Below, one piece after another: positions 1 through 64,000 of a DNA stretch of 64,000 nucleotides (positions within the stretch are counted from its first letter, which is position 1; each line of letters starts with the position of its first letter). Source of the DNA: Flavobacterium zhairuonense (GTDB lineage Bacteria; Bacteroidota; Bacteroidia; Flavobacteriales; Flavobacteriaceae); contig NZ_SJSY01000068.1 of assembly GCF_004352915.1 (NCBI RefSeq), positions 1 through 64,000 of the forward strand. The letters run 5' to 3'. Under the pieces are notes generated by a model that worked only from the letters and a program-made list of their open reading frames with translations, was not told the origin of the DNA and searched no databases. The translations under genes were made by a program, and so were the position numbers.

Positions 1-1101
1 AACATCTTTAATTCCTTCTTCGCCAGTAATATGATTTGGAAGTTTTTGGTTTGCTAAAATCACTTTGCAAATTTCATCCATTTGGGTTTGTTGTTGATTG
101 ATAACCGGAAAATTAAATGGTTTTCCATCAAATCTTTTGCCTATAAATGGTCCGTAGCTTACAGCAGGACTCATCTCGAAGAAACCTTCATCGGCAGCGG
201 CATAAAAACGGTCAATGCCAAAACCACACGAACTGCTGCAATTCGCAACGGCACCACTCGGAAATTCCATTTGCCAAGTGATGTTTTCTTCAACCTGAGA
301 AAATTTGTTTTTGTAATTTACATGTCCAAATTGAGCTGTAACTGCGATTGGTTCTTCACCTAAAACATAGCGAGAAACCTGAATACAATAAATACCTAAA
401 TTAGTCAAACAACCGCCACCGGCCAATTTTTTATTCTGTCTCCATTCATTGCGGGCGTTTAGATCAACCGGCTTATTTATGTCACGAACATCATAAGTAC
501 TATAACCTAAACCTGTTTCAATATAGCGAACTTGTCCCAAAACTTTTTCTTGTCCGAGACGTTTTATTTCTAAATGATTTGGTTCGTAATGCAAGCGATA
601 TCCCATTGCCAATTGTACGTTATTATCATTACAAGCTTTAATCATTTCTTCGCAATCTTCGGCAGTAATTGCCATTGGTTTTTCGACAATAACATGTTTT
701 CCAGCTTTTGCAGCGCGTACAGTAAATTCTTTATGAAGTGCATTTGGAGTTACAACATATACTAAATCAATATCTTTATTTTTTACGATTGAATCGAAAT
801 TTTCGTAGTTGTAAATGTTCTTTTCGGGAATATTATATTTCTTTTTCCAAATTTCAGCTTTAGAAGGCGTTCCTGTAATAATTCCTGCAAGTTGGCAATA
901 TTCAGAAACCTGAAGGCCTTCAGCTAGAAGTGAGGCATAATTTCCTAGCCCGCATAAAGCAATATTTAATTTTTTTCCAGTGTAAGGTTGATGCAATTTT
1001 TCTGTTTCGGTGATAAAAGACGGAAGCGTAGTCATGACAACCGAAGCTCCAACACCAAGCCCAAATTTGTTTACAAAAGAACGTCTCGTGATTTTTTCCA
1101 T
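1..1101 (-). CDS. Gfo/Idh/MocA family oxidoreductase, Tat-exported (3' end cut off)
   Basis: Read by hand from the minus strand: 367 open codons from an ATG at 1099-1101 to the window edge, so the C-terminus is missing. The N-terminus has a twin-arginine signal (ITRRSFVNKFGLGVGAS), suggesting folded export with a bound cofactor. A Rossmann start (LNIALCGLGNYAS) follows at about residue 45. VYVVTPNALHKEF and the family motif GKHVIVEKPMA come next. Family members are NAD(P)-dependent sugar or polyol dehydrogenases; periplasmic Tat members resemble glucose-fructose oxidoreductase. The substrate cannot be read from the sequence. A second, cytoplasmic member lies at 21556. Confidence 0.9.
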   Translation of the reverse strand, partial: MEKITRRSFVNKFGLGVGASVVMTTLPSFITETEKLHQPYTGKKLNIALCGLGNYASLLAEGLQVSEYCQLAGIITGTPSKAEIWKKKYNIPEKNIYNYENFDSIVKNKDIDLVYVVTPNALHKEFTVRAAKAGKHVIVEKPMAITAEDCEEMIKACNDNNVQLAMGYRLHYEPNHLEIKRLGQEKVLGQVRYIETGLGYSTYDVRDINKPVDLNARNEWRQNKKLAGGGCLTNLGIYCIQVSRYVLGEEPIAVTAQFGHVNYKNKFSQVEENITWQMEFPSGAVANCSSSCGFGIDRFYAAADEGFFEMSPAVSYGPFIGKRFDGKPFNFPVINQQQTQMDEICKVILANQKLPNHITGEEGIKDV

Positions 1102-1486
1102 TAAATGATTCTTTAAAATTAAATACTTCTAATTAGTAAGCTCGTTTTGATAAATGTTACATTTGTGTTTTCGATTTAACCGCAAAGAGCGCAAAGAATT
1201 ACGCAAAGTTCACAAAGATTTTATTTCTCTCGCAGATTTGACAGATAATGCAGATTTTTGTTGTGATGGAAATATTTATGCAGATTTTTAAATTAAATCT
1301 GTTCAATCTGCGAGAGAAAATTTAAAGACAAAGATTTGAAAAGAATAATTCGTGAATTCGTGGCGAAAAAAAATCACAAAAAAACAAAATGGTTTTATAT
1401 ATTTGATTTCAAGATATTTTTTGCATTATTTGCAAAATAAAACCAGAACGACTGAATTAAATTAATTAATAATAGCAAAAACATAT
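1102..1486. repeat. Intergenic region with dispersed repeats
   Basis: A gap without a convincing gene. It holds a CCGCAAAGAGCGCAAAG-type motif at 1177-1219, seen again near 5911-5958, 38825 and 45465. It also holds an imperfect 20-bp inverted repeat, 1227-1246 against 1297-1316 (18 of 20 matching), whose arms contain CTCTCGCAGATT. This is the same arm type as the repeats at 3513, 11564 and 45305. Confidence 0.75.
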
Positions 1487-3418
1487 ATGGCATTATCAGG
1501 TTTATTCCGAAAAAAAACGGTACAGGATATTCTCAAACAAGTTGCTAAGAACGAAGCAGATGGACATGAGGTATTAGGAAAACACCTTACAACCAAAGAT
1601 TTAACTGCTTTCGGAATCGCTGCAATTGTTGGTGCAGGTATTTTTAGTACCATTGGAAAAGCGAGTGCAGATGGAGGACCAGCCGTAATATTTTTGTTTC
1701 TTTTTACGGCTCTTGCGTGTAGTTTTGCTGCTTTTGCTTATGCCGAATTTGCTTCAATGGTTCCGGTTTCAGGAAGCGCTTATACCTATTCTTATGTTGC
1801 TTTTGGAGAAATCATTGCGTGGATTATCGGATGGGCTTTAATCATGGAATACGCCGTTGGAAATATAACCGTAGCGATATCATGGAGTGATTATTTTACG
1901 GGACTTCTCCAGAGTGGCGGTATCCATTTGCCACAATGGATTCAGATGGATTACCTGACAGCTTCAAATGGATTTAATGATGCGGAGGCTTTAATGCGAG
2001 GCGGAAAATCATTTGAAAATTTGAGTGCGGCTTTACAGCAAGCTCATACAGCTTGGACAACAGCGCCAACAATAGGCTCTTTCCATTTTGTAACTGATTT
2101 GCCTGCTTTATTCATTATTATTCTAATTACAGCTTTGGTTTACAGAGGAATGAAAGAATCTCGTAATGCAAGTAACTTAATGGTTGTTGTAAAACTTTGT
2201 GTGGTTCTTTTGGTAATTGCAGTTGGAGTATTTTATGTGGATACAGCAAACTGGGATCCGTTTGCGCCAAATGGAGTAGGAGGAGTTCTTAAAGGGGTTT
2301 CAGCTGTTTTCTTCGCTTATATTGGTTTTGATGCTATTTCGACTACGGCAGAAGAATGTAAAAATCCGCAACGTGATTTGCCACGCGGTATGATGTGGGC
2401 GATTATTATTTGTACACTTTTATATATTGCCATTGCGCTGGTTTTGACTGGAATGGTAAAATATCACGAATTAAATGTTGGAGATCCTCTAGCGTTTGTT
2501 TTCGATAAATTAAATTTAAAATGGATGTCGGGAATAATTGCCGTAAGCGCAGTTGTGGCAATGGCAAGCGTTTTATTGGTTTTCCAAATGGGGCAGCCTC
2601 GTATTTGGATGAGTATGAGCCGTGATGGTTTATTGCCAAAGAAATTCTCAACTGTTCATCCAAAGTTTAAAACGCCATCTTTTGCGACTATTGTAACAGG
2701 ATTTGTAGTAGCAGTTCCAGCATTATTCTTAAACTTGACAATGGTGACCGATTTATGCAGTATCGGAACTTTATTTGCCTTTGTTTTGGTTTGCGCGGGA
2801 GTTCTGGTATTACAGGACAAAAAAGATATTCCGAGAGGAAAATTCAAAACGCCTTATATCAACGCAAAATTTATTCTTCCGGCTTTAATTATTGCAGGCT
2901 TGTATTATGCTTTTGCTTTTAACAACAAAGCAACAATGGCTTTTATCAATAACGAAGCACAAATAAACGATGCTACAACTATTATTACCTCTTTAAGCAA
3001 AGAAGAATCAGCGCAAGTATTTACGTATTTAGAAAGTATCGATGTACATAATAAAACTTCAGAAACTTCAGATTTGGAACATTTGTTAAGCCAATATCAA
3101 GATGACGAAACAAAATACGCTGAAGTTGTAAAAGGCCTTCCAATTAGTGATTCAGTAAAATACGAATCAGGTTTTAGTTTGTTCAAACACAAAATTCCAA
3201 TGTGGATTTTCCTTTTCGTTTTAATTGGATTAGCCGTTTGGGCATTCAGAAAAAATCTTTCTTTGATTCCGCTTTTAGGATTAATCTGCTGTCTGTATAT
3301 GATGGCCGAATTAAGTGTTTGGAACTGGATTTATTTCACGATTTGGTTAATAATCGGATTGGTAATTTATTTTACTTACAGTAGAAAAAATAGTAAACTA
3401 AACGTAGGGAGTTATTAA
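1487..3418 (+). CDS. APC-family amino acid permease
   Basis: A 643-residue inner-membrane transporter of the amino acid-polyamine-organocation superfamily, closest in pattern to the cationic amino acid/YfnA type. The N-terminus has the family signature LTTKDLTAFGIAAIVGAGIF in TM1. YAEFASMVPVSGSAYTYSYVAFGE follows, then about twelve hydrophobic segments. A polar insert of roughly 100 residues (about 490-590) between late membrane segments is longer than in standard ~480-residue members and is probably extracytoplasmic. The exact substrate is unknown. It is a single-gene unit with a strong terminator just downstream. Confidence 0.9.
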   Translation: MALSGLFRKKTVQDILKQVAKNEADGHEVLGKHLTTKDLTAFGIAAIVGAGIFSTIGKASADGGPAVIFLFLFTALACSFAAFAYAEFASMVPVSGSAYTYSYVAFGEIIAWIIGWALIMEYAVGNITVAISWSDYFTGLLQSGGIHLPQWIQMDYLTASNGFNDAEALMRGGKSFENLSAALQQAHTAWTTAPTIGSFHFVTDLPALFIIILITALVYRGMKESRNASNLMVVVKLCVVLLVIAVGVFYVDTANWDPFAPNGVGGVLKGVSAVFFAYIGFDAISTTAEECKNPQRDLPRGMMWAIIICTLLYIAIALVLTGMVKYHELNVGDPLAFVFDKLNLKWMSGIIAVSAVVAMASVLLVFQMGQPRIWMSMSRDGLLPKKFSTVHPKFKTPSFATIVTGFVVAVPALFLNLTMVTDLCSIGTLFAFVLVCAGVLVLQDKKDIPRGKFKTPYINAKFILPALIIAGLYYAFAFNNKATMAFINNEAQINDATTIITSLSKEESAQVFTYLESIDVHNKTSETSDLEHLLSQYQDDETKYAEVVKGLPISDSVKYESGFSLFKHKIPMWIFLFVLIGLAVWAFRKNLSLIPLLGLICCLYMMAELSVWNWIYFTIWLIIGLVIYFTYSRKNSKLNVGSY

Positions 3419-3442
3419 TTGTGAATTATAAATTATAAATGG

Positions 3443-3478
3443 AAAAGCCGTTCTGAAACTAAATCAGAACGGCTTTTT
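3443..3478 (+). terminator. Rho-independent terminator after the permease
   Basis: A perfect 14-bp stem (AAAAGCCGTTCTGA / TCAGAACGGCTTTT) with a 7-nt loop and a T-rich tail, 25 bp after the permease stop. Confidence 0.9.
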
Positions 3479-3512
3479 ATTTTTGCCACAGATTATAAAG
3501 ATTAAAATGATT

Positions 3513-3598
3513 TTTCACGCAGATTCGGCAGATTATTTTGATTTTTTAGAAAATAAATCTGCGAGCCTCTGCCCAAATCTTTTTAAATCTGCGTGAAA
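3513..3598. repeat. Intergenic palindrome, CGCAGATT family
   Basis: Perfect 13-bp inverted arms TTTCACGCAGATT (3513-3525) and AATCTGCGTGAAA (3586-3598) around an AT-rich centre. It sits between the convergent ends of the permease and the PLP enzyme. The same arms recur at 11564-11664. Confidence 0.8.
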
Positions 3599-3608
3599 TA
3601 AAAAAAAA

Positions 3609-4853
3609 TTAGCGTACTTCTGCGAGAACTTCTTTGCGAATCTTTGCGGAATCTAAAACCCCAAGCTCAATCATACAAGCTTTCATCATTTCATAAGTAC
3701 GCTGAATATCATTATCTAATCCAATCGAAAAACGAATCAAACCATCTGTCAATCCCATTTCTTTTTGTTCTTCCAACGGAATCTCACTAGAAGTAGAAGT
3801 TCCCGGCGCGCTGAATAACGTTTTGTAAAAACCTAAACTTACGGCCAAATATCCAAGATTTCGTTCCTGCATTAATTCCATTAATTCATTGGCTTTTTCC
3901 AAAGTCCCAACATCAATTGTCAGCATTCCTCCAAAACCATATTCCGGATTAATCATCGTTTTGTACAATTCATGACTTGGATGGCTTTTCAATCCAGGAT
4001 AAACCGTTTTTAATCCGTCTTTTTCAAATTGATCGGCCAAGAAATGAGCGTTATGGCTGTGTTGTTTAATTCTAATATGAAGCGTACGCAAATTTTTCAT
4101 CACAGAAGCCGAACGTAAACTATCCATTGTTGGTCCCAAAAGCATACTCGCTCCTGAATTCACATTTTTCAAAGAATTAATAAATTCTTTCGATGCACAA
4201 GTCACACCACCAACTGTATCGCTGCTTCCGTTAATGTATTTTGTCAAACTATGAATTACAATATCAGCCCCTAATTTTGCTGGCGAAACTGATAAAGGTG
4301 AAAACGTATTATCAACAACCAATTTCAAATTATGTTTTTTAGCAATTTGCGCTAGACCAGCAATGTTTGCAACCTCAAGAAGTGGATTGCTCACAGTTTC
4401 GCAATACAAAACCTTGGTTTTTGGTGTAATTGCAGCTTCTACAGCACTCAGTTTTGTAATATCAACAAAGCTTGTTTCGATGCCAAATCTTGGCGTAAAG
4501 TTTTTCAAAAACGCGTAAGTTCCGCCATAAATAGTTCGGCTCGAAACAATGTGATCGCCCGCGCCGCACAATTGCAATAGAGTAGGCGTAATCGCTCCCA
4601 TTCCAGAAGCTGAAACATTTGCCGTTTCCGTGCCTTCCATTGCTGCCAAAGCTTGATCTAAATACAAATTGCTTGGCGAAGAATGGCGTGAATACAAATA
4701 ACAGCCTTCCATATTGCCTTCAAAAGTATCGAACATGGTTTTAGCCGAAAGAAAAGTATAAGTCGAAGAATCAGAAATCGATGGATTCACGCCGCCAAAT
4801 TCTCCAAAGTATTGCAAATCCTGAATTTTGTCTGCTGGGTTGAAGTTTTTCAT
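3609..4853 (-). CDS. Cys/Met-metabolism PLP enzyme, likely methionine gamma-lyase
   Basis: A 414-residue trans-sulfuration-family enzyme. Visible features are YSR near residue 54-56 (phosphate contact with the neighbouring subunit), the ASGMGAI loop, D181 in DNTFS (pyridine nitrogen) and the PLP lysine K205 in HSLTKYINGSSD. The family includes cystathionine gamma-synthase, cystathionine gamma-lyase and methionine gamma-lyase. Sequence alone does not separate them. An Lrp/AsnC regulator transcribed divergently at 5213 is the arrangement known for catabolic methionine gamma-lyases, so that role is favoured by inference. Confidence 0.82.
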   Translation of the reverse strand: MKNFNPADKIQDLQYFGEFGGVNPSISDSSTYTFLSAKTMFDTFEGNMEGCYLYSRHSSPSNLYLDQALAAMEGTETANVSASGMGAITPTLLQLCGAGDHIVSSRTIYGGTYAFLKNFTPRFGIETSFVDITKLSAVEAAITPKTKVLYCETVSNPLLEVANIAGLAQIAKKHNLKLVVDNTFSPLSVSPAKLGADIVIHSLTKYINGSSDTVGGVTCASKEFINSLKNVNSGASMLLGPTMDSLRSASVMKNLRTLHIRIKQHSHNAHFLADQFEKDGLKTVYPGLKSHPSHELYKTMINPEYGFGGMLTIDVGTLEKANELMELMQERNLGYLAVSLGFYKTLFSAPGTSTSSEIPLEEQKEMGLTDGLIRFSIGLDNDIQRTYEMMKACMIELGVLDSAKIRKEVLAEVR

Positions 4854-5212
4854 AGTAATTAGTTTTTTGTTTTAAGTTTCAGGTTTCAAGTTGTTTGACC
4901 ATAAACCTGTGTTTTCATATAGATTTTTAGAAGCTGTCTCCTGCTATCCGCTATATCTTTTATGGCGAACCCCGCCATAAAAGGATGTCGCTTCTATCAG
5001 GGCTAGGGCACTCGTTTTCAAAAGAAATTTTATTCAAAGTAAGATTGAATTAGAAAAATAATCAATAAGTTGTTTTTAAATTAGATTTTAAAACTATAAA
5101 AATGCATTTGTTGTGTTTTTTAATCTAAATTTGATTCAAAAAATATAAGGAAATAGATTTTCTTTCATTTAAAAAGAAACTATCAACAATCAACTAAAAA
5201 ACATCAACCAAA
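4854..5212. repeat. Divergent intergenic region with palindromic element
   Basis: Separates the PLP enzyme from its divergent Lrp-type regulator. A dispersed element fills 4941-5010. Its core is the hairpin TTTTATGGCG / CGCCATAAAA (4958-4967 and 4973-4982), flanked by CTATCCGCTATATC and CTATCAGGGCTAGGGC. Related elements lie near 27656 and 36895. The AT-rich part (5040-5212) should hold the regulator's promoter, but no clear TAnnTTTG box was found. Confidence 0.7.
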
Positions 5213-5671
5213 ATGATTCTTGACGAAATAGATAAAAAACTCCTCGTTTTACTTCAAACCGATAGTAAAAAGACGAACAAAGAATTGTCTTTAAAACTCA
5301 ATCTTTCTGTGACAGCAGTTTATGAGCGAATCAAAAAGTTAGAGAGAGAGGGAATAATAAAAAACTACGTAGCTTTAGTAGATAAATCCAAAATTGAAAA
5401 AGGATTTGTAGTTTTTTGCCATTTAAAACTCATTCAGCATACCAAAGAATTCTTAACTAAATTTGAAAGCGAAGTCATCAAGCTAAACGAGGTTTTAGAA
5501 TGCCATCATGTAAGCGGTGATTATGACTATATTCTGAAAGTTCTGGTAAAAGATATGGAAGCGTACAGGGAATTTTTAGTTACAAAACTTACCTCTTTGC
5601 AACATATTGGAAGTACACAAAGTATGTTTATGATTAGTGAAGTGAAGAACTCGACGGTGATTTCTTTTTAG
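5213..5671 (+). CDS. Lrp/AsnC family transcriptional regulator
   Basis: A 152-residue regulator. The N-terminal winged helix-turn-helix (LDEIDKKLLVLLQTDSKKTN, then LSLKLNLSVTAVYERIKKLE, residues 2-45) is followed by the RAM/AsnC ligand-binding fold, with GDYDYILKVLVKDM at about 100-113 and a C-terminal beta strand. Lrp proteins sense amino acids and often control the adjacent gene. Divergence from the methionine gamma-lyase-type enzyme suggests control of sulfur amino acid breakdown (inference). Confidence 0.93.
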   Translation: MILDEIDKKLLVLLQTDSKKTNKELSLKLNLSVTAVYERIKKLEREGIIKNYVALVDKSKIEKGFVVFCHLKLIQHTKEFLTKFESEVIKLNEVLECHHVSGDYDYILKVLVKDMEAYREFLVTKLTSLQHIGSTQSMFMISEVKNSTVISF

Positions 5672-6052
5672 GAAGGTTCAAAGGTTCAGAGTAGCAAAGG
5701 TTCAAAGGTTTTTCTTTAGAGACGCACAGTCGTGCATCTAACGTTTAGTTTGTCATTTCGACTGAAAGGAGAAATCGCACTAGGATGTCGACAGAGATTA
5801 AAAATATACTTTGCGGATTTTCGTGTGCGATTTCTCCTTTCAGTCGAAATGACAAACTTTATATAAAGCTTTGCGACTCCGCGTCTTTGCGAGACTAAAA
5901 AAAACAAAAAACTTAGCGACCTTCGCGTAATTCTTAGCGCTCTTTGCGGTAAAATCTAAACCCAAAATTTCACACAAAAAACATTGAAAATTAAACTTTA
6001 AACAGAACTTTATTCCTTAATTTTGTAACCGCTAAAATAAAAACAAAATACT
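5672..6052. repeat. Intergenic region with a 34-bp perfect inverted repeat
   Basis: Begins with short direct repeats of GGTTCAAAGG. A half-copy of the GAGACGCACAG...GTGCATC element follows near 5717-5740. Then comes a perfect inverted repeat, 5747-5780 against 5825-5858, with a 44-nt spacer. Finally there is a CTTAGCG...CTCTTTGCGGTAAAAT repeat at 5911-5958. The last 90 bp hold the lpdA promoter. No gene is seen. Confidence 0.85.
6018..6025 (+). promoter_or_regulatory. Candidate -7 box of lpdA
   Basis: TAATTTTG matches TAnnTTTG, with a weak TTTA in place of the -33 TTTG 17 bp upstream. The start codon lies 27 bp downstream. Confidence 0.5.
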
Positions 6053-7456
6053 ATGAGTTCATTTGACGTAGTCATTATAGGTTCAGGTCCTGGAGGATAT
6101 GTATCAGCAATTCGTTGCGCACAATTAGGTTTCAAAACTGCAATTGTAGAAAAATATAATTCATTAGGCGGAACTTGCCTTAACGTAGGTTGTATCCCTT
6201 CAAAAGCATTATTATCATCTTCACATCATTATTCAGAAATCGCTCATTTTGCAGATCACGGAATCGAAGTTTCTGGCGATGTAAAAATCAATTTAGAGAA
6301 AATGATTGCCCGCAAACAAGCTGTTGTTGATCAAACTGTAGGCGGAATCAATTATTTAATGGATAAAAACAAAATCACTGTTTTCAATGGTTTAGGTTCT
6401 TTCGTAGATGCAACTCACATTGCCGTTGCAAAAGCTGACGGAACATCAGAAACTATCGAAGCAAAATATACTGTAATCGCTACAGGTTCAAAACCATCTT
6501 CTTTGCCATTCATTAAAATTGATAAAGAAAGAATCATCACTTCTACTGAAGCTTTGGCTTTAAAAGAAGTACCAAAACACTTAGTTATCATTGGTGGTGG
6601 AGTTATCGGAATCGAGCTTGGACAAGTTTACCTTCGTCTTGGTGCTCAAGTTTCTGTAGTTGAATTCATGGACAGAATCATTCCAGGAATGGATGGAGCT
6701 CTTTCTAAAGAATTGACTAAAGTATTGAAAAAACAAGGAATGAAATTCTACGTTTCTCACAAAGTAAAATCAGTTGAAAGAAACGGTGATGCTGTAGTAG
6801 TTCAAGCTGAAAATGCAAAAGGAGAAACTATTACTCTTGAAGGAGATTATTCATTAGTTTCTGTTGGTCGTCGTCCTTATACAGACGGATTAAACGCTGA
6901 CAAAGCTGGAGTTAAAATTTCAGACAGAGGACAAGTTGAGGTAAACGATCATTTACAAACTAGTACTCCAAATATTTATGCAATTGGTGATGTTGTTCGT
7001 GGAGCAATGTTAGCACACAAAGCAGAGGAAGAAGGAGTAATGGTTGCTGAAATTTTAGCAGGTCAAAAACCACATATTGATTACAACTTAATTCCTGGTG
7101 TGGTTTACACTTGGCCAGAAGTTGCTGCAGTTGGACAAACTGAAGAGCAATTAAAAGCAGCCGGAGTTGCTTACAAATCTGGAAGTTTCCCATTCAAAGC
7201 TTTAGGGCGTGCAAGAGCAAGTGCTGACTTAGACGGATTCGTAAAAATCCTTGCGGATGAGAAAACAGATGAGGTTTTAGGGGTTCACATGATTGGTGCT
7301 CGTACAGCAGATTTAATTGCTGAGGCGGTTACAGCAATGGAATTTAAAGCTTCTGCTGAAGATATTTCAAGAATGAGCCACGCGCACCCAACTTTCGCGG
7401 AAGCGGTAAAAGAAGCAGCATTGGCGGCTACAGAAAATAGAGCTTTACACGTATAA
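6053..7456 (+). CDS. lpdA: Dihydrolipoyl dehydrogenase (E3)
   Basis: A 467-residue FAD disulfide oxidoreductase that reoxidises dihydrolipoamide in the pyruvate and 2-oxoglutarate dehydrogenase complexes and in glycine cleavage. Visible: FAD motif GSGPGGYVSAI (10-20), redox disulfide C42/C47 in GGTCLNVGCIPSK, NAD motif GGGVIGIELG, second FAD motif IYAIGDV, and the C-terminal base pair H445/E450 in HAHPTFAEAVKEAA. Length is normal. It stands alone, without the E1/E2 genes, and has its own promoter and terminator. Confidence 0.97.
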   Translation: MSSFDVVIIGSGPGGYVSAIRCAQLGFKTAIVEKYNSLGGTCLNVGCIPSKALLSSSHHYSEIAHFADHGIEVSGDVKINLEKMIARKQAVVDQTVGGINYLMDKNKITVFNGLGSFVDATHIAVAKADGTSETIEAKYTVIATGSKPSSLPFIKIDKERIITSTEALALKEVPKHLVIIGGGVIGIELGQVYLRLGAQVSVVEFMDRIIPGMDGALSKELTKVLKKQGMKFYVSHKVKSVERNGDAVVVQAENAKGETITLEGDYSLVSVGRRPYTDGLNADKAGVKISDRGQVEVNDHLQTSTPNIYAIGDVVRGAMLAHKAEEEGVMVAEILAGQKPHIDYNLIPGVVYTWPEVAAVGQTEEQLKAAGVAYKSGSFPFKALGRARASADLDGFVKILADEKTDEVLGVHMIGARTADLIAEAVTAMEFKASAEDISRMSHAHPTFAEAVKEAALAATENRALHV

Positions 7457-7482
7457 ATTTTTACGTAAATCATATTTTAAAT

Positions 7483-7511
7483 ACCCGTCAGAAATTAATT
7501 TTGACGGGTTT
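7483..7511 (+). terminator. Terminator after lpdA
   Basis: Hairpin ACCCGTCA / TGACGGGT followed by a T run, 27 bp after the lpdA stop. Confidence 0.85.
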
Positions 7512-7559
7512 TTTATTGTTTCATTTTTGTATGGAATATTTAGGTTTGGTTATGTTGTG

Positions 7560-7735
7560 TAGTCCCTACAGGACAAGTTGTAATTGTGTTAATATTCTTT
7601 TCTACCAACATATAATCTCTCCGAGATAATAATCTTTCGTAATCTATTTTTTTATTGAATATCTGGTTTAACTCCGCTAAGAGTTTAATATTGGTAGAAC
7701 AAAATTAATGGGAATGAAATGTCCCGTAGGGACTA
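7560..7735. repeat. Large nested palindromic element, copy 1
   Basis: Outer arms TAGTCCCTACAGGACA (7560-7575) and TGTCCCGTAGGGACTA (7720-7735) match at 15 of 16. Inner arms TCTACC and GGTAGA bracket a section with GAGTTTAATATTGGTAGAA. A homologous element occurs at 56424-56584. It fills most of the gap between lpdA and the lipocalin gene, and no ORF is convincing inside it. Confidence 0.8.
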
Positions 7736-7856
7736 AATGTTTTTACAACTAAATGCGAAAAATATTTTAATTCGAAAAATATAAAATCAAAGAAAAATTT
7801 TGTAAATTAGATGTGTATTTCAGATGTTATCTTTATGATAATTAAAAGATAACATT

Positions 7857-8399
7857 ATGAGAAATAAATATATAGCTCCAGTTCTTCTTGGAGCAGGAAT
7901 TGCGGCAGTACTTTATTCCTGCAGTTCTACAATTCCTAAAAAAGCGGTTGCCGTCACCAACTTTGATAAGGCAAAATATTTAGGAAAATGGTATGAAATC
8001 GCAAGGTTAGATTATAAATGGGAAAAAGATTTAAATAACGTCACCGCCGAGTATTCGCTGAAGGACAATGGCACTATAAAGGTTGATAATAAGGGCTATG
8101 ATGTCAAAAAAGACAAATGGGAGGAAAGTATCGGGAAAGCCAAGTTTGTCAAAAAGGACAATGTTGGTATGCTTAAGGTTTCATTTTTTGGTCCTTTTTA
8201 TGCTGGGTATAATGTTATCGCAGTAGATCAAGATTATAGATATGCTCTTGTTGCAGGCGAAAGTTTGAAGTATATGTGGATACTTTCAAGGGAAACTAGT
8301 ATTCCTGAAAGCGTTAAAGCTGATTTTCTGATTAAAGCCCAAGAAATTGGATATAAAATTTCCGATCTAATTTGGGTAAAACATGACAAAACAAATTAA
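7857..8399 (+). CDS. Lipocalin family outer-membrane lipoprotein (Blc-like)
   Basis: A 180-residue protein. The signal peptide ends in lipobox LYSC with the lipidated cysteine at position 22. The lipocalin motif YLGKWYEIARLDYKWEKDL (about 42-60) and the TAEYSLKDNGTI strand are typical of bacterial Blc/apolipoprotein-D-like lipocalins. The C-terminal lipocalin motif is near SRETSIPE. These proteins bind lysophospholipids or fatty acids at the outer membrane. It has its own terminator. The ligand is not predictable. Confidence 0.92.
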   Translation: MRNKYIAPVLLGAGIAAVLYSCSSTIPKKAVAVTNFDKAKYLGKWYEIARLDYKWEKDLNNVTAEYSLKDNGTIKVDNKGYDVKKDKWEESIGKAKFVKKDNVGMLKVSFFGPFYAGYNVIAVDQDYRYALVAGESLKYMWILSRETSIPESVKADFLIKAQEIGYKISDLIWVKHDKTN

Positions 8400-8403
8400 A
8401 AAG

Positions 8404-8434
8404 AAACCCGATACTTTAAGGTATCGGGTTTTTT
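8404..8434 (+). terminator. Terminator after the lipocalin gene
   Basis: Perfect 11-bp stem AAACCCGATAC / GTATCGGGTTT with T tail, just after the stop. Confidence 0.9.
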
Positions 8435-8453
8435 ATTTCTAAAGGAAAATGAA

Positions 8454-8831
8454 TTAAGCTGTAAAAACACTTTTGTAGTTATCCCAATATCTGTAAATCA
8501 AAAATAAGTTGCCTAAAAACAACAATCCTGCAATTGGCAAGCCATCTGGAGTCAGGAAATAATTGATAAACAAGATATTTACCGTAATAGGCAAGATCAA
8601 AATATTAGCTAATGTTACATAACGTCCCGTTACAAATGCAATTCCGCAAAGCAATTCAATTGATTTAGCCAAGGGCATTAAATAAGTAGAAGCCATTAAA
8701 CCTGTATTAAAGGCTTTAAAATCATTATTGGTTGCTGGTTCTGCTGGCATTAAGTGAAAGAAAAAACTAATAGAAGCAAAAAGCAGCAAAAGACCAATTA
8801 AAACACGGACAATAATAGTAGCAATTTTCAT
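8454..8831 (-). CDS. DoxX-like small membrane protein
   Basis: A 125-residue protein with four hydrophobic segments: VRVLIGLLLLFASISFFFHL, a second segment around LMPLAKSIELLCGIAFV, then two more. It resembles the DoxX/SURF4-like family of small quinone- or redox-associated membrane proteins. Function in this group is poorly defined. It is a single gene, convergent with the lipocalin gene. Confidence 0.75.
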   Translation of the reverse strand: MKIATIIVRVLIGLLLLFASISFFFHLMPAEPATNNDFKAFNTGLMASTYLMPLAKSIELLCGIAFVTGRYVTLANILILPITVNILFINYFLTPDGLPIAGLLFLGNLFLIYRYWDNYKSVFTA

Positions 8832-9040
8832 AATACTTAGGATTTTTAAATAAGTTAAAAAATATAAATAATGTGCTTGGAAATCGTCTAATGTAAATTT
8901 CTCATAAACAGAATTGGTGTTTTGATTCTGTTTTATTGAGGATTTTTCAATTGATCTGACCTTGTTTTGGGATTAATTGAAATCTATATCAAATATAACG
9001 ATTTTTTCATTATTAAATTGCTATTTTATTAACACTTTTC

Positions 9041-9931
9041 TTATTTCTTGATATATTTTTTGTAGAGAAAAAAACCTCCAAGGCTTATTAAAATGATTGG
9101 CCAAATATTAATAAAGAAAATCAAGATGGACTCTAGAATGTACCAACCACTTTTTAAAGCATCAATGGCCTGGATTCCTAAATTAGGTTTATAGGCAGCA
9201 CTGTCCTTTTCGCTAGCCATAATCTCTTGTCTGGTGGTTTCGTTTTGATAAAGTTGCAACGTAATGGTGCTAAAGTTGACTTGATCCTGCAAAGAGAGGT
9301 TTTCAATGGTGCTATTGTCTTTTTCGGCTATTTTATTTGCTAATGTGTTTTCGGCTTCAACAATGTCATTGATTTTTTTGCCTTTTGAATCAATTGCATT
9401 TGCGACTCTTTTTTCAGAAATACTGTTTCTTTTTTGCGAAAGCTGATTGGCTAGCATTTTTATAGAAACATCATCGGCTTTGATTACTCTGAAATCTAAA
9501 AAGTCAATTTGTTTGGCAATTGTTTTTATTACGGTGTCCAATTGTGTATTAGGAACTCGGATAGTGATATTGTTTTCGACAGAATATTTTGTGGTTTCTA
9601 AAGTGCTGTCTTGGCTGATTTTTGTCTTAATCTGATTATGAATATTGCTTTGAAGATTAGTGTAAGTCACAAATCCACCGAATTTTTGCGTAGCATTTTC
9701 AATTGCATAAGTAGATTTGACGACATTTTTAACCTTAAACTTGATATCAGCGGTTCGAATGAATTTCTGTTTGCTGTCCTTTTTCTCCACCGCAGCCGAT
9801 GATGAAATTGCAGTGCTGTCCATGGCAGTCTCTGCTGAAGCTTCGCTCGTGGCGTAATCTGCTTTTTTGCAGGAAAATAATACAAGAATAAGAATTAAGG
9901 TAGTCAAACCTAATTTTGCAGTTGTTTTCAT
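9041..9931 (-). CDS. DUF4349 domain lipoprotein
   Basis: A 296-residue lipoprotein with lipobox VLFSC (C21). A Ser/Thr-rich linker is followed by the DUF4349 domain (about 55-290). That domain has FIRTADIKFKVKNV near its start, a long charged helical region around 165-225 that could form a coiled coil, and a C-terminal transmembrane helix (SILIFFINIWPIILISLGGF) ending in KKYIKK. The family is widespread in envelopes, and its function is unknown. It has both an N-terminal lipid anchor and a C-terminal membrane segment. Confidence 0.85.
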   Translation of the reverse strand: MKTTAKLGLTTLILILVLFSCKKADYATSEASAETAMDSTAISSSAAVEKKDSKQKFIRTADIKFKVKNVVKSTYAIENATQKFGGFVTYTNLQSNIHNQIKTKISQDSTLETTKYSVENNITIRVPNTQLDTVIKTIAKQIDFLDFRVIKADDVSIKMLANQLSQKRNSISEKRVANAIDSKGKKINDIVEAENTLANKIAEKDNSTIENLSLQDQVNFSTITLQLYQNETTRQEIMASEKDSAAYKPNLGIQAIDALKSGWYILESILIFFINIWPIILISLGGFFLYKKYIKK

Positions 9932-10096
9932 AAAATTTTTAAAATTTGATTAATAAATAAAATATTTACACGATGTAAATACGGTTTGTTGTTAAAATTT
10001 TAGAGTAGTTTTTAATCAAATGGCGAATTTTATGAATTAGTGTTAAAATCGATATACTAAAAAGTGTGCCAATATTTTTTTGTTAATTTATTTTAA

Positions 10097-10202
10097 ACCA
10101 TTAAGGCATTAAGCTTCATAAAGCGGTGGTCTTAATTTTCTTGACTATACAAGGGAATTAAGCTTAGAATTTAGAACTTGATTTTCTTAATGTCTTAATG
10201 GT
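10097..10202. repeat. Palindromic element upstream of pabB
   Basis: Arms ACCATTAAGGCATTAAG (10097-10113) and CTTAATGTCTTAATGGT (10186-10202) are inverted with one mismatch. The right arm contains the ATG at 10198, which argues against that codon as the true pabB start. Confidence 0.75.
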
Positions 10203-11562
10203 AAAAAAAAAATTAATGAAGGATTTTTTTGTCGTAATTTTGAAGCTTAAAATTTATACTTCTTTGAGAGTTTCTATTCATAAACATATTTCCAATCCAG
10301 AACAATTCAAACAACAGCTTTTAGTTTGGTCGCAACAGTTTCGCGAGATTGTTTTTCTGGACAGCAATTCATATCCTCAGGAATATTCAAGTTTTGACTG
10401 TCTTCTGGCTGTTGACGCGTTTACGTCTGTAAAAACCGATTTCCAAAATGCTTTTGAAGATTTGAAACAATATCAGCAAACCACAAAAGATTGGCTTTTT
10501 GGTTATCTTTCCTATGATTTAAAAAATGATATTGAAGATTTAAAATCAGATAATTTTGATGGACTTGATTTTCCGGATTTGTTTTTCTTTCAGCCAAAAA
10601 AAATATTTTTATTGAAAGAAAATCAGCTTGAAATTCAGTATTTATTACTTTGTGATGATGAACTTGAAGAGGATTTTAATGAAATAGTAGAAAGTCAATC
10701 CCGAAGCTTCGGGACGAAAGTCAAAAGTATGCCGTCTTTAGAAATTCAACAGCGAATTTCGAAAAATTTGTATGTTGAAAAAGTAAATAAAATGCTGAAA
10801 CATATTCATAAAGGTGATATGTATGAAGGCAATTTTTGCATGGAATTTTTTGCTGAAGATGCAATCATCAATCCGCTGGAAAAATTTCAAAAATTGAATG
10901 AAATATCAAAAGCACCGTTTTCGGTTTTCTTTAAAAACAATAAACAATTTCTGCTTTCAGCTTCGCCAGAAAGATATCTGAAAAAAGTGGGAGAGAAAAT
11001 AATTTCGCAACCCATAAAAGGAACTTCAAAACGTTATGCTGATCTTTCAGAAGACGAAAAATCAAAGAATTTTTTAGAAAACGATGTAAAAGAACGCGCA
11101 GAAAATATCATGATTACTGATTTGGTCCGGAATGATTTATCGCATACAGCGCAAAAAGGATCTGTTGAGGTAGAAGAACTTTGTGGAATTTATTCTTTTC
11201 TTCAAGTGCATCAAATGATTTCGACGATAATATCAAAACTAGACAAGCAATATTCGCCAATTGATGTTTTAAAAACAACTTTCCCAATGGGGAGCATGAC
11301 TGGAGCACCAAAGATTTCGGTAATGAAAATCGTTGAAAATTTGGAAGAAACCAAACGCGGTCTTTATAGTGGCGCAATTGGCTATTTTACTCCCGAAGGC
11401 GATTTTGATTTTAATGTCGTAATCAGAAGTATTTTATACAATCAAGAAAAAAAATATGTCTCGTTTTCTGTTGGAAGTGCCATCACATCCCTTTCAATTC
11501 CTGAAAAAGAATACGAAGAATGTTTGTTGAAGGCCAAAGCAATGCATGAAGTTTTGCAATAA
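10198..11562 (+). CDS. pabB: Aminodeoxychorismate synthase component I
   Basis: A chorismate-binding enzyme of up to 454 residues that makes 4-amino-4-deoxychorismate for folate. The C-terminal domain shows SASPERYLKK, QPIKGTSKR, TDLVRNDLSH, MTGAPKI and LYSGAIGYF. The lysine of PIKGT (274 from this start) is characteristic of PabB; anthranilate synthase has alanine there. The start is uncertain. The ATG used lies in a repeat arm, and a TAATTTTG -7-like box sits downstream at 10235-10242. A TTG at 10264 (MRVSIHKHI) is therefore a plausible true start. No glutamine amidotransferase partner is adjacent. Confidence 0.88.
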   Translation: MVKKKLMKDFFVVILKLKIYTSLRVSIHKHISNPEQFKQQLLVWSQQFREIVFLDSNSYPQEYSSFDCLLAVDAFTSVKTDFQNAFEDLKQYQQTTKDWLFGYLSYDLKNDIEDLKSDNFDGLDFPDLFFFQPKKIFLLKENQLEIQYLLLCDDELEEDFNEIVESQSRSFGTKVKSMPSLEIQQRISKNLYVEKVNKMLKHIHKGDMYEGNFCMEFFAEDAIINPLEKFQKLNEISKAPFSVFFKNNKQFLLSASPERYLKKVGEKIISQPIKGTSKRYADLSEDEKSKNFLENDVKERAENIMITDLVRNDLSHTAQKGSVEVEELCGIYSFLQVHQMISTIISKLDKQYSPIDVLKTTFPMGSMTGAPKISVMKIVENLEETKRGLYSGAIGYFTPEGDFDFNVVIRSILYNQEKKYVSFSVGSAITSLSIPEKEYEECLLKAKAMHEVLQ

Positions 11563-11563
11563 A

Positions 11564-11664
11564 TTTTTCACGCAGATTTAGCAGATTAAAGCAGATTTAA
11601 ACGGATTTTATTAAAATTAATTTGCGTAAATCTGCTTAGATCTTTTTTAAATCTGCGTGAAAAA
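11564..11664. repeat. Intergenic palindrome, CGCAGATT family
   Basis: Perfect 17-bp inverted arms TTTTTCACGCAGATTTA (11564-11580) and TAAATCTGCGTGAAAAA (11648-11664). It starts inside the last 2 bp of the PabB stop region and could form a long hairpin at the 3' end of that mRNA. Confidence 0.85.
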
Positions 11665-11761
11665 ATAATTCGTGCTAATTTGTGCAATTCGTGGCAAAGA
11701 AAATATTAGACTTAACATTTCGTTTAAAAATAGATAGAATTTAATTTTTTACATTTATCAA

Positions 11762-13072
11762 ATGTTTTCAAACTTTCAAAATCATATCATTTCCCGTTTC
11801 CCTTTTTTGGCAGAAAAAAAGCTTTTTCTGGCTGTCAGTGGAGGATTAGACAGTATGGTTTTGTTGCATTTGTTGAAAAAAATGCCTTATGAAATTGCGG
11901 TTTTGCACTGTAATTTTCAGCTTCGCGGATTAGAAAGTTTTGGTGATCAAGAATTTATTCAGAATTACTGCAAGCAAAACAATATTCCGTTTTTTACCAC
12001 TCAATTCGATACCAAAGCTTTTTCTGAAGATTATAAATTATCGACACAAGTTGCCGCGAGAGAGCTTCGCTACAATTGGTTTTACGAGATTTTGGAAGAA
12101 GAAAATTTCGATTATATTTTAACAGCGCATCACGCTGATGATAATCTGGAAACCTTTTTAATCAATCTAACTCGCGGGACAGGATTAGACGGATTAACTG
12201 GAATTCCGGAACAAAATGAAAAAATAATTCGTCCGCTTTTGCCTTTTTCTAGAGAGGAAATTCTGAAATATGCCGAAGAAAATGATATTGAATGGCGTGA
12301 AGATAGTAGCAATGCTTCGAATAAATATTTACGAAATAAAATCCGTCATGATTTAGTTCCGATTTTAAAAGAAATCAATCCGAACTTTTTGAATGCTTTC
12401 CAGAAAACGCAATCGTACTTGCAGGAATCGCAAGAAATGGCTGAAGATGCGTCGATTATGATTTATCAGCAGGTGGCGAAAGAAGAAGGAGAAGATATTC
12501 ATTTCGATTTAAATCAGCTTAAAAAACTTCCTAATTATAAATCGTATTTGTACCAATGGCTGAATGAATTTGGTTTCACAGCATGGAATGATATTTACGA
12601 TTTGGTAAACGGACAATCTGGGAAACAAGTGCTTTCAGAAGAATTCAGATTGCTTAAAAATAGAGAAACTTTGATTTTGTGCCCCATTTCATACGAGCCT
12701 AAAAACGAAGAATTTGAAATTCATGAAAATGAGACAGAAGTTAATTTTCCCTTAAAAATGAGACTTTGTAACGTAGGTCACATAAGTATAGCGTCAAATA
12801 AGTCTATATTTGTGGATGCTGAAAAAATCCAGTTTCCTTTGATTCTACGTAAATGGACAGAAGGTGATGTTTTTCATCCTTTTGGAATGCAGGGGAAATC
12901 AAAGAAAGTGAGCAAGCTTTTTAAAGACGAAAAATTATCTCTGATTGAAAAAGAAAAAACATGGATTTTGTGTTCAGATGACCAGATAGTTTGGGTTGTT
13001 GGAATTAGGCAAGACGAACGTTTTAAAATTGAAAATACCACAAATAATATACTTAAAATAGAACTGCAATAA
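11762..13072 (+). CDS. tilS: tRNA(Ile)-lysidine synthase
   Basis: A 436-residue N-type ATP pyrophosphatase that converts C34 of the CAU-anticodon tRNA-Ile to lysidine, so that it reads AUA. The PP-loop SGGLDS is at residues 26-31. Also visible are AARELRYNWFYE, TAHHADDNLETFL, and RWREDSSN-like EWREDSSNAS with NKIRHDLVP, all typical of TilS. The C-terminal TilS substrate domain includes LRKWTEGDVFHPFGMQGKSKKVSK. It overlaps the next gene by one base (TAATG), which suggests translational coupling. Confidence 0.97.
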   Translation: MFSNFQNHIISRFPFLAEKKLFLAVSGGLDSMVLLHLLKKMPYEIAVLHCNFQLRGLESFGDQEFIQNYCKQNNIPFFTTQFDTKAFSEDYKLSTQVAARELRYNWFYEILEEENFDYILTAHHADDNLETFLINLTRGTGLDGLTGIPEQNEKIIRPLLPFSREEILKYAEENDIEWREDSSNASNKYLRNKIRHDLVPILKEINPNFLNAFQKTQSYLQESQEMAEDASIMIYQQVAKEEGEDIHFDLNQLKKLPNYKSYLYQWLNEFGFTAWNDIYDLVNGQSGKQVLSEEFRLLKNRETLILCPISYEPKNEEFEIHENETEVNFPLKMRLCNVGHISIASNKSIFVDAEKIQFPLILRKWTEGDVFHPFGMQGKSKKVSKLFKDEKLSLIEKEKTWILCSDDQIVWVVGIRQDERFKIENTTNNILKIELQ

Positions 13073-15171
13073 TGAACTTTAATCAATACCGTCAAACGAT
13101 AATGACAAAAAATTACTGGAGTAAATCCCTTTTATTTTTACTGTTTTTGCTTTTTTCTTTTGCAAAAAGCAACGCTCAAGTTTTAGAGCCAGTAAAATGG
13201 ACTTCTAAAATTGAAAAAAAGGCAGGCAATAATGCCGTTTTGATTTTTGATGGAACAATTGAAAAAGATTGGCATATGTATTCGCAGTTCACGCCAGAAG
13301 GCGGGCCACTGGCATTGGAAATTGCTTTCAAAAATCAAAAAGGAAACTATGAATTAGTTGGAAAAGCAAAAGAAGGAAAAACCAGAACGGCATTTAATGA
13401 TGTTTTTGGCGTTAACGAAACTTTCTTTGAAGGAAAAGCGCATATCGAGCAAGAAATCAAGATTATCAACCCAAATTTGAAAACTGTTGATGTAGAGTTT
13501 GATTTTCAGGTTTGTAAAGAAGTTTGCATCAATTCGAATAAAAAGTTCTCAATTGCAATTCCGTCGACTTTCAATATGGATGCAGTTCCGGCAGTAACAG
13601 AAGCGAAAAAAGACGAAACAAAAGTGCCTGGAATTGCAGTAGATACAATTGCAAAAGCGACTGATACAGCAAAAACTCAAGTTGTAAAATCAAATATTGA
13701 AGAGCCAATTTCTAAAGAAGATATGCCTGCTCCAGCACCATCAAGAAGTTTATGGTCTATCTTTTTCTTTGCTTTTTTAGGTGGTTTCGCTGCTTTATTT
13801 ACGCCATGCGTTTTCCCAATGATTCCAATGACGGTGAGCTTTTTTACAAAACAAAGCAAAAGCAGAGCAAAAGGAATCAGAAACGCTATTATTTACGGAT
13901 TATCAATCATTGCTATTTATGTAATTTTAGGGTTAATTGTAACTAAAATATTTGGTGCTGATGCTTTAAATGCGTTATCTACGGATGTTTGGTTCAATTT
14001 AATTTTCTTCGTGATCTTAATCATTTTTGCAACTTCATTTTTGGGAGCTTTCGAGATTATGCTTCCAAATTCATGGGCAAACAAAGCCGATCAGCAAGCT
14101 GACAAAGGTGGAATTATCGGAATATTATTTATGGCATTGGCATTGGCAATCGTGTCATTTTCATGTACGGGGCCAATTGTAGGGACATTATTAGTTGAAG
14201 CAGCTTCAAATGGAGGAATCGCACCTATTGTTGGAATGTTAGGTTTCTCTTCTGCATTGGCGCTTCCGTTTATGTTGTTTGCACTGTTTCCAGGATGGCT
14301 GAATTCATTGCCAAAATCTGGTGGATGGTTGAATACTGTAAAAGTGGTATTAGGATTTTTGGAATTGGCTTTGGCATTCAAATTCTTATCAAACGCTGAT
14401 TTAGTATTGCAATTGCATTTCTTAGAAAGAGAAGTTTTCTTAGCAATTTGGATTGCAATTTTTGGAGCTTTGGCATTATATTTATTTGGAAAAATCACAT
14501 TGCCTCACGATAGCCCAATTCAGCATATTTCTGTTGGAAGATTGTATTTAGGAATTCTATCTTTAATATTTACCATTTATTTGATTCCTGGACTTTGGGG
14601 TGCTCCGTTGAAATTAATCAGTGCATTTCCACCACCGCCACAATATAGCGAAAGCCCATTTGGAGTTGGGGGTTCTGGAAATTCTAATGTAACTTCTGGA
14701 GAGATAAAAGGTCTTCCTGAAGGGGCAGAATTAGGACCACATGGAATAATGGTTTTTCATGATTATGAGGATGGTCTAGCTTATGCAAAAGAAATAAACA
14801 AACCAATAATGCTTGATTTCACAGGTTATGCGTGTGTAAATTGCAGAAAAATGGAAAATAATGTTTGGTCAGATCCTTCGGTTTTGCCAATCTTGAAAAA
14901 TGAAGTCGTTTTGATTTCTCTTTATGTTGACGACAAAAGAGAGCTTCCAAAAAATGAACAATTTGTTACAAAAGCTGGTGATGAAATTATTACGGTAGGG
15001 GATAAATGGACTGATTTTATGATTTCAAAATATAAAACCAATACACAGCCTTTATATGTGATTACGGATTTAGAAGGGAATAATTTGCATACTTCTAAGC
15101 CAACAATTAGCTATGTGAGTACAGCGGAGTATTTGCAATGGTTAAAAGAAGGAATTGCGAATTTTAAATAG
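13072..15171 (+). CDS. dsbD: DsbD-like thiol:disulfide interchange protein
   Basis: Up to 699 residues. A signal peptide runs from MTKNYWSKSLLFLLFLLF, so the true start may be the ATG at 13102 rather than 13072. The periplasmic N-terminal domain has a CKEVC pair. Eight membrane segments follow, with the buried cysteines in LFTPCVFPMIP and SFSCTGPIVG. The C-terminal thioredoxin domain carries C588/C591 (ACVNC, from 13072). DsbD passes cytoplasmic thioredoxin electrons to periplasmic disulfides. Its first base overlaps the tilS stop. Confidence 0.93.
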   Translation: MNFNQYRQTIMTKNYWSKSLLFLLFLLFSFAKSNAQVLEPVKWTSKIEKKAGNNAVLIFDGTIEKDWHMYSQFTPEGGPLALEIAFKNQKGNYELVGKAKEGKTRTAFNDVFGVNETFFEGKAHIEQEIKIINPNLKTVDVEFDFQVCKEVCINSNKKFSIAIPSTFNMDAVPAVTEAKKDETKVPGIAVDTIAKATDTAKTQVVKSNIEEPISKEDMPAPAPSRSLWSIFFFAFLGGFAALFTPCVFPMIPMTVSFFTKQSKSRAKGIRNAIIYGLSIIAIYVILGLIVTKIFGADALNALSTDVWFNLIFFVILIIFATSFLGAFEIMLPNSWANKADQQADKGGIIGILFMALALAIVSFSCTGPIVGTLLVEAASNGGIAPIVGMLGFSSALALPFMLFALFPGWLNSLPKSGGWLNTVKVVLGFLELALAFKFLSNADLVLQLHFLEREVFLAIWIAIFGALALYLFGKITLPHDSPIQHISVGRLYLGILSLIFTIYLIPGLWGAPLKLISAFPPPPQYSESPFGVGGSGNSNVTSGEIKGLPEGAELGPHGIMVFHDYEDGLAYAKEINKPIMLDFTGYACVNCRKMENNVWSDPSVLPILKNEVVLISLYVDDKRELPKNEQFVTKAGDEIITVGDKWTDFMISKYKTNTQPLYVITDLEGNNLHTSKPTISYVSTAEYLQWLKEGIANFK

Positions 15172-15194
15172 TCTTTTTTTTAGAGGAAAAGAAA

Positions 15195-15269
15195 GATGCA
15201 AGAAGCAAGAGAATAGAAAAGATGCAAGAAGCAAGAGAATAGAAAAGATGCAAGAAGCAAGAGAATAGA
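15195..15269. repeat. 26-bp tandem repeat, three copies
   Basis: The unit GATGCAAGAAGCAAGAGAAT plus AGAAAA starts at 15195, 15221 and 15247; the last copy is slightly short. A TCTACAA heptamer array follows near 15291-15312. The repeat is non-coding and lies between dsbD and the shared terminator. Confidence 0.9.
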
Positions 15270-15350
15270 TATGAATGAAGAGATCTAAAGTCTACAATCT
15301 ACAATCTACAATCTAAAATATACAGTAAGGATTAATATTAATTCAAATGA

Positions 15351-15388
15351 AAATCCCTCTAAGTTTTAGCTTAGAGGGATTTTTTTGT
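15351..15388. terminator. Bidirectional terminator between dsbD and amtB
   Basis: Perfect 13-bp stem AAATCCCTCTAAG / CTTAGAGGGATTT with T runs on both strands. It serves the convergent dsbD-like (+) and amtB (-) genes. Confidence 0.9.
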
Positions 15389-15413
15389 AAAGGCAAAAAG
15401 AGACAATTAATTA

Positions 15414-16739
15414 TTATAAGTACTCTCCGTGTTGAGAGATGTCTAATCCTAATTCTTCTTTTTCTTCAGTAACTCTTAGTGGAGTAATTTTGTTTACAAT
15501 GAAGAATAAAGCGTAAGAAGCACAGAATGCAAAGATTGATACAAGTACTAAAGCTTTCAATTGCGTTAGGAACAATGTTGCATCTCCAAAGATTAATCCT
15601 TCGTGGTCACCAACAATTGAATTTACGCTTTTAGAAGCAAAAACACCAGTCAATAACATTCCAACCATTCCACCAACACCGTGGCAAGCGAAAACGTCAA
15701 GAGCGTCATCGATTTTTCCTTTAGGGAATTTGCTCACAACAATATTACTGATTACCGCAGCGATGATACCGATTGCTAAAGCGTGAGGAATAGTTACGAA
15801 ACCAGCAGCAGGAGTGATCGCAACCAAACCTACAACAGCTCCAATACAAGCTCCCATTGCAGATAATTTGTGTCCTAAAATTTTGTCAAGGAAAACCCAA
15901 GCCATAGCAGCAGAAGCAGCAGCGATTGTAGTAGTTCCTAAAGCTTGAGCGGCAAGACTTCCAGCTCCAGCAGCAGAACCTGCGTTGAAACCAAACCATC
16001 CAAACCATAATAAACCTGTACCTAATAATACGTAAGTAATTCTAGCAGGGTTTACTTTTTGAACTTTACGTTTTCCTAAGAAAATTGCTCCAGCCAAAGC
16101 AGCCCATCCAGCACTCATGTGTACTACAGTACCACCAGCGAAGTCAAGAACTCCCCATCCGAAGAATAATCCATCAGGATGCCAAGTCATGTGGCATAAT
16201 GGAGCGTATATGAATAAGATAAATAAAACCATGAATAACAAGTAAGCCCAGAAGCGTACACGCTCTGCAAAAGCTCCCGTGATTAATGCTGGAGTAATGA
16301 TTGCGAATTTCGCTTGAAATAAAGCAAAAAGAATCATCGGGATTGTTGGTGCAAGTTCCCACGCTGTGTTTGCGCTCACTCCCTGGAAAAATATATTTGA
16401 AGAAGGATCTCCAATGAAACCGCCTATAGATGGTCCAAAACATAATCCGAAACCAATTACTACCCAAAGTACTGTAACAATTACCATTGCCATGAAACTT
16501 TGAAGCATTGTGCTGATTACGTTTTTCTTGCCTACCATACCGCCATAGAAAAATCCTAATCCCGGAGTCATTAATAATACAAATGCCGTAGCAACAACCA
16601 TCCATGCTGTATCACCCGTGTCTAATTTTAATTCAACAACATGAGCGCCTAATGTTTTTGATTCAGTAACAAATGAGATAGAAAAAATAGATAGTAACAA
16701 AATCGTGATGAGGATCACACTTAAAATAATTTTTCGCAT
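15414..16739 (-). CDS. amtB: Ammonium transporter (Amt/MEP/Rh family)
   Basis: A 441-residue channel for ammonium uptake, with an extra N-terminal hydrophobic signal-like segment before the conserved core. Visible: TPGLGFFYGGMVGKKN, the twin pore histidines H207 (GTVVHMSAG) and H353 (DVFACHGVGGMVG), and about eleven membrane segments. A GlnK/PII gene usually follows amtB, but none is adjacent here. It fits with the ammonium-assimilating GltBD genes at 37-43 kb. Confidence 0.96.
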   Translation of the reverse strand: MRKIILSVILITILLLSIFSISFVTESKTLGAHVVELKLDTGDTAWMVVATAFVLLMTPGLGFFYGGMVGKKNVISTMLQSFMAMVIVTVLWVVIGFGLCFGPSIGGFIGDPSSNIFFQGVSANTAWELAPTIPMILFALFQAKFAIITPALITGAFAERVRFWAYLLFMVLFILFIYAPLCHMTWHPDGLFFGWGVLDFAGGTVVHMSAGWAALAGAIFLGKRKVQKVNPARITYVLLGTGLLWFGWFGFNAGSAAGAGSLAAQALGTTTIAAASAAMAWVFLDKILGHKLSAMGACIGAVVGLVAITPAAGFVTIPHALAIGIIAAVISNIVVSKFPKGKIDDALDVFACHGVGGMVGMLLTGVFASKSVNSIVGDHEGLIFGDATLFLTQLKALVLVSIFAFCASYALFFIVNKITPLRVTEEKEELGLDISQHGEYL

Positions 16740-17078
16740 AGTTATTTAGTTTTAAATTTTTTATAAAAGTATAAAATCATTCGACACCCCTATAAAAAAT
16801 AGAGCCTATTGTTTAATTTTTGTTAATTTTTAAATTTGACCCCCTAAATTTTGCGTGTATATCTTAAAAAAGACTTAAATTTTACAATTTATTAATCTTA
16901 AAATGGGTAAAAGTTGTTATTTGTGCAGTTTTTGATGAAAAAAAGATACTATTATTCTTAAAATACTGATTTTTTATTCTCAAATTATTCAATGTGTTGT
17001 TTAAACTGTTTTGTTTTAAATGAAAAAGGCATCAAATGAATATTTCAGATGATGCCTTTCTGTATTAAAAAAGATGTA
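16740..17078. other. amtB leader region and terminator
   Basis: An AT-rich, gene-free gap. The amtB side holds no clear TAnnTTTG box. The other end (17023-17059) holds the terminator of the amidohydrolase operon. Nothing else is recognisable. Confidence 0.5.
17023..17059 (-). terminator. Terminator of the amidohydrolase operon
   Basis: Stem AAAGGCATCA / TGATGCCTTT with a T run on the minus strand, 20 bp past the stop at 17079. Confidence 0.85.
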
Positions 17079-18386
17079 TTATTTCTGACCGAACTTTTCT
17101 TTGAATTTTCTGTTCAATTTATTTTGGAAAGTATCTAAGTTGATATTTCTTCCTTGAATAAAAGCAGTTGTCAATTTGTTTGTGCGCATATCTAAAGCAT
17201 CTCCTTCAGAAATAAATAAAGTTGCATCTTTACCTGTTTCTAGTGTACCACAAGTTGCATCAATACCTAATAATTTAGCGGTATTTAATGTAATTAACTG
17301 CACGGCAACTTCTTTGTCTAAGCCAAAAGCGGCACAAGTTCCTGCCAAGAAAGGCAAGTTTCTCACGCTCATACGCTCGTGATCACCGCTGTTTTCTAAT
17401 CCTACAACAATACCCTTGTCAGTAAGCATTTTTGCCATTTTATAAGGCAAATTAACATCTTGATCTGCGCTTGTTGGCATATCGTGTACACGTCTTAAAA
17501 GTACGCCGACATTGTATTTTAATAATTGAGAAGTTGCTTTGTAAGCTTCAAATCCGCCAATAATTACAATTTTTTTGATTTGATTGTCTGCTGCTAATTG
17601 AATGGCATCTACAATTTGTTTTTCTTCATCAGCGTGGATGTACAATGTTTGAGTTCCGTCAAATAATCCTTTTGTAGCTTCCAGAACAATATTTCTTTCT
17701 TTTGGCGTTGTTTGATTATACGCTTTTGCATTAATCAAAAATGCATTTATTTCTTCAGACTGTTTTGCGTAATCTTTGTTTGGCTCAATAACTCCAGGCT
17801 CAAACCAAGATCCTGATCTTTTGAAACTTGATGGAAAGTTTAAATGAATTCCGTCATTTTCTTTTAAAATTGCATCTTTCCAACTCCAAGCATCTAATTG
17901 TACGATTGATGAAGTTCCAGAGATTGTTCCGCCACGTGGTGTAACCTGTGCGATTAAGATCCCATTAGGACGAACGGTTTCGACTACTTTTGATTCTGAA
18001 TTATAAGCAATAATACTTCTCACATTCGGATTAAAAGTTCCAATTTCTTCCTCATCATCCGATGCTTTTACAGCATCAATTTCTACCAAACCTAAAGTCG
18101 CGTTTGAGGCAATAAAACCTGGATAAACGTGTTTTCCGGTCGCGTCAATTGTAGTGTCATAAGCATCAGCGGCAAGTCTGATAGTTGTTGCATCGGCTAC
18201 TAAAGTCAGTTTTCCATCTTTAAACCCGATTGCGCTATTTTGAATTACTTTTCCGTTCCCCAAGTGCGCAGTCGCATTTAAAATCAAAACCGATTTTGAT
18301 TGCTTTGGCGCTGGAATTTGCTGTGCATTTAGTTGTACAGAAGCACAAAACAACAGCAGCAGTTTATATATGTTCTTATTTATCAT
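17079..18386 (-). CDS. Exported amidohydrolase-like protein, degenerate metal site
   Basis: 435 residues with a cleavable signal peptide (LLLLFCASVQLNAQ). The fold is that of imidazolonepropionase-type amidohydrolases: an N-terminal beta domain, GKHVYPGFIASNATLGL where the HxH metal motif should be, TLYIHADEE, SGDHERM and a C-terminal LETGKDATLFISEGD. The first metal-binding HxH is absent, so catalysis by the normal two-metal mechanism is doubtful. It is the distal gene of a two-gene operon with the 999-residue paralogue. It may act as a partner or structural subunit of that enzyme (inference). Confidence 0.82.
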   Translation of the reverse strand: MINKNIYKLLLLFCASVQLNAQQIPAPKQSKSVLILNATAHLGNGKVIQNSAIGFKDGKLTLVADATTIRLAADAYDTTIDATGKHVYPGFIASNATLGLVEIDAVKASDDEEEIGTFNPNVRSIIAYNSESKVVETVRPNGILIAQVTPRGGTISGTSSIVQLDAWSWKDAILKENDGIHLNFPSSFKRSGSWFEPGVIEPNKDYAKQSEEINAFLINAKAYNQTTPKERNIVLEATKGLFDGTQTLYIHADEEKQIVDAIQLAADNQIKKIVIIGGFEAYKATSQLLKYNVGVLLRRVHDMPTSADQDVNLPYKMAKMLTDKGIVVGLENSGDHERMSVRNLPFLAGTCAAFGLDKEVAVQLITLNTAKLLGIDATCGTLETGKDATLFISEGDALDMRTNKLTTAFIQGRNINLDTFQNKLNRKFKEKFGQK

Positions 18387-18424
18387 GTTGTATTTTTTTT
18401 ATCATTATGAATTTTCTAAAGCTC

Positions 18425-21424
18425 TTATAACTGTTCTAAAGTATCACAGTGATATTCTCTTTTTTCTTTTCTTGTTGGCGCCTGAGTGCTGTTTCCTTTG
18501 TTTTTTTCTTGCAGCATTTGTCCAATCAATTCGTTTCTTTCTTTAGTGATGGCCAATTGTTTTTGAGCATCTTTTTCGATATCAAAATAAACTACACCTT
18601 CAATAATTGTTTTTTCAGCTTTAGCATAAATAGACAATGGATTTTCGCTCCATAAAACAACATCGGCATCTTTGCCTACTTTCAAGCTTCCTACTTTATC
18701 ATCAATGTGTAATAATTTTGCTGGGTTCAAAGTCACAAATTTCCAAGCATCTTCTTCAGATACATTTCCGTATTTTACAGCTTTTGCAGCTTCCTGGTTC
18801 AATCTTCTTGACATTTCAGCATCATCAGAGTTGTAGGCAACAACTAAGCCTTCATTATGCATAATTGGTCCATTGTACGGAATTGCATCGTTAACCTCAA
18901 ATTTATAAGCCCACCAGTCAGAGAATGTTGAAGCTCCAACACCGTGTTCTTTCATTTTATCGGCAACTTTATAACCTTCTAAAATGTGTGTGAAAGTATT
19001 TACTCTGAAATTGAATTTTTCAGCAACATTCATCAACATCAAAATTTCTGATTCTACATAAGAGTGACAAGTAATGAAACGCTCTTTGTTTAAAATTTCA
19101 GCAAGAGTTTGTAATTCTAAATCCACTCTTGGCGCTTTTCCTTTTTTATTTCCACCGTTGAATTTTTTCCAGTTTTCGTCGTATTCTTTAGCCAATTGGA
19201 AATAATCTGTGAAAACTTGTTCAACTCCCATTCTGGTTTGTGGAAAACGAGTTGGATTGTCAATTCCCCAGTTCGCTTGTTTTACGTTTTCCCCCAAAGC
19301 GAATTTGATGAATTTTGGTTGGTTTTTGTACAACATATCTTCTGCGGCAGAACCCCATTTCCATTTTACAATTGCAGATCTTCCGCCAATTGGGTTTGCA
19401 GATCCGTGCAATAATTGAGAAATCGTCACACCTCCAGCTAAATCTCTATAAATATTAATGTCTTCAGAGTTTACAACATCTTGAATCGTAACTTCGGCAG
19501 TTGAGTTGTGTCCGCTTTCGTTTACACCTTTAGAAATTGCAATATGTGAATGTTCGTCAATAATTCCGCTTGTAATATGTTTTCCTTTTGCATCAATTAC
19601 AGTTGCAGATGCGTCAGAAAGATTTTTCCCAACAGCAGCAATTTTTCCGTTTTTGATCAAAACATCAGTTTCAGTAAGAATTCCTTCTTTTTCATTTGTC
19701 CAAACTGTAGCATTTTTGAACAATAAAGTTTGAGCAGTTTGTTTTTTAGTATCTCCAAAAGCAACGTTTGGATACGTTACTGGCATAACTGCATTTGGTT
19801 TTTCTGGTTTAACGGTATCCTTAACCGCTACAAACGGACTAGTTTTTACTGCATTCCAAACTAATTCATCTCCGTTTGCTAAAACAGCTTTTCCAGAAAG
19901 CGCATCTGTTTTTTCAACAAATCCAGTTAAACGTGCAAAGTTTGATTTAATAGTATCTGCAGGTTTGATGACAAGTGAAACCCAATTTTTAGCAATTGAA
20001 AAAGTGCTTTTTACTTTTTTAGCATCAGTAGTTGTAATTTCTGATTTTTGAGCATCAGCCGTTCCGTCGATTTTCCATTTATAAGTATCTTTTCCAACAG
20101 TCAAGTTGTAATTTCCACGAATATCTTTTGCATTGATATCGTTCACGATATATTTGCTTCCTTGAACCCAGTTTTCATACAAAACTGTTTTTTCGTCAAA
20201 AATTTCGCCAGAAGTAATAATGAAATTGGCAAAACTTCCCGTTTTCAAACTTCCAACTTCGTCGCTTTTTCCTAAAATCGCCGCCGGAATTGTAGTTAAT
20301 GCTTCTAAAGCTTTTGTCTTATCAAAACCATATTTTATTGCTTTCAATAAATTAGGTTTAAAATCTTCAATCTTTTTTAATTTGTCTGTTGTCAAAGCAA
20401 AAACAACTCCGTTTTCTGAAAGCACTTTTAAGTTTGTTGGCGCTTGATTCCAGAAACGCATATCAGCCAATTCAATTTGGTTTGACAAATATGGATTAGA
20501 AACATCATAAGCATCTGGAAAACTTATTGGAATGATGAATTTTGCATTCGTAGCTTTGATTTCTTCAATTCTTTCAAATTCGTTTCCGCTTCCTTTTAAA
20601 ACGTAGTTTAAACCAAATTCTTTCGCAATTTTTGAAGCTCTTAAGCTGTTTAATTTATCTTCTGTCGCAAAAATCTGAACCAATTTTTCATTGCTAGCCA
20701 GAGCTTCTAATGATAAATCTTTGGTTTCAGAATTTCCTTTTTTGTACCAATCTAAATCTAAATACATTTGACGCAATAAAGCCATCATCCCCATCAAAGA
20801 GCTTGGATATGCCTGATTTGTCAAAGCACTTTTTGTAAAAGCAAAGTGATTTGTTAGTTTGTTTGAAATGATTTGTTTGCTGTTGTCTTCATTATTAAGA
20901 GCAACTAGAGCTCCAGTTCCTTGAGCGATTCCGTCAATGGTGTGAGTTCCAACAACTCCAAAACCAGCTTTCAAAAATTCTTCCGCTTTTGGTTGGTCGT
21001 ATTTGAAAGTTTCGTAACCGTTTACTTCAGGTCTAACGCTTTCGTTCCAGTAATAGCCAGTTCTTTTTGTATCATAAATCTGGTTGCGGTTGCGTCCTGG
21101 AGGTAAGTTAGATTTTGGTTTTTCGATTCCAAAATTAGTATAGACATCAATAAATGATGGGTAAATTGTTTTTCCTGCCAGATCAATCGTGATGCTGTTT
21201 TTAGGAATTGCAATTGAAGTTCCAACTGAAACAACTTTTCCGTCTTGGATCAGCAATGTTCCTTTTTCAATTTTTTGAGTTGGAGTAACATAAATAGTGG
21301 CGTTCGTAAAAACAGTGTAATTTTTACTTTTGTTGTGCACACTTTCATTAACAGGGAAATAGTCTTGAGCATACGTTTTTGTTAAAAAAACGCTCAAAAA
21401 GAGTAGTAGTAGGGCTTTTTTCAT
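18425..21424 (-). CDS. Exported double-domain amidohydrolase
   Basis: 999 residues with a signal peptide ending TKTYAQ. Two amidohydrolase modules are arranged in tandem. The first (about 35-430) reads YPSFIDVYTNFG where HxH belongs and looks inactive. An intervening beta-rich stretch spans about 430-560. The second (about 565-960) keeps HxH in IDEHSHIA, the lysine region IKFALGEN, histidines in TCHSY and FTHILEG, and the aspartate of NSDDAEM, so it should be active. It resembles peptidase- or imidazolonepropionase-like secreted hydrolases of Bacteroidota. The substrate is unknown. It is the promoter-proximal gene, 38 bp before the degenerate paralogue. Confidence 0.88.
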   Translation of the reverse strand: MKKALLLLFLSVFLTKTYAQDYFPVNESVHNKSKNYTVFTNATIYVTPTQKIEKGTLLIQDGKVVSVGTSIAIPKNSITIDLAGKTIYPSFIDVYTNFGIEKPKSNLPPGRNRNQIYDTKRTGYYWNESVRPEVNGYETFKYDQPKAEEFLKAGFGVVGTHTIDGIAQGTGALVALNNEDNSKQIISNKLTNHFAFTKSALTNQAYPSSLMGMMALLRQMYLDLDWYKKGNSETKDLSLEALASNEKLVQIFATEDKLNSLRASKIAKEFGLNYVLKGSGNEFERIEEIKATNAKFIIPISFPDAYDVSNPYLSNQIELADMRFWNQAPTNLKVLSENGVVFALTTDKLKKIEDFKPNLLKAIKYGFDKTKALEALTTIPAAILGKSDEVGSLKTGSFANFIITSGEIFDEKTVLYENWVQGSKYIVNDINAKDIRGNYNLTVGKDTYKWKIDGTADAQKSEITTTDAKKVKSTFSIAKNWVSLVIKPADTIKSNFARLTGFVEKTDALSGKAVLANGDELVWNAVKTSPFVAVKDTVKPEKPNAVMPVTYPNVAFGDTKKQTAQTLLFKNATVWTNEKEGILTETDVLIKNGKIAAVGKNLSDASATVIDAKGKHITSGIIDEHSHIAISKGVNESGHNSTAEVTIQDVVNSEDINIYRDLAGGVTISQLLHGSANPIGGRSAIVKWKWGSAAEDMLYKNQPKFIKFALGENVKQANWGIDNPTRFPQTRMGVEQVFTDYFQLAKEYDENWKKFNGGNKKGKAPRVDLELQTLAEILNKERFITCHSYVESEILMLMNVAEKFNFRVNTFTHILEGYKVADKMKEHGVGASTFSDWWAYKFEVNDAIPYNGPIMHNEGLVVAYNSDDAEMSRRLNQEAAKAVKYGNVSEEDAWKFVTLNPAKLLHIDDKVGSLKVGKDADVVLWSENPLSIYAKAEKTIIEGVVYFDIEKDAQKQLAITKERNELIGQMLQEKNKGNSTQAPTRKEKREYHCDTLEQL

Positions 21425-21555
21425 ATGGTATTTGCTAATTTGTTGCTAAAAATATGAAAATATGTTAGATAAGTTTTAATTTTCCAAAATGTTTTTTCTC
21501 TATTTTAGATGAAGATTTAGGTAAACCACTGATGGATAGTGTATATAGGACATTT

Positions 21556-22533
21556 ATGAAAAATTCGCAAAAAATAAAATGGGGAATTATTGGTTTGGGA
21601 AACATAGCTAATCAATTTGCTTCAGATTTACTATTGCTGGAAGATGCTGAATTGACAGCAGTTGCTTCTAGAGATTTATTTAAAGCCAATGATTTTGCCC
21701 AAAAATACAATTGTTCAAAAGCCTACGATTCAAATGAATCACTTTTTGCCGATGAAGAAGTTGAAATTATTTACATTGCCACACCACACGATTCGCACGC
21801 TGCATTATCGATTAAAGCATTAGAATCTGGAAAACATGTTTTATGTGAAAAACCGTTGTCACTTTCTTATTCGGATGCCATTCGAATGACTGAAGCTTCA
21901 AAAAAGAATAATAAGTTCTTTATGGAAGCATTCTGGACCCGATTTATTCCCACAACAAAAGAGGTTTTAGATAAAGTGGCAAAGGAAGAAATAGGCGAAG
22001 TAAAATACATAAATGCCGATTTTGCTTTCCGCGGAAGCGAAACTGAAAATCTGAGGCTTTTTGATAAAAAACTTGGCGGAGGCGCGCTGTTTGATATTGG
22101 CGTTTATCCGTTATTTCTCTCTTATATACTATTAGGTAAACCAAAAGAAATTATCGCAAAAGCAATTATGCATAAAAACAATATTGATTTGCAGACTTCT
22201 ATGATTTTGCAATATGAATCGGCACAATCGATTTTGCATGCTTCCATAGTTTCCGATTCGGATATGAAAGCAACTATTGCCGGAACAAAAGGAAGAATTG
22301 AACTCAATTCGCCTTGGTTTGTTGCCGATGGATATTCTTTATTTATAAACGACGAAAAAGAAGCGGTTGTCAGTTTGCCAGTCTTAGGAAAGGGATATTC
22401 ACATGAAATTATGGAATGTCATAATTGTATTCGAAATGGCCAAATTGAAAGTGAGTTTTGGTCGCATCAAAATAGTTTGGATTTGAGTGGGATTGTCGAG
22501 GAGATTAAAAAACAGATTGGTCTGAAGTTTTAA
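21556..22533 (+). CDS. Gfo/Idh/MocA family oxidoreductase, cytoplasmic
   Basis: About 325 residues from the ATG at 21556. An in-frame ATG at 21532 would add eight residues that are not family-like. Rossmann motif IKWGIIGLGNIANQF, then IYIATPHDSHAALSIKALESG and the EKP motif HVLCEKPLS. GGGALFDIGVYPL is the family's C-terminal domain start. These are probable NAD(P)-dependent dehydrogenases of trans-dihydrodiol or sugar type. No signal peptide, unlike the gene at the window start. Divergent from the amidohydrolase operon. Confidence 0.9.
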   Translation: MKNSQKIKWGIIGLGNIANQFASDLLLLEDAELTAVASRDLFKANDFAQKYNCSKAYDSNESLFADEEVEIIYIATPHDSHAALSIKALESGKHVLCEKPLSLSYSDAIRMTEASKKNNKFFMEAFWTRFIPTTKEVLDKVAKEEIGEVKYINADFAFRGSETENLRLFDKKLGGGALFDIGVYPLFLSYILLGKPKEIIAKAIMHKNNIDLQTSMILQYESAQSILHASIVSDSDMKATIAGTKGRIELNSPWFVADGYSLFINDEKEAVVSLPVLGKGYSHEIMECHNCIRNGQIESEFWSHQNSLDLSGIVEEIKKQIGLKF

Positions 22534-22610
22534 TTTAAATTTATTGTAATAAAATATTTACAATAATTATTTTTTCATTAGTTTTAAAAACAATTAATGA
22601 AAGAAGAATT

Positions 22611-24146
22611 ATGCTAGTAAAAGTTTATGGAAGCGCCGTTTTTGGAGTAGAAGCAACCACCATTACAATGGAAGTTCATATGGATAAAGGGATTGGTTAT
22701 CATTTAGTTGGACTTCCAGATAATGCTATAAAAGAAAGCAGTTTTAGAATTGCAGCCGCTTTAAAAAACAACGGATTAAATCTTCCTGGAAAAAAAATAA
22801 CCATCAATATGGCGCCCGCCGACCTCAGAAAAGAAGGTTCTGCATATGATTTGCCACTCGCTATGGGAATTTTGGTTGGTTCTGACCAAATAAAAGCACC
22901 CGAAATTGAACAATACATTATTATGGGCGAACTTTCGTTAGATGGAAGTTTACAGCCTATTCGTGGTGCATTGCCCATTGCTATAAAAGCAAAAGAAGAA
23001 GGTTATAAAGGATTTTTTCTTCCCATTCAAAATGTAAAAGAAGCAGCAATTGTTGCCGGACTCGATGTTTATGGCGTTTCAAATCTTCAGGAAATAATAG
23101 ACTTTTTTAAAGGAAAAGGAACTCTCGAGCCGACTGTTATAGATACTCGAACTGAATTTTATAAAACACTCGATTTCCCCGAATTTGATTTTTCAGATGT
23201 CCGTGGTCAGGAAAGCATCAAACGTTGTATGGAAATTGCGGCAGCTGGAGGTCATAATATCATTTTAATTGGTCCGCCGGGAGCGGGAAAAACAATGCTG
23301 GCAAAACGTGTTCCGAGTATTTTGCCTCCAATGACTTTGCGTGAAGCTTTGGAAACTACAAAAATTCATAGCGTTGCCGGAAAATTAAAAGAAGTCGGTT
23401 TAATGAATCAGCGACCGTTTCGAAGCCCGCACCATACCATTTCGAACGTTGCTTTAGTCGGAGGAGGAAGTTATCCGCAACCAGGCGAAATTTCAATGGC
23501 ACATAACGGTGTTTTATTTTTGGATGAATTACCCGAATTTAAACGCGATGTTTTAGAAGTGATGCGTCAACCCCTTGAAGATCGTGAAGTAACCATTTCT
23601 CGTGCTAAATTTACCGTTACATATCCGTCGTCATTTATGTTGGTAGCGAGCATGAACCCAAGTCCGAGTGGATTTTTTAATGATCCAAGTATGCCGAATA
23701 CCTCATCGCCACATGAGATGCAACGTTATATGAGCAAAATTTCGGGTCCGCTTTTAGACCGAATTGACATTCATATCGAAGTAACACCTGTTCCTTTCGA
23801 GAAATTAGCAGACGACCGAAAAGCCGAAAGCAGTGTTGAAATCAGAAAACGTGTCACCGCAGCCAGAGAAATTCAGACGAAGCGTTTTCAGGAAATTGAA
23901 AACATACATTACAATGCACAAATGAGTTCTAAGCTAATTCGGGAATTTTGCGCTTTAGACGATCAATCAAAAGAACTCTTAAAAACCGCAATGGAACGCC
24001 TGAATCTTTCCGCAAGAGCTTACGATAGAATTTTGAAAGTATCTAGAACAATTGCTGACTTAGATCATTCAGAAAATATTGTCTCGCACCATATTGCGGA
24101 AGCTATTCAGTATAGAAGTTTGGATCGTGAAGGATGGCTTGGTTAA
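22611..24146 (+). CDS. comM: YifB/ComM family AAA+ ATPase (Mg chelatase-like)
   Basis: 511 residues. The N-terminal ChlI-like domain includes ATTITMEVHMDKGIGYHLVGL and PADLRKEGSAYDLP. Walker A is GPPGAGKT at 221-228, followed by RPFRSPHHTIS, Walker B-like GVLFLDELPEF and the C-terminal Mg-chelatase domain. In competent bacteria ComM is a branch-migration helicase that helps integrate transformed DNA; in others the role is less clear. Length is normal and it is a single gene. Confidence 0.95.
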   Translation: MLVKVYGSAVFGVEATTITMEVHMDKGIGYHLVGLPDNAIKESSFRIAAALKNNGLNLPGKKITINMAPADLRKEGSAYDLPLAMGILVGSDQIKAPEIEQYIIMGELSLDGSLQPIRGALPIAIKAKEEGYKGFFLPIQNVKEAAIVAGLDVYGVSNLQEIIDFFKGKGTLEPTVIDTRTEFYKTLDFPEFDFSDVRGQESIKRCMEIAAAGGHNIILIGPPGAGKTMLAKRVPSILPPMTLREALETTKIHSVAGKLKEVGLMNQRPFRSPHHTISNVALVGGGSYPQPGEISMAHNGVLFLDELPEFKRDVLEVMRQPLEDREVTISRAKFTVTYPSSFMLVASMNPSPSGFFNDPSMPNTSSPHEMQRYMSKISGPLLDRIDIHIEVTPVPFEKLADDRKAESSVEIRKRVTAAREIQTKRFQEIENIHYNAQMSSKLIREFCALDDQSKELLKTAMERLNLSARAYDRILKVSRTIADLDHSENIVSHHIAEAIQYRSLDREGWLG

Positions 24147-24188
24147 ATATTAATTGTTAATTATTAATTGTGAATTATAAAAATGATT

Positions 24189-24253
24189 GTCACCCTGAGC
24201 GGAGTCGAAGGCGTTCCTATTGAAACGTGGGCTTCGACTACGCTCAGCCTGAC
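24189..24253. repeat. Inverted repeat after comM
   Basis: 22-bp arms 24189-24210 (GTCACCCTGAGCGGAGTCGA...) and 24232-24253 match at 19 of 22. Followed by several copies of GAAACCTGAAAC at 24263-24303, a motif also seen near 4875. Confidence 0.8.
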
Positions 24254-24308
24254 AATGTGAGTGAAACCTGAAACCTGAAACTTGAAACCTGAAACCTGAA
24301 ACTAAAAC

Positions 24309-24680
24309 TTAATTTCCTTTCATTTCTTTCACTTCTTGTACAGGTTTGTGAAAACTACTTCTGTTAGTTGTAACAATCAAAACGCCGGCTTCACCGTAAG
24401 TTCCATAAATACTGATTCCTTTTTGTTTATCGATCGGAATAATTTTCGCGATTTCAATTTTAGACAAAACAAGTTTTTCTTTTTCCAAATCCTGAAAACG
24501 ATGCGGAATTCCATCGACAACAACGATAGGTTTATCTGTAATTTTTCCTGTTTTCGCTAAATTGGCAATAGAATCAGAAAGGTAAAACTTGTCTTTTCCT
24601 TCGTCCGAAAGTTCATAGTTGCTTTGAGAAAATGCTGAAAAAGTGGCAAGAAAAAGAGTCGCGGTAATAAACTTGGTCAT
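24309..24680 (-). CDS. Small exported protein resembling a TonB plug segment
   Basis: 123 residues with a signal peptide (ITATLFLATFSAFSQ). The rest resembles the part of a TonB-receptor plug domain that reads ...VVDG... ESI...IYG..G.NGVI.ITT. Here that is KPIVVVDGIPHRF (about 50-62), IEIAKIIPIDKQKGISIYGTYGEAGVLIVTT (about 76-106). There is no beta barrel, so it is not a transporter. Such stand-alone plug-like proteins occur in Bacteroidota with unknown function. Family assignment is by pattern only. Confidence 0.7.
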   Translation of the reverse strand: MTKFITATLFLATFSAFSQSNYELSDEGKDKFYLSDSIANLAKTGKITDKPIVVVDGIPHRFQDLEKEKLVLSKIEIAKIIPIDKQKGISIYGTYGEAGVLIVTTNRSSFHKPVQEVKEMKGN

Positions 24681-24805
24681 ACTTTTTTTGGTTAGAATTG
24701 TTAGTGTAAAAGGTTGTTTTTTAATTTGTTTTGATATAAATCAAAATCGAAAATACGATTTTTAATGTTAATTAAATCAGCTCATTAATACAAAAAAATC
24801 ATAAA

Positions 24806-24833
24806 AAATCCCGCTTCGTGAAAAGCGGGATTT
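24806..24833 (-). terminator. Terminator of the arsR-AHSA1 operon
   Basis: Stem AAATCCCGCTT / AAGCGGGATTT with a minus-strand T run, 21 bp after the stop of the second AHSA1 gene. Confidence 0.88.
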
Positions 24834-24853
24834 CATTAATAAATCAAGAAAAA

Positions 24854-25357
24854 TTATTTTTGTTTCTCTGCAAAAATGGCATCTAAACCTTCCATCGCAC
24901 GAGTAAAACCTTCTTTGAATCCCATTTGAATCAACATTTCTAAGTCAGAAAGTTTTTCATGTTTGATTGCAATATCAACAAAAGTTGAACCGTCCTTTTC
25001 TGAAAAGCTGACATTCCAGTTAGACCTCGGAAATTCGGTATTTAAATTTCCTTCGCTGTCGCAAAAGGCATCCAAATATTTAAAATTTGTCTTCGGGCTG
25101 ATTGAAGTAAAATCGGCAATTGCCCAATGTTCTTCGCCTTCTGGGCCAACCATTGCATAAAGTCGGCGACCGCCTTCTTTAAAATCCATGCTTTTCGTTC
25201 GGGCTTTCCAAGGAGCTGGCGCCCACCATTGGTCTAGAATTTCAGCTTCTGTCCATGCCGACCAAACGTCAGACAATGAAGCATTAAATTCACGTTTTAC
25301 ATTTACTGTACTTGTTTCTTTATCTACAGTAAAATCCATTAAAAGATTTGATTTCAT
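24854..25357 (-). CDS. SRPBCC/AHSA1 domain protein, copy 2
   Basis: 167 residues forming one AHSA1-type START-like fold: VKREFNASLSDVWSAWTEAEIL, DQWWAPAP, FKEGGRRLYAMVGPEG, and a C-terminal amphipathic helix MGFKEGFTRAMEGLDAIF. These bind hydrophobic ligands. Many sit beside ArsR-type regulators. It is a tandem duplicate of the next gene, with more than half the residues identical. A 27-bp leader is shared exactly (25351-25377 and 25896-25922). Confidence 0.9.
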   Translation of the reverse strand: MKSNLLMDFTVDKETSTVNVKREFNASLSDVWSAWTEAEILDQWWAPAPWKARTKSMDFKEGGRRLYAMVGPEGEEHWAIADFTSISPKTNFKYLDAFCDSEGNLNTEFPRSNWNVSFSEKDGSTFVDIAIKHEKLSDLEMLIQMGFKEGFTRAMEGLDAIFAEKQK

Positions 25358-25401
25358 TTTCTTTAGATTTTAAATTCGTTAATTGATTTAAAAAAAGACT
25401 C

Positions 25402-25902
25402 TTATTTTTTAGCTTCCAAAATTTTATCCAAGCTGTCCATCGCAGATGTAAAACCTTCTTTGAAGCCAGTTTCTATTAATTGTTCTATTTCGGCCAAATT
25501 GTCTCTGTGAATCGCAATATCAACAATTGTAGCATTCCCTTCCTCAGAAAATGTAACGCTCCAATTTGAACTTCCAAAATTCGGAATTGGATTTTCGTCG
25601 GCATCACAAAAAGTTGAAGTGTGTTTGAAATTCGTTTTTGGAGAAATTGAAGTGTATTCAAAAAAACTCCATCGCTCGTCGCCTTCAGGAGTAACCATTG
25701 CATATAATCTTCGTCCGCCTTCCTTAAATTCCATTCTTTTTGTTTTAGATTTTATGGGAGCCGGTGCCCACCATTGATCCAGAATTTCAGCTTCTGTCCA
25801 TGCCGACCAAACATTTGATAATGGAGCGTTGAATTTGCGTTTTACGTTTACCGTTTTATTTTCCTTGTCTAGGGAAAAATTCATTAATAAATCAGATTTC
25901 AT
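25402..25902 (-). CDS. SRPBCC/AHSA1 domain protein, copy 1
   Basis: 166 residues with the same layout as its neighbour: VKRKFNAPLSNVWSAWTEAE, DQWWAPAPIK, FKEGGRRLYAMVTPEG and TGFKEGFTSAMDSLDKIL. Its start overlaps the end of the ArsR gene by 11 bp, so the two are probably translationally coupled. It is the middle gene of a three-gene operon. Confidence 0.9.
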   Translation of the reverse strand: MKSDLLMNFSLDKENKTVNVKRKFNAPLSNVWSAWTEAEILDQWWAPAPIKSKTKRMEFKEGGRRLYAMVTPEGDERWSFFEYTSISPKTNFKHTSTFCDADENPIPNFGSSNWSVTFSEEGNATIVDIAIHRDNLAEIEQLIETGFKEGFTSAMDSLDKILEAKK

Positions 25903-26218
25903 TTTCTTTAGATTTTAAATTCATTAATACTTGATCTAATTGGCTGAAACGGCTTTCCCAAATTTTCTTGAACTGTTCCATCCATTGATCTACTTCTTTC
26001 ATTTTGTCAATTTTGAGCTGATAATAAATTTCTCTGCCCAGTTTTTTTTCTTCCAATAAATCACATTCGTTCAAAACTTTAATGTGTTTAGAAACTGCTT
26101 GTCTTGTGGTTTTGAATTGTTCTGCGATTGCATTTGGGGTTAATGCAGTTGTCGAAACCAAAACTAAAATCGCTCTTCGAGTCGGATCGGCGATTGCTTG
26201 AAAAATATCTCGTTTCAT
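25892..26218 (-). CDS. ArsR-family winged-helix repressor
   Basis: 108 residues from the ATG at 26216-26218. A TTG at 26237-26239 would lengthen it but lies inside an operator dyad, so it is rejected. Winged helix: IFQAIADPTRRAILVLV, TPNAIAEQFKTTRQAVSKHIKVLNECDLL, then KLGREIYYQL (wing). There are no metal-site cysteines, so it is unlikely to sense metal. This is the subtype commonly paired with AHSA1 proteins. It probably represses its own operon through the dyads at 26236-26276. Confidence 0.93.
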   Translation of the reverse strand: MKRDIFQAIADPTRRAILVLVSTTALTPNAIAEQFKTTRQAVSKHIKVLNECDLLEEKKLGREIYYQLKIDKMKEVDQWMEQFKKIWESRFSQLDQVLMNLKSKENEI

Positions 26219-26235
26219 TTTTAAAATAGAATTAC

Positions 26236-26279
26236 GCAACTAATCAGTTGCAAATATACGCAACTTTTTGGTTGCGCAA
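26236..26279 (-). promoter_or_regulatory. Promoter with two operator dyads for the arsR operon
   Basis: Two perfect dyads, GCAACT-AATC-AGTTGC (26236-26251) and CGCAAC-TTTTTG-GTTGCG (26259-26276), share the half-site GCAAC. Between them, on the minus strand, lies TATATTTG (26251-26258), a match to TAnnTTTG. A TTG 18 bp further upstream (26277-26279) can serve as the -33 box. Repressor bound here would block both promoter elements. Confidence 0.8.
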
Positions 26280-26320
26280 TTTAAAAAAGCATATTTTTTT
26301 AAAGAAAAGAATCTAAACAA

Positions 26321-26349
26321 AAAAAGGCGCATCAAAAATGCGCCTTTTT
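26321..26349 (-). terminator. Terminator of the 26371 lipoprotein gene
   Basis: Perfect 12-bp stem AAAAAGGCGCAT / ATGCGCCTTTTT, 22 bp beyond the stop. Confidence 0.9.
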
Positions 26350-26370
26350 CTTTATAAACGTGTTATATAA

Positions 26371-27558
26371 TTACCGTCTAAATTTATTCTTTACAATGAT
26401 GTCTTTTAGCTTGGCTTTCAGATCTTCGCCTGTATCATAAACCATTTGTTCGTTATTTGGAAACAAGACCGCACGTTTATTGAAGTTGCCTAGATAATTG
26501 TCATCGCAAGCATTTTTGTCGCCTTTATAAGTCGAATAGATATTCTCAAAAACAAATTCACTGCTAATTGGAAATGTTTGAACGAGCTGATTCGATTTCA
26601 AATCAACGTAATCCACTTTTGCAGTAACCTGGCACGATTTGAATTGTCTAAATTCATAGACCGTTGCGCGAAGAATTTTAAAATTATCTACTTTAATTTC
26701 CTTTCCAAGACTGTCTTTTACAGGCTTTCCACGGCTGTCCAAAAGTGTTTTTACGCCATCTTTTACCTGTCTTTCTTTAGTAAATTCCTTTTCTTTGATT
26801 TGCTCTGGAGAAATATAAATATCTCTAAAATTAATAATCAGACTATAATCGTAGTTCACATTTTTTTGTCTCGCACTATGATAAACCGTCCATTTGTCGT
26901 TTAATCCATAAGTTTTAAAATCCAATAAATCGTCCTGAAGCATTTTTGGAATCACCATATTGGTTTCGTTTTTGGCATAAACATCCACAAAATCAGTTCC
27001 TTTAAACTGAGCATCATCCATCAGTTTTTTTGCATTTTTGTAATTCGGATTTAAACTTTCCAAATAGGCAAAATCATCGTAAGCTTTTCTGAAATCCAAT
27101 TTGCTATTCGATTTCAAAAGGGCAGAAGCGTTTTCATACAGATATTTTGAAAGTGCGTTTTTGCTGTTTATAATTTCATTTGAATAATTATCAAACGGAA
27201 AAAGTGCGTTTCTTCCCTGTTTTATCAACTTCAAAGGCAAAATTGGTCTAATTTTTTCCTGACGGTTATTTAGCTGTACATAAGTGTTGTAAATGGGTTC
27301 AGCATTTGCGGGATTGTTTTCTTTGTTGAGCATTTCAAGATTACGCAAGTCACGATCTTTCGCTTTAGCAAAAGCTTCTTCAAGCAGATACACATAATCT
27401 TGTTTTCCTTTTGAATCTTTATTAGTTCTTAAAGCTTCAACTGCGCGGTCAATTGCGCCGTCATAATTACCGTCGCTTATTAAAGCTTGGGTTGTTTTTA
27501 CACCGCAAGACGAAAAGGTTAAAAATAATATAGAAAATAGAAAAGTAATTTTTTGCAT
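26371..27558 (-). CDS. Lipoprotein of unknown function
   Basis: 395 residues with lipobox TFSSC (C18). Residues 25-190 look helical and TPR-like: SDGNYDGAIDRAVEALRTNK, DFRKAYDDFAYLESLNPNYKNA. The C-terminal half (about 200-390) is predicted to be mixed beta with few obvious motifs (RDIYISPEQIKEKEFTKERQ). No enzymatic motif is visible. It is a single gene with its own terminator. Probably an inner-face outer-membrane or periplasmic lipoprotein; no function is assigned. Confidence 0.8.
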   Translation of the reverse strand: MQKITFLFSILFLTFSSCGVKTTQALISDGNYDGAIDRAVEALRTNKDSKGKQDYVYLLEEAFAKAKDRDLRNLEMLNKENNPANAEPIYNTYVQLNNRQEKIRPILPLKLIKQGRNALFPFDNYSNEIINSKNALSKYLYENASALLKSNSKLDFRKAYDDFAYLESLNPNYKNAKKLMDDAQFKGTDFVDVYAKNETNMVIPKMLQDDLLDFKTYGLNDKWTVYHSARQKNVNYDYSLIINFRDIYISPEQIKEKEFTKERQVKDGVKTLLDSRGKPVKDSLGKEIKVDNFKILRATVYEFRQFKSCQVTAKVDYVDLKSNQLVQTFPISSEFVFENIYSTYKGDKNACDDNYLGNFNKRAVLFPNNEQMVYDTGEDLKAKLKDIIVKNKFRR

Positions 27559-27655
27559 GTTGTATTTTTTGAAGGTGTAAATATATCTTTTTAACTTTCA
27601 ACAACTATGCCTTTTTTTAGATTTTTTAAGGAGCAGAAAACCACGTTTTCATAAG

Positions 27656-27727
27656 AATGTCCAGTCCCGCTTTCGCCTTTATCTCTCCGTTCCACTGCGA
27701 GGATATCGGCTCTATCGGGGCTAGATG
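27656..27727. repeat. Dispersed palindromic element
   Basis: Contains GTCCCGCTTTCGCCTTTATCTC, a GGATATCGGCTCTATCGGGGCTAG section and a short central palindrome. It is related to the elements at 4941-5010 and 36895-36966 through the ATATCGGCT/GCTATATC and GGGGCTAG parts. Confidence 0.55.
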
Positions 27728-27769
27728 AGAAGTTTTGTTTTTTTCGAGTAATAAAAAACCGATTACGAT

Positions 27770-28135
27770 TTAGTCACTTACTTTTTTATACTCAAAAGTG
27801 CCCACTTCAGGATTTGAGATACTGCGTTTTTCGCTGTCAAAAGAATTAATTTTAAATACAACGGGCAGAATAACAGAAACGATCGTCAACTGAGAATTGT
27901 CGCTTGATAATTTCCATTTTGCTTTATGAGATTCATCGCCAATTATACTTTCGAAATCACCATTTTCGCTAAAAACCTGAAAAACCTGATCTGTTTTAAA
28001 ACGTTTTTTAATGTCTTTTTCTTTTCCGTTTTTGGTCCATTTTACCAATTGCCATTTTCCAATTAATTCTTTAGAAGTTTGAGCCGTGGCAGATAATCCT
28101 ATTAAAAATACAAAAGCTAAAAATAATTTTCTCAT
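27770..28135 (-). CDS. Small exported lipocalin-like protein
   Basis: 121 residues with a signal peptide (LFLAFVFLIGLSATAQ), then LIGKWQLVKWTKNGKEKDI, the GxW start of lipocalin-like small beta-barrels. It continues with alternating strands (VFQVFSENGDFESI, HKAKWKLSSDNSQLTIV). Such short proteins are common in Flavobacteriaceae, with unknown ligands. Confidence 0.72.
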   Translation of the reverse strand: MRKLFLAFVFLIGLSATAQTSKELIGKWQLVKWTKNGKEKDIKKRFKTDQVFQVFSENGDFESIIGDESHKAKWKLSSDNSQLTIVSVILPVVFKINSFDSEKRSISNPEVGTFEYKKVSD

Positions 28136-28216
28136 TACTAAAGTTTTAAAGTTGAATTTTAAATTTAGTGATTTTTGTTGATTTGAAAGAAAATTAAACG
28201 TTAAGTCTGTAGTTTT

Positions 28217-28693
28217 TTAGTTTGATAATAACTTATTAATCAGTACAATTTGCCTCTTATGACGCAAAACATGTACAATAGCATGCTCCATTAATTGTTC
28301 AATATCATAAAGTTGTCCCCACGAAGTCATCATTTTTAATGAATTGTCATATTGTTCTAGTTCATTGTCTTTAATTTCTCTGAGAACATTTTCAGTATAT
28401 TCAAAAACATGGGTTAAGTCGTTCAAATATCCTTCAATAGTTGAATGGAAAACTTTTTCGGGGCGGTTAATAGTTTGACCTTTTAGATTTTGAATATTTA
28501 TTGCATAGATATAACCAGATCTCACAACATGTGATAAAATTGTTTGTATCGATTTACAATCTTCGTTTGTTGTTTTTTCGTCTATGATTTTTGTTAAAGC
28601 ATTATCGGAAATGGGTTTAATAACATCTTTAAGATCATTAATTGCTTGTTCGTAAATGTCAAGCAATGCTCCAACGGCGCCTTGTCTATTCAT
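28217..28693 (-). CDS. DinB-like four-helix protein
   Basis: 158 residues matching the DinB/YfiT-like metalloenzyme fold: LLDIYEQAINDLKDVI, the first metal histidine in ILSHVVRSGYIYA (about residue 54), and the distal pair in LMEHAIVHVLRHKRQIVLI (about 136-144). Members are often thiol-dependent transferases (bacillithiol or mycothiol in other phyla), but the reaction here is unknown. Next to a small membrane protein, 7 bp away, likely in one transcript. Confidence 0.83.
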   Translation of the reverse strand: MNRQGAVGALLDIYEQAINDLKDVIKPISDNALTKIIDEKTTNEDCKSIQTILSHVVRSGYIYAINIQNLKGQTINRPEKVFHSTIEGYLNDLTHVFEYTENVLREIKDNELEQYDNSLKMMTSWGQLYDIEQLMEHAIVHVLRHKRQIVLINKLLSN

Positions 28694-28700
28694 TTTTTAG

Positions 28701-29063
28701 TTATGAAAATTTGTTTTTAATCTGATAAATAATCTCCCAAAAGATAACAGCAAAAACAGCATTTGCAAGTATAGCCGTTTTAACCTGATACGGGTCATAC
28801 TCAAAAAGCAAATGCAAGTTTGTAAACTTCAAAGCCAGAAAAAGTGCCAATGTTGCAATCGCTATAGCGTAGATTACATTTAATATAGGTTTCCATTTTA
28901 AAGCCACAAAAGCATAAATAATATTGAAAACCGCATAACCGAATCCTAACGTTATAAAAGGATCAGTTTCTAATTTTTCACCTATCTTTAAAATAATCGG
29001 TGTTGAAATTAGATATAAAAAGAAAAGTATTGAATAAGAAAGAATTCGTATTTGTGGTTTCAT
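28701..29063 (-). CDS. Small multi-pass membrane protein, unknown
   Basis: 120 residues with four likely transmembrane helices (ILSYSILFFLYLISTPIIL, FGYAVFNIIYAFVAL, VIYAIAIATLALFLALKF, ILANAVFAVIFWEIIYQI). I do not recognise the family. Seven bases separate its stop from the downstream DinB gene. Confidence 0.7.
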   Translation of the reverse strand: MKPQIRILSYSILFFLYLISTPIILKIGEKLETDPFITLGFGYAVFNIIYAFVALKWKPILNVIYAIAIATLALFLALKFTNLHLLFEYDPYQVKTAILANAVFAVIFWEIIYQIKNKFS

Positions 29064-29161
29064 TTTTTATTATTTAAGATGAAGTTTTGCAATTGCAAAA
29101 GTAATTCGAAAAGATGAATTCTAAATGAAGTTAATTCACTCTTTAGATGTTCTTCGATGTT

Positions 29162-29611
29162 TTATGGCAATAGTTTTTCTATTTTTTCTTCTGATTTTTC
29201 TTTTAAAACGCTATCAGGTTTGAAACTCCAAATGATTAGAAATTTTCCTTTTACAACATATTCTTCTGGATGTTCATCAGTTGGCTGACCGTCTTTTCCC
29301 CAAAGTAATCCTTGAAGAAAACGATCTCCTTTAAAAACATGATCAAATTCAAAATACATAATCGAACCACGATCGCCTTTGCTTCTAAAATTCTGAATCG
29401 CTTTGCTTTTTACAGTTCCAACAATATTGCTGTAGGTTTCAATATCATTATAAAAAGTGCAGGCTTGTGGCGTGATGCAAATATTACCGTCGTTGAAAGT
29501 ATAGGCTTTCGGAATTTCTTTTGGCTTTAATTTTAAATCAGCGATAGTTTGACTGAATGAATTGATTGAAAGCAATAAAAATAGTGCTGATAGGGAAATT
29601 GTAATTTTCAT
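29162..29611 (-). CDS. Exported protein of unknown function
   Basis: 149 residues with a signal peptide (LFLLLSINSFSQ). Two cysteines in GNICITPQACTFY (about 49-58) could form a disulfide in the periplasm. GKFLIIWSFKPDS and a charged C-terminal helix follow. No known family is recognised. Confidence 0.7.
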   Translation of the reverse strand: MKITISLSALFLLLSINSFSQTIADLKLKPKEIPKAYTFNDGNICITPQACTFYNDIETYSNIVGTVKSKAIQNFRSKGDRGSIMYFEFDHVFKGDRFLQGLLWGKDGQPTDEHPEEYVVKGKFLIIWSFKPDSVLKEKSEEKIEKLLP

Positions 29612-29659
29612 GATTTGAGATTTGGGTTTGCTAAGCTAAAATAGGATTTTTGTAAAGAA

Positions 29660-30040
29660 CTAAATGAGATTTTTGTTAATTATCTCTTTAGCAATTTCAA
29701 AAACTTCTTCGTCGACTTCATCTTTTGTTGGATTTCGTGAAATTCTTTTAATTTCATTCCATACGATTTCATTTTTAATAATTTCTCCAAAGGTCAGAAG
29801 AATCCAATATTTCCAAACTTGATCTTCACTTTGTAAGATTTTCAATATTTCAAGCGAAATCTTTTCCGTGTGCGGAATTAAAAGTTCTGCAATTGATTTA
29901 CTAATTGGCCAGTTCATATCTTGCAACCATTCAAGTAAATTTGGAATAATTGGTTCAATTTGATCAAAAGAAAGACCTTTTAGTTTTTCAACTGTTTCAA
30001 AATCAAATTTATCTTTTGGAATTAAATTTTTGATTTTCAT
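29660..30040 (-). CDS. DUF5071 family protein
   Basis: 126 residues opening with LIPKDKFDFETVEKLKGLSFDQIEPIIPNLLEWLQDMNWPISKSIAELL, the pattern of DUF5071 proteins. It is all-helical, like a short HEAT-repeat stack. Cytoplasmic; no function is known. Such proteins occur in polymorphic-toxin immunity contexts in some genomes, but no toxin is seen here. Confidence 0.8.
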   Translation of the reverse strand: MKIKNLIPKDKFDFETVEKLKGLSFDQIEPIIPNLLEWLQDMNWPISKSIAELLIPHTEKISLEILKILQSEDQVWKYWILLTFGEIIKNEIVWNEIKRISRNPTKDEVDEEVFEIAKEIINKNLI

Positions 30041-30130
30041 ATTTAATTCTTTTAATTCGGTTCAGTTTTATTTATTACTATTTAACAGTTATTTTATTTC
30101 ATTTTTGAAGTTGCTTTAAAGATGCAAACT

Positions 30131-30949
30131 TTACGCCGATATTTTATCCGTATCATTTTCATCTTCTAAAATATAATTCGAAGGCGTTTTTCCTAAATGT
30201 TTTTTGAACATAAAAATAAAAGCGCTGGCAGTTTCATAACCTAAATCTAAAGCGATTTCTTTTATCGATTGTTTTTCACCCAAACGTTTAATCGCTTCAA
30301 GCAATTTTAAACGCGTGCGCCAATCACTAAAATTCATTCCTAATTCTTTAATAAATAAGCGCGATAAAGTACGACTGCTCATAAACGAAAGTTCGGCATA
30401 ATGATCAATCGTGTGTTTGCTTGCGACATCGCTCATTAAAAGTTCAACGACTTTTTGCAGTCTTTCATTATTTGTCGTGGGCAAAAAAGTAGCACTTGGT
30501 TCAATCAATGCAAGTTCATCTAGGAAAACGGCAATAATTCGGCGTTGTGAAGCAGTGAGGTTTCCATCAGTTCCAAAAGAAATAATTTTGAAAACCAACT
30601 GTTTTAAAAACATTGGAATATCAAAAGAAAAACTATTTGTTGGCAATCCTTCTATAGCTGACGGATCAATAAAAACGCTGTAATAATTAACATCTTTCTG
30701 AAAAGTAACCTGATGCTCGACACCGCCCGGAAGCCACAACCCTTGTAACGGATTCACAACCCAAATATGATTTCCAACGACAACGTTCATTACGCCACGA
30801 GTAGCATAAATCAATTGCCCGCGAGGATGAGAGTGCGAAATGCACATTTCGTTGTTAACCATTTCAGTATAACCAATAACAGGAATTAATGGATTCACTT
30901 GATATCCATAATCCTGTGCCATTCTATATGTCCGAATCTGATTATTCAT
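30131..30949 (-). CDS. AraC-family regulator with cupin sensor
   Basis: 272 residues. N-terminal cupin-like domain: ISHSHPRGQLIYATRGVMNVVV and WLPGGVEHQVTF. C-terminal pair of helix-turn-helix motifs (about 160-262): SSRTLSRLFIKELGMNFSDWRTRLKLLEAIKRLG and IKEIALDLGYETASAFIFMFKKHLGKTPSNY. It is divergent from an MFS pump 100 bp away, which it probably regulates. A TATATTTG box lies only 5 bp before the ATG, so the mRNA may be leaderless or start at an inner ATG (MAQDYG). Confidence 0.92.
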   Translation of the reverse strand: MNNQIRTYRMAQDYGYQVNPLIPVIGYTEMVNNEMCISHSHPRGQLIYATRGVMNVVVGNHIWVVNPLQGLWLPGGVEHQVTFQKDVNYYSVFIDPSAIEGLPTNSFSFDIPMFLKQLVFKIISFGTDGNLTASQRRIIAVFLDELALIEPSATFLPTTNNERLQKVVELLMSDVASKHTIDHYAELSFMSSRTLSRLFIKELGMNFSDWRTRLKLLEAIKRLGEKQSIKEIALDLGYETASAFIFMFKKHLGKTPSNYILEDENDTDKISA

Positions 30950-30953
30950 TGTC

Positions 30954-30961
30954 CAAATATA
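30954..30961 (-). promoter_or_regulatory. -7 box very close to the AraC-family start
   Basis: Minus-strand TATATTTG matches TAnnTTTG, but it ends 5 bp before the annotated ATG. That leaves almost no 5' leader. A CAA at 30987 gives a poor -33 spacing of 25. Confidence 0.45.
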
Positions 30962-31049
30962 GCAATTTTGACATTTTAATTTGTTTCAATTTTGTAAAAA
31001 AATAATACAGCTGTTATTTTTAAAATCAAGATTAACCTAAAAACAACTC

Positions 31050-32258
31050 ATGGAAACCGTTAAAGTACAACCAGAAGTAATTAAAAAAACAACGTATTCA
31101 ATACTTTTTATAATCAGTTTTTCGCATTTGATAAATGACCTTTTACAAGCTGTTGTTCCGTCAATTTATCCTTTAATAAAAGAGAATTTCGGACTGAGTT
31201 TTACTCAAATCGGAATTATCACTTTTGCCTATCAAATCGTGGCGTCTATTTTACAACCGTTCGTCGGAATGTATACGGATAAAAATTCTAAACCTTATTC
31301 ATTGATTGTCGGAATGTGTTTCACCATGACCGGATTATTTCTGGTTTCCATTGCAACAAGTTTTACTTTCTTATTGCTGTCAGTCAGTTTAATCGGAATA
31401 GGATCTTCGATTTTTCATCCGGAATCTTCGAGAGTGGCGCATTTGGCTTCTGGCGGAAAAAAAGGATTGGCGCAGTCGATTTTTCAATTAGGAGGAAATG
31501 CCGGAAGCGCAATCGGACCTTTATTAGCAGCGTTTATAATCATTCCGCATGGACAAAGTTATGTGGCTTGGTTTTGTATTATCGCTTTAGTCGGAATTTT
31601 TGCTTTGTATAAAATCGCGCTTTGGTACACGGAACATTTATCTGAAAGAAATGCCAATAAAGCCGCGCATAAAATCGAAACCCATCATTTGTCTAAAAAC
31701 AGAGTAATTGCTTCGCTGGTTATTTTATTGGTTTTGATTTTCTCTAAATACTTTTACATGAGCAGTATTACGAGTTATTATACGTTCTTTTTGATTGATA
31801 AATTTCACATTTCGATTCAGCAATCTCAGGTTTATTTGTTTTTATTTTCAGGTGCTGTCGCAGCAGGAACTTTGATTGGCGGACCAATTGGAGATCGTTT
31901 TGGAAGAAAATATGTAATCTGGGTTTCAATTCTTGGAGTTGCGCCATTTACTTTGATGCTACCTTATGTGGATTTATTTTGGGTCGGAACTTTATCTGTA
32001 ATTATCGGATTGATTCTTTCTTCGGCATTCTCCGCAATTCTAGTTTACGCAACCGAATTATTGCCAGGAAAAGTTGGTTTAGTAGCCGGTCTTTTCTTTG
32101 GTTTTGCTTTTGGAATGGGAGGTTTAGGCTCTGCAGTTTTAGGTAAAATAGCCGATGCAACGAGTATAGAATATGTTTTTAAAATTTGTGCGTTTCTGCC
32201 GTTGATTGGGATTATTACTGGGTTTTTACCGAATATTGAAGGGAAAAAGAAAATTTAA
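31050..32258 (+). CDS. MFS efflux protein, fosmidomycin-resistance (Fsr) type
   Basis: 402 residues with twelve membrane segments. The start SFSHLINDLLQAVVPSIYPLIKENFGLSFTQIG and FQLGGNAGSAIGPLLAA, plus IGDRFGRKYVIW between TM8 and TM9, match the Fsr subgroup of drug exporters. The natural substrate is unknown. It is divergent from an AraC-type regulator, a common pump/regulator pair, and has a good terminator. Confidence 0.9.
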   Translation: METVKVQPEVIKKTTYSILFIISFSHLINDLLQAVVPSIYPLIKENFGLSFTQIGIITFAYQIVASILQPFVGMYTDKNSKPYSLIVGMCFTMTGLFLVSIATSFTFLLLSVSLIGIGSSIFHPESSRVAHLASGGKKGLAQSIFQLGGNAGSAIGPLLAAFIIIPHGQSYVAWFCIIALVGIFALYKIALWYTEHLSERNANKAAHKIETHHLSKNRVIASLVILLVLIFSKYFYMSSITSYYTFFLIDKFHISIQQSQVYLFLFSGAVAAGTLIGGPIGDRFGRKYVIWVSILGVAPFTLMLPYVDLFWVGTLSVIIGLILSSAFSAILVYATELLPGKVGLVAGLFFGFAFGMGGLGSAVLGKIADATSIEYVFKICAFLPLIGIITGFLPNIEGKKKI

Positions 32259-32302
32259 TTGCGTCCAGCTTTAGCTGGATGAGAAAATGATAAAGAAGTT
32301 TA

Positions 32303-32347
32303 AGGCTTTAGCCAAATTATTCACAATTTGGCTAAAGCCTTTTTTTC
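32303..32347 (+). terminator. Terminator of the MFS gene, in a repeat element
   Basis: Perfect 16-bp stem AGGCTTTAGCCAAATT / AATTTGGCTAAAGCCT with a T run. It is flanked by the small palindrome TCCAGCTTTAGCTGGA (32264-32279) and by CAGTTAAAACTGGAGGCAAC further on, which suggests it is part of a dispersed element. Confidence 0.8.
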
Positions 32348-32489
32348 ATTTTGACATATTCCTTCAGTTAAAACTGGAGGCAACTTATAAAAAATATTTT
32401 CTTTTTGCTTGTTAACGCGAGCGTCTCTTTCTCGCTAGTAGGAGGTTATGTTTTTTTTGATTATTATATTTATTGACATATCTACTAGA

Positions 32490-34247
32490 TTAGTGAAGTA
32501 TTTGTCTAGGTAATCTAACTTTTAAATACTCTTCTAATTTCTGTGATCTTAATGATCCAAACATTATATCTTGGGCAATAAAAAAATCATCAATCGTGAT
32601 TTTATTATCTCCATCCATATCTATAGCGTCATTAGACATAAAATCTAAAATTGAGTTTAAAATAAAAGTAAGGTAGTATTTCATGTGAGAAATATTTACG
32701 TGAATATTATTTTTTATTGCCGCATTATGAACAATTTCATTTCTAATTCTGTATAATCTAGTTAAATTCCAACGAATATTCTCAGAGTGCTTTCTTATTG
32801 CGGTACTAATATTACTCGGATCTTGTACCCATTTTTGGAAATAGAGGGCTCTAAATTTTAAAAGTTCATTATCTGTGTTTGCAATAATCTCATTGTATTT
32901 ATTATTTTTTGTTAAATAAAGTAAAGAATCATCAAAATCAGTAATAGATTGATCTAAATTGTGTCTTCTTAAAGTATTGTGAAAATCTAACAAATTTCGT
33001 TTTGCATATATTAAAGAATGAGAAGTCGAATAGTACTTACGTATGCGATCAATAGTTTTCTCTTCGGCATTAAAGGAAGTAAAAATATATTCCAAACCTA
33101 TCCAATAATTTAGTAGTTTAGTTTCAAGTTCTGGAGATTCACCTCCAGTTCTTAAGTATCTTATTGCAGAAAAAATTTTGTCATATGAGTCTGCGTCTAT
33201 ATTATTAGAATTTATTTTTTTGATTTTATTAAGTAAACGTTCAAATGAATTTTCCGTATAATCGATATAAGCATCAATTTGATAATTCACTGGAATTGTT
33301 CTTGATTTAGAAGGATCTTCTTCCCCAATTACTGCTGCTTTATCATAGATATCAATGCTTAAACTATTGTGTCCTAAGTGATATAAATCTAAGTCTTTTG
33401 ATAATTTTTCTCTTGTTATCTCTAATGCTTTAAATGGATCAAGAGAAGAGACTTTTAAGGCAATCATCTTTGACATTTTATTATCTTCAAGGAAATCATA
33501 AACTCTTTGAGAAACTATAGGTTTAAATTCCTTTCTTATTTTTTTATTAATAACTAAATAGTTGGGATCTATTTTTTGAAGTTGTGATATTTCAAAATTA
33601 TGGCTTTGAATACTAAATAAAACTTTGAAATTCTCTGCTTGACGATTTTTTAATGTAATCCACTCATTATACCTTTCAGAAAATCCATAATTAGCATCTT
33701 TTTTGTATATAAATAATACTTGAAATAAATTATATAAATAATTTTTTGCATAACCTTTGTTAATGAGTTCAGTAAATAAATAGTTCAGATGTAGTAGTAC
33801 TTTTTTTATTTCATTATAAATTAAATCATCACTTTGCGTGTCATCAAAATTATTTAAAGAGTTTTCAATTTCATCAAATAAATACTCAAGATAATTTGAA
33901 TTTTCTTGAAGTATAATTCTACAAGCTTGAACAATTCTAGAATAATTCTCTTTTTTTGTACTTTTTAATAGCTCTAAAAAATATTGTCTATTTACTTTTG
34001 AGAATTTAAGTCCATCATTGTTTTCATTCAAAATATTTGCCAGTTCTGCAGCGGTTGCCTGTGAATAATCATTATTGGTCAAATAAGTTAATTGGCATGT
34101 TGAAACTAATTCTTCAATTAAAGATTTTGGATTATGAAGCCTCAATTTATAAGAGTCTAAACTTCCTTTATAAAGTAATTCACTAGTTTTGGCAATAAAA
34201 ATTCGTTGAATTTTGTTTACAGGATAATTTAAGATAATATTTTGCAT
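32490..34247 (-). CDS. Orphan protein with HEPN-like C-terminal region and EF-hand-like loop
   Basis: 585 residues from the ATG at 34245-34247. A longer in-frame version from 34325 runs through a probable RNA gene and is rejected. No signal peptide. Residues 1-350 are helical and not recognised. Residues 365-535 resemble the ApeA/HEPN group: KLLNYWIGLEYIF, then R-I-R-N-E-I-V-H (R502 to H507), which fits the RNxxxH motif of HEPN ribonucleases. DMDGDNKITIDD (543-554) fits a calcium-binding EF-hand/dockerin-like loop. The gene is AT-rich, flanked by repeats and without operon partners, which suggests acquisition. A defence or RNase role is inference only. Confidence 0.7.
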   Translation of the reverse strand: MQNIILNYPVNKIQRIFIAKTSELLYKGSLDSYKLRLHNPKSLIEELVSTCQLTYLTNNDYSQATAAELANILNENNDGLKFSKVNRQYFLELLKSTKKENYSRIVQACRIILQENSNYLEYLFDEIENSLNNFDDTQSDDLIYNEIKKVLLHLNYLFTELINKGYAKNYLYNLFQVLFIYKKDANYGFSERYNEWITLKNRQAENFKVLFSIQSHNFEISQLQKIDPNYLVINKKIRKEFKPIVSQRVYDFLEDNKMSKMIALKVSSLDPFKALEITREKLSKDLDLYHLGHNSLSIDIYDKAAVIGEEDPSKSRTIPVNYQIDAYIDYTENSFERLLNKIKKINSNNIDADSYDKIFSAIRYLRTGGESPELETKLLNYWIGLEYIFTSFNAEEKTIDRIRKYYSTSHSLIYAKRNLLDFHNTLRRHNLDQSITDFDDSLLYLTKNNKYNEIIANTDNELLKFRALYFQKWVQDPSNISTAIRKHSENIRWNLTRLYRIRNEIVHNAAIKNNIHVNISHMKYYLTFILNSILDFMSNDAIDMDGDNKITIDDFFIAQDIMFGSLRSQKLEEYLKVRLPRQILH

Positions 34248-34274
34248 AATTATTGTAAGTTCTTTATACCTTTG
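34241..34274 (+). promoter_or_regulatory. Candidate plus-strand promoter for a small RNA
   Basis: TTTG at 34241-34244, a 22-bp spacer, then TACCTTTG at 34267-34274, matching the Bacteroidota -33/-7 pattern. Transcription would begin near 34281. No protein gene follows on this strand, but a terminator does at 34365. Confidence 0.45.
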
Positions 34275-34280
34275 TAAAAG

Positions 34281-34396
34281 TAAACAATTAAAACAAAAAT
34301 ATAGAAAGGGGCTTGGAATTCTCATATTGCTTAGGTAATTTAGTTTTCCTTCCCCTAGGTACAGAAGGCTTATCTTTGTAAGATGAGCCTTTTTTT
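34281..34396 (+). ncRNA. Candidate small structured RNA, about 115 nt
   Basis: A plus-strand terminator at 34365-34396 (12-bp stem, 3-nt loop, seven Ts) has no upstream gene on its strand for 2 kb. Before it, GGGG-CTT-GGAA (34308-34318) can pair with TTCC-TT-CCCC (34346-34355), giving a rod with an internal loop. A promoter-like pair sits at 34241-34274. The layout resembles a 6S-type or similar small RNA. The class is not established from sequence alone. Confidence 0.45.
34365..34396 (+). terminator. Plus-strand terminator with no protein gene upstream
   Basis: AAGGCTTATCTT / AAGATGAGCCTT (one G-T pair), loop TGT, then seven Ts. On the minus strand there is no T run, so it acts on plus-strand transcripts. 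Confidence 0.85.
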
Positions 34397-34593
34397 ATTG
34401 TATATAATAAAAGGTCTTTCATATTATAAGTCTAGATTATAGAAGTTGAAAATATAAGATTTGTTTTTTGTCTTGCTTGTTGAAATTTTCATGTCGTTCT
34501 TTCTTATGCAAGATGGAAACATTATGTTAATTTCAGGTGAATTTTGATTTCTCTTAGTTGTATGTTCTTTTTAAATAATCTAAAATCTAAACA
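34397..34593. other. AT-rich spacer
   Basis: No gene, palindrome or promoter could be supported between the small-RNA terminator and the first 29-bp direct repeat. Confidence 0.4.
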
Positions 34594-34622
34594 AAAAAAA
34601 TCCCGCCTCAATTAAGAAACGG
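34594..34622. repeat. 29-bp direct repeat, distal copy
   Basis: An exact copy of 35337-35365 (core TCCCGCCTCAATTAAGAAAC). Unlike the lysA-side copy it is followed by AACTT instead of GATTA. On the minus strand it can still form a weaker hairpin (AGTTCCG with CGGGATT, two G-U pairs) before a T run, so it may end the small downstream ORF. Confidence 0.9.
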
Positions 34623-34646
34623 AACTTATGATATTTTTGTTTAAGA

Positions 34647-34802
34647 TTAAAAACTAAGTTTAAACTCAATTTTATTTATTTCATCTTGTTTTCCAGACTT
34701 AAATTCGATATTTTTAAGATTATCGAGAGATGCATCCACAATAATTTTTGAGTCTTTAATTGTTGATCTTTTAGCCTTAATTATTTTTTTTATATTTTTC
34801 AT
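34647..34802 (-). CDS. Small basic protein coupled to DUF6934
   Basis: A 51-residue ORF, Lys-rich, opening MKNIKKIIKAKRSTIKDSKI and ending INKIEFKLSF. It is not in any family I recognise. Its ATG (34800-34802) overlaps the TGA of the frame-restored DUF6934 gene as ATGA, strong evidence for translational coupling and for a real gene. It lies 25 bp before the distal 29-bp repeat. It could be the partner of a two-component module (inference). Confidence 0.6.
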   Translation of the reverse strand: MKNIKKIIKAKRSTIKDSKIIVDASLDNLKNIEFKSGKQDEINKIEFKLSF

Positions 34803-35265
34803 TTTCTTTTAATTAAAAAACCATCATAGTCTTTTTTATAATCAAAAGGCTCATCTATGATTTTATTATTATCAATCATTCTTGCACCAAATAATCAAAA
34901 GTTTCTGATAATTCCTCTAGATTTAACATTATTGCCCTTTTGTAAGTATTTGTTCTTCTGGTATCACTCCCTCTAAAAAAGATGGTTATATGAGGATTTA
35001 CACTTGTAAATTCATAGGCAGTTTTTATTACAGTTGCTAAAACCATTCTAATATCTCCATTATCATTTGTGACTTGATCGTCTATAATGTATTTCTGTTT
35101 TAAAGAATCATATTTTAAATCTCCAAAACCAAGATTATAGACATTTGGATTTGTTGTAGAAGAATAAACAACTACTTTTTTGAAATTTCCTTTATGTCCT
35201 TTGCTTGTAAAATGAAACACTGTGGATAATTCATTTTTGATAAGAGCATATTTTCTGTAATTCAT
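34799..35265 (-). pseudogene. DUF6934 gene with an internal frameshift
   Basis: The open frame from 35265 gives 129 residues with DUF6934 features: FHFTSKGHKGNFKKVVVYSS, YNLGFGDL, NDNGDIRMVLATVIKTAYEFT and FFRGSDTRRTNTYKRAI. It stops early at 34876. In the next frame the sequence continues FGARMIDNNKIIDEP then YKKDYDGFLIKRK, the expected family ending, and stops at 34799-34801. One missing base in the TTT of TATTTG (about 34890) explains both. Restored length is 155 residues, normal for the family. It could be a true mutation, an assembly error or programmed frameshifting. The family's function is unknown. Confidence 0.82.
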
Positions 35266-35336
35266 TAATAAGTAAATTTCTTATAAAATTAAAGCTTTTA
35301 TAACCTGATATAATATTTTTTGAGATAAAATTGCAT

Positions 35337-35365
35337 AAAAAAATCCCGCCTCAATTAAGAAACGG
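35337..35365. repeat. 29-bp direct repeat, lysA-side copy
   Basis: Identical to 34594-34622. This copy is the working lysA terminator, so the repeat pair brackets the DUF6934 module and looks like a duplication made on insertion. Confidence 0.9.
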
Positions 35366-35370
35366 GATTA
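35341..35370 (-). terminator. Terminator of lysA
   Basis: Stem AATCCCG / CGGGATT with a 14-nt loop and a minus-strand T run, about 27 bp after the lysA stop. Confidence 0.8.
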
Positions 35371-35396
35371 GGGTGATATTCCTTTTTTTTCTATTG

Positions 35397-36620
35397 TTAA
35401 ACCGTAGCAGCAATTTCTTGTGGCAACGGAATTTGATTTTTTAACAAATCTTCAAATGTTTCAGCTTGGCGAATTAAGATTCCTTGTCCGTTCATCCATA
35501 AAACTTCAGCAGGTTTGTATCTTGAATTGTAGTTGGATGACATTGAGAAACAATATGCTCCAGCATTTCTGAAAGATAAAATGTCACCTTCCGTAATTTC
35601 TTGAATTCTACGGTTGTTAGCGAAAGTATCAGTTTCGCAAATGTATCCTACAACAGAGTAAAAACGCTCTTTTCCTTTTGGGTTTGAGATGTTTTCAATA
35701 TGGTGTGAGGATCCGTACAACATTGGACGAATTAAGTGATTGAAACCACTGTCAACTCCAGCAAAAACTGTTGAAGTTGTTTGTTTTACTACGTTTACTT
35801 TTACTAAGAAATGACCTGCTTCAGATACAAGGAATTTTCCTGGTTCGAAAATAAGTGTCAAATCTCTGCCGTATTCTGTACAGAAAGCGTTGAATCTTTT
35901 TGATAATTTTTTACCTAATTCTTCGATGTCTGTTTCGATATCGTCTTTTTTGTAAGGCACTTTGAAGCCGCTTCCGAAATCTAAGAATTGTAGATCTTTG
36001 AAATGTTTTGCAGTATCAAACAAGATTTCAGCAGCATACAAGAATACTTCGATATCTAAAATATCAGATCCTGTGTGCATGTGAATTCCGACAATGCTCA
36101 TTTTTGTGTTTTCAACAATTCGCAAAATATGCGGAATCTGGTGAACAGAAATTCCGAATTTACTATCGATATGTCCAACAGAAATGTTAGCGTTTCCGCC
36201 TGCCATTACGTGTGGATTAATACGAATACATACCGGAATGTGTGGATGTTTTGTTCCGAATTGCTCTAAAATAGATAAATTGTCGATATTGATTTGTACA
36301 CCCATTGCGGCAACTTCTTCGATTTCTTCTAGAGAAACGCCGTTTGGTGTAAAGAAAATTCTTTCGGGTTCATAGCCAGCATGAAGTCCTAACAAAACTT
36401 CCTGAATAGATACAGTGTCTAAGCCAGACCCCATGTTCTTTAATAACTGAAGAATCGCAACGTTAGACAATGCCTTCATGGCGTAATTAACTCTTAAGTT
36501 TTCTACCTTAGAGAAAGCTTTAGTTAATCTGTTGTACTGAGATTGGATTTTTTCGGCATCGTAAACATACAATGGACTTCCAAATTGGTCTGCTAACTGC
36601 AGTAAATCTTTTGCTTGCAT
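35397..36620 (-). CDS. lysA: Diaminopimelate decarboxylase
   Basis: A 407-residue PLP enzyme of the alanine racemase-like fold that makes lysine from meso-diaminopimelate. PLP lysine K49 in NYAMKALSN. MSIVGIHMHTGS (phosphate and catalytic His region), FEPGKFLV, and the C-terminal cysteine C328 in ICETDTFA, contributed to the partner's active site. Length is normal. It is a single gene with a textbook promoter and terminator. Confidence 0.95.
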   Translation of the reverse strand: MQAKDLLQLADQFGSPLYVYDAEKIQSQYNRLTKAFSKVENLRVNYAMKALSNVAILQLLKNMGSGLDTVSIQEVLLGLHAGYEPERIFFTPNGVSLEEIEEVAAMGVQINIDNLSILEQFGTKHPHIPVCIRINPHVMAGGNANISVGHIDSKFGISVHQIPHILRIVENTKMSIVGIHMHTGSDILDIEVFLYAAEILFDTAKHFKDLQFLDFGSGFKVPYKKDDIETDIEELGKKLSKRFNAFCTEYGRDLTLIFEPGKFLVSEAGHFLVKVNVVKQTTSTVFAGVDSGFNHLIRPMLYGSSHHIENISNPKGKERFYSVVGYICETDTFANNRRIQEITEGDILSFRNAGAYCFSMSSNYNSRYKPAEVLWMNGQGILIRQAETFEDLLKNQIPLPQEIAATV

Positions 36621-36638
36621 TTTTTAAATCATTTTAGG

Positions 36639-36669
36639 CAAAGTTATTACACTTTTGAGTAACTGCAAA
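36639..36669 (-). promoter_or_regulatory. lysA promoter, close to consensus
   Basis: Minus strand: TTTG (36666-36669), 19-bp spacer, TAACTTTG (36639-36646), then the ATG 18 bp after the -7 box. It is the cleanest match to the Bacteroidota consensus in the window. Confidence 0.75.
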
Positions 36670-37198
36670 TTAATTGTAGAAAAATAACAAATTATAACAA
36701 ATTGTTTTATTTTGAACAAAAAGTTGCTTATTTTGGATTTTTATAACTGCTTTTTGAAAGTTGCTAATATAGTAAGTTTTTTCGCCAATGATTATAAAGA
36801 TGAAAAGGATTTTGTTAAAATTTTTTAAAAGAAGCCAAATGTTTGAAATTAGCCCCGATTACTTCACTAAAAATATATTTTAATTTGTGTTCAGTGAACT
36901 TCGTTTGAGGCGGTATCCTCTCCTCCCGATGGCTATCGGGAGGAGAGATATAGCCGAAAGCGGGAACTAGTTTATTAAAATGCTTATTGTGATGCTTCAA
37001 GATGAAGGTTTTGTACCACAAATTACACAAATTACCACAAATTTTGGTTTTTCGCAAAATGCTAAAACATAGCCCGTGGTTGAAACCGCGGGCTATATTT
37101 GAAATAGAAATCGGCCAGAAAATAAAAATTCGCGATAATTCGTGCAATTCGTGGCGAAAAAAATCCCTTTAATCATGATAATCTGTGGCTAAAAAAAC
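36670..37198. repeat. Gene-free region with several palindromes
   Basis: Includes an element at 36895-36966 with CTCTCCTCCCGAT / ATCGGGAGGAGAG (perfect inner hairpin). A second hairpin, TAGCCCGTGGTT / AACCGCGGGCTA, lies at 37070-37095 (one mismatch). AATTCGTGCAATTCGTGGCG-type and ATCTGTGGC repeats fill 37130-37190. An ORF that spans these (36815-37147) is low quality and was not accepted. Confidence 0.7.
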
Positions 37199-37227
37199 AA
37201 AACCCCTGAATATAAATTCAAGGGTTT
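37196..37227 (-). terminator. Terminator of gltBD
   Basis: AAACCC-C-TGAAT / ATTCA-A-GGGTTT hairpin with a minus-strand T run. It lies about 100 bp after the gltD stop. Confidence 0.7.
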
Positions 37228-37326
37228 GTTAGTAGTTATGTTGTTTATCGGAATAAGATTAATTAAAGCCTAAGAGAAAAACTTAGCATCTTAGAACCTT
37301 AGTATCTTAGAATCTTTAAAAAAAAA

Positions 37327-38781
37327 TTATAGACTCGGTAAATCTCCTTTTCCTTTAGTAGGCAAGTTTGTAGATCCCATAAGGAATAAATCTACTTCTC
37401 TTGCTGCTTCGCGACCTTCTGAAATAGCCCACACGATTAATGATTGTCCTCTTCTCATATCACCAGCAGTGAAAATGTGAGGAACGTTTGTCTGATAGTT
37501 ATGCGCTTTGTAGTTGCTTCTCATATCAGTTTCGATCCCTAATTGCTCGCTTAACGTTTTCTCAGGACCTGTAAATCCAAGAGCCAATAAAGCTAAATCG
37601 CAAGGCCAGATTTTTTCAGAACCTTCTTTTTCGATTAGTTCTGGTCTGTTTCCTGGAGTCATTTTCCATTGTACTTCAACCGTTTTTAATCCAGTTAATT
37701 CTCCTTTATCGTTAGAAATGAATTCTTTAGTATTGATCAACCAGTTTCTGTCGCAACCTTCTTCGTGAGAAGAAGATGTTTTTAACTGCAACGGCCAGAA
37801 AGGCCATGGAGTTGATTCGCTTCTTCCAACTGGAGGTTTTGGTAAAATCTCAAAGTTAGTTACCGATTTTGCTCCGTGTCTGTTTGAAGTTCCAATACAG
37901 TCAGAACCTGTATCTCCACCACCAATAACGATTACATCTTTACCAGTCGCTTTAACTTGATCCGGAATTGATTCTCCGTATAAAACTTTAGTTTGCTGCG
38001 TCAAGAAATCCATTGCCTGAACAACACCTTTGCTTTCGATTCCTTTAGTTGGCAAGCTTCTTCTTTCAGTTGCTCCTCCGCATAAAACGATAGAATCGAA
38101 TTGGTTTAATTCTTCTACGCTGAAGTTAACACCAACATTTACGTTAGTTTTGAAAGTGATTCCTTCTGCTTCAAGAATAGCTACACGACGGTCGATAATT
38201 CCTTTTTCTAATTTGAAATTTGGAATTCCGTAACGTAATAAACCTCCAATTGCGTTGTCTCTTTCAAAAACAGTAACCGTGTGACCAGCTCTGTTTAATT
38301 GCTGAGCAGCTGCAAGACCTGCAGGCCCTGAGCCAATAACAGCAACAGTTTTTCCAGTTCTTGTTTTTGGCGCTTGTGGTTTGATCCATCCTTCAGCAAA
38401 ACCTCTTTCTACGATGCTTTTCTCGATGTTTTCGATAGAAACCGGATCTTTGATGATTCCTAATACACATGATTTCTCACATGGAGCAGGGCATAAGCGT
38501 CCTGTAAATTCAGGGAAGTTATTAGTAGATTGTAAAATCTCTAACGCGCTCTGCCATTCTTCCTGATGCACCATGTCGTTGAAGTCAGGAATTAAATTTC
38601 CTAACGGACAACCACTGTGGCAAAAAGGAATTCCACAGTCCATACATCTTGATCCTTGTTCTTTTAATTTATCTTTTGGTACCGGAATAGTAAATTCGTT
38701 GTAGTTCGAAACACGTTCTGCTACTGCTAAATTACTTTCATCGGCTCTGTTATATTCTTTAAATCCGCCTATTTTACCCAT
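37327..38781 (-). CDS. gltD: Glutamate synthase small subunit
   Basis: A 484-residue NAD(P)H-oxidising subunit of GOGAT. The N-terminal cysteine-rich segment CMDCGIPFCHSGCPLGNLIP binds the Fe-S clusters. FAD motif VAVIGSGPAGLAAAQQL, NAD(P) motif VIVIGGGDTGSDCIGT, and IFTAGDMRRGQSLIV follow. It passes electrons to GltB for glutamine-to-glutamate conversion. 164 bp downstream of gltB on the same strand. Confidence 0.97.
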   Translation of the reverse strand: MGKIGGFKEYNRADESNLAVAERVSNYNEFTIPVPKDKLKEQGSRCMDCGIPFCHSGCPLGNLIPDFNDMVHQEEWQSALEILQSTNNFPEFTGRLCPAPCEKSCVLGIIKDPVSIENIEKSIVERGFAEGWIKPQAPKTRTGKTVAVIGSGPAGLAAAQQLNRAGHTVTVFERDNAIGGLLRYGIPNFKLEKGIIDRRVAILEAEGITFKTNVNVGVNFSVEELNQFDSIVLCGGATERRSLPTKGIESKGVVQAMDFLTQQTKVLYGESIPDQVKATGKDVIVIGGGDTGSDCIGTSNRHGAKSVTNFEILPKPPVGRSESTPWPFWPLQLKTSSSHEEGCDRNWLINTKEFISNDKGELTGLKTVEVQWKMTPGNRPELIEKEGSEKIWPCDLALLALGFTGPEKTLSEQLGIETDMRSNYKAHNYQTNVPHIFTAGDMRRGQSLIVWAISEGREAAREVDLFLMGSTNLPTKGKGDLPSL

Positions 38782-38945
38782 GACATTTTAATTAAATCTA
38801 AATGATTAAATTCCAAATTCTAGTTTTTTACCGCAAAGAGCGCAAAGGCTTTTTTTAAAATTCTTTGTGAGTTTTTAAGTTCGCAAAGCTTTGAGGTTGA
38901 TTTCAATCTAAAATCTAAAATCTAAAATCTGAATTCTAAAATCAT
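38782..38945. repeat. gltB-gltD spacer with dispersed repeats
   Basis: Contains ACCGCAAAGAGCGCAAAGG and a tandem run of AAATCTAAAATCT near 38905-38935. It is unusually long for a spacer inside an operon. Confidence 0.6.
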
Positions 38946-41900
38946 TTATCCCGCTATTAATTCTTCTATTTTTTTCTCTTCTGCAATTCTTTGTAATGCT
39001 TTTTTGTAATCCGTTGGCATTACTTTTACGAAGTGCTGTTGTTGGTTTTCCCAGTCTGCTAAAATTCTTTTTGCTAATGGACTGCTTGTGTACAACGAAT
39101 GGTTTTTGATCAGTTTTCTTAGTTTCGTAAGGTCTTCTTCTTCCATTGGATCGAATGCAACCATTTCCATGTTACAAACTGTAGAATCGAATTTCTTTTT
39201 CGGATCGTAAACATAAGCTACACCACCGCTCATACCAGCTGCGAAGTTTCTTCCTGTTTTTCCTAAAACTACTACTGTACCACCGGTCATGTATTCGCAA
39301 CCGTGATCTCCAATTCCTTCAACAACTGCTGTTGCTCCAGAATTTCTTACACAGAAACGCTCTCCGGCCATTCCATTAATATAAGCCTCTCCGGTAATAG
39401 CTCCGTAAAGGGCAACGTTCCCGATAATGATATTGTCTTCAGGTTTGAAAGTTGCAGTAGGAGGGACTTTTACAATTAATTTTCCTCCAGAAAGACCTTT
39501 CCCTAAATAATCATTACAGTTTCCGTGAATTTTAAATGACAATCCGTTTGTTGCAAAAGCACCAAAACTTTGTCCGGCAGAACCTTCAAAATCAACTAAA
39601 ATAGTGTCATCAGGTAATCCTTGTGCGCCGTAGATTTTTGAGATTTCGTTACTCAAAATCGCACCTACAGAACGGTCTGTATTTTTAATTTTAAAGGTTA
39701 CTCTTGTTTTCTCTTTTCTATAGATAGACGGAATCGCTTCTTTGATGATATCAAAATCCAATACATTTTCAAGTTGGTGATCTTGAGTAGTTGTATTATG
39801 ATTTGGCTCTGTTTTCGCTTTTTCCGGTTTGTATAGAATGGTTGACAAGTCTAAACCATTTGCTTTATAATGTTTGATAGCTTTGTTCACATTTAATTTT
39901 TGTGACTGACCTACCATTTCTTTTAAAGTTCTGAAACCTAACTGCGCCATGATTTCTCTTAACTCCTCAGCAATGAAATACATGAAGTTGATTACGTGCT
40001 CTGGAGTTCCTTTGAAATTCTTTCTTAATTCAGGATCCTGAGTTGCAATACCAACTGGACAAGTATTTAAATGACAAGCTCTCATCATGATACATCCAGA
40101 AGCTACAAGCGGTGCAGTTGCGAAACCAAATTCTTCAGCTCCTAATAAAGCAGCGATTGCAACGTCACGTCCTGTTTTCAACTGTCCGTCACACTCTAAA
40201 ACTACACGGCTTCTTAAGTCGTTCAAGATAAGTGTTTGCTGAGCTTCAGCTAAACCAAGTTCCCATGGAATTCCTGTGTGCTGTAAAGATGTTAAAGGTG
40301 CAGCTCCCGTTCCTCCGTCGTAACCAGAAATTAAGATAACGTCGGCTTTTGCTTTGGCAACACCGGCAGCGATAGTTCCAACTCCAACTTCAGAAACCAA
40401 TTTCACGTTGATACGAGCTTCACGGTTTGCGTTTTTCAAATCGTAAATCAATTGAGATAAATCCTCAATAGAGTAAATATCGTGGTGAGGAGGAGGTGAA
40501 ATCAAACCTACATAAGGTGTAGAGTTTCTAGTTTCAGCAATCCAAGGAACCACCTTTTCTCCAGGTAACTGTCCACCTTCACCAGGTTTTGCTCCCTGAG
40601 CCATTTTGATTTGGATTTCTTTAGCGTTTGTCAAATAGTTGATCGAAACACCAAAACGTCCTGATGCAACTTGTTTGATTGCAGAGTTTCTAGAATCTCC
40701 GTTAATTTCTTTCTGGAAACGTCTTGGATCTTCTCCACCTTCTCCAGAGTTACTTTTTCCTCCAATTCTGTTCATTGCAATTGCTAAGTTCTCATGCGCT
40801 TCTTGGCTGATAGAACCATAAGACATTGCTCCAGTTTTGAATTTCTTTACAATTTCTGTCCAAGGTTCTACTTCGTCAATAGAAATTGGATCTAAGTTGT
40901 TGAATTCAAATAAACCTCTAATGGTCATTAAGTTTGAGCTTTGCTCGTTAACGGCATTTGAGTATTCTTTATAACTTTCTGGGCTGTTTAAACGAACCGC
41001 TTGTTGTAATTTAGAAATAGTGGTTGGGTTAAACATGTGTTTTTCGCCACCACGTCTCCATCTGTAAATACCTCCAATTTCAAGAGAAAGCAAGTTTGCA
41101 ATTTTTGAATTTGGGAAAGCTTTTTGGAAACGTTTTTTAACCTCTTTTTCAACTTCCATTAAACCAATTCCTTCAATTCTTGATGGAGTGTAAGGGAAGT
41201 ATTTAGATGTAAATGTTTTGTTTAAACCTAAAATCTCGAAAATCTGAGCAGCTCTGTATGAATGTAAAGTAGAGATACCAATTTTGTTCATGATTTTTAC
41301 GATTCCTTTTGCAATCGCTTTGTTGTAATTTACAACTGCATAATCTGCTTTTACTTTTGTAATGAAGCCTTTTTCAACTTGATCGTGAATGATTTCGTTT
41401 ACCATGTAAGGATTGATTGCACTTGCACCGTATCCGAACAATAAAGCAAAATGATGAGGTTCGCGTGGTTCAGCAGATTCGATAATGATTCCGAATTTAG
41501 AACGAACCTGTAAAATGTTCAAAGAGTGGTGAATGTAAGAACAAGCCAATAACATAGGAATTGGAGCTAATTCTTCGCTTACACCTCTATCTGATAAAAT
41601 GATAATATTGCATCCTTCATTAACTGCTTTGAAAGTTGCCTGAACGCATTTTTCAAGTGCTCTTTCTAAACCGTTAACTCCTTTTTCTATTTTATATAAA
41701 GTAGAAATTGTAGCCGATTTGAAATCTGCGTGATCGATATTTCTGATTTTATCCAAATCCTCATTAGAAATAACCGGATTTTGGATTTTTAATTTTTTAC
41801 ATTGTTTCGATTCAATTTCGAAAATATTAAAATCGCCACCAATTGCTAAACTGATATCAGTAATGATTTCTTCACGAATACCATCCAAAGGGGGGTTAGT

Positions 41901-43463
41901 AACCTGAGCAAACAATTGTTTGAAGTAATTGTACAATAACTGAGGCTGATCTGAAAGAACTGCCAAAGGTGTATCGTTACCCATAGAACTAATCGCTTCA
42001 GCTCCGTCGCTTCCCATTGGGTTGATGATTGTTTTTAAATCTTCAATTGTATAACCAAACAAACGCTGTCTTGTTAAGAAATCTAATTTTTCAACAGGGG
42101 TAGGGTTGTTTGTGTAAGGAACGCTAGCCAATGGTAATAAGTTTTCGTCAACCCATTGTTTGTATGGACGTTTTGTAACGATCGCTTTTTTAACTTCTTC
42201 GTCTTCGATGATACGACCTTCATTCATATCAACCAAGAACATTTTTCCTGGCTCTAAACGACCATGTTGGATTACATCTTCTGGGTCGATGTCTAATACA
42301 CCAATTTCAGATGACATAATTACGAATCCGCTATGTGTTAAAGTATAACGAGACGGACGTAATCCATTCCTGTCAAGTAAAGCTCCAATTACGTTACCAT
42401 CTGTAAACGGAATAGAAGCAGGACCATCCCAAGGCTCCATAATACAAGCGTTGAACTCATAGAAAGCTCTTTTCTCTGGAGACATTGTTTGGTGTTTTTC
42501 CCAAGCTTCAGGAACAACCATCATCATCGCTTCAGGCAATGAACGGCCAGTCATTAATAAAAGTTCAATCACCATATCCATAGAAGCAGAATCTGATTTT
42601 CCTTCTAAGATAATTGGGAATAATTTTTTAATATCATCGCCAAAAACTTTGCTCTGCATAAGCTCTTCACGAGCACGCATACGGCTTACGTTTCCACGAA
42701 GTGTGTTGATCTCACCATTATGACACATGTATCTAAACGGTTGAGCTAAGTCCCAAGATGGGAATGTATTTGTAGAGAAACGTTGGTGTACAAGCGCTAA
42801 ACGAGTTACCAAGTCCGGATCTTTCAAATCTATATAATAACGGCTGATGTCTTCCGGCATCAATAGACCTTTATATATTATAGTAGTTGTCGATAGGCTA
42901 GTAAAATAAAACATGTGGCTTTCTGAGGTTTTAGATCCTCTTACGGCATGTTCAGCAATTTTTCTAGCTGCAAAAAGTTTTGCATTAAATTCTTGTTCAG
43001 TTAAATCCTGTCCGTTTTTAGAAACGAAAACTTGTTTAATTGTTGGTTCTTTTTCTGCGGCGATTTCACCTAAATTTTCAACGTCAACTGGTACATCTCT
43101 CCAACCTAAAACTTTTAAGTTTTGGTCTTTAATAGTAGCCTCAAATGCATTAATACAAAAAGAAACCTGGTTTTTGCTTTTTGGTAAAAAAACCATTCCT
43201 ACTGCATACTCACGCGCTTCAGGGATTTCAAAGTCACATACTTTCTTAAAGAACGCATGTGGGATATCAAATAAAATTCCAGCCCCGTCTCCAGTTCTTC
43301 CATCAGAACTAACGGCACCACGATGTTCCAATTTTATTAAGATGTCCAATGCTTTGTGAATAATATCATTTGACTTAATACCATTCAAATTACAAATAAA
43401 TCCTGCACCACAATTGTCGTGTTCAAATTCAGGCAAATAGAGCCCTTGTTCTTTAACTTTCAT
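38946..43463 (-). CDS. gltB: Glutamate synthase large subunit
   Basis: About 1505 residues from the ATG at 43461-43463. An upstream in-frame extension to 43535 would run across the promoter box and lacks family sequence. The propeptide of 17 residues ends before the catalytic cysteine of [11 protein letters not shown] (Ntn-type glutaminase). The FMN-binding synthase domain has [16 protein letters not shown] and [14 protein letters not shown]. The 3Fe-4S cysteines lie in [16 protein letters not shown] beta-helix GXGXG domain ends the protein. Glutamine plus 2-oxoglutarate gives two glutamates. Confidence 0.96.
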
Positions 43464-43480
43464 TCTTGATATTTTTTCTA

Positions 43481-43488
43481 CAAAAATA
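43481..43488 (-). promoter_or_regulatory. Candidate -7 box of gltB
   Basis: Minus-strand TATTTTTG matches TAnnTTTG and ends 17 bp before the chosen ATG. No clear -33 TTTG. Confidence 0.45.
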
Positions 43489-43819
43489 AAGATTTCGTTA
43501 AACATAATGTATTGAAATTGTGCTTTTGCTTTCATTTTTGTCGTAATATTAGAAAAACGGTTCTTAAATGATAATAATATTATTTAAAGCATTGCGAAAT
43601 GATAAAATCATAATAACAATTAAATAATATTAGGAAAAATCGTCGTCAGGCCTAGAATTCAATAGGGTTTTTTGTTAAATCTCAAACGATATAGTGATTT
43701 TGTGTTAACTTTTTCGATGCAATTCGTTAACGATAAGTTTGCTTTCAAAAAGAATATCCGATTAATAACAAATTGGGTCATTTTTTAATTCGAAAAAGAT
43801 TTTACTTTTAAGTTGAATT
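43489..43819. other. gltB-sucC divergent intergenic region
   Basis: AT-rich and gene-free. It contains small palindromes such as AATAATATTATT near 43570. Apart from the two promoter boxes, nothing is recognisable. Confidence 0.4.
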
Positions 43820-43823
43820 TTGC

Positions 43824-43831
43824 TACTTTTG
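43824..43831 (+). promoter_or_regulatory. Candidate -7 box of sucC
   Basis: TACTTTTG matches TAnnTTTG. The sucC ATG is 48 bp downstream. It lies within an upstream in-frame extension of the gene, which supports the internal start at 43880. Confidence 0.5.
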
Positions 43832-43879
43832 TCGCACTTTTATTCTGAAATAAATTCAGAACCAGACAAATTCTATATT

Positions 43880-45073
43880 ATGAACATACACGAATATCAA
43901 GGAAAAGAAATTTTAGCAAGTTACGGAGTACGCGTTCAACGCGGAATTGTGGCTAATAATGCGGTTGAAGCTGTAGCTGCTGCAAAACAATTAACTGCCG
44001 AAACTGGTACAGGATGGCACGTAATAAAAGCACAAATTCACGCAGGTGGTCGTGGAAAAGGTGGTGGAGTTAAGCTGGCAAAAAACTTACAGCAAGTTGA
44101 AGAGTTAGCAGAACAAATCATCGGAATGCAGTTGATCACACCTCAGACACCGCCTGAAGGTAAAAAAGTAAACAAGGTTTTAGTTGCTGAAGATGTTTAC
44201 TATCCTGGAGAAAGCGAAACTTCTGAGTTTTATGTTTCTGTTTTATTGAATAGAGGTACAGGACGCAACATGATCATGTATTCTACTGAAGGTGGAATGG
44301 ATATCGAAGAAGTTGCTGAGCACACTCCACACTTAATCTTTACTGAAGAAATTGATCCAACTGTAGGATTACAAGGTTTCCAAGCTAGAAGAATTGCTTT
44401 TAACTTAGGCCTTTCTGGAAACGCTTTCAAAGAAATGGTTAAATTCATCGACGCACTTTACAATGCTTACATTGGTTCTGATGCTTCTATGTTTGAAATC
44501 AACCCAGTTTTAAAAACATCTGACAACAAAATCTTAGCTGTTGACGCTAAAGTTAACATCGACGATAACGCTTTATACAGACAACCTAAATATGCTGAAA
44601 TGAGAGATATCCGTGAGGAGAATCCAATCGAAGTTGAAGCTAAAGAAGTTGGTCTAAACTATGTTGACCTTGACGGTACTGTAGGATGTATGGTAAACGG
44701 AGCTGGTCTTGCAATGGCAACTATGGATTTAATTAAATACGCTGGTTTTGAGCCTGCTAACTTCCTTGACGTAGGAGGAACTGCTGATGCAAAACGTGTT
44801 GAAACTGCTTTCAGAATTATCTTGAAAGATCCAAACGTAAAAGCTATTTTAATTAACATCTTCGGAGGAATCGTTCGTTGTGACCGTGTTGCTCAAGGTG
44901 TTGTTGATGCTTACAAAAACATGGGTGATGCTATTAAAGTGCCAATTATCGTTCGTTTGCAAGGAACAAATGCTGAAATTGCAAAAGAATTAATTGACAA
45001 CTCTGGTATGCCAATCTTATCTGCAGTTCAATTCCAAGAAGCTGCTGACCAAGTTAAAGCTGCTCTTTCTTAA
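43880..45073 (+). CDS. sucC: Succinate-CoA ligase (ADP-forming) beta subunit
   Basis: 397 residues from [17 protein letters not shown]. The ATP-grasp nucleotide-binding part includes [21 protein letters not shown]. The C-terminal ligase-CoA domain includes [14 protein letters not shown] and [15 protein letters not shown]. The enzyme makes ATP from succinyl-CoA in the TCA cycle. Usually next to sucD; here sucD is not adjacent and must lie elsewhere. It has its own terminator. Confidence 0.96.
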
Positions 45074-45099
45074 TTAAATAAGAAATCAATTTATATAGA

Positions 45100-45132
45100 A
45101 AATCCCTCCAAGAATCGGAGGGATTTTTTTGT
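45100..45132 (+). terminator. Terminator of sucC
   Basis: Perfect 10-bp stem AAATCCCTCC / GGAGGGATTT with T run, 26 bp after the stop. Confidence 0.9.
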
Positions 45133-45183
45133 TTTAACGTCAAATATTCCTTTTTGAGAATATTTTTTAAGACAAAGTATATC

Positions 45184-45267
45184 GTAGAGACGCACAGCAG
45201 TGCGTCTACGTATCGTGAATACATAAACGGAAGTACGTTGCGTAGACGCACTGCTGTGCGCCTCTAC
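45184..45267. repeat. 27-bp inverted repeat pair
   Basis: Arms 45184-45210 and 45241-45267 are inverted with one mismatch; each arm is itself palindromic (GACGCACAGCAGTGCGTC). A half-copy occurs near 5717-5740. Confidence 0.88.
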
Positions 45268-45304
45268 AATAAACTATGAGAAAAAAACTTTGGGCTACAT
45301 AATT

Positions 45305-45495
45305 GCTCTCGCAGATTGGGCAGATTTTTAAAGATAAAACAAAAGAAAAATCTGCAGAATCTGCTAGAAAGAAGAATGTTAGCATAAAAAATAGCCACAG
45401 ATTACACGGATTATACGGGTTTTTAAAATCCTTTTAATCAGTGTAATCTGTGGCTAAATATCTTTGTGTAATTCTTAGCGTGCTTTGCGGTTAAA
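45305..45495. repeat. Cluster of dispersed repeats before DUF1456 gene
   Basis: A CTCGCAGATT...AATCTGCTAG palindrome spans 45305-45372. A second has perfect 16-bp arms TAGCCACAGATTACAC (45392-45407) and GTGTAATCTGTGGCTA (45441-45456). An AATTCTTAGCG...CTTTGCGGTTAAAT repeat lies at 45472-45495. No gene is seen. Confidence 0.8.
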
Positions 45496-45499
45496 TAAA

Positions 45500-45958
45500 T
45501 TATTTTTTATTCTTCCCGTTTTTAAAAACCACTTTTTCTACAATTACTGGTTTTCCATTTCCTTTCGGGAATGCTTTCTTTTTAGGTTTTCCAGCTGCTG
45601 AAGCCGATTTGCTTTGATCGCCTCTATATTTTTCTGAATCTTTTGGAGCAGCTTTGAATTCAGGTCTTTCTTTAGAAGTTTCTTTTTTAGGAATTTCAGC
45701 TCTATGTTTTGCTAAAACGTCATTTGGGTTTTTAGGGTTTTCTTTTGTTCCTCTTAAATGAATAACCAATCCATTTAAGAAATTACGTAAGATTTGATCG
45801 CCGCATTCCATATAGTTCGGATGATCCTCAGCTCTAAAAAACGCACCCAATTCTGATTTTGAAATTCTAAAATCAACTAATTCTAAAATTTCTACTATTT
45901 GATCATCACGGAGCATCAAAGCTACGCGAAGTTTTTTAAGTATATCGTTATTTGTCAT
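45500..45958 (-). CDS. DUF1456 family protein (YehS-like)
   Basis: 152 residues. Two DUF1456 repeats, MTNNDILKKLRVALMLRDDQIVEIL and FRAEDHPNYMECGDQILRNFLNGLVIHLRG, cover residues 1-70. A disordered Lys/Pro-rich tail runs to the end (NGKPVIVEKVVFKNGKNKK). The family is conserved in many bacteria, and its function is not known. TACCTTTG (45972-45979, minus strand) gives a likely -7 box 13 bp before the ATG. Confidence 0.9.
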   Translation of the reverse strand: MTNNDILKKLRVALMLRDDQIVEILELVDFRISKSELGAFFRAEDHPNYMECGDQILRNFLNGLVIHLRGTKENPKNPNDVLAKHRAEIPKKETSKERPEFKAAPKDSEKYRGDQSKSASAAGKPKKKAFPKGNGKPVIVEKVVFKNGKNKK

Positions 45959-46261
45959 CGTTTATTTTTTACAAAGGTACGGTACAATCTGCTAAAATTG
46001 TTATTTACATTAAATTTTTAATTGTGATGATTTTTTGCTTTTTATAATCGAGAGAAACTAACGCTTTTATAGTTTATAACTTGTTAAAAGTTAGACAATT
46101 GTGTTTTTGTTTTTGCTGTTTTGTGTATTTTTTTTGCGGTAAAATGCAGGGTTGAAGAAATTTCTTATAGTATTTTGTTTGAAAAATGCATTTTAATGAT
46201 ATAAAATGTTAAATTGCAGCATTAACGAACCAATTTATTAACCATTTTTTAACTAAAGTTT
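45959..46261. other. susC leader region
   Basis: AT-rich, without a gene or a clear palindrome. Apart from the DUF1456 -7 box at 45972, no promoter match was found on the susC side. Confidence 0.4.
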
Positions 46262-49200
46262 ATGAAACAAAAGAATTTTATCTTTTCATTCGTTTTGTTC
46301 TTATTTGCTTCGAGTATTTTGTTTGCGCAAAAAATAACGATCAAAGGAACAGTAACTGATGAGACAGGAATGCCTATGCCGGGAGTTAATATTCAAGAAG
46401 AGGGAGGCTCAGGCGGAACTACGACTGGATTTGACGGAGATTATCAAATTAGTTCCAATAAAGGTTCTGTTTTAATCTTTTCATATATCGGATTCAAATC
46501 AACGAAAGCTACTGTGGTTGGTGCAACATTAAACATAAAGATGCTTTCTGATGCGAAAGAGCTTGACGGAGTTGTAGTGACCGCTTTGGGGCTTAAGAGA
46601 AGCGAAAAATCACTTGGTTATGCTACTCAAAAAGTACGAGTTGCAGATGTTGTTACGGTGAGAGAAACAGATATTAATAATGCATTGGCTGGAAAAATTG
46701 CTGGTGTTCAATTTCAAGGTTCTCCGAGTGGGGATTTTAGAACCTCTTTGCTTAGACTTCGCGGAGATACGGGAGTATTGTATGTAGTTGATAACATCAA
46801 AGTAAACACTATTAGTGATATTAACCCGGAAAGTATTGAAAGTATCAATACGTTGAAAGGTTTATCTGCAACGGCGCTTTACGGGCCAGAAGGTAGAAAT
46901 GGTGCAATTGTAATTACAACAAAAAGAGGAAAAAAAGGTGCTACTACAGTAGAGTTTAACGTAAGTTCTTCATTAGAAAATGCTTATGAATTGCCTAAAT
47001 TTCAAAATGAGTATGGTGGAGGTTATTCTCAAACTTTTCCAAAATATACTTATAATCCAGCTACTGATCCTGCTTCTTTTGCTGCTTTCAACGGTCAGGA
47101 TATTGTTGATTATACAGCGGATGAGAGCTGGGGGCCAAGAATGCAAGGCCAAATGGTACGTGCTTGGAATAGCTGGGAAGAAGGTACGCCAGAATTTGGT
47201 AAACTAACTCCTTTTTCTCCAAATCCAAATAATATTAAAGATTTTTACAATACCGGAGTAACTAAAAGATCTAGTTTATCTGTTGGTAAGGGTGGTGAAG
47301 ATTATTCTATAAACTTTGGTATCACTAGAACAGATAAAGAAGGTATAGTACCAAATACAGCAAGAACTCAGTATGATGTAAACCTTACTGTAGAGGCTAG
47401 TTTGAGTAAGAAATTTAAAGTATTCTCAACTGTTTTATTTCAAGATAGACAAACTACAGGATATAATGATAAAAACTTAATCTTACCGGCGGTTGCGAGT
47501 TTAAGACAATGGTTTCAAAGACAACTAAACATGAACGATTTAAGAAATTATCGTATGAATGGTAAAATTGTAACTTGGAACAGAACGAGCCCAACTAATG
47601 GAAAATCTATAGGTTGGAATTCTCCATTTTTTGATCAATACGAACAACCAAACAACGAAGATCAAAAATCTTTCAATGGTAAAATTGGTGGTTCTTACCA
47701 AATTATTGATGATTTGGCAGCTACTGTAGAGATTAGAAAAACATATATCGGAAACAATTATTATGATATCTACAAAGCTTGGGGTGGTGCCGAAGTTCCT
47801 GTTTATGAAGAAAGCCTTCAAATCACGAACAAAGATGAAATTTCAGGTATTTTAAATTATAAAAAGAAAATCAACAAATTTGATATCACAGGAAATTTAG
47901 GTTTCGAATATCAATTTTATGATAGAACATACATGGACGATACTACTGTTGGAGGTTTAGTTTCAGAAGGATTCTACAGTATCAGTACTTCTGTGGGAAC
48001 ACCACTTATTGATAATAAAAGATACAAAACAAAAAACCGTGCAGCTTTTTTAACAGCTTCTGTGGGTTATGATGATTTTGTTTATGTTGATGGTTCTTAT
48101 CGTAATGATTATGCTTCTACTGCTGATGTAAATGATAATAAATTAGCTACTTATGGTATTTCTGGAAGTTTCGTTTTCTCTAAATTTATTCCAGAAAATC
48201 GTTTTTTTACATTTGGTAAATTGAGAGCTGGTTATGCAATGGCGCCTCAGTTTCCTGGAGTTTATTTAACAAGCCCTATTTACGGAATCGGAACAGCTTA
48301 TGGTACTTATCCAGTTTCGTCAACACAAACAACACCAAGTAATCCAAGATTGAAAGGTGGAAATCGCGAAGAAAAAGAATATGGTATAGATTTGAAATTC
48401 TTTAATAACAGACTTTCATTAGACGTTTCTTATTTTGACAGATTAGATAATGAATTGCCTTATAGAGTAGACTTAGATGCTTCAACAGGAATTGGAGGTG
48501 TTTATGTAAATGGAGGAAAACAAACTTACAAAGGTTGGGAAATTGCATTGTCAGGAACGCCAATAAAAACAGATAATTTTGAATGGAATATCGGCGCAAA
48601 TTTTGCCACTTTAGATAGACAAGTAGTAGCTATTGCTCCAGGAATTACAAGAAATATTATTCAGTCTGGAAACTCAAATATGGGTAACGTTCAGTTGGTG
48701 GAGCAAGTAGGCGAAAAATGGGGAGCTATTTACGGAAGCAGAATTGCAAGAGATGAAAATGGAAAACCAAAATTAACCACTGCCGGAGCTTATGTGAGAG
48801 AATTGGGAGTTTATTTAGGTAATGTTTTGCCTAACTATACAGGAGGTCTTACGACTTCATTTAAATACAAAAATTTTGATTTAAGTTTAGGATTTGATTT
48901 CCAACAAGGCGGTAAATATTATTCTGTTTCTAATTCGTTGATTAATAGAACAGGAGTTGGTATTGAAACAGTTGGAGACAATGATTTAGGAAATCCAAAG
49001 AGAGATCCTATCGTAAACGCTACTACTGGTGCAAGTATTGCTACAGGTGCGATGCTAAATTCTGTAGTAACTCCAACTTCAGGAGGTCTTTTGGTAGAAG
49101 GTGTGGATGGTACGACTGGTGCCGATGTTGCTTACCGTGTGAGTACTAGAACATATTGGTCAAACATTAGAGCTATTACTGAACCTTTCTTAGAGGACGC

Positions 49201-49447
49201 TTCATATGCAAAATTGAGAACAGTTAGAATTGGATATACTTTAACTAAAAGTGTATTGCATAAAACACCTTTTGAAAAAATCAATGTTGCGCTTTATGCA
49301 AACAATGTATGGTTGATTTATGCGGCAAATCGTGATATCGACCCATCTGAACTTCAATCGTATAATACATCAAGTACGCCATTTATAGAAACGGCTCAAT
49401 TGCCAAATTCTAGATCTATTGGTTTAAATGTTGTTCTAACTTTATAA
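46262..49447 (+). CDS. SusC/RagA family TonB-linked outer-membrane transporter
   Basis: 1061 residues with signal peptide (VLFLFASSILFAQ). A CarboxypepD-reg-like domain covers about 25-100 (KGTVTDETGMPMPGVNIQEEG). A plug domain with GVLYVVDNIKVN, INPESIESINTLKGLSATALYGPEGRNGAIVITTKRG follows at about 110-225. The rest forms the 22-strand barrel. It imports an oligosaccharide, peptide or similar substrate with the SusD partner 8 bp downstream. No glycoside hydrolase, anti-sigma or sensor gene is close, so the substrate cannot be inferred from context. Confidence 0.95.
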   Translation: MKQKNFIFSFVLFLFASSILFAQKITIKGTVTDETGMPMPGVNIQEEGGSGGTTTGFDGDYQISSNKGSVLIFSYIGFKSTKATVVGATLNIKMLSDAKELDGVVVTALGLKRSEKSLGYATQKVRVADVVTVRETDINNALAGKIAGVQFQGSPSGDFRTSLLRLRGDTGVLYVVDNIKVNTISDINPESIESINTLKGLSATALYGPEGRNGAIVITTKRGKKGATTVEFNVSSSLENAYELPKFQNEYGGGYSQTFPKYTYNPATDPASFAAFNGQDIVDYTADESWGPRMQGQMVRAWNSWEEGTPEFGKLTPFSPNPNNIKDFYNTGVTKRSSLSVGKGGEDYSINFGITRTDKEGIVPNTARTQYDVNLTVEASLSKKFKVFSTVLFQDRQTTGYNDKNLILPAVASLRQWFQRQLNMNDLRNYRMNGKIVTWNRTSPTNGKSIGWNSPFFDQYEQPNNEDQKSFNGKIGGSYQIIDDLAATVEIRKTYIGNNYYDIYKAWGGAEVPVYEESLQITNKDEISGILNYKKKINKFDITGNLGFEYQFYDRTYMDDTTVGGLVSEGFYSISTSVGTPLIDNKRYKTKNRAAFLTASVGYDDFVYVDGSYRNDYASTADVNDNKLATYGISGSFVFSKFIPENRFFTFGKLRAGYAMAPQFPGVYLTSPIYGIGTAYGTYPVSSTQTTPSNPRLKGGNREEKEYGIDLKFFNNRLSLDVSYFDRLDNELPYRVDLDASTGIGGVYVNGGKQTYKGWEIALSGTPIKTDNFEWNIGANFATLDRQVVAIAPGITRNIIQSGNSNMGNVQLVEQVGEKWGAIYGSRIARDENGKPKLTTAGAYVRELGVYLGNVLPNYTGGLTTSFKYKNFDLSLGFDFQQGGKYYSVSNSLINRTGVGIETVGDNDLGNPKRDPIVNATTGASIATGAMLNSVVTPTSGGLLVEGVDGTTGADVAYRVSTRTYWSNIRAITEPFLEDASYAKLRTVRIGYTLTKSVLHKTPFEKINVALYANNVWLIYAANRDIDPSELQSYNTSSTPFIETAQLPNSRSIGLNVVLTL

Positions 49448-49455
49448 TTATAAAA

Positions 49456-50904
49456 ATGAAAAAAATAATAACATCAATTTTAGCACTAACAACTGTTTTG
49501 GTATCAGTTTCTTGTGATAATGCTGATTTTGGCGATACCAACTTAAATCCGAATTATCCTAGTGTCGCAAATACAGCTTCGTTACTTACAGGAGCCGAAA
49601 GATCAATGTCGCCTATTCTTACTGCTACTGAACCACTTTGTTATGTTCAATATATCACAAACGGACAATATCCTAAGGAAACGATTTATGATGTAGTAAA
49701 TTTTGAATATACCAGTAATTATGTGTCTATTCTAAACAATTTGCAAGCAGTTATAGATTTAAACAAAGATGCAGCAACGGCCGGAGCTGCATTAGCTAAT
49801 GGTTCAAACAATAACCAAATTGCTGTAGCAATGATCTTGAAAGCTTATGTTTTTCAGCATATCACAGATCGTTGGGGAATGGTTCCTTATACTGGAGCTT
49901 TAAAAGGCTTAGATAATCCATTTCCTAAATTTGATACACAAGAAGCTATTTATGATGGATTGTTTAAAGATCTAACTGATGCAGTAGCACTTATGGATGC
50001 TGGTGCAGGACCAAAAGGCGATGTGATTTTTACCACAAAAGCGACTCAGATGTCTGAATGGAAACGTTTTGCAAATACTTTAAAGTTAAATATGGCGATG
50101 CGCTTATCGAAGAGATTTCCAGCTCCAGGAGGTTATGCCGCAACAAAATTTGTTGAGGCTTTAAACGCTGGAACTATTGCTTCAAATTTACAAAACTTTA
50201 CCTATCCTTATATTACTGATGAGGCTTATGATAATCCTTGGGAAGATCGTTTTGAAACTAGAACAGACTATTTAGTAAGTGAGCCTTTTGTGAATTTATT
50301 GATTGGTACAGGAACAAATCTTGCGCCACAGGATCCTAGATTGGCAAAATTTGCAGAAAAAGCGACTAACGGTGGTGGAATTTACAAAGGTGGCCTTACT
50401 TCGGCTGTAGGAAATACAACTGTTGCCAATTATTCTTTTATAACGAATACTATTATCAAAAATAAAACTGCTCCTGCATTTTTCTATACTTATGCACAGG
50501 TTTCTTTTGCGAAAGCTGAAGCTGCGTCTTTAGGATGGATTTCGGGTTCAGCAGCAACTTTTTATGCTGAAGGTATTAGAGCTTCTATGGCACAATGGGG
50601 CGTTACAACTGCAGCGGCTGATGCTTATGTTTTACAGTTTCCTTATGTAAACATAAAATCTATTGCTTACCAAAAACACATTGCTTTGTATATGCAAGGT
50701 TATGAAGGATGGAATGAGTGGAGAAGATTTGGCGCTGATGCTGTTGCTCTAACTGTTCCTGCTGGAGCGATTGGTTCTGCTACAATTCCGCAAAGACAAG
50801 CTTACGGAGCGAGTGTAAAAACATTGAATTTAGAAAATTACAATGCTGCAATCGCTGCTCAAGGAGCTGACAAAATGGAAACAAAAGTTTGGTGGGCAAA
50901 TTAA
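49456..50904 (+). CDS. SusD/RagB-like substrate-binding lipoprotein
   Basis: 482 residues with lipobox SVSC (C20) followed by DNADFGDTNLNPN. The pattern fits the SusD-like_2 group: helical TPR-like fold, with ERSMSPILTATE, AVAMILKAYVFQHITDRWGMVPYTGA, SEWKRFANTLKLNMAMRLS and YMQGYEGWNEWRRFG. It forms the lid on the SusC transporter. Same transcript as susC, with a strong terminator after it. Confidence 0.93.
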   Translation: MKKIITSILALTTVLVSVSCDNADFGDTNLNPNYPSVANTASLLTGAERSMSPILTATEPLCYVQYITNGQYPKETIYDVVNFEYTSNYVSILNNLQAVIDLNKDAATAGAALANGSNNNQIAVAMILKAYVFQHITDRWGMVPYTGALKGLDNPFPKFDTQEAIYDGLFKDLTDAVALMDAGAGPKGDVIFTTKATQMSEWKRFANTLKLNMAMRLSKRFPAPGGYAATKFVEALNAGTIASNLQNFTYPYITDEAYDNPWEDRFETRTDYLVSEPFVNLLIGTGTNLAPQDPRLAKFAEKATNGGGIYKGGLTSAVGNTTVANYSFITNTIIKNKTAPAFFYTYAQVSFAKAEAASLGWISGSAATFYAEGIRASMAQWGVTTAAADAYVLQFPYVNIKSIAYQKHIALYMQGYEGWNEWRRFGADAVALTVPAGAIGSATIPQRQAYGASVKTLNLENYNAAIAAQGADKMETKVWWAN

Positions 50905-50926
50905 TTTAGTCACTATAACTTAAATG

Positions 50927-50968
50927 AAAAAAGAGGAAATCTCGCTATGGGATTTCCTCTTTTTTATT
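50927..50968. terminator. Terminator after susD
   Basis: 15-bp stem AAAAAAGAGGAAATC / GATTTCCTCTTTTTT with T run. It can also serve the convergent gene at 50993. Confidence 0.9.
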
Positions 50969-50992
50969 TTCTATTTTGAAATAATTTCGAAA

Positions 50993-52015
50993 TTATTGCA
51001 CATTTAAAACAGCCACAATTTTATCTAAATCGTCTTTAAGATGATTAGCAGTAATTACAATTCGGTTTAGTGGATCAGCTTCTTTAGTATATTTAAAACT
51101 TGCAATAATAATTTTTTCTTCTTTTAGATTTTCTACTAATTCTTGTGATAAGATATAAATCAACGGATAACTTTTATCAAACTTAATATTGCTGTTTGGG
51201 ACTAAAATAGAATCGATATAATTCAAATTATCCAACAGTTTTTGATGCTGCACGTTATAAATTTCTTTTGCATCAAAAATTGTTTGAACAAAAGCAGGAT
51301 TCATTCCAGCCGCACTGGTAAAAGTTTCTAATTCCTTTATTTGTTCAATGAACTTAGAATCACTTGCAATGACACCTCCTGTTAATCCAAATGCTTTTCC
51401 TAACGAAGAAACCATGATTTTTCTTTTAATTGGAAAAGAAATGGAAGAATAAATTCCGTTGCCATTTTTGCCAACAATTCCCAAAGAATGCGATTCGTCA
51501 ATAATTAATGTGATTTCTTTGTGGTTTGGAATTTTTTCTAAAAATGATAAATCGGCAGGTTTTGTCTCAAACGAAGGAACGCCATCGGTAAGAATGGTTA
51601 TTTTTTCTGGTTTTGAATCCAGTAGACGATCGTTTAAATTTCCGTTTAAGAATACAGGAAAACTATTTTCAGTTTGGATAGCGTTGTGTGTATCATTCAA
51701 ATGAAAAAAACTATCGGTTTGCTTTTTCATTAAATCGATAACCAATTTTCCAGCAAGCATCCCTGAAGAAACAGTAATAGCGCTTTCTGAACTAATATGT
51801 GATGCTAAGAACTTTTCGCCATTATCATAAGCACTCAGCTTGATATTCGCAGTTCTAGAACTTCCATAAGTAGTTCCCCAATTTAAAATATTCTGAACAA
51901 CTAAATTTTGAAAATCCTTATTTGTTGGAAGACCTAAATAAGCAGTTCCGCCAAAATACAAATAGTGTTTTTGGTCAATCTCAATAATTCGGTCAGGGAA
52001 TTTTTCGACTATCAT
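50993..52015 (-). CDS. Alpha-oxoamine synthase-like PLP enzyme
   Basis: 340 residues of the fold-type I PLP family: YLGLPTNKDF, TYGSSRTANIKLSAYDNGE, IIDESHSLGIVGKNG (D173, H176) and PLP lysine K207 in SSLGKAFGL. The pattern is that of 8-amino-7-oxononanoate synthase-like enzymes, but it is shorter. It sits 3 bp after the dipeptide epimerase gene rather than biotin genes. The reaction is unknown. A link to cell-wall peptide or amino acid metabolism is inferred from that neighbour. Confidence 0.83.
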   Translation of the reverse strand: MIVEKFPDRIIEIDQKHYLYFGGTAYLGLPTNKDFQNLVVQNILNWGTTYGSSRTANIKLSAYDNGEKFLASHISSESAITVSSGMLAGKLVIDLMKKQTDSFFHLNDTHNAIQTENSFPVFLNGNLNDRLLDSKPEKITILTDGVPSFETKPADLSFLEKIPNHKEITLIIDESHSLGIVGKNGNGIYSSISFPIKRKIMVSSLGKAFGLTGGVIASDSKFIEQIKELETFTSAAGMNPAFVQTIFDAKEIYNVQHQKLLDNLNYIDSILVPNSNIKFDKSYPLIYILSQELVENLKEEKIIIASFKYTKEADPLNRIVITANHLKDDLDKIVAVLNVQ

Positions 52016-52018
52016 TTT

Positions 52019-53029
52019 TTATAAAAGTGTAACTCCGGTTCCGTTAAGATCGGAATAAGAAATGACTCCATCTTTTATTTTCACACCAGTAGCAATGTCT
52101 TTGTCTAATAGCAAAGCACCATCCATATCAACATAATCTAACTGTGGAAGTAAATGTGCAATTGCCGAAATCCCAACAGTAGATTCGGTCATACAACCAA
52201 CCATTGTTCTTAAGCCAAGTTTTTTAGCTTCTTCAATCATGCGTTTTCCAGGTGTCAATCCGCCACATTTAACCAGTTTTACATTTACACCATGAAAATG
52301 ATTATGACATTTTGCTACATCTTCTTCGATAATACAGCTTTCGTCAGCGATTACAGGAAGTGCAGAATGTTTAAAAACTTCTTTATGACCTTCCCAGTTA
52401 TCGGCTTTCATTGGTTGTTCTAGGAATTCAACTCCTAATTTTTTAAGCTCAACAGAATTGTTGATCGTTTCTTCAACTCCCCAGCCACAGTTGGCGTCAA
52501 TTCTAAAAATAGCGTCAGTATGTTTTCTGAGTTCTTTTACGATTGCAATATCTTCTTTCGTACCTAATTTGATTTTATAAATTGGCCAAGGAAGTTCCTG
52601 CATTTTTGAAACCATTTTGTCAATAGAAGCAATTCCGATTGTGTAATCTGTCATCGGATTTCTTTCAGTAGTATAGTTCCACAATTCGTATAATTTTTTG
52701 CCTTTTTTACGTGCATACAAATCATTATAAGCTAAATCTAAAGCGCAAAGTGCAAACATATCGTCTTTTAAATACGGATGTATTTTTGACCAAAATACTT
52801 CTGGAGTTTCGTCTTCGGTATTTTCAATAATGCTTCTGATTTTTTCCAGATCCTGAATCATCATTGGAACTGTCGTTTTGTAATACGGATTTGAAGTTGC
52901 TTCTCCAAAACCAGAAAAGCCATCGCTTTGTAATTCTACAATTAAAGAAGGTTGAAAATCAATAGATTCCCTTGAAATTGTGAAGGTATGTTTTAGTTTT
53001 AGGTTGTATTCTCTTAAAATTAGTTTCAT
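52019..53029 (-). CDS. Dipeptide epimerase (enolase superfamily)
   Basis: 336 residues. The catalytic layout of L-Ala-D/L-Glu epimerases is complete: K152/K154 in YKIKLG, D178 in FRIDANCGW, E204 in FLEQP, D229 in VIADES and K251 in VKLVKCGG. These recycle muropeptide-derived L-Ala-D-Glu, though related members act on other dipeptides. Paired with an AOS-like PLP enzyme 3 bp downstream. Confidence 0.9.
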   Translation of the reverse strand: MKLILREYNLKLKHTFTISRESIDFQPSLIVELQSDGFSGFGEATSNPYYKTTVPMMIQDLEKIRSIIENTEDETPEVFWSKIHPYLKDDMFALCALDLAYNDLYARKKGKKLYELWNYTTERNPMTDYTIGIASIDKMVSKMQELPWPIYKIKLGTKEDIAIVKELRKHTDAIFRIDANCGWGVEETINNSVELKKLGVEFLEQPMKADNWEGHKEVFKHSALPVIADESCIIEEDVAKCHNHFHGVNVKLVKCGGLTPGKRMIEEAKKLGLRTMVGCMTESTVGISAIAHLLPQLDYVDMDGALLLDKDIATGVKIKDGVISYSDLNGTGVTLL

Positions 53030-53062
53030 CGTTTTTATGTTGTTTTTTTATGTGTATTTTGC

Positions 53063-53866
53063 TCAATAACCAAGCCAAAGAACTGCTTTTACAAAGCCAT
53101 CTCTCCATAATTTTTCGTTATGCTGGCCACCAGGTACAATTCTAGTTTTGGTTAGATGAAGACAATAACAGCGGTTCTTGTCTAATAAGCGTTCCATCTT
53201 ATGTAAATCATTTACCATATCATCACTTTCTTTGTCTCCACAAAGAAAATAGATGCGCGTTTTATTTTTTGGAGCTTGCTCTGTTAAAGTATAAATGTCG
53301 TTTGTAAACCAAAAGGATGGGGAAAAAATACCCGCATTGCCAAAAATTTCTGGATATTTTAAAATAGCATAATAAGAAACCAAACCACCAAGAGAGCTTC
53401 CCATTATTGTTGTGTTTTTTGCTTTGGTTTTAGTTCTGTAGTTTTTGTCGATATAAGGTTTTAAAGTTTTAACTATAAAATCAAGATAATTATCGGCATT
53501 ACCTCCGCCATATTTTTCATTTTTATAAGGAGTCAATTCGTCAATGCGTTTGTCGTTTCCGTGCTCAATTCCAACAATAATTACAGGAGCTTTCAAACTA
53601 TCCAGTTTTTCATCTACATTCCATTCGCCAACAAAAGAAGTTTTGGCATCAAACAAATTTTGAGCATCATGCATATAAATAACACTGTATTTTTTTTTAG
53701 GTGAAGTGGCATAGCCTTCCGGTAAATAAAGCCAGATTTTTTTTGTGGTTTTAAGCTGAGGTGCTTCAATCGTAAAAGTGGATACGTTTTTGGATGCCGT
53801 GCTTTCCTGCGCATTTCCAACATTTGCAAGCATCAATAAAATAAAAAAGCAGAATCCCCTTATCAT
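53063..53866 (-). CDS. Exported esterase, enterochelin esterase-like
   Basis: 267 residues with a signal peptide (CFFILLMLANVGNAQ). The alpha/beta hydrolase of the esterase-D/Fes family shows KIWLYLPEGY, SVIYMHDAQNLFD, nucleophile S158 in MGSSLGGLVSYYA, a likely acid in CGDKESDD and histidine in GGQHNEKLWRDGF. The latter is the typical C-terminal motif. Members cleave siderophore or feruloyl esters; the substrate is unknown. 34 bp upstream of the epimerase gene on the same strand. Confidence 0.9.
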   Translation of the reverse strand: MIRGFCFFILLMLANVGNAQESTASKNVSTFTIEAPQLKTTKKIWLYLPEGYATSPKKKYSVIYMHDAQNLFDAKTSFVGEWNVDEKLDSLKAPVIIVGIEHGNDKRIDELTPYKNEKYGGGNADNYLDFIVKTLKPYIDKNYRTKTKAKNTTIMGSSLGGLVSYYAILKYPEIFGNAGIFSPSFWFTNDIYTLTEQAPKNKTRIYFLCGDKESDDMVNDLHKMERLLDKNRCYCLHLTKTRIVPGGQHNEKLWRDGFVKAVLWLGY

Positions 53867-53920
53867 CAGTTATTGTATTTTAGATTTAAAGTAATATTTT
53901 AGCTAAAAATAACAAATTTG

Positions 53921-54322
53921 ATGAATACAGAGGAAGAAAAAAGAGGTTTACTTTTAGAAATGATTGCATTTGCGACCATTGACGGGCATTTGCATAAACG
54001 TGAGGTAGATTTTCTGTGGATTGTTGCTGAGGAATTGAATATCAGCAAAGAAGAATTTAAGGATTTATTTCATCAAGAATATAAAACTAAAGTCGCCAGA
54101 TCTGAATTTCAGCGCATTCAGCAATTTTATAGATTGGCTTTGATTATGCATTGCGATGGCATCTTGCATGAAAAAGAATCAAAAGCGATACATCAAATTG
54201 CACTCGAAATGGGATTAAATCCAACTGCAGTAAAACGAGTTTTGGAACTGATGAAAAAGGCGCCAAATGCCATTATTGACCCAAATAAATTATTGAAAGT
54301 TTTTCAGGAACAGCATAATTAA
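53921..54322 (+). CDS. TerB-like helical protein
   Basis: 133 residues from the ATG at 53921; a TTG at 53918 is the longer alternative. All-helical, with MIAFATIDGHLHKREVDFLWIVAEELNISKEEF and LALIMHCDGILHEKESKAIHQIALEMG, the paired acidic motif (DG.. . E) of TerB/DjlA-type domains. Function is unknown. Its stop overlaps the convergent uvrB stop by 4 bp. Confidence 0.78.
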   Translation: MNTEEEKRGLLLEMIAFATIDGHLHKREVDFLWIVAEELNISKEEFKDLFHQEYKTKVARSEFQRIQQFYRLALIMHCDGILHEKESKAIHQIALEMGLNPTAVKRVLELMKKAPNAIIDPNKLLKVFQEQHN

Positions 54323-56310
54323 GATAGTTGTTCCTGAAGTTTTTTGATATCATCACGCAATTTGGCCGCTTGCAAAAAGTCTAATTCTTTGGCTGCTTTC
54401 TCCATTGATTTGCGTTTCTCACGAATTAGTTTTTCTAAATCAGTTTTTGACATATAAGCAGTTTCTGGTTCGGCAGCAACTGGTAAAGTATGACCTAATT
54501 CGTATTCTACCAAAGGATTTTTAGTAAATGCGCTGTCGATTTTTTTGTTTAAAGCCTGAGGTGTTATATTGTTTTCAGTATTAAAATTGATCTGTTTTGT
54601 TCTGCGATAATTCGTTTCATCAATTGTTCTTTGCATGCTTGCTGTAATTTTATCTGCATACATAATGGCTTTTCCGTTTAAGTTTCTTGCGGCACGCCCA
54701 ATCGTTTGCGTCAAAGATCTGTGGTTTCTTAAAAAACCTTCTTTATCGGCATCTAAAATTGCAACAAGTGAAACTTCGGGCAAATCCAAACCTTCACGAA
54801 GCAAGTTTACTCCAATTAAAACATCGAAAATACCTTTTCGCAAATCCTGCATGATTTCGATGCGTTCTAAAGTATCAACTTCAGAATGAATATATCGACA
54901 ACGAATATTTACTTTGGTCAAATATTTGGCTAATTCTTCGGCCATTCTTTTGGTTAAAGTTGTCACCAAAACTCTTTCGTCTAATTCGCAACGCACTTGA
55001 ATTTCTTCAATCAAATCATCAATCTGATTCAAACTTGGGCGAACTTCAATAATAGGATCTAATAATCCAGTTGGACGAATAATCTGCTCTACATAAATCC
55101 CGTCTGATTTTTGTAATTCATAATCGGCCGGAGTTGCAGAAACATAAATGACTTGATTCTGTAAAGCTTCAAATTCTTCAAATTTCAAAGGTCGGTTATC
55201 CATTGCAGCTGGCAAACGGAAACCGTATTCTACCAAGTTTTCTTTACGGCTTCGATCGCCACCGTACATCGCATGAACTTGGGAAACGGTTACATGGCTT
55301 TCGTCAACAACCATTAAATAATCGCTCGGAAAATAATCTAACAAACAGAAAGGTCTTGTTCCAGCTTCACGTCCGTCTAAATAACGAGAATAATTCTCAA
55401 TTCCGGAGCAATAACCCAATTCGCGAATCATTTCTAAATCGAAATTAGTTCGTTCTTCAAGTCGTTTTGCTTCCAAGTGTTTGCCTATTTCTTTGAAATA
55501 ATCCACTTGTTTTACTAAATCTTGCTGAATCTGCCAGATAGCACCTTGTAAAACTTCTGGCGAAGTCACAAACATATTGGCAGGATAAATGGTCAATCTT
55601 TTGAATTTCTCGATTACTTTGGAAGTTTGAGCATCAAATGATTCTATTTCCTCAATTTCATCTCCAAAAAAGTGAATGCGATAGGCATCATCAGCATAAC
55701 TTGGATATACTTCTACCGTATCTCCTTTGATTCTGAAAGTTCCTGGATTAAAATCGGCTTCCGTTCTGGCATATAGACTTTGAACTAAACTATGTAATAA
55801 TTTAGTTCTCGAAATAACCTGATCTCTAGTGATTTCAATTACATTTTTCTGAAATTCCACAGGATTTCCAATACCATATAAGCATGAAACAGAAGCAACA
55901 ACCAAAACATCACGTCGCCCAGAAAGCAGAGAAGAAGTCGTACTCAAACGCATCTTTTCTAATTCTTCATTTATAGATAAATCTTTTTCAATAAATACGC
56001 CTGTAACCGGCATAAAAGCTTCTGGCTGATAATAGTCGTAGTACGAAACGAAATATTCAACCGCATTATTTGGGAAAAACTGTTTGAATTCTGAATACAA
56101 TTGCGCCGCCAAAGTTTTATTGTGTGCCAAAACCAAAGTCGGGCGCTGCACTTCTTGAATAACATTCGCAACTGTAAAGGTTTTACCAGATCCTGTAACT
56201 CCTAATAAAGTTTGATATTTTTCGCCATCTTCAACACCTTGTGCAAGTTTTTGTATGGCTTGTGGCTGATCTCCTTTTGGACTATATTCTGAAGCTACTT
56301 GAAAATTCAT
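54319..56310 (-). CDS. uvrB: Excinuclease ABC subunit B
   Basis: A 663-residue nucleotide excision repair helicase. Walker A GVTGSGKT (37-44), beta-hairpin region YYDYYQPEAFMPVTGVFIEKD, helicase motifs VVDESHVTVSQ, YVSATPADYE, IGRAARNLNGKAIMYAD, and the C-terminal UVR motif LEKLIREKRKSMEKAAKELDF...KLRDDIKKLQEQL that binds UvrC. Length is normal. Its 3' end overlaps the TerB-like gene. Confidence 0.98.
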   Translation of the reverse strand: MNFQVASEYSPKGDQPQAIQKLAQGVEDGEKYQTLLGVTGSGKTFTVANVIQEVQRPTLVLAHNKTLAAQLYSEFKQFFPNNAVEYFVSYYDYYQPEAFMPVTGVFIEKDLSINEELEKMRLSTTSSLLSGRRDVLVVASVSCLYGIGNPVEFQKNVIEITRDQVISRTKLLHSLVQSLYARTEADFNPGTFRIKGDTVEVYPSYADDAYRIHFFGDEIEEIESFDAQTSKVIEKFKRLTIYPANMFVTSPEVLQGAIWQIQQDLVKQVDYFKEIGKHLEAKRLEERTNFDLEMIRELGYCSGIENYSRYLDGREAGTRPFCLLDYFPSDYLMVVDESHVTVSQVHAMYGGDRSRKENLVEYGFRLPAAMDNRPLKFEEFEALQNQVIYVSATPADYELQKSDGIYVEQIIRPTGLLDPIIEVRPSLNQIDDLIEEIQVRCELDERVLVTTLTKRMAEELAKYLTKVNIRCRYIHSEVDTLERIEIMQDLRKGIFDVLIGVNLLREGLDLPEVSLVAILDADKEGFLRNHRSLTQTIGRAARNLNGKAIMYADKITASMQRTIDETNYRRTKQINFNTENNITPQALNKKIDSAFTKNPLVEYELGHTLPVAAEPETAYMSKTDLEKLIREKRKSMEKAAKELDFLQAAKLRDDIKKLQEQLS

Positions 56311-56423
56311 TTTTTATTGATGAAAAATTAGTTTTGTAAAGATACGAAGTTTGAATCCTATAAAAAAGCTAAATAGGATTGCCATAAATTATAAGGATTT
56401 CCACAAATTATTTTACGGTGTAT

Positions 56424-56584
56424 TCCCTATGGGACATTCGTTTTGATCGATATTTTTTCTACGGATATTAAACTCCTAACGGAGTAATTTGATAAAAATC
56501 AGATTCTAGAAGAATACTCCGTTAGGAGTTTAATATCGGTAGAAAAAAAAGTTTGCAAACAACAAAATTGTCCCGTAGGGACTA
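56424..56584. repeat. Large nested palindromic element, copy 2
   Basis: Outer right arm TGTCCCGTAGGGACTA (56569-56584) against TCCCTATGGGACA (56424-56436). Inner 30-bp arms, 56457-56486 and 56515-56544, match at 29 of 30 (they contain TAATATCGGTAGAA and ACTCCGTTAGGAGTT). Homologous to 7560-7735. It fills the gap between uvrB and the lipoprotein hydrolase. Confidence 0.9.
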
Positions 56585-56595
56585 CACATTATATG

Positions 56596-57540
56596 CTATT
56601 CTAGAAAATCACTAATCTGATCATTAACAATTTTCGATTGATCTATGGATAAAAAATGTCCTGCATCTTTAATTGTTTCGGTTTTGTTATGAATTAGATG
56701 TTTTTTTGCGCGTTCTAAACTTTCATCGGAATTAATAACATCATGATCACCAATTAATACCAAAACAGGATTTTGAATCGACTTTAATTCATCATCTGAA
56801 AAAGGCGTCATTTTGAGCATACTGGAGTTTGATTTTGCATATTTATTCGCCAAATAAAATTGCCTGTTATAAACGGGGCTGATTTTTTCAGGATGCGTAG
56901 AAAATGTTTTTAAGGTTTTGCTGAATTTCTTTTCGCTCGGAAAAAGTTTTAAAAGCAAAGCCGATGATGTTTTTCGAGGTTTGTCAATAAATTTGAAGGT
57001 TTGGGCGGGACTTAATAAAACAATTTTGTCAATCGAATTGTCTTTTTGAATGGCCAATAATGTCGCAATCCAGCCTCCGCGTGAAGCGCCGATAATATTA
57101 AATTTCTTTAATTTATAATGATCGAAAATTTCGTTGTACCAAGCGACAATTTCCTCTTTTGAAAGTGGTTTTGTGGTTAAGGTTGATTTGTTCGGTTCCA
57201 TTAAAAAATCGATAGCATAAATTCGATGATTTTTTGCCAATGCGTTAATATTCGGATACCACATTGTGGAACTGGCGTCCATGCCGTGAAGCAATACAAG
57301 ATCTTTTCCGTTTTTTGGTCCAGCAATGATGACGTGTGCCGTTCCAAAACTAGTTTTTACATTTTCTTCCGTATAAGGAATGTCCCAAAGTTTAAGGGCT
57401 TTGTCGTAAGCGTCAATGTAATGTTGTTTATCGATTTTTGTTTTAAAAACGTAATCTTCAAATTTTTCTTTTTTAGAAGAAGCACATCCTGCGAGTAAAA
57501 AAACAACGAATAATTGAACGAATATTTTTGAAGTACTCAT
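56596..57540 (-). CDS. Alpha/beta hydrolase lipoprotein
   Basis: 314 residues with lipobox LLAGC (C19). Alpha/beta hydrolase fold: VLLHGMDASSTMWYPNI (oxyanion), nucleophile S153 in GASRGG, likely acid D267 in LIGDHDVIN and H295 in KDAGHFLSID. Envelope-anchored; the substrate is not known. A TACCTTTA box lies upstream at about 57560. Confidence 0.88.
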   Translation of the reverse strand: MSTSKIFVQLFVVFLLAGCASSKKEKFEDYVFKTKIDKQHYIDAYDKALKLWDIPYTEENVKTSFGTAHVIIAGPKNGKDLVLLHGMDASSTMWYPNINALAKNHRIYAIDFLMEPNKSTLTTKPLSKEEIVAWYNEIFDHYKLKKFNIIGASRGGWIATLLAIQKDNSIDKIVLLSPAQTFKFIDKPRKTSSALLLKLFPSEKKFSKTLKTFSTHPEKISPVYNRQFYLANKYAKSNSSMLKMTPFSDDELKSIQNPVLVLIGDHDVINSDESLERAKKHLIHNKTETIKDAGHFLSIDQSKIVNDQISDFLE

Positions 57541-57618
57541 AAAATTAAATTTACTTTTAAAGGTACAACAATCTAATTTCGAAGAAGTTTCAGAATTTAG
57601 TTTGAAAATAGTATAATT

Positions 57619-57855
57619 TTAAGATTCCTCACTTTTCTTGGTCAGATAATAAATCTGCACAAAAGCTAAAATAGCATTTGGAATAATTACAGGCCAAAGC
57701 CATTGATTAAAATCTCGATAGTCATTTAAAAAAATACCATAAATGACAAAACAGATACAGCCAAACATATTAATAAACCGAATTGTTCTGAGGTTTTTCA
57801 GCAAAAAACCTCCAACAATAAAAACCGATGCGAGATAACCAACATATTCTGCCAT
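57619..57855 (-). CDS. Small YgjV-like membrane protein
   Basis: 78 residues with three hydrophobic helices (YVGYLASVFIVGGFLL, FINMFGCICFVIYGIFL, PVIIPNAILAFVQIYYL). The spacing resembles the YgjV/CBU_0592 group of short inner-membrane proteins, function unknown. Confidence 0.7.
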   Translation of the reverse strand: MAEYVGYLASVFIVGGFLLKNLRTIRFINMFGCICFVIYGIFLNDYRDFNQWLWPVIIPNAILAFVQIYYLTKKSEES

Positions 57856-57927
57856 AGTCTTGATATTTAATTGTTTACAATAAATGTAGCGAAAGCAAAT
57901 TATATAATCAAGAGTTGGAGCTGAAAA

Positions 57928-58234
57928 TCAGTATTTTAGATTTTGAAGTTTTTTAGGTTTACGACTTGTATGTCGAATTCTTAAAATATGAATATCTTTC
58001 TCGGTTATTTTATAAGATATTCGATAATTGTAAATTTCGTAGGCTCGATAATTTACACTGTTGGGAATTTTCATCTCATCCAATTCATAAATTTCCCAAT
58101 TTGTACTTAAGATTGATACTGAATTATAAATGGTGTCAATTACTTTGTTTGGAACATTTTTGCTTTTAGATTCTTTGAATAAATGGAAATAGATTTTTTC
58201 TAGTTGATTTTGACCAAATTATTTTTTTTTCCAT
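57928..58234 (-). pseudogene. ParE/RelE-type toxin, frameshifted
   Basis: An ATG at 58232-58234, overlapping the antitoxin's last codons, begins MEKKIIWSKS, a typical ParE start, but that frame soon stops. The adjacent frame continues QLEKIYFHLFKESK ... VNYRAYEIYNYRISYK ... IHILRIRHTSRKPKKL to a TGA at 57928-57930, the rest of a ParE/RelE toxin. WSKS and QLEK would normally be separated by a few more residues, so a small deletion with frameshift near 58200 probably inactivated the toxin. Confidence 0.78.
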
Positions 58235-58449
58235 TCCTCAATTTTATTTTTAACATCATCATGAGAATAAAAATTGCCTTCTCGAATGTCTTCTTCAGCA
58301 ACTTTTAATTCTTCATTATATTGTTCTAAATAATCTTTAGGTGAAGTTTTACGGCTGTCTAAAATTGTTTTTAATGCAGATAAAAACATATCGTCATCAA
58401 TTTTTTCAATTTCAGAAATCAAAATATTTTTAAGTTGAAGAGTGTTCAT
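58219..58449 (-). CDS. Antitoxin of the broken ParE-type pair
   Basis: 76 residues, acidic to neutral with a helical start (TLQLKNILISEIEKIDDDMFLSAL) and the toxin-binding tail DYLEQYNEELKVAEEDIREGNFYSHDDVKNKIEEWKKK seen in antitoxins of RelE/ParE systems. It is intact. The toxin start codon lies inside its end, the usual TA layout. Confidence 0.82.
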   Translation of the reverse strand: MNTLQLKNILISEIEKIDDDMFLSALKTILDSRKTSPKDYLEQYNEELKVAEEDIREGNFYSHDDVKNKIEEWKKK

Positions 58450-58484
58450 GATATTATAATTTACTCGAAGTTACAAAACATAAT

Positions 58485-59459
58485 TTAATATGATACCTGA
58501 ATAAATCTTAAAAATTTCCATGTTTTCTTCTCCGTTTCATTTAAAAAACTCCAGGCAACAATACGGCTGTTTTTTTGGCCTTGCGCCATATCAATAGTTT
58601 TGACAGAAACAGCATTTACTTTTTTCAGAGTTTTATAAATAGAAGAAAGATTTTCTTTTTTTGAAACCAATGTAGTAAACCATAAACATTGTGAAGCGTA
58701 TTTTGCGCTTTCGTAAATCATTTGTGTAATAAATCCGATTTCGCCGCCATTGCACCATAATTCGGCATTTTGGCCACCAAAGTTTAAAACCGGATTTGTA
58801 CTTCTTTTTTCTTTTGGATTTAAATTCGAAACTTTTCTTGAAGCACTTTTATTTGCTTCTTGTGCCGATGCATGAAATGGCGGATTGCACATGGTGAAAG
58901 TGAATTTATCTTCGGGAATAATGATGTTTTTGAAAATAAATCGGGATTCAGTTTGTTGCTGTAAACTGATTGTATCGATTAATTTTGGATTATTTTCTAT
59001 TATTTTACTGCAGTTTTCAATTGCTTTTTTGTCAATATCTGTTCCAACAAAACTCCAATTGTAAATCGAATTTCCTAATATCGGATAGATCAAATTTGCA
59101 CCCGTTCCGATATCTAAACCTAAAACCGAATTTCCTTTCGGAATGATTCCGTTGTTCGTTTCTGCCAATAAATCAGCGATATAATGAATGTAATCTGCTC
59201 TTCCTGGAATTGGCGGACAAAGATAATGTAAAGGAATATTCCAGTTTTGAATACTATAATAGGTTTGTAAAAGAGCTCTATTTAATGTTTTTACCGCGGA
59301 TGGATTACTAAAATCTACGGTTTCTATTCCGTGTTTATTTATAGCAACAAAAGCTTTTAATTCAGGACAATTTGAAATTAAGAGTTCAAAATCATATCGC
59401 GAACGATGAAGATTTCTTGGATGTAAATTGCTTTTTTCAGAATTGTCGTTTGCTTTCAT
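58485..59459 (-). CDS. rlmF: 23S rRNA (adenine(1618)-N6)-methyltransferase
   Basis: About 324 residues from the ATG at 59457-59459. Seven in-frame codons upstream would cover the -7 box TATCTTTG (59478-59485, minus strand). SAM fold with LGLDIGTGANLIYP and catalytic NPPFHAS (TMCNPPFHAS). LHPRNLHRSRYDFELL and VNAVSVKTIDMAQGQKNSRIVAWSF are RlmF hallmarks. Methylates A1618 of 23S rRNA. Confidence 0.94.
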   Translation of the reverse strand: MKANDNSEKSNLHPRNLHRSRYDFELLISNCPELKAFVAINKHGIETVDFSNPSAVKTLNRALLQTYYSIQNWNIPLHYLCPPIPGRADYIHYIADLLAETNNGIIPKGNSVLGLDIGTGANLIYPILGNSIYNWSFVGTDIDKKAIENCSKIIENNPKLIDTISLQQQTESRFIFKNIIIPEDKFTFTMCNPPFHASAQEANKSASRKVSNLNPKEKRSTNPVLNFGGQNAELWCNGGEIGFITQMIYESAKYASQCLWFTTLVSKKENLSSIYKTLKKVNAVSVKTIDMAQGQKNSRIVAWSFLNETEKKTWKFLRFIQVSY

Positions 59460-59568
59460 TTTGATTGATTTCGAATGCAAAGATAGGTATTCCTTTTTTT
59501 AGAAATGATTTTAGGAAATTATCCATTAAGGCTATTGCTCAAATCCGTTGTAGTTGACAGTTGTTGTT

Positions 59569-60141
59569 TTATTTCATACTTGGTGGCTGTACAATTTTCG
59601 GTAGATAATTAGATTTTTTGTGTTCGATTAGAACCCGCTTTTCTATTTCTTTAATTTTGAATTTTGGATTTTCAATTTCTGCATTTTCAGATTGTTTCAG
59701 TATAATATCTTCTAATTGGTTAAAAATTAAATTAAATGCCTTTGACATATATGGTTCTACAAAACACAATTCTTCGTTGTCGAAAGTAATAAAGTTATAA
59801 CTTCCCGCATAATGTTTTCCAGCTTCCATTTTAGTTTTAACCAATTGTTTCTTTAAAGAATTTTTACCAATCATTAATGAATTAATTTGATTCATAAGTT
59901 CATTTGATAATTGGTACCGGTAAAATTTTAATCCATTGTTACCATTTAAATGAACAGTAACAATCCCGTATTCATTTATTTGTGCATAGTCTGTAACGTT
60001 AATTTTTAACGGATTTCCATTTGTTTCGTAATATATTAGTTCAATTCTTTTAAAATTAAGTTTTATTTTCTGTTGGGCACTTAGAATATTAAATGATAAA
60101 ATAGTTAAGAAAACTATGATTTTTAATTTTAATGATTTCAT
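59569..60141 (-). CDS. Exported protein of unknown function
   Basis: About 190 residues from the ATG at 60139-60141 (signal peptide KIIVFLTILSFNILSAQ). The upstream TTG extension is rejected. Mixed beta pattern, no recognised domain (FKRIELIYYETNGNP, YAGSYNFITFDNEELCFV). Lies inside cassette-like boundaries with the next gene. Confidence 0.68.
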   Translation of the reverse strand: MKSLKLKIIVFLTILSFNILSAQQKIKLNFKRIELIYYETNGNPLKINVTDYAQINEYGIVTVHLNGNNGLKFYRYQLSNELMNQINSLMIGKNSLKKQLVKTKMEAGKHYAGSYNFITFDNEELCFVEPYMSKAFNLIFNQLEDIILKQSENAEIENPKFKIKEIEKRVLIEHKKSNYLPKIVQPPSMK

Positions 60142-60182
60142 ATAAATCAGTTGTTGTTTGGATTCAGATTTTTTCCACAATA

Positions 60183-60218
60183 GTTGCTAACGTTGTATTA
60201 GCTGTTATCACTCGTATT
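60183..60218. repeat. Cassette-like boundary between two orphan genes
   Basis: On the minus strand this reads GAGTGATAACAGCTAATACAACGTTAGCAAC. GAGTGATAAC is the inverted complement of GTTATCACTC on the far side of the gene 60219-60767. This gives 10-bp inverted ends around that gene. AACGTTAGC/AACGTTATC cores sit at each boundary. Confidence 0.5.
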
Positions 60219-60767
60219 CTATTCAGCTAATATTTTGTTTAAAATTCGATTAATATTTTTTCTTCCTTTTTCGCTCAATCCGCCATATTTCATATTCGGT
60301 GAAAAAGGAATTGATTTTATCATTCCGCAATCTTCTAAACACAACCAAATTTTGCCTATTTCCTTTTCTTCTTTATTATAAAATCTCAAAATATATTCTG
60401 AATCGGTAACTTCCCAAGTTGTTTCTGACCAATCAAAATTAACAGGATCATTAAAAAAAGAAATTATTTTTGTTTTACTTGATTCTGATAATGTTTTTGA
60501 AGTCAACCGACTTACTAAAAATGTATTTCTAAAAAGTTTTACTTCTGCAACTTCTTCTCTTGGAAAGTTATATTTTTCATTTCCAAAATTCTCTTCAGAG
60601 GCTTTTTCTTGCTCTTCAGTTGTTTTGTACATAAAAAACTCAGTAAGTTCTTCTTCCGGTGGGAATGTTGAGTAATATTGTCTTCTGTCGAAAACATCAG
60701 AAATAATTGCAAATCCAATTACTGAAATTATAACAATTGTAAATAGTATTTTCTTGATAATTTTCAA
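60219..60767 (-). CDS. Membrane-anchored protein of unknown function
   Basis: 182 residues. An N-terminal membrane anchor or uncleaved signal (ILFTIVIISVIGFAIIS) is followed by a soluble domain with WLCLEDCGMIKSIPFSPNMKYGGLSEKGR (about 140-168). Two cysteines in CLEDC. I do not recognise the family. The flanking inverted motifs suggest movement as a unit. Confidence 0.65.
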   Translation of the reverse strand: MKIIKKILFTIVIISVIGFAIISDVFDRRQYYSTFPPEEELTEFFMYKTTEEQEKASEENFGNEKYNFPREEVAEVKLFRNTFLVSRLTSKTLSESSKTKIISFFNDPVNFDWSETTWEVTDSEYILRFYNKEEKEIGKIWLCLEDCGMIKSIPFSPNMKYGGLSEKGRKNINRILNKILAE

Positions 60768-60954
60768 TTGAAAGTTGCTTTATAAATGAGTGATAACGTT
60801 CCGGTACTGCAGTGGATTTGGGACTAAATTAAGCTCATTGTTTGGATTTGACAAATAATAACAAAATACAAATCCAACCAAATTCATATATAAATGGTAA
60901 TATTTTAATTAAATCAAATTTATAAATAATCTTTTTAGACAATCAGAAAACAAA

Positions 60955-61617
60955 TCAATCAAAACACTCCATCATCAAAAGATCGCCTTCTTGATGCGTG
61001 ATTGTTACAAGTCCGTCCTGTTCAACCGAATTGCTGCTTCCGGTTCTGTAGCCCATTGTGAGCGTGTCGTTTTGTAATTCGTATTTTAAATTAGTAGAAG
61101 AAATACCGTTTACAACGCCAATTGGAATCAGCGAAATTGGAGTTTGCGCCGTGTACCATTTCTCGAATTTTCTAGGCAAAAGAAATATTTTTGAGTGATC
61201 ATCGAGAATCACAATTTTCAGAGAATCACGATGACGAACAATGTTTGTAAGATTTGTTATGGTATGATCAGCGCGTTTTCCGGTTGCCCAAACAACATTT
61301 ACTGCTGGAATTCCTCGTTCAACAAGGTAATCGCAAGCTTTTTCAAGATCGGTTTTTTCCTGATCTTCGGTGTGAACTATTTCAATTGGATACTGCGATG
61401 TTCTATAAATTTCGGGATCAAAACCTCGATCAAAATCGCCAAGTAGAACATCGACTTTTATGCCTAATTCAATAACTCGTTCAATTGCCGAATCCAGAAC
61501 AACAACAAGAGGTGACCATTCCAGCAATTGTCCTAATAGTTCACTGCTACAGGCGGCTCCGTTAGCAATTATTAAAGCAGGTTCCTGATCGTCGCGAACT
61601 ATATGATGTGATGACAT
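60955..61617 (-). CDS. thiN: Thiamine pyrophosphokinase
   Basis: 220 residues. Makes thiamine diphosphate from thiamine and ATP. Visible: NGAACSSELLGQLLEW, VLLGDFDRG (metal binding), TEDQEKTDLEKACDYL, ATGKRADHTITNLTNI and C-terminal GTSNSV-like GYRTGSSNSVEQDGLVTI. A TACCTTTG -7 box lies at 61640-61647. It is transcribed toward the orphan genes. Confidence 0.93.
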   Translation of the reverse strand: MSSHHIVRDDQEPALIIANGAACSSELLGQLLEWSPLVVVLDSAIERVIELGIKVDVLLGDFDRGFDPEIYRTSQYPIEIVHTEDQEKTDLEKACDYLVERGIPAVNVVWATGKRADHTITNLTNIVRHRDSLKIVILDDHSKIFLLPRKFEKWYTAQTPISLIPIGVVNGISSTNLKYELQNDTLTMGYRTGSSNSVEQDGLVTITHQEGDLLMMECFD

Positions 61618-61711
61618 ACTTGGATTTTTGAATTTGATGCAAAGGTACGGTTAGAATTTTAGATTATAGATCGCAGATTTTAGATTTTTTTAGTTTTGAA
61701 ATAATCTAAAA

Positions 61712-62158
61712 TCAGAAATCTAAAAGTCTTCTGTGGTAATTTATCTGTCCTAAATGATACGCCAAATGTGTTGAAAGATGCACTAAAAAGAATCCCGTTG
61801 TCATTTCTTTTTCGAAAACAATCTGCGGATAAATTGCTTCTAAATCATTTTCTGTTAAAGAATTTAAGGCATTGTTTACGACAATTAATGTCTCTTCGAT
61901 TTTTTGAATCAATTCTGCTTTTGGAATATCTTTTAAAGAAAATTCTAAAGGACGATTTCTAACATAACCAGTTTTCCCAATTTCTCCACCAATATAAGTA
62001 TTGATATTCCCGATAAGATGCAGACAAAGATTTCCAGCCGAATTTGAAATGTTTTTGTCAATTTTCCAAAGATTGTTTTCATTTTGATACGATTCGATTT
62101 CAATTTTTAATTTGTTGAGATCGCGCTCAAATAATGATTTTAGGGTTTCAATCAGCAT
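61712..62158 (-). CDS. DinB-like protein (DUF1572 type)
   Basis: 148 residues, four-helix DinB fold: LIETLKSLFERDLNKLKIEIE, metal histidine in NLCLHLIGNINTYIG, and the C-terminal pair in STHLAYHLGQINYHRRLLDF. DUF1572 members are a DinB subgroup. A second, divergent DinB protein lies at 28217. 14 bp from the GyrI-like gene. Confidence 0.88.
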   Translation of the reverse strand: MLIETLKSLFERDLNKLKIEIESYQNENNLWKIDKNISNSAGNLCLHLIGNINTYIGGEIGKTGYVRNRPLEFSLKDIPKAELIQKIEETLIVVNNALNSLTENDLEAIYPQIVFEKEMTTGFFLVHLSTHLAYHLGQINYHRRLLDF

Positions 62159-62172
62159 GATTTTATTTTTAG

Positions 62173-62655
62173 TTAAGGTCTGTTTTTTATCGGAATCCAG
62201 ATTTCTTCTTCAGAATCAGGATCGTCTTTTTTGTATTTTTCATCCATTACGGCAAAATGAGGTCGATCGTCAACAGTATATTCAGAATTTGGGAGCCACT
62301 CTGCAAAAATTGTGTGATAGGTTTTATGACCTTCGCTTGCCGGGCCTTTATGAATAAAAACAGCATAGATTCCTGTTGGGATTATTAAAGTCTCCATTTC
62401 TTCTGGTATTACAGGAAAGTTTCTGACTTCGACTGCAGCCCATTTTTGAAAAGTCTTGCTGGCATCAAAATTGTCAAAATATCCGTTTGGGAAAACCTCC
62501 AGAGAATATAGATTAGCATCGACAGTATTTTTTATTTCCTTTCGTTTTGGCATAAAACTGCTCCATAATTGAAAGGTTTGATTTTCCATAAATGACATTA
62601 TAATATGTTTGCCGACTAGTTTTTTTTCGGTCAAAATTTTAATTTGGGCTTCCAT
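62173..62655 (-). CDS. GyrI-like small-molecule-binding protein
   Basis: 160 residues with one GyrI/AraC-effector-type domain: TFQLWSSFMPKRKEI, FQKWAAVEVRNF, MIPTGIYAVFIHKGPAS-like, then TIFAEWLPNSEYTVDDRPHFAVMDEKY. No DNA-binding domain. Such stand-alone proteins bind hydrophobic compounds or sequester toxins. Sits 10 bp after the DUF4249 gene in the same orientation. Confidence 0.85.
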   Translation of the reverse strand: MEAQIKILTEKKLVGKHIIMSFMENQTFQLWSSFMPKRKEIKNTVDANLYSLEVFPNGYFDNFDASKTFQKWAAVEVRNFPVIPEEMETLIIPTGIYAVFIHKGPASEGHKTYHTIFAEWLPNSEYTVDDRPHFAVMDEKYKKDDPDSEEEIWIPIKNRP

Positions 62656-62665
62656 TTTTGGCGGT

Positions 62666-63487
62666 TTATTTTATAGTGTATTTTTTGAGATCGGTTTCGC
62701 TTAATGAAAAATATCCAAGCGGATAATTATCCTTATTTGTGTTGTTGATGATATTTCCTTTTACAGTTGCGGGAGGTGATTGAAAAGGCCCTCCAACATT
62801 GCTTCCCGCAATGCTTACGAGAATATTCATATAGTTGTAGTACTGCTTTGAGATTCCAATATGCGTTATTTCAATTTCATCGCCAGATTTTAATTCGTCA
62901 TCATCTGAAAGGCTGAAAAATTCATTGCCTTGAAAAAATTTGTCTTCATCAACGTAATAATTGGATTTGATTTTATTCGAATAAACATATTTGTACAAAT
63001 AGAAATTATCAGCATCTGCAGGATCATTAAAATAAGCCTTGATTTCGATATCTTTTCCAGTAAAACCGCCTTGATTGTTTTGTTCAATATGTGTAATAGG
63101 CGCAACAGACATCATGGTCTCGGTGGCTGTGTAAGTTTGCCCGTTTGAGATTACTGTCAGAGTGTATTCTTGATTTAAAGCTGGTTTGAAATTGGTACAG
63201 ATATAACGACCAGTTTTTGGAACTTCGGTAAAATTAAATTGCTCGTTAGCACTGTTTTTTATATATATTTTAGCGCCAGAAACTGTCGGAATTACATTTT
63301 CGAAATAACCAGTTGTAGTGGTCAATTTTATTGTTTGTTGTCTTCCATTTGTACCTTTTTGCCAATTAATTGCGGCTTCAATAACTAATTTTGGAGGCGC
63401 AGTATCTAAATCAACATCGACAACTTCTTCACAGGCTGTAAAGAAAATCGAAATAAAAATTATCAGTAATAAAGCAATTTTTTTCAT
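62666..63487 (-). CDS. DUF4249 domain lipoprotein
   Basis: About 273 residues from the ATG at 63485-63487. Lipobox FTAC, then EEVVDVDLDTAPPKLVIEAAINW, the DUF4249 opening. The beta-rich body includes EYTLTVISNGQTYTATETM and AYFNDPADADNFYLYKYV. DUF4249 proteins accompany TonB-dependent receptors, as here (receptor 28 bp upstream), and probably act as surface lipoproteins or partners in uptake (inference). Confidence 0.9.
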   Translation of the reverse strand: MKKIALLLIIFISIFFTACEEVVDVDLDTAPPKLVIEAAINWQKGTNGRQQTIKLTTTTGYFENVIPTVSGAKIYIKNSANEQFNFTEVPKTGRYICTNFKPALNQEYTLTVISNGQTYTATETMMSVAPITHIEQNNQGGFTGKDIEIKAYFNDPADADNFYLYKYVYSNKIKSNYYVDEDKFFQGNEFFSLSDDDELKSGDEIEITHIGISKQYYNYMNILVSIAGSNVGGPFQSPPATVKGNIINNTNKDNYPLGYFSLSETDLKKYTIK

Positions 63488-63515
63488 AGCTTTCTTTTTT
63501 AACAAAAAGTGATAT

Positions 63516-64000
63516 TTAAAACCTAAAATTATAACTTACCGCAGGAACAATTCCGAAAATTGATGTTTTTACTGCTTCATTATCGCCTGTATCTGTATTT
63601 TGTCGGAAATTAATTGAAGCAGCATTTTTGCGATTATATAAATTATAGATACTAAAAACCCATTCTCCTTTCCAGTTTCGGCCTTTGTTTTTTCTTGGAG
63701 TCAAAGTAGCCGAAACATCTAAATGATGATAAGCTGGCAAACGATTTTCGTTTCTCAGGCCATAACTAGGAACCGTGATTCCTAAATATTGATATTGTCC
63801 GTTCGGGTAAGTGACTGGCATTCCAGATTGTAGTGCAAAGTTAGCACCAAACGACCATTTTTCGTTCAAATTATAAGCCGAAGTTATGGCTAAATTGTGT
63901 GTTTTGTCATAAGCTGAACTGTACCATTGGCCATTGTTGATTCCTGTTTCTTCTGGAGTTCTGCCCGGCGTCTGCTGTTCTGATTTTGATAAAGTATAAG
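63516..64000 (-). CDS. TonB-dependent receptor, C-terminal part (5' end beyond window)
   Basis: An open frame of 161 codons from the window edge to a stop at 63516-63518. Sequence shows barrel strands WYSSAYDKTHNLAITSAYNL, NEKWSFGANFALQSGMPVTYPNGQY, LPAYHHLDVSATLTP and GEWVFSIYNLYNRKNAASI, ending in VSYNFRF with a terminal phenylalanine, typical of outer-membrane barrels. Paired with DUF4249. Confidence 0.9.
   Translation of the reverse strand, partial: YTLSKSEQQTPGRTPEETGINNGQWYSSAYDKTHNLAITSAYNLNEKWSFGANFALQSGMPVTYPNGQYQYLGITVPSYGLRNENRLPAYHHLDVSATLTPRKNKGRNWKGEWVFSIYNLYNRKNAASINFRQNTDTGDNEAVKTSIFGIVPAVSYNFRF

What the first reader, a model, noticed from the sequence alone, without database searches (positions are those of the whole stretch)
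34647..35265. Possible two-gene module: DUF6934 plus a coupled 51-residue basic protein
The restored DUF6934 stop and the small ORF start overlap as ATGA. That is classic translational coupling. The small ORF is too short for ordinary gene callers and is highly basic (about 11 Lys). A family of unknown function with a coupled tiny partner resembles toxin-antitoxin or regulatory pairs.
Basis: partly seen in the sequence, partly recalled or inferred. Interest (0 to 1): 0.66.

Follow-up and report, generated by a model that had tools for sequence, protein, structure and literature searches.

The report
DUF6934 with a tiny coupled partner
A protein family of unknown function in Bacteroidota is nearly always followed by a gene for a tiny basic protein that probably binds it, which looks like an undescribed toxin-antitoxin-type pair; the copy in this window has lost the end of the larger protein but kept the small one.

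Summary
On the minus strand a frameshifted DUF6934 gene (PF22028, E 3e-35) is followed by an intact 51-aa basic ORF; the stop of the lost DUF6934 frame overlaps its ATG as ATGA. The small ORF is a real gene: against five relatives dN is 0.02-0.26 and dS 0.16-1.18.

Pairing is a property of the family. Of 79 DUF6934 loci from GTDB genomes, 70 have a 45-75-aa ATG ORF starting -5 to +40 nt from the stop, against 6 of 325 control genes. Partner and DUF6934 distances agree (r 0.83, best shuffle 0.16). Natural fusions exist, one partner carries a LuxR-type DNA-binding domain, and the pair occurs on plasmids. In a read-through chain AlphaFold folds the partner confidently (pTM 0.84), which suggests docking. 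DUF6934 most resembles the GNAT acetyltransferase fold, but weakly (Z at most 6.4) and without sequence support.

Best reading: a toxin-antitoxin-like module, DUF6934 as effector and the small protein as antidote. Toxicity is untested. The window copy is decayed; only the partner is intact.

The parts
34876..35265 (-). DUF6934 gene, open frame of 129 aa; frameshifted near its C-terminus, the last C-terminal strands of the family are lost
   Evidence: PF22028 E 3.1e-35, residues 2-124 on profile 1-119 of 145; intact relatives L078, L080, L082, L083
34799..34893 (-). Remnant of the DUF6934 C-terminus in another frame, ending with a TGA that overlaps the small ORF's ATG (ATGA)
   Evidence: Sequence compared with intact relatives; last family codon in frame is 34896-34894
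34647..34802 (-). Intact 51-aa basic partner gene (stop included)
   Evidence: Relatives after DUF6934; dN/dS; no Pfam, NCBIfam or PADLOC family above cut-off
35338..35365 (-). Intrinsic terminator after the upstream decarboxylase gene 35397-36620 (PF02784 E 1.3e-47); first copy of a direct repeat
   Evidence: Hairpin -16.1 kcal/mol, z -5.1; single copy behind the same gene, without the pair, in 4 of 12 loci looked at
34595..34622 (-). Second copy of that terminator, directly after the small ORF
   Evidence: Hairpin -12.8 kcal/mol, z -4.6; exact 28-base match, two copies in this genome

Best explanation
DUF6934 and the small basic protein form a toxin-antitoxin-like two-gene module with the larger gene first. 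DUF6934, a compact alpha/beta protein with a conserved polar set (K30, N44, D63, N69-G70-D71, R104, Y108 in L082 numbering), is the effector, probably an enzyme. The partner of about 50 aa, started at or just after the effector's stop codon, binds it through its conserved part (consensus IVKIDKSLDKY...LFPEKLEKANEML) and keeps it inactive; in at least one lineage the partner also has a DNA-binding domain, as an autoregulating antitoxin would. In this window the effector has lost its C-terminal strands and only the partner is intact. Shown: recurrent pairing, co-inheritance, purifying selection on the partner, fusions, plasmid carriage. Predicted: the complex and the fold. Inferred: effector activity and neutralisation.
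For: Pairing 70 of 79 (strict window, chosen after seeing the loci) and 76 of 79 (loose), against 6 and 57 of 325 control genes. HMMs trained on one half of the partners find 73 of 79 (36 of 38, 36 of 38 and L121). 37 of 38 further places, many of longer, diverged subfamilies, have a 50-81-aa ORF after DUF6934 (loose window to +110, and two of the 38 repeat places). The pair is isolated: a same-strand ORF of at least 100 aa within 40 nt in 8 of 72 upstream and 5 of 78 downstream. Distance agreement r 0.83 over 71 pairs. dN well below dS. Fusions in G114 and G543. GerE domain on the L087 partner, E 4.2e-13. Read-through chain of L144: pTM 0.84, partner core pLDDT 87-93. Patchy: 52 of 299 genus genomes, 15 of 296 in the phylum draw, one genome with 8 copies. 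Identical pair on plasmids of two genera, another pair beside a ParA gene on a third plasmid. Partner intact where the adjacent DUF6934 is replaced or broken.
Against: No toxicity or neutralisation data. The partner is strongly basic (median pI 9.9) and DUF6934 near neutral (6.0), unlike many toxin-antitoxin pairs (recalled). Of 64 partners scanned, only L087's has a DNA-binding domain. The excess of broken DUF6934 genes over broken partners is no more than their 3:1 length ratio would give (11 of 12, P 0.16). Neighbours include many metabolic genes and show no clear defence-island setting (no background rate computed). The GNAT match is weak (Z at most 6.4) and a GNAT profile shows no sequence similarity. 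A solo clade (L019, L026, L027, L085) has DUF6934 without a partner. The docking is read from confidence scores, without coordinates or a control chain.
Confidence: 0.5

Rival explanations
1. A permanent two-subunit enzyme or binding complex without toxicity: the small protein is a structural or targeting subunit that DUF6934 needs in order to fold or act.
For: Frequent pairing, distance agreement and fusions fit an obligate complex as well as a toxin-antitoxin pair; a basic partner could bring DUF6934 to nucleic acid.
Against: The partner stays intact where the adjacent DUF6934 is gone (G289, G250; G289 has a long-type DUF6934 elsewhere), stands alone or in tandem (L127, L106), and several DUF6934 subfamilies have partners of other sequence types. 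Patchy distribution, many copies in one genome and plasmid carriage are unlike a housekeeping complex.
Confidence: 0.27
2. An anti-phage or stress-triggered module in which DUF6934 is the effector and the small protein the sensor or release switch.
For: Same anatomy as toxin-antitoxin defence pairs; mobile, patchy, sometimes multicopy. A few neighbours match PADLOC models such as DpdF, AbiLi and AriA.
Against: No PADLOC model matches the window proteins or two other partners; no clear defence setting; no match of one DUF6934 query in 50,697 phage records.
Confidence: 0.12
3. Roles reversed: the basic peptide is the toxic part and DUF6934 is its antidote.
For: Small, Lys-rich peptide.
Against: The peptide ORF stays intact where the adjacent DUF6934 is broken or gone: the window, G121, G250, G289, L105, L172, L284. 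That should be lethal if the peptide were expressed and toxic.
Confidence: 0.07
4. The small ORF is a chance open frame.
For: A loose ORF of 38-145 aa follows 57 of 325 control genes.
Against: Conserved sequence, purifying selection, position and strict control rate.
Confidence: 0.01

Closest known systems
PF22028 (DUF6934)
   Same: The larger protein belongs to this Pfam family.
   Different: Pfam describes a protein of unknown function; the partners scanned have no family of their own in Pfam, NCBIfam or PADLOC (Pfam on all, the other two libraries on three partners).
GNAT-type type II toxin-antitoxin pairs (TacT/TacA, AtaT/AtaR with DUF1778 antitoxins)
   Same: Two-gene unit; the DUF6934 model aligns to AtaT and TacT chains among other GNATs (6ajm Z 6.0, 7ak9 Z 6.0).
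   Different: The partner lies downstream and matches no ribbon-helix-helix family in Pfam; no acetyltransferase profile is matched; the third helix starts with an NNGD motif after an insert. In AtaT, G108D blocks acetyl-CoA binding (passages of PMC7595197), so cofactor use is doubtful here.
Reverse-order type II pairs (HigBA, MqsRA, HicAB)
   Same: Effector gene first, antidote second (mqsRA and hicAB in passages of PMC7167474; HigBA from search listings and recall).
   Different: No match to their families in the Pfam scans; the partners here are mostly about 50 aa and lack a recognisable DNA-binding domain.

Membership tests
PF22028 DUF6934 | Match above Pfam's gathering score | tested here: met
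   121.8 bits against a cut-off of 27, E 3.1e-35
Type II toxin-antitoxin system | Two adjacent co-directional genes forming one isolated unit, one product small | tested here: met
   70 of 79 strict pairing; no same-strand ORF of at least 100 aa within 40 nt in 64 of 72 (upstream) and 73 of 78 (downstream)
Type II toxin-antitoxin system | Antitoxin binds toxin directly | tested here: inconclusive
   Predicted only: read-through chain of L144, pTM 0.84, partner core pLDDT 87-93; distance agreement
Type II toxin-antitoxin system | Larger protein stops growth and the small one reverses it | not testable with these tools
   Needs expression in cells
Type II toxin-antitoxin system | Antitoxin with a DNA-binding domain and autoregulation (common, not universal) | tested here: inconclusive
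   No Pfam domain above cut-off in the window's partner; GerE in 1 of 64 partners scanned, L087
GNAT / DUF1778 toxin-antitoxin pairs | GNAT fold of the toxin | tested here: inconclusive
   48 of the 50 listed rows are acetyltransferases by title or recalled identity, Z 5.6-6.4, 101-127 residues at 3.2-4.8 A; Foldseek best E 0.03
GNAT / DUF1778 toxin-antitoxin pairs | Sequence similarity to acetyltransferase profiles | tested here: not met
   hhalign of 72 DUF6934 against 27 GNATs of the same genome: probability 0.1, no positive control run; no acetyltransferase family in Pfam at E up to 1
GNAT / DUF1778 toxin-antitoxin pairs | Ribbon-helix-helix DUF1778 antitoxin | tested here: not met
   No such hit for the window partner or the 64 partners

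The most novel reading that the evidence does not exclude
A large undescribed family of toxin-antitoxin modules across Bacteroidota, built on a GNAT-like fold without the usual acetyl-CoA loop (and so possibly a new chemistry), neutralised by a basic antidote of about 50 aa that is encoded second and comes in several sequence types, and already travelling with resistance genes on plasmids.
Probability: 0.35. Interest if true: 0.75.

Novelty: new variant of a known kind. Interest (0 to 1): 0.6.

Why it matters
DUF6934 has no described function, and no paper in the searched library names it. Tying it to a co-inherited small partner turns 'unknown function' into a direct experiment: express the large protein with and without the small one. 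If toxic, it adds a widespread family to toxin-antitoxin biology in a phylum where few such families are characterised (recalled), and the pair might help to hold plasmids of Riemerella and Myroides, where identical copies lie among resistance genes.

Tried and rejected
RNase H-like fold: my first guess from the strand order of the AlphaFold model; the structure comparisons listed GNATs instead.

GNAT homology by sequence: hhalign of DUF6934 against 27 GNATs of the host genome gave nothing. Solved-structure searches by sequence gave no hit for DUF6934 and nothing credible for the partner, best E 0.62.

A defence-island reading: the tallies cover 134 proteins (133 of 141 nearest neighbours of at most 900 aa, plus the L087 partner) and list only the top 25 of 186 Pfam and 84 PADLOC families. 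They show many metabolic genes; mad2 matches 4 members, AriA 2, DpdF and AbiLi one each. No background rate was computed. The five decarboxylases are the same gene upstream of the pair in five Flavobacterium loci.

Selective loss of the toxin before the antitoxin: 11 broken DUF6934 genes with an open partner were seen in overlapping sets (the window, G121, L023, L025, L088, L105, L161 with L170, L172, L279, L284 and a plasmid copy), against one broken partner (L283); in G083 both are degraded. DUF6934 is three times longer and 11 of 12 has P 0.16; dropped as proof.

Link between loss of R104 and loss of the partner: true for the four-member solo clade, but some longer subfamilies have K at that place and keep a downstream ORF; dropped.

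Programmed frameshift: the window and G121 are shifted at the same place by different amounts, and the other three relatives compared are not. I read this as two independent indels; an assembly error in the window cannot be excluded.

First alignment for the complex model (A4) misplaced the short rows; replaced by A6. The viral scan with one protein found nothing, with A3 one contig.

Full report
What is there. On the minus strand, 3' of a pyridoxal-dependent decarboxylase gene (35397-36620; PF02784 E 1.3e-47), lies a DUF6934 gene of 129 codons (34876-35265; PF22028 E 3.1e-35). It leaves the family's frame after residue 124. The family's C-terminus, ending GFLIKRK, follows in another frame; its TGA (34801-34799) overlaps the ATG of a 51-aa ORF (34802-34647, stop included) as ATGA. 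Four close relatives have the intact version with the same 4-nt overlap (L078, L080, L082, L083). A fifth, G121 (L005, L086), is frameshifted at the same place by a different amount.

The small ORF is a gene. Against five relatives (L082, L080, L078, L086, L083) dS is 0.157, 0.624, 0.833, 1.178 and 1.130 and dN 0.024, 0.067, 0.076, 0.193 and 0.259. It has 12 Lys in 51 residues and a computed pI of 9.85; over 76 partners the median pI is 9.9 and the median net charge +7, against pI 6.0 for DUF6934. No Pfam, NCBIfam or PADLOC family matches it above cut-off.

Pairing. In the genus, DUF6934 relatives occur in 52 of 299 genomes. Of 31 loci fetched, 27 have a separate ORF of 47-71 aa at or near the DUF6934 stop, one is a fusion and three (L019, L026, L027) have neither. 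A scan of GTDB genomes found 332 relatives and kept 79 loci, from Flavobacterium, Capnocytophaga, Mucilaginibacter, Pedobacter, Dyadobacter, Spirosoma, Niastella, Algoriphagus and others, with two records labelled Ignavibacteria and one labelled Acidobacteria. An ATG ORF of 38-145 aa starts between -45 and +75 of the stop in 76 of 79, against 57 of 325 control genes of at least 150 aa in the same loci. With 45-75 aa and -5 to +40, limits set after seeing the loci, the figures are 70 of 79 and 6 of 325. HMMs trained on one half of the partners find the partner of the other half: 36 of 38 and 36 of 38, plus L121, where it starts at +135; 73 of 79 in all. Four more (L088, L120, L122, L131) show the motif by eye. 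In L129 a similar ORF lies convergent on the other strand, by eye only. L085 has none. The ATGA-type overlap occurs in 17 of 76; 65 of 76 start at or before +15.

A wider look at 38 further places, many of longer and diverged subfamilies, gave a 50-81-aa ORF after DUF6934 in 37 of 38. The window there was loose (to +110), and two places repeat loci. The exception, L283, has a broken partner, and its DUF6934 lacks the conserved Tyr. Many of these partners do not match the HMM of the short type: over all loci 131 of 180 distinct DUF6934 genes have a hit to it (partly circular, as training members are included). So the arrangement is more conserved than the partner sequence. A four-member clade (L019, L026, L027, L085) has no partner by HMM.

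Co-inheritance and fusions. Distance matrices of 71 pairs correlate at 0.83, highest of 1000 shuffles 0.16; outside Flavobacterium 0.81 for 55 pairs by locus number, highest shuffle 0.26. Five of the 76 partnered loci were left out (L086, L087, L110, L128, L136). This shows that the two genes travel together, not that they touch. G114 has both parts in one frame of 198 codons, and a split DUF6934 in G543 runs into a partner-like tail (HMM E 0.008). The L087 partner, 139 aa, carries a LuxR-type HTH (PF00196 E 4.2e-13, residues 68-121); it is the only one of 64 partners scanned with a DNA-binding domain.

Structure. DUF6934 of L082 is predicted with mean pLDDT 92.3 and pTM 0.86. Of 50 VIA-align rows 48 are acetyltransferases by title or recalled identity and two are ornithine decarboxylase antizymes, Z 5.6-6.4; AtaT and TacT toxins are among them. 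The tool's own note says that Z under 8 may mean only a common arrangement. Foldseek's best PDB E-value is 0.03; in viral models 14 matches reach 0.001, mostly unnamed phage proteins. A second model from another member gives much the same picture at Z up to 5.6. A GNAT profile from the host genome shows no sequence relation. Residues at 70 or 71 of 71 in the paired set include S21, G23, K30, N44, D63, N69, G70, D71, R104 and Y108. For the complex I let L144 read through its stop into the partner: mean pLDDT 86.6, pTM 0.84, linker under 50, partner core 87-93. A free partner should pull pTM down, so I take it as docked; this is inference from a prediction, without coordinates or a control.

Setting. 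The pair stands apart from its neighbours (same-strand ORF within 40 nt upstream in 8 of 72, downstream in 5 of 78). Neighbours include many metabolic genes and a few matches to defence models; no background was computed. The pair occurs on plasmids, with matches in 4 of 72,556 records: an identical pair lies among macrolide and beta-lactam resistance genes in Riemerella anatipestifer and Myroides albus, another lies beside a ParA gene in Spirosoma rhododendri, and a split copy lies on a 4.8-kb Riemerella plasmid. One query found no match in 50,697 phage records; one viral contig in IMG/VR carries it.

Orphans and decay. In G250 the body of DUF6934 is replaced by a DUF4262 gene at the same locus, with the last codons of DUF6934 and the partner left. 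In G289 a GIY-YIG gene precedes the intact partner; that genome has a long-type DUF6934 elsewhere. G102 and G083 hold degraded copies. Broken DUF6934 with an open partner was seen eleven times in overlapping sets (see Tried and rejected); given the length ratio this is no clear asymmetry. It does argue against the peptide being the toxic part.

Literature. No paper in the held library names DUF6934 or PF22028 (open-licence PMC only). Passages seen by word search, not whole papers: GNAT toxins pair with DUF1778 and DUF4065 antitoxins (PMC9177977); AtaT needs G108 for acetyl-CoA binding and Y144 for catalysis (PMC7595197); toxin-first order is known in mqsRA and hicAB, and chromosomal pairs decay by deletion and nonsense mutation (PMC7167474).

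Verdict. The two-gene module is solid. Direct binding is likely. Toxin-antitoxin function is the best of several readings, at about even odds, and one expression experiment would decide it.

Noticed in passing
34595-34622 and 35338-35365: The terminator of the upstream decarboxylase gene is duplicated on both sides of the pair. The 28-base core is found in 30 of 299 genus genomes, once in 26 and twice in 4, this one included. In 4 of 12 loci looked at it follows the same gene without the pair, in some with a GIY-YIG-like gene next.
   Followed up: partly
L037 (G250), 985-1653: A DUF4262 gene (PF14081 E 7e-28) sits where DUF6934 was, with the DUF6934 tail and the partner kept.
   Followed up: partly
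G000:C71:73751-74107 (L002, L167): The host genome has a second, longer DUF6934 relative with its own 69-aa downstream ORF of another sequence type.
   Followed up: partly
L309, L310 (plasmids NZ_CP072192.1, NZ_CP102755.1): An identical DUF6934 pair (same two protein accessions) lies among macrolide and beta-lactam resistance genes on plasmids of Riemerella and Myroides.
   Followed up: partly
L087:4454-4870: Partner protein fused to a LuxR-type DNA-binding domain.
   Followed up: yes
L106:601-1355, and L127 about 3.2 kb before its pair: Three partner-like ORFs in tandem after one DUF6934, and an extra partner ORF away from the pair.
   Followed up: no
L162, L260, L265, L266, L268, L274, L275, L289, L290, L293: A long DUF6934 subfamily has a cysteine-rich insert before its R-I-R/K-x-Y motif, perhaps metal-binding.
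   Followed up: no
32490-34325 (minus): 611-aa ORF next to the pair with no Pfam match above cut-off.
   Followed up: no
model of L082 DUF6934: Foldseek matches with probability 1.00 to large uncharacterised phage proteins (Vibrio phage VP-1, Erwinia phage phiEa2809, Dickeya phage RC-2014).
   Followed up: no
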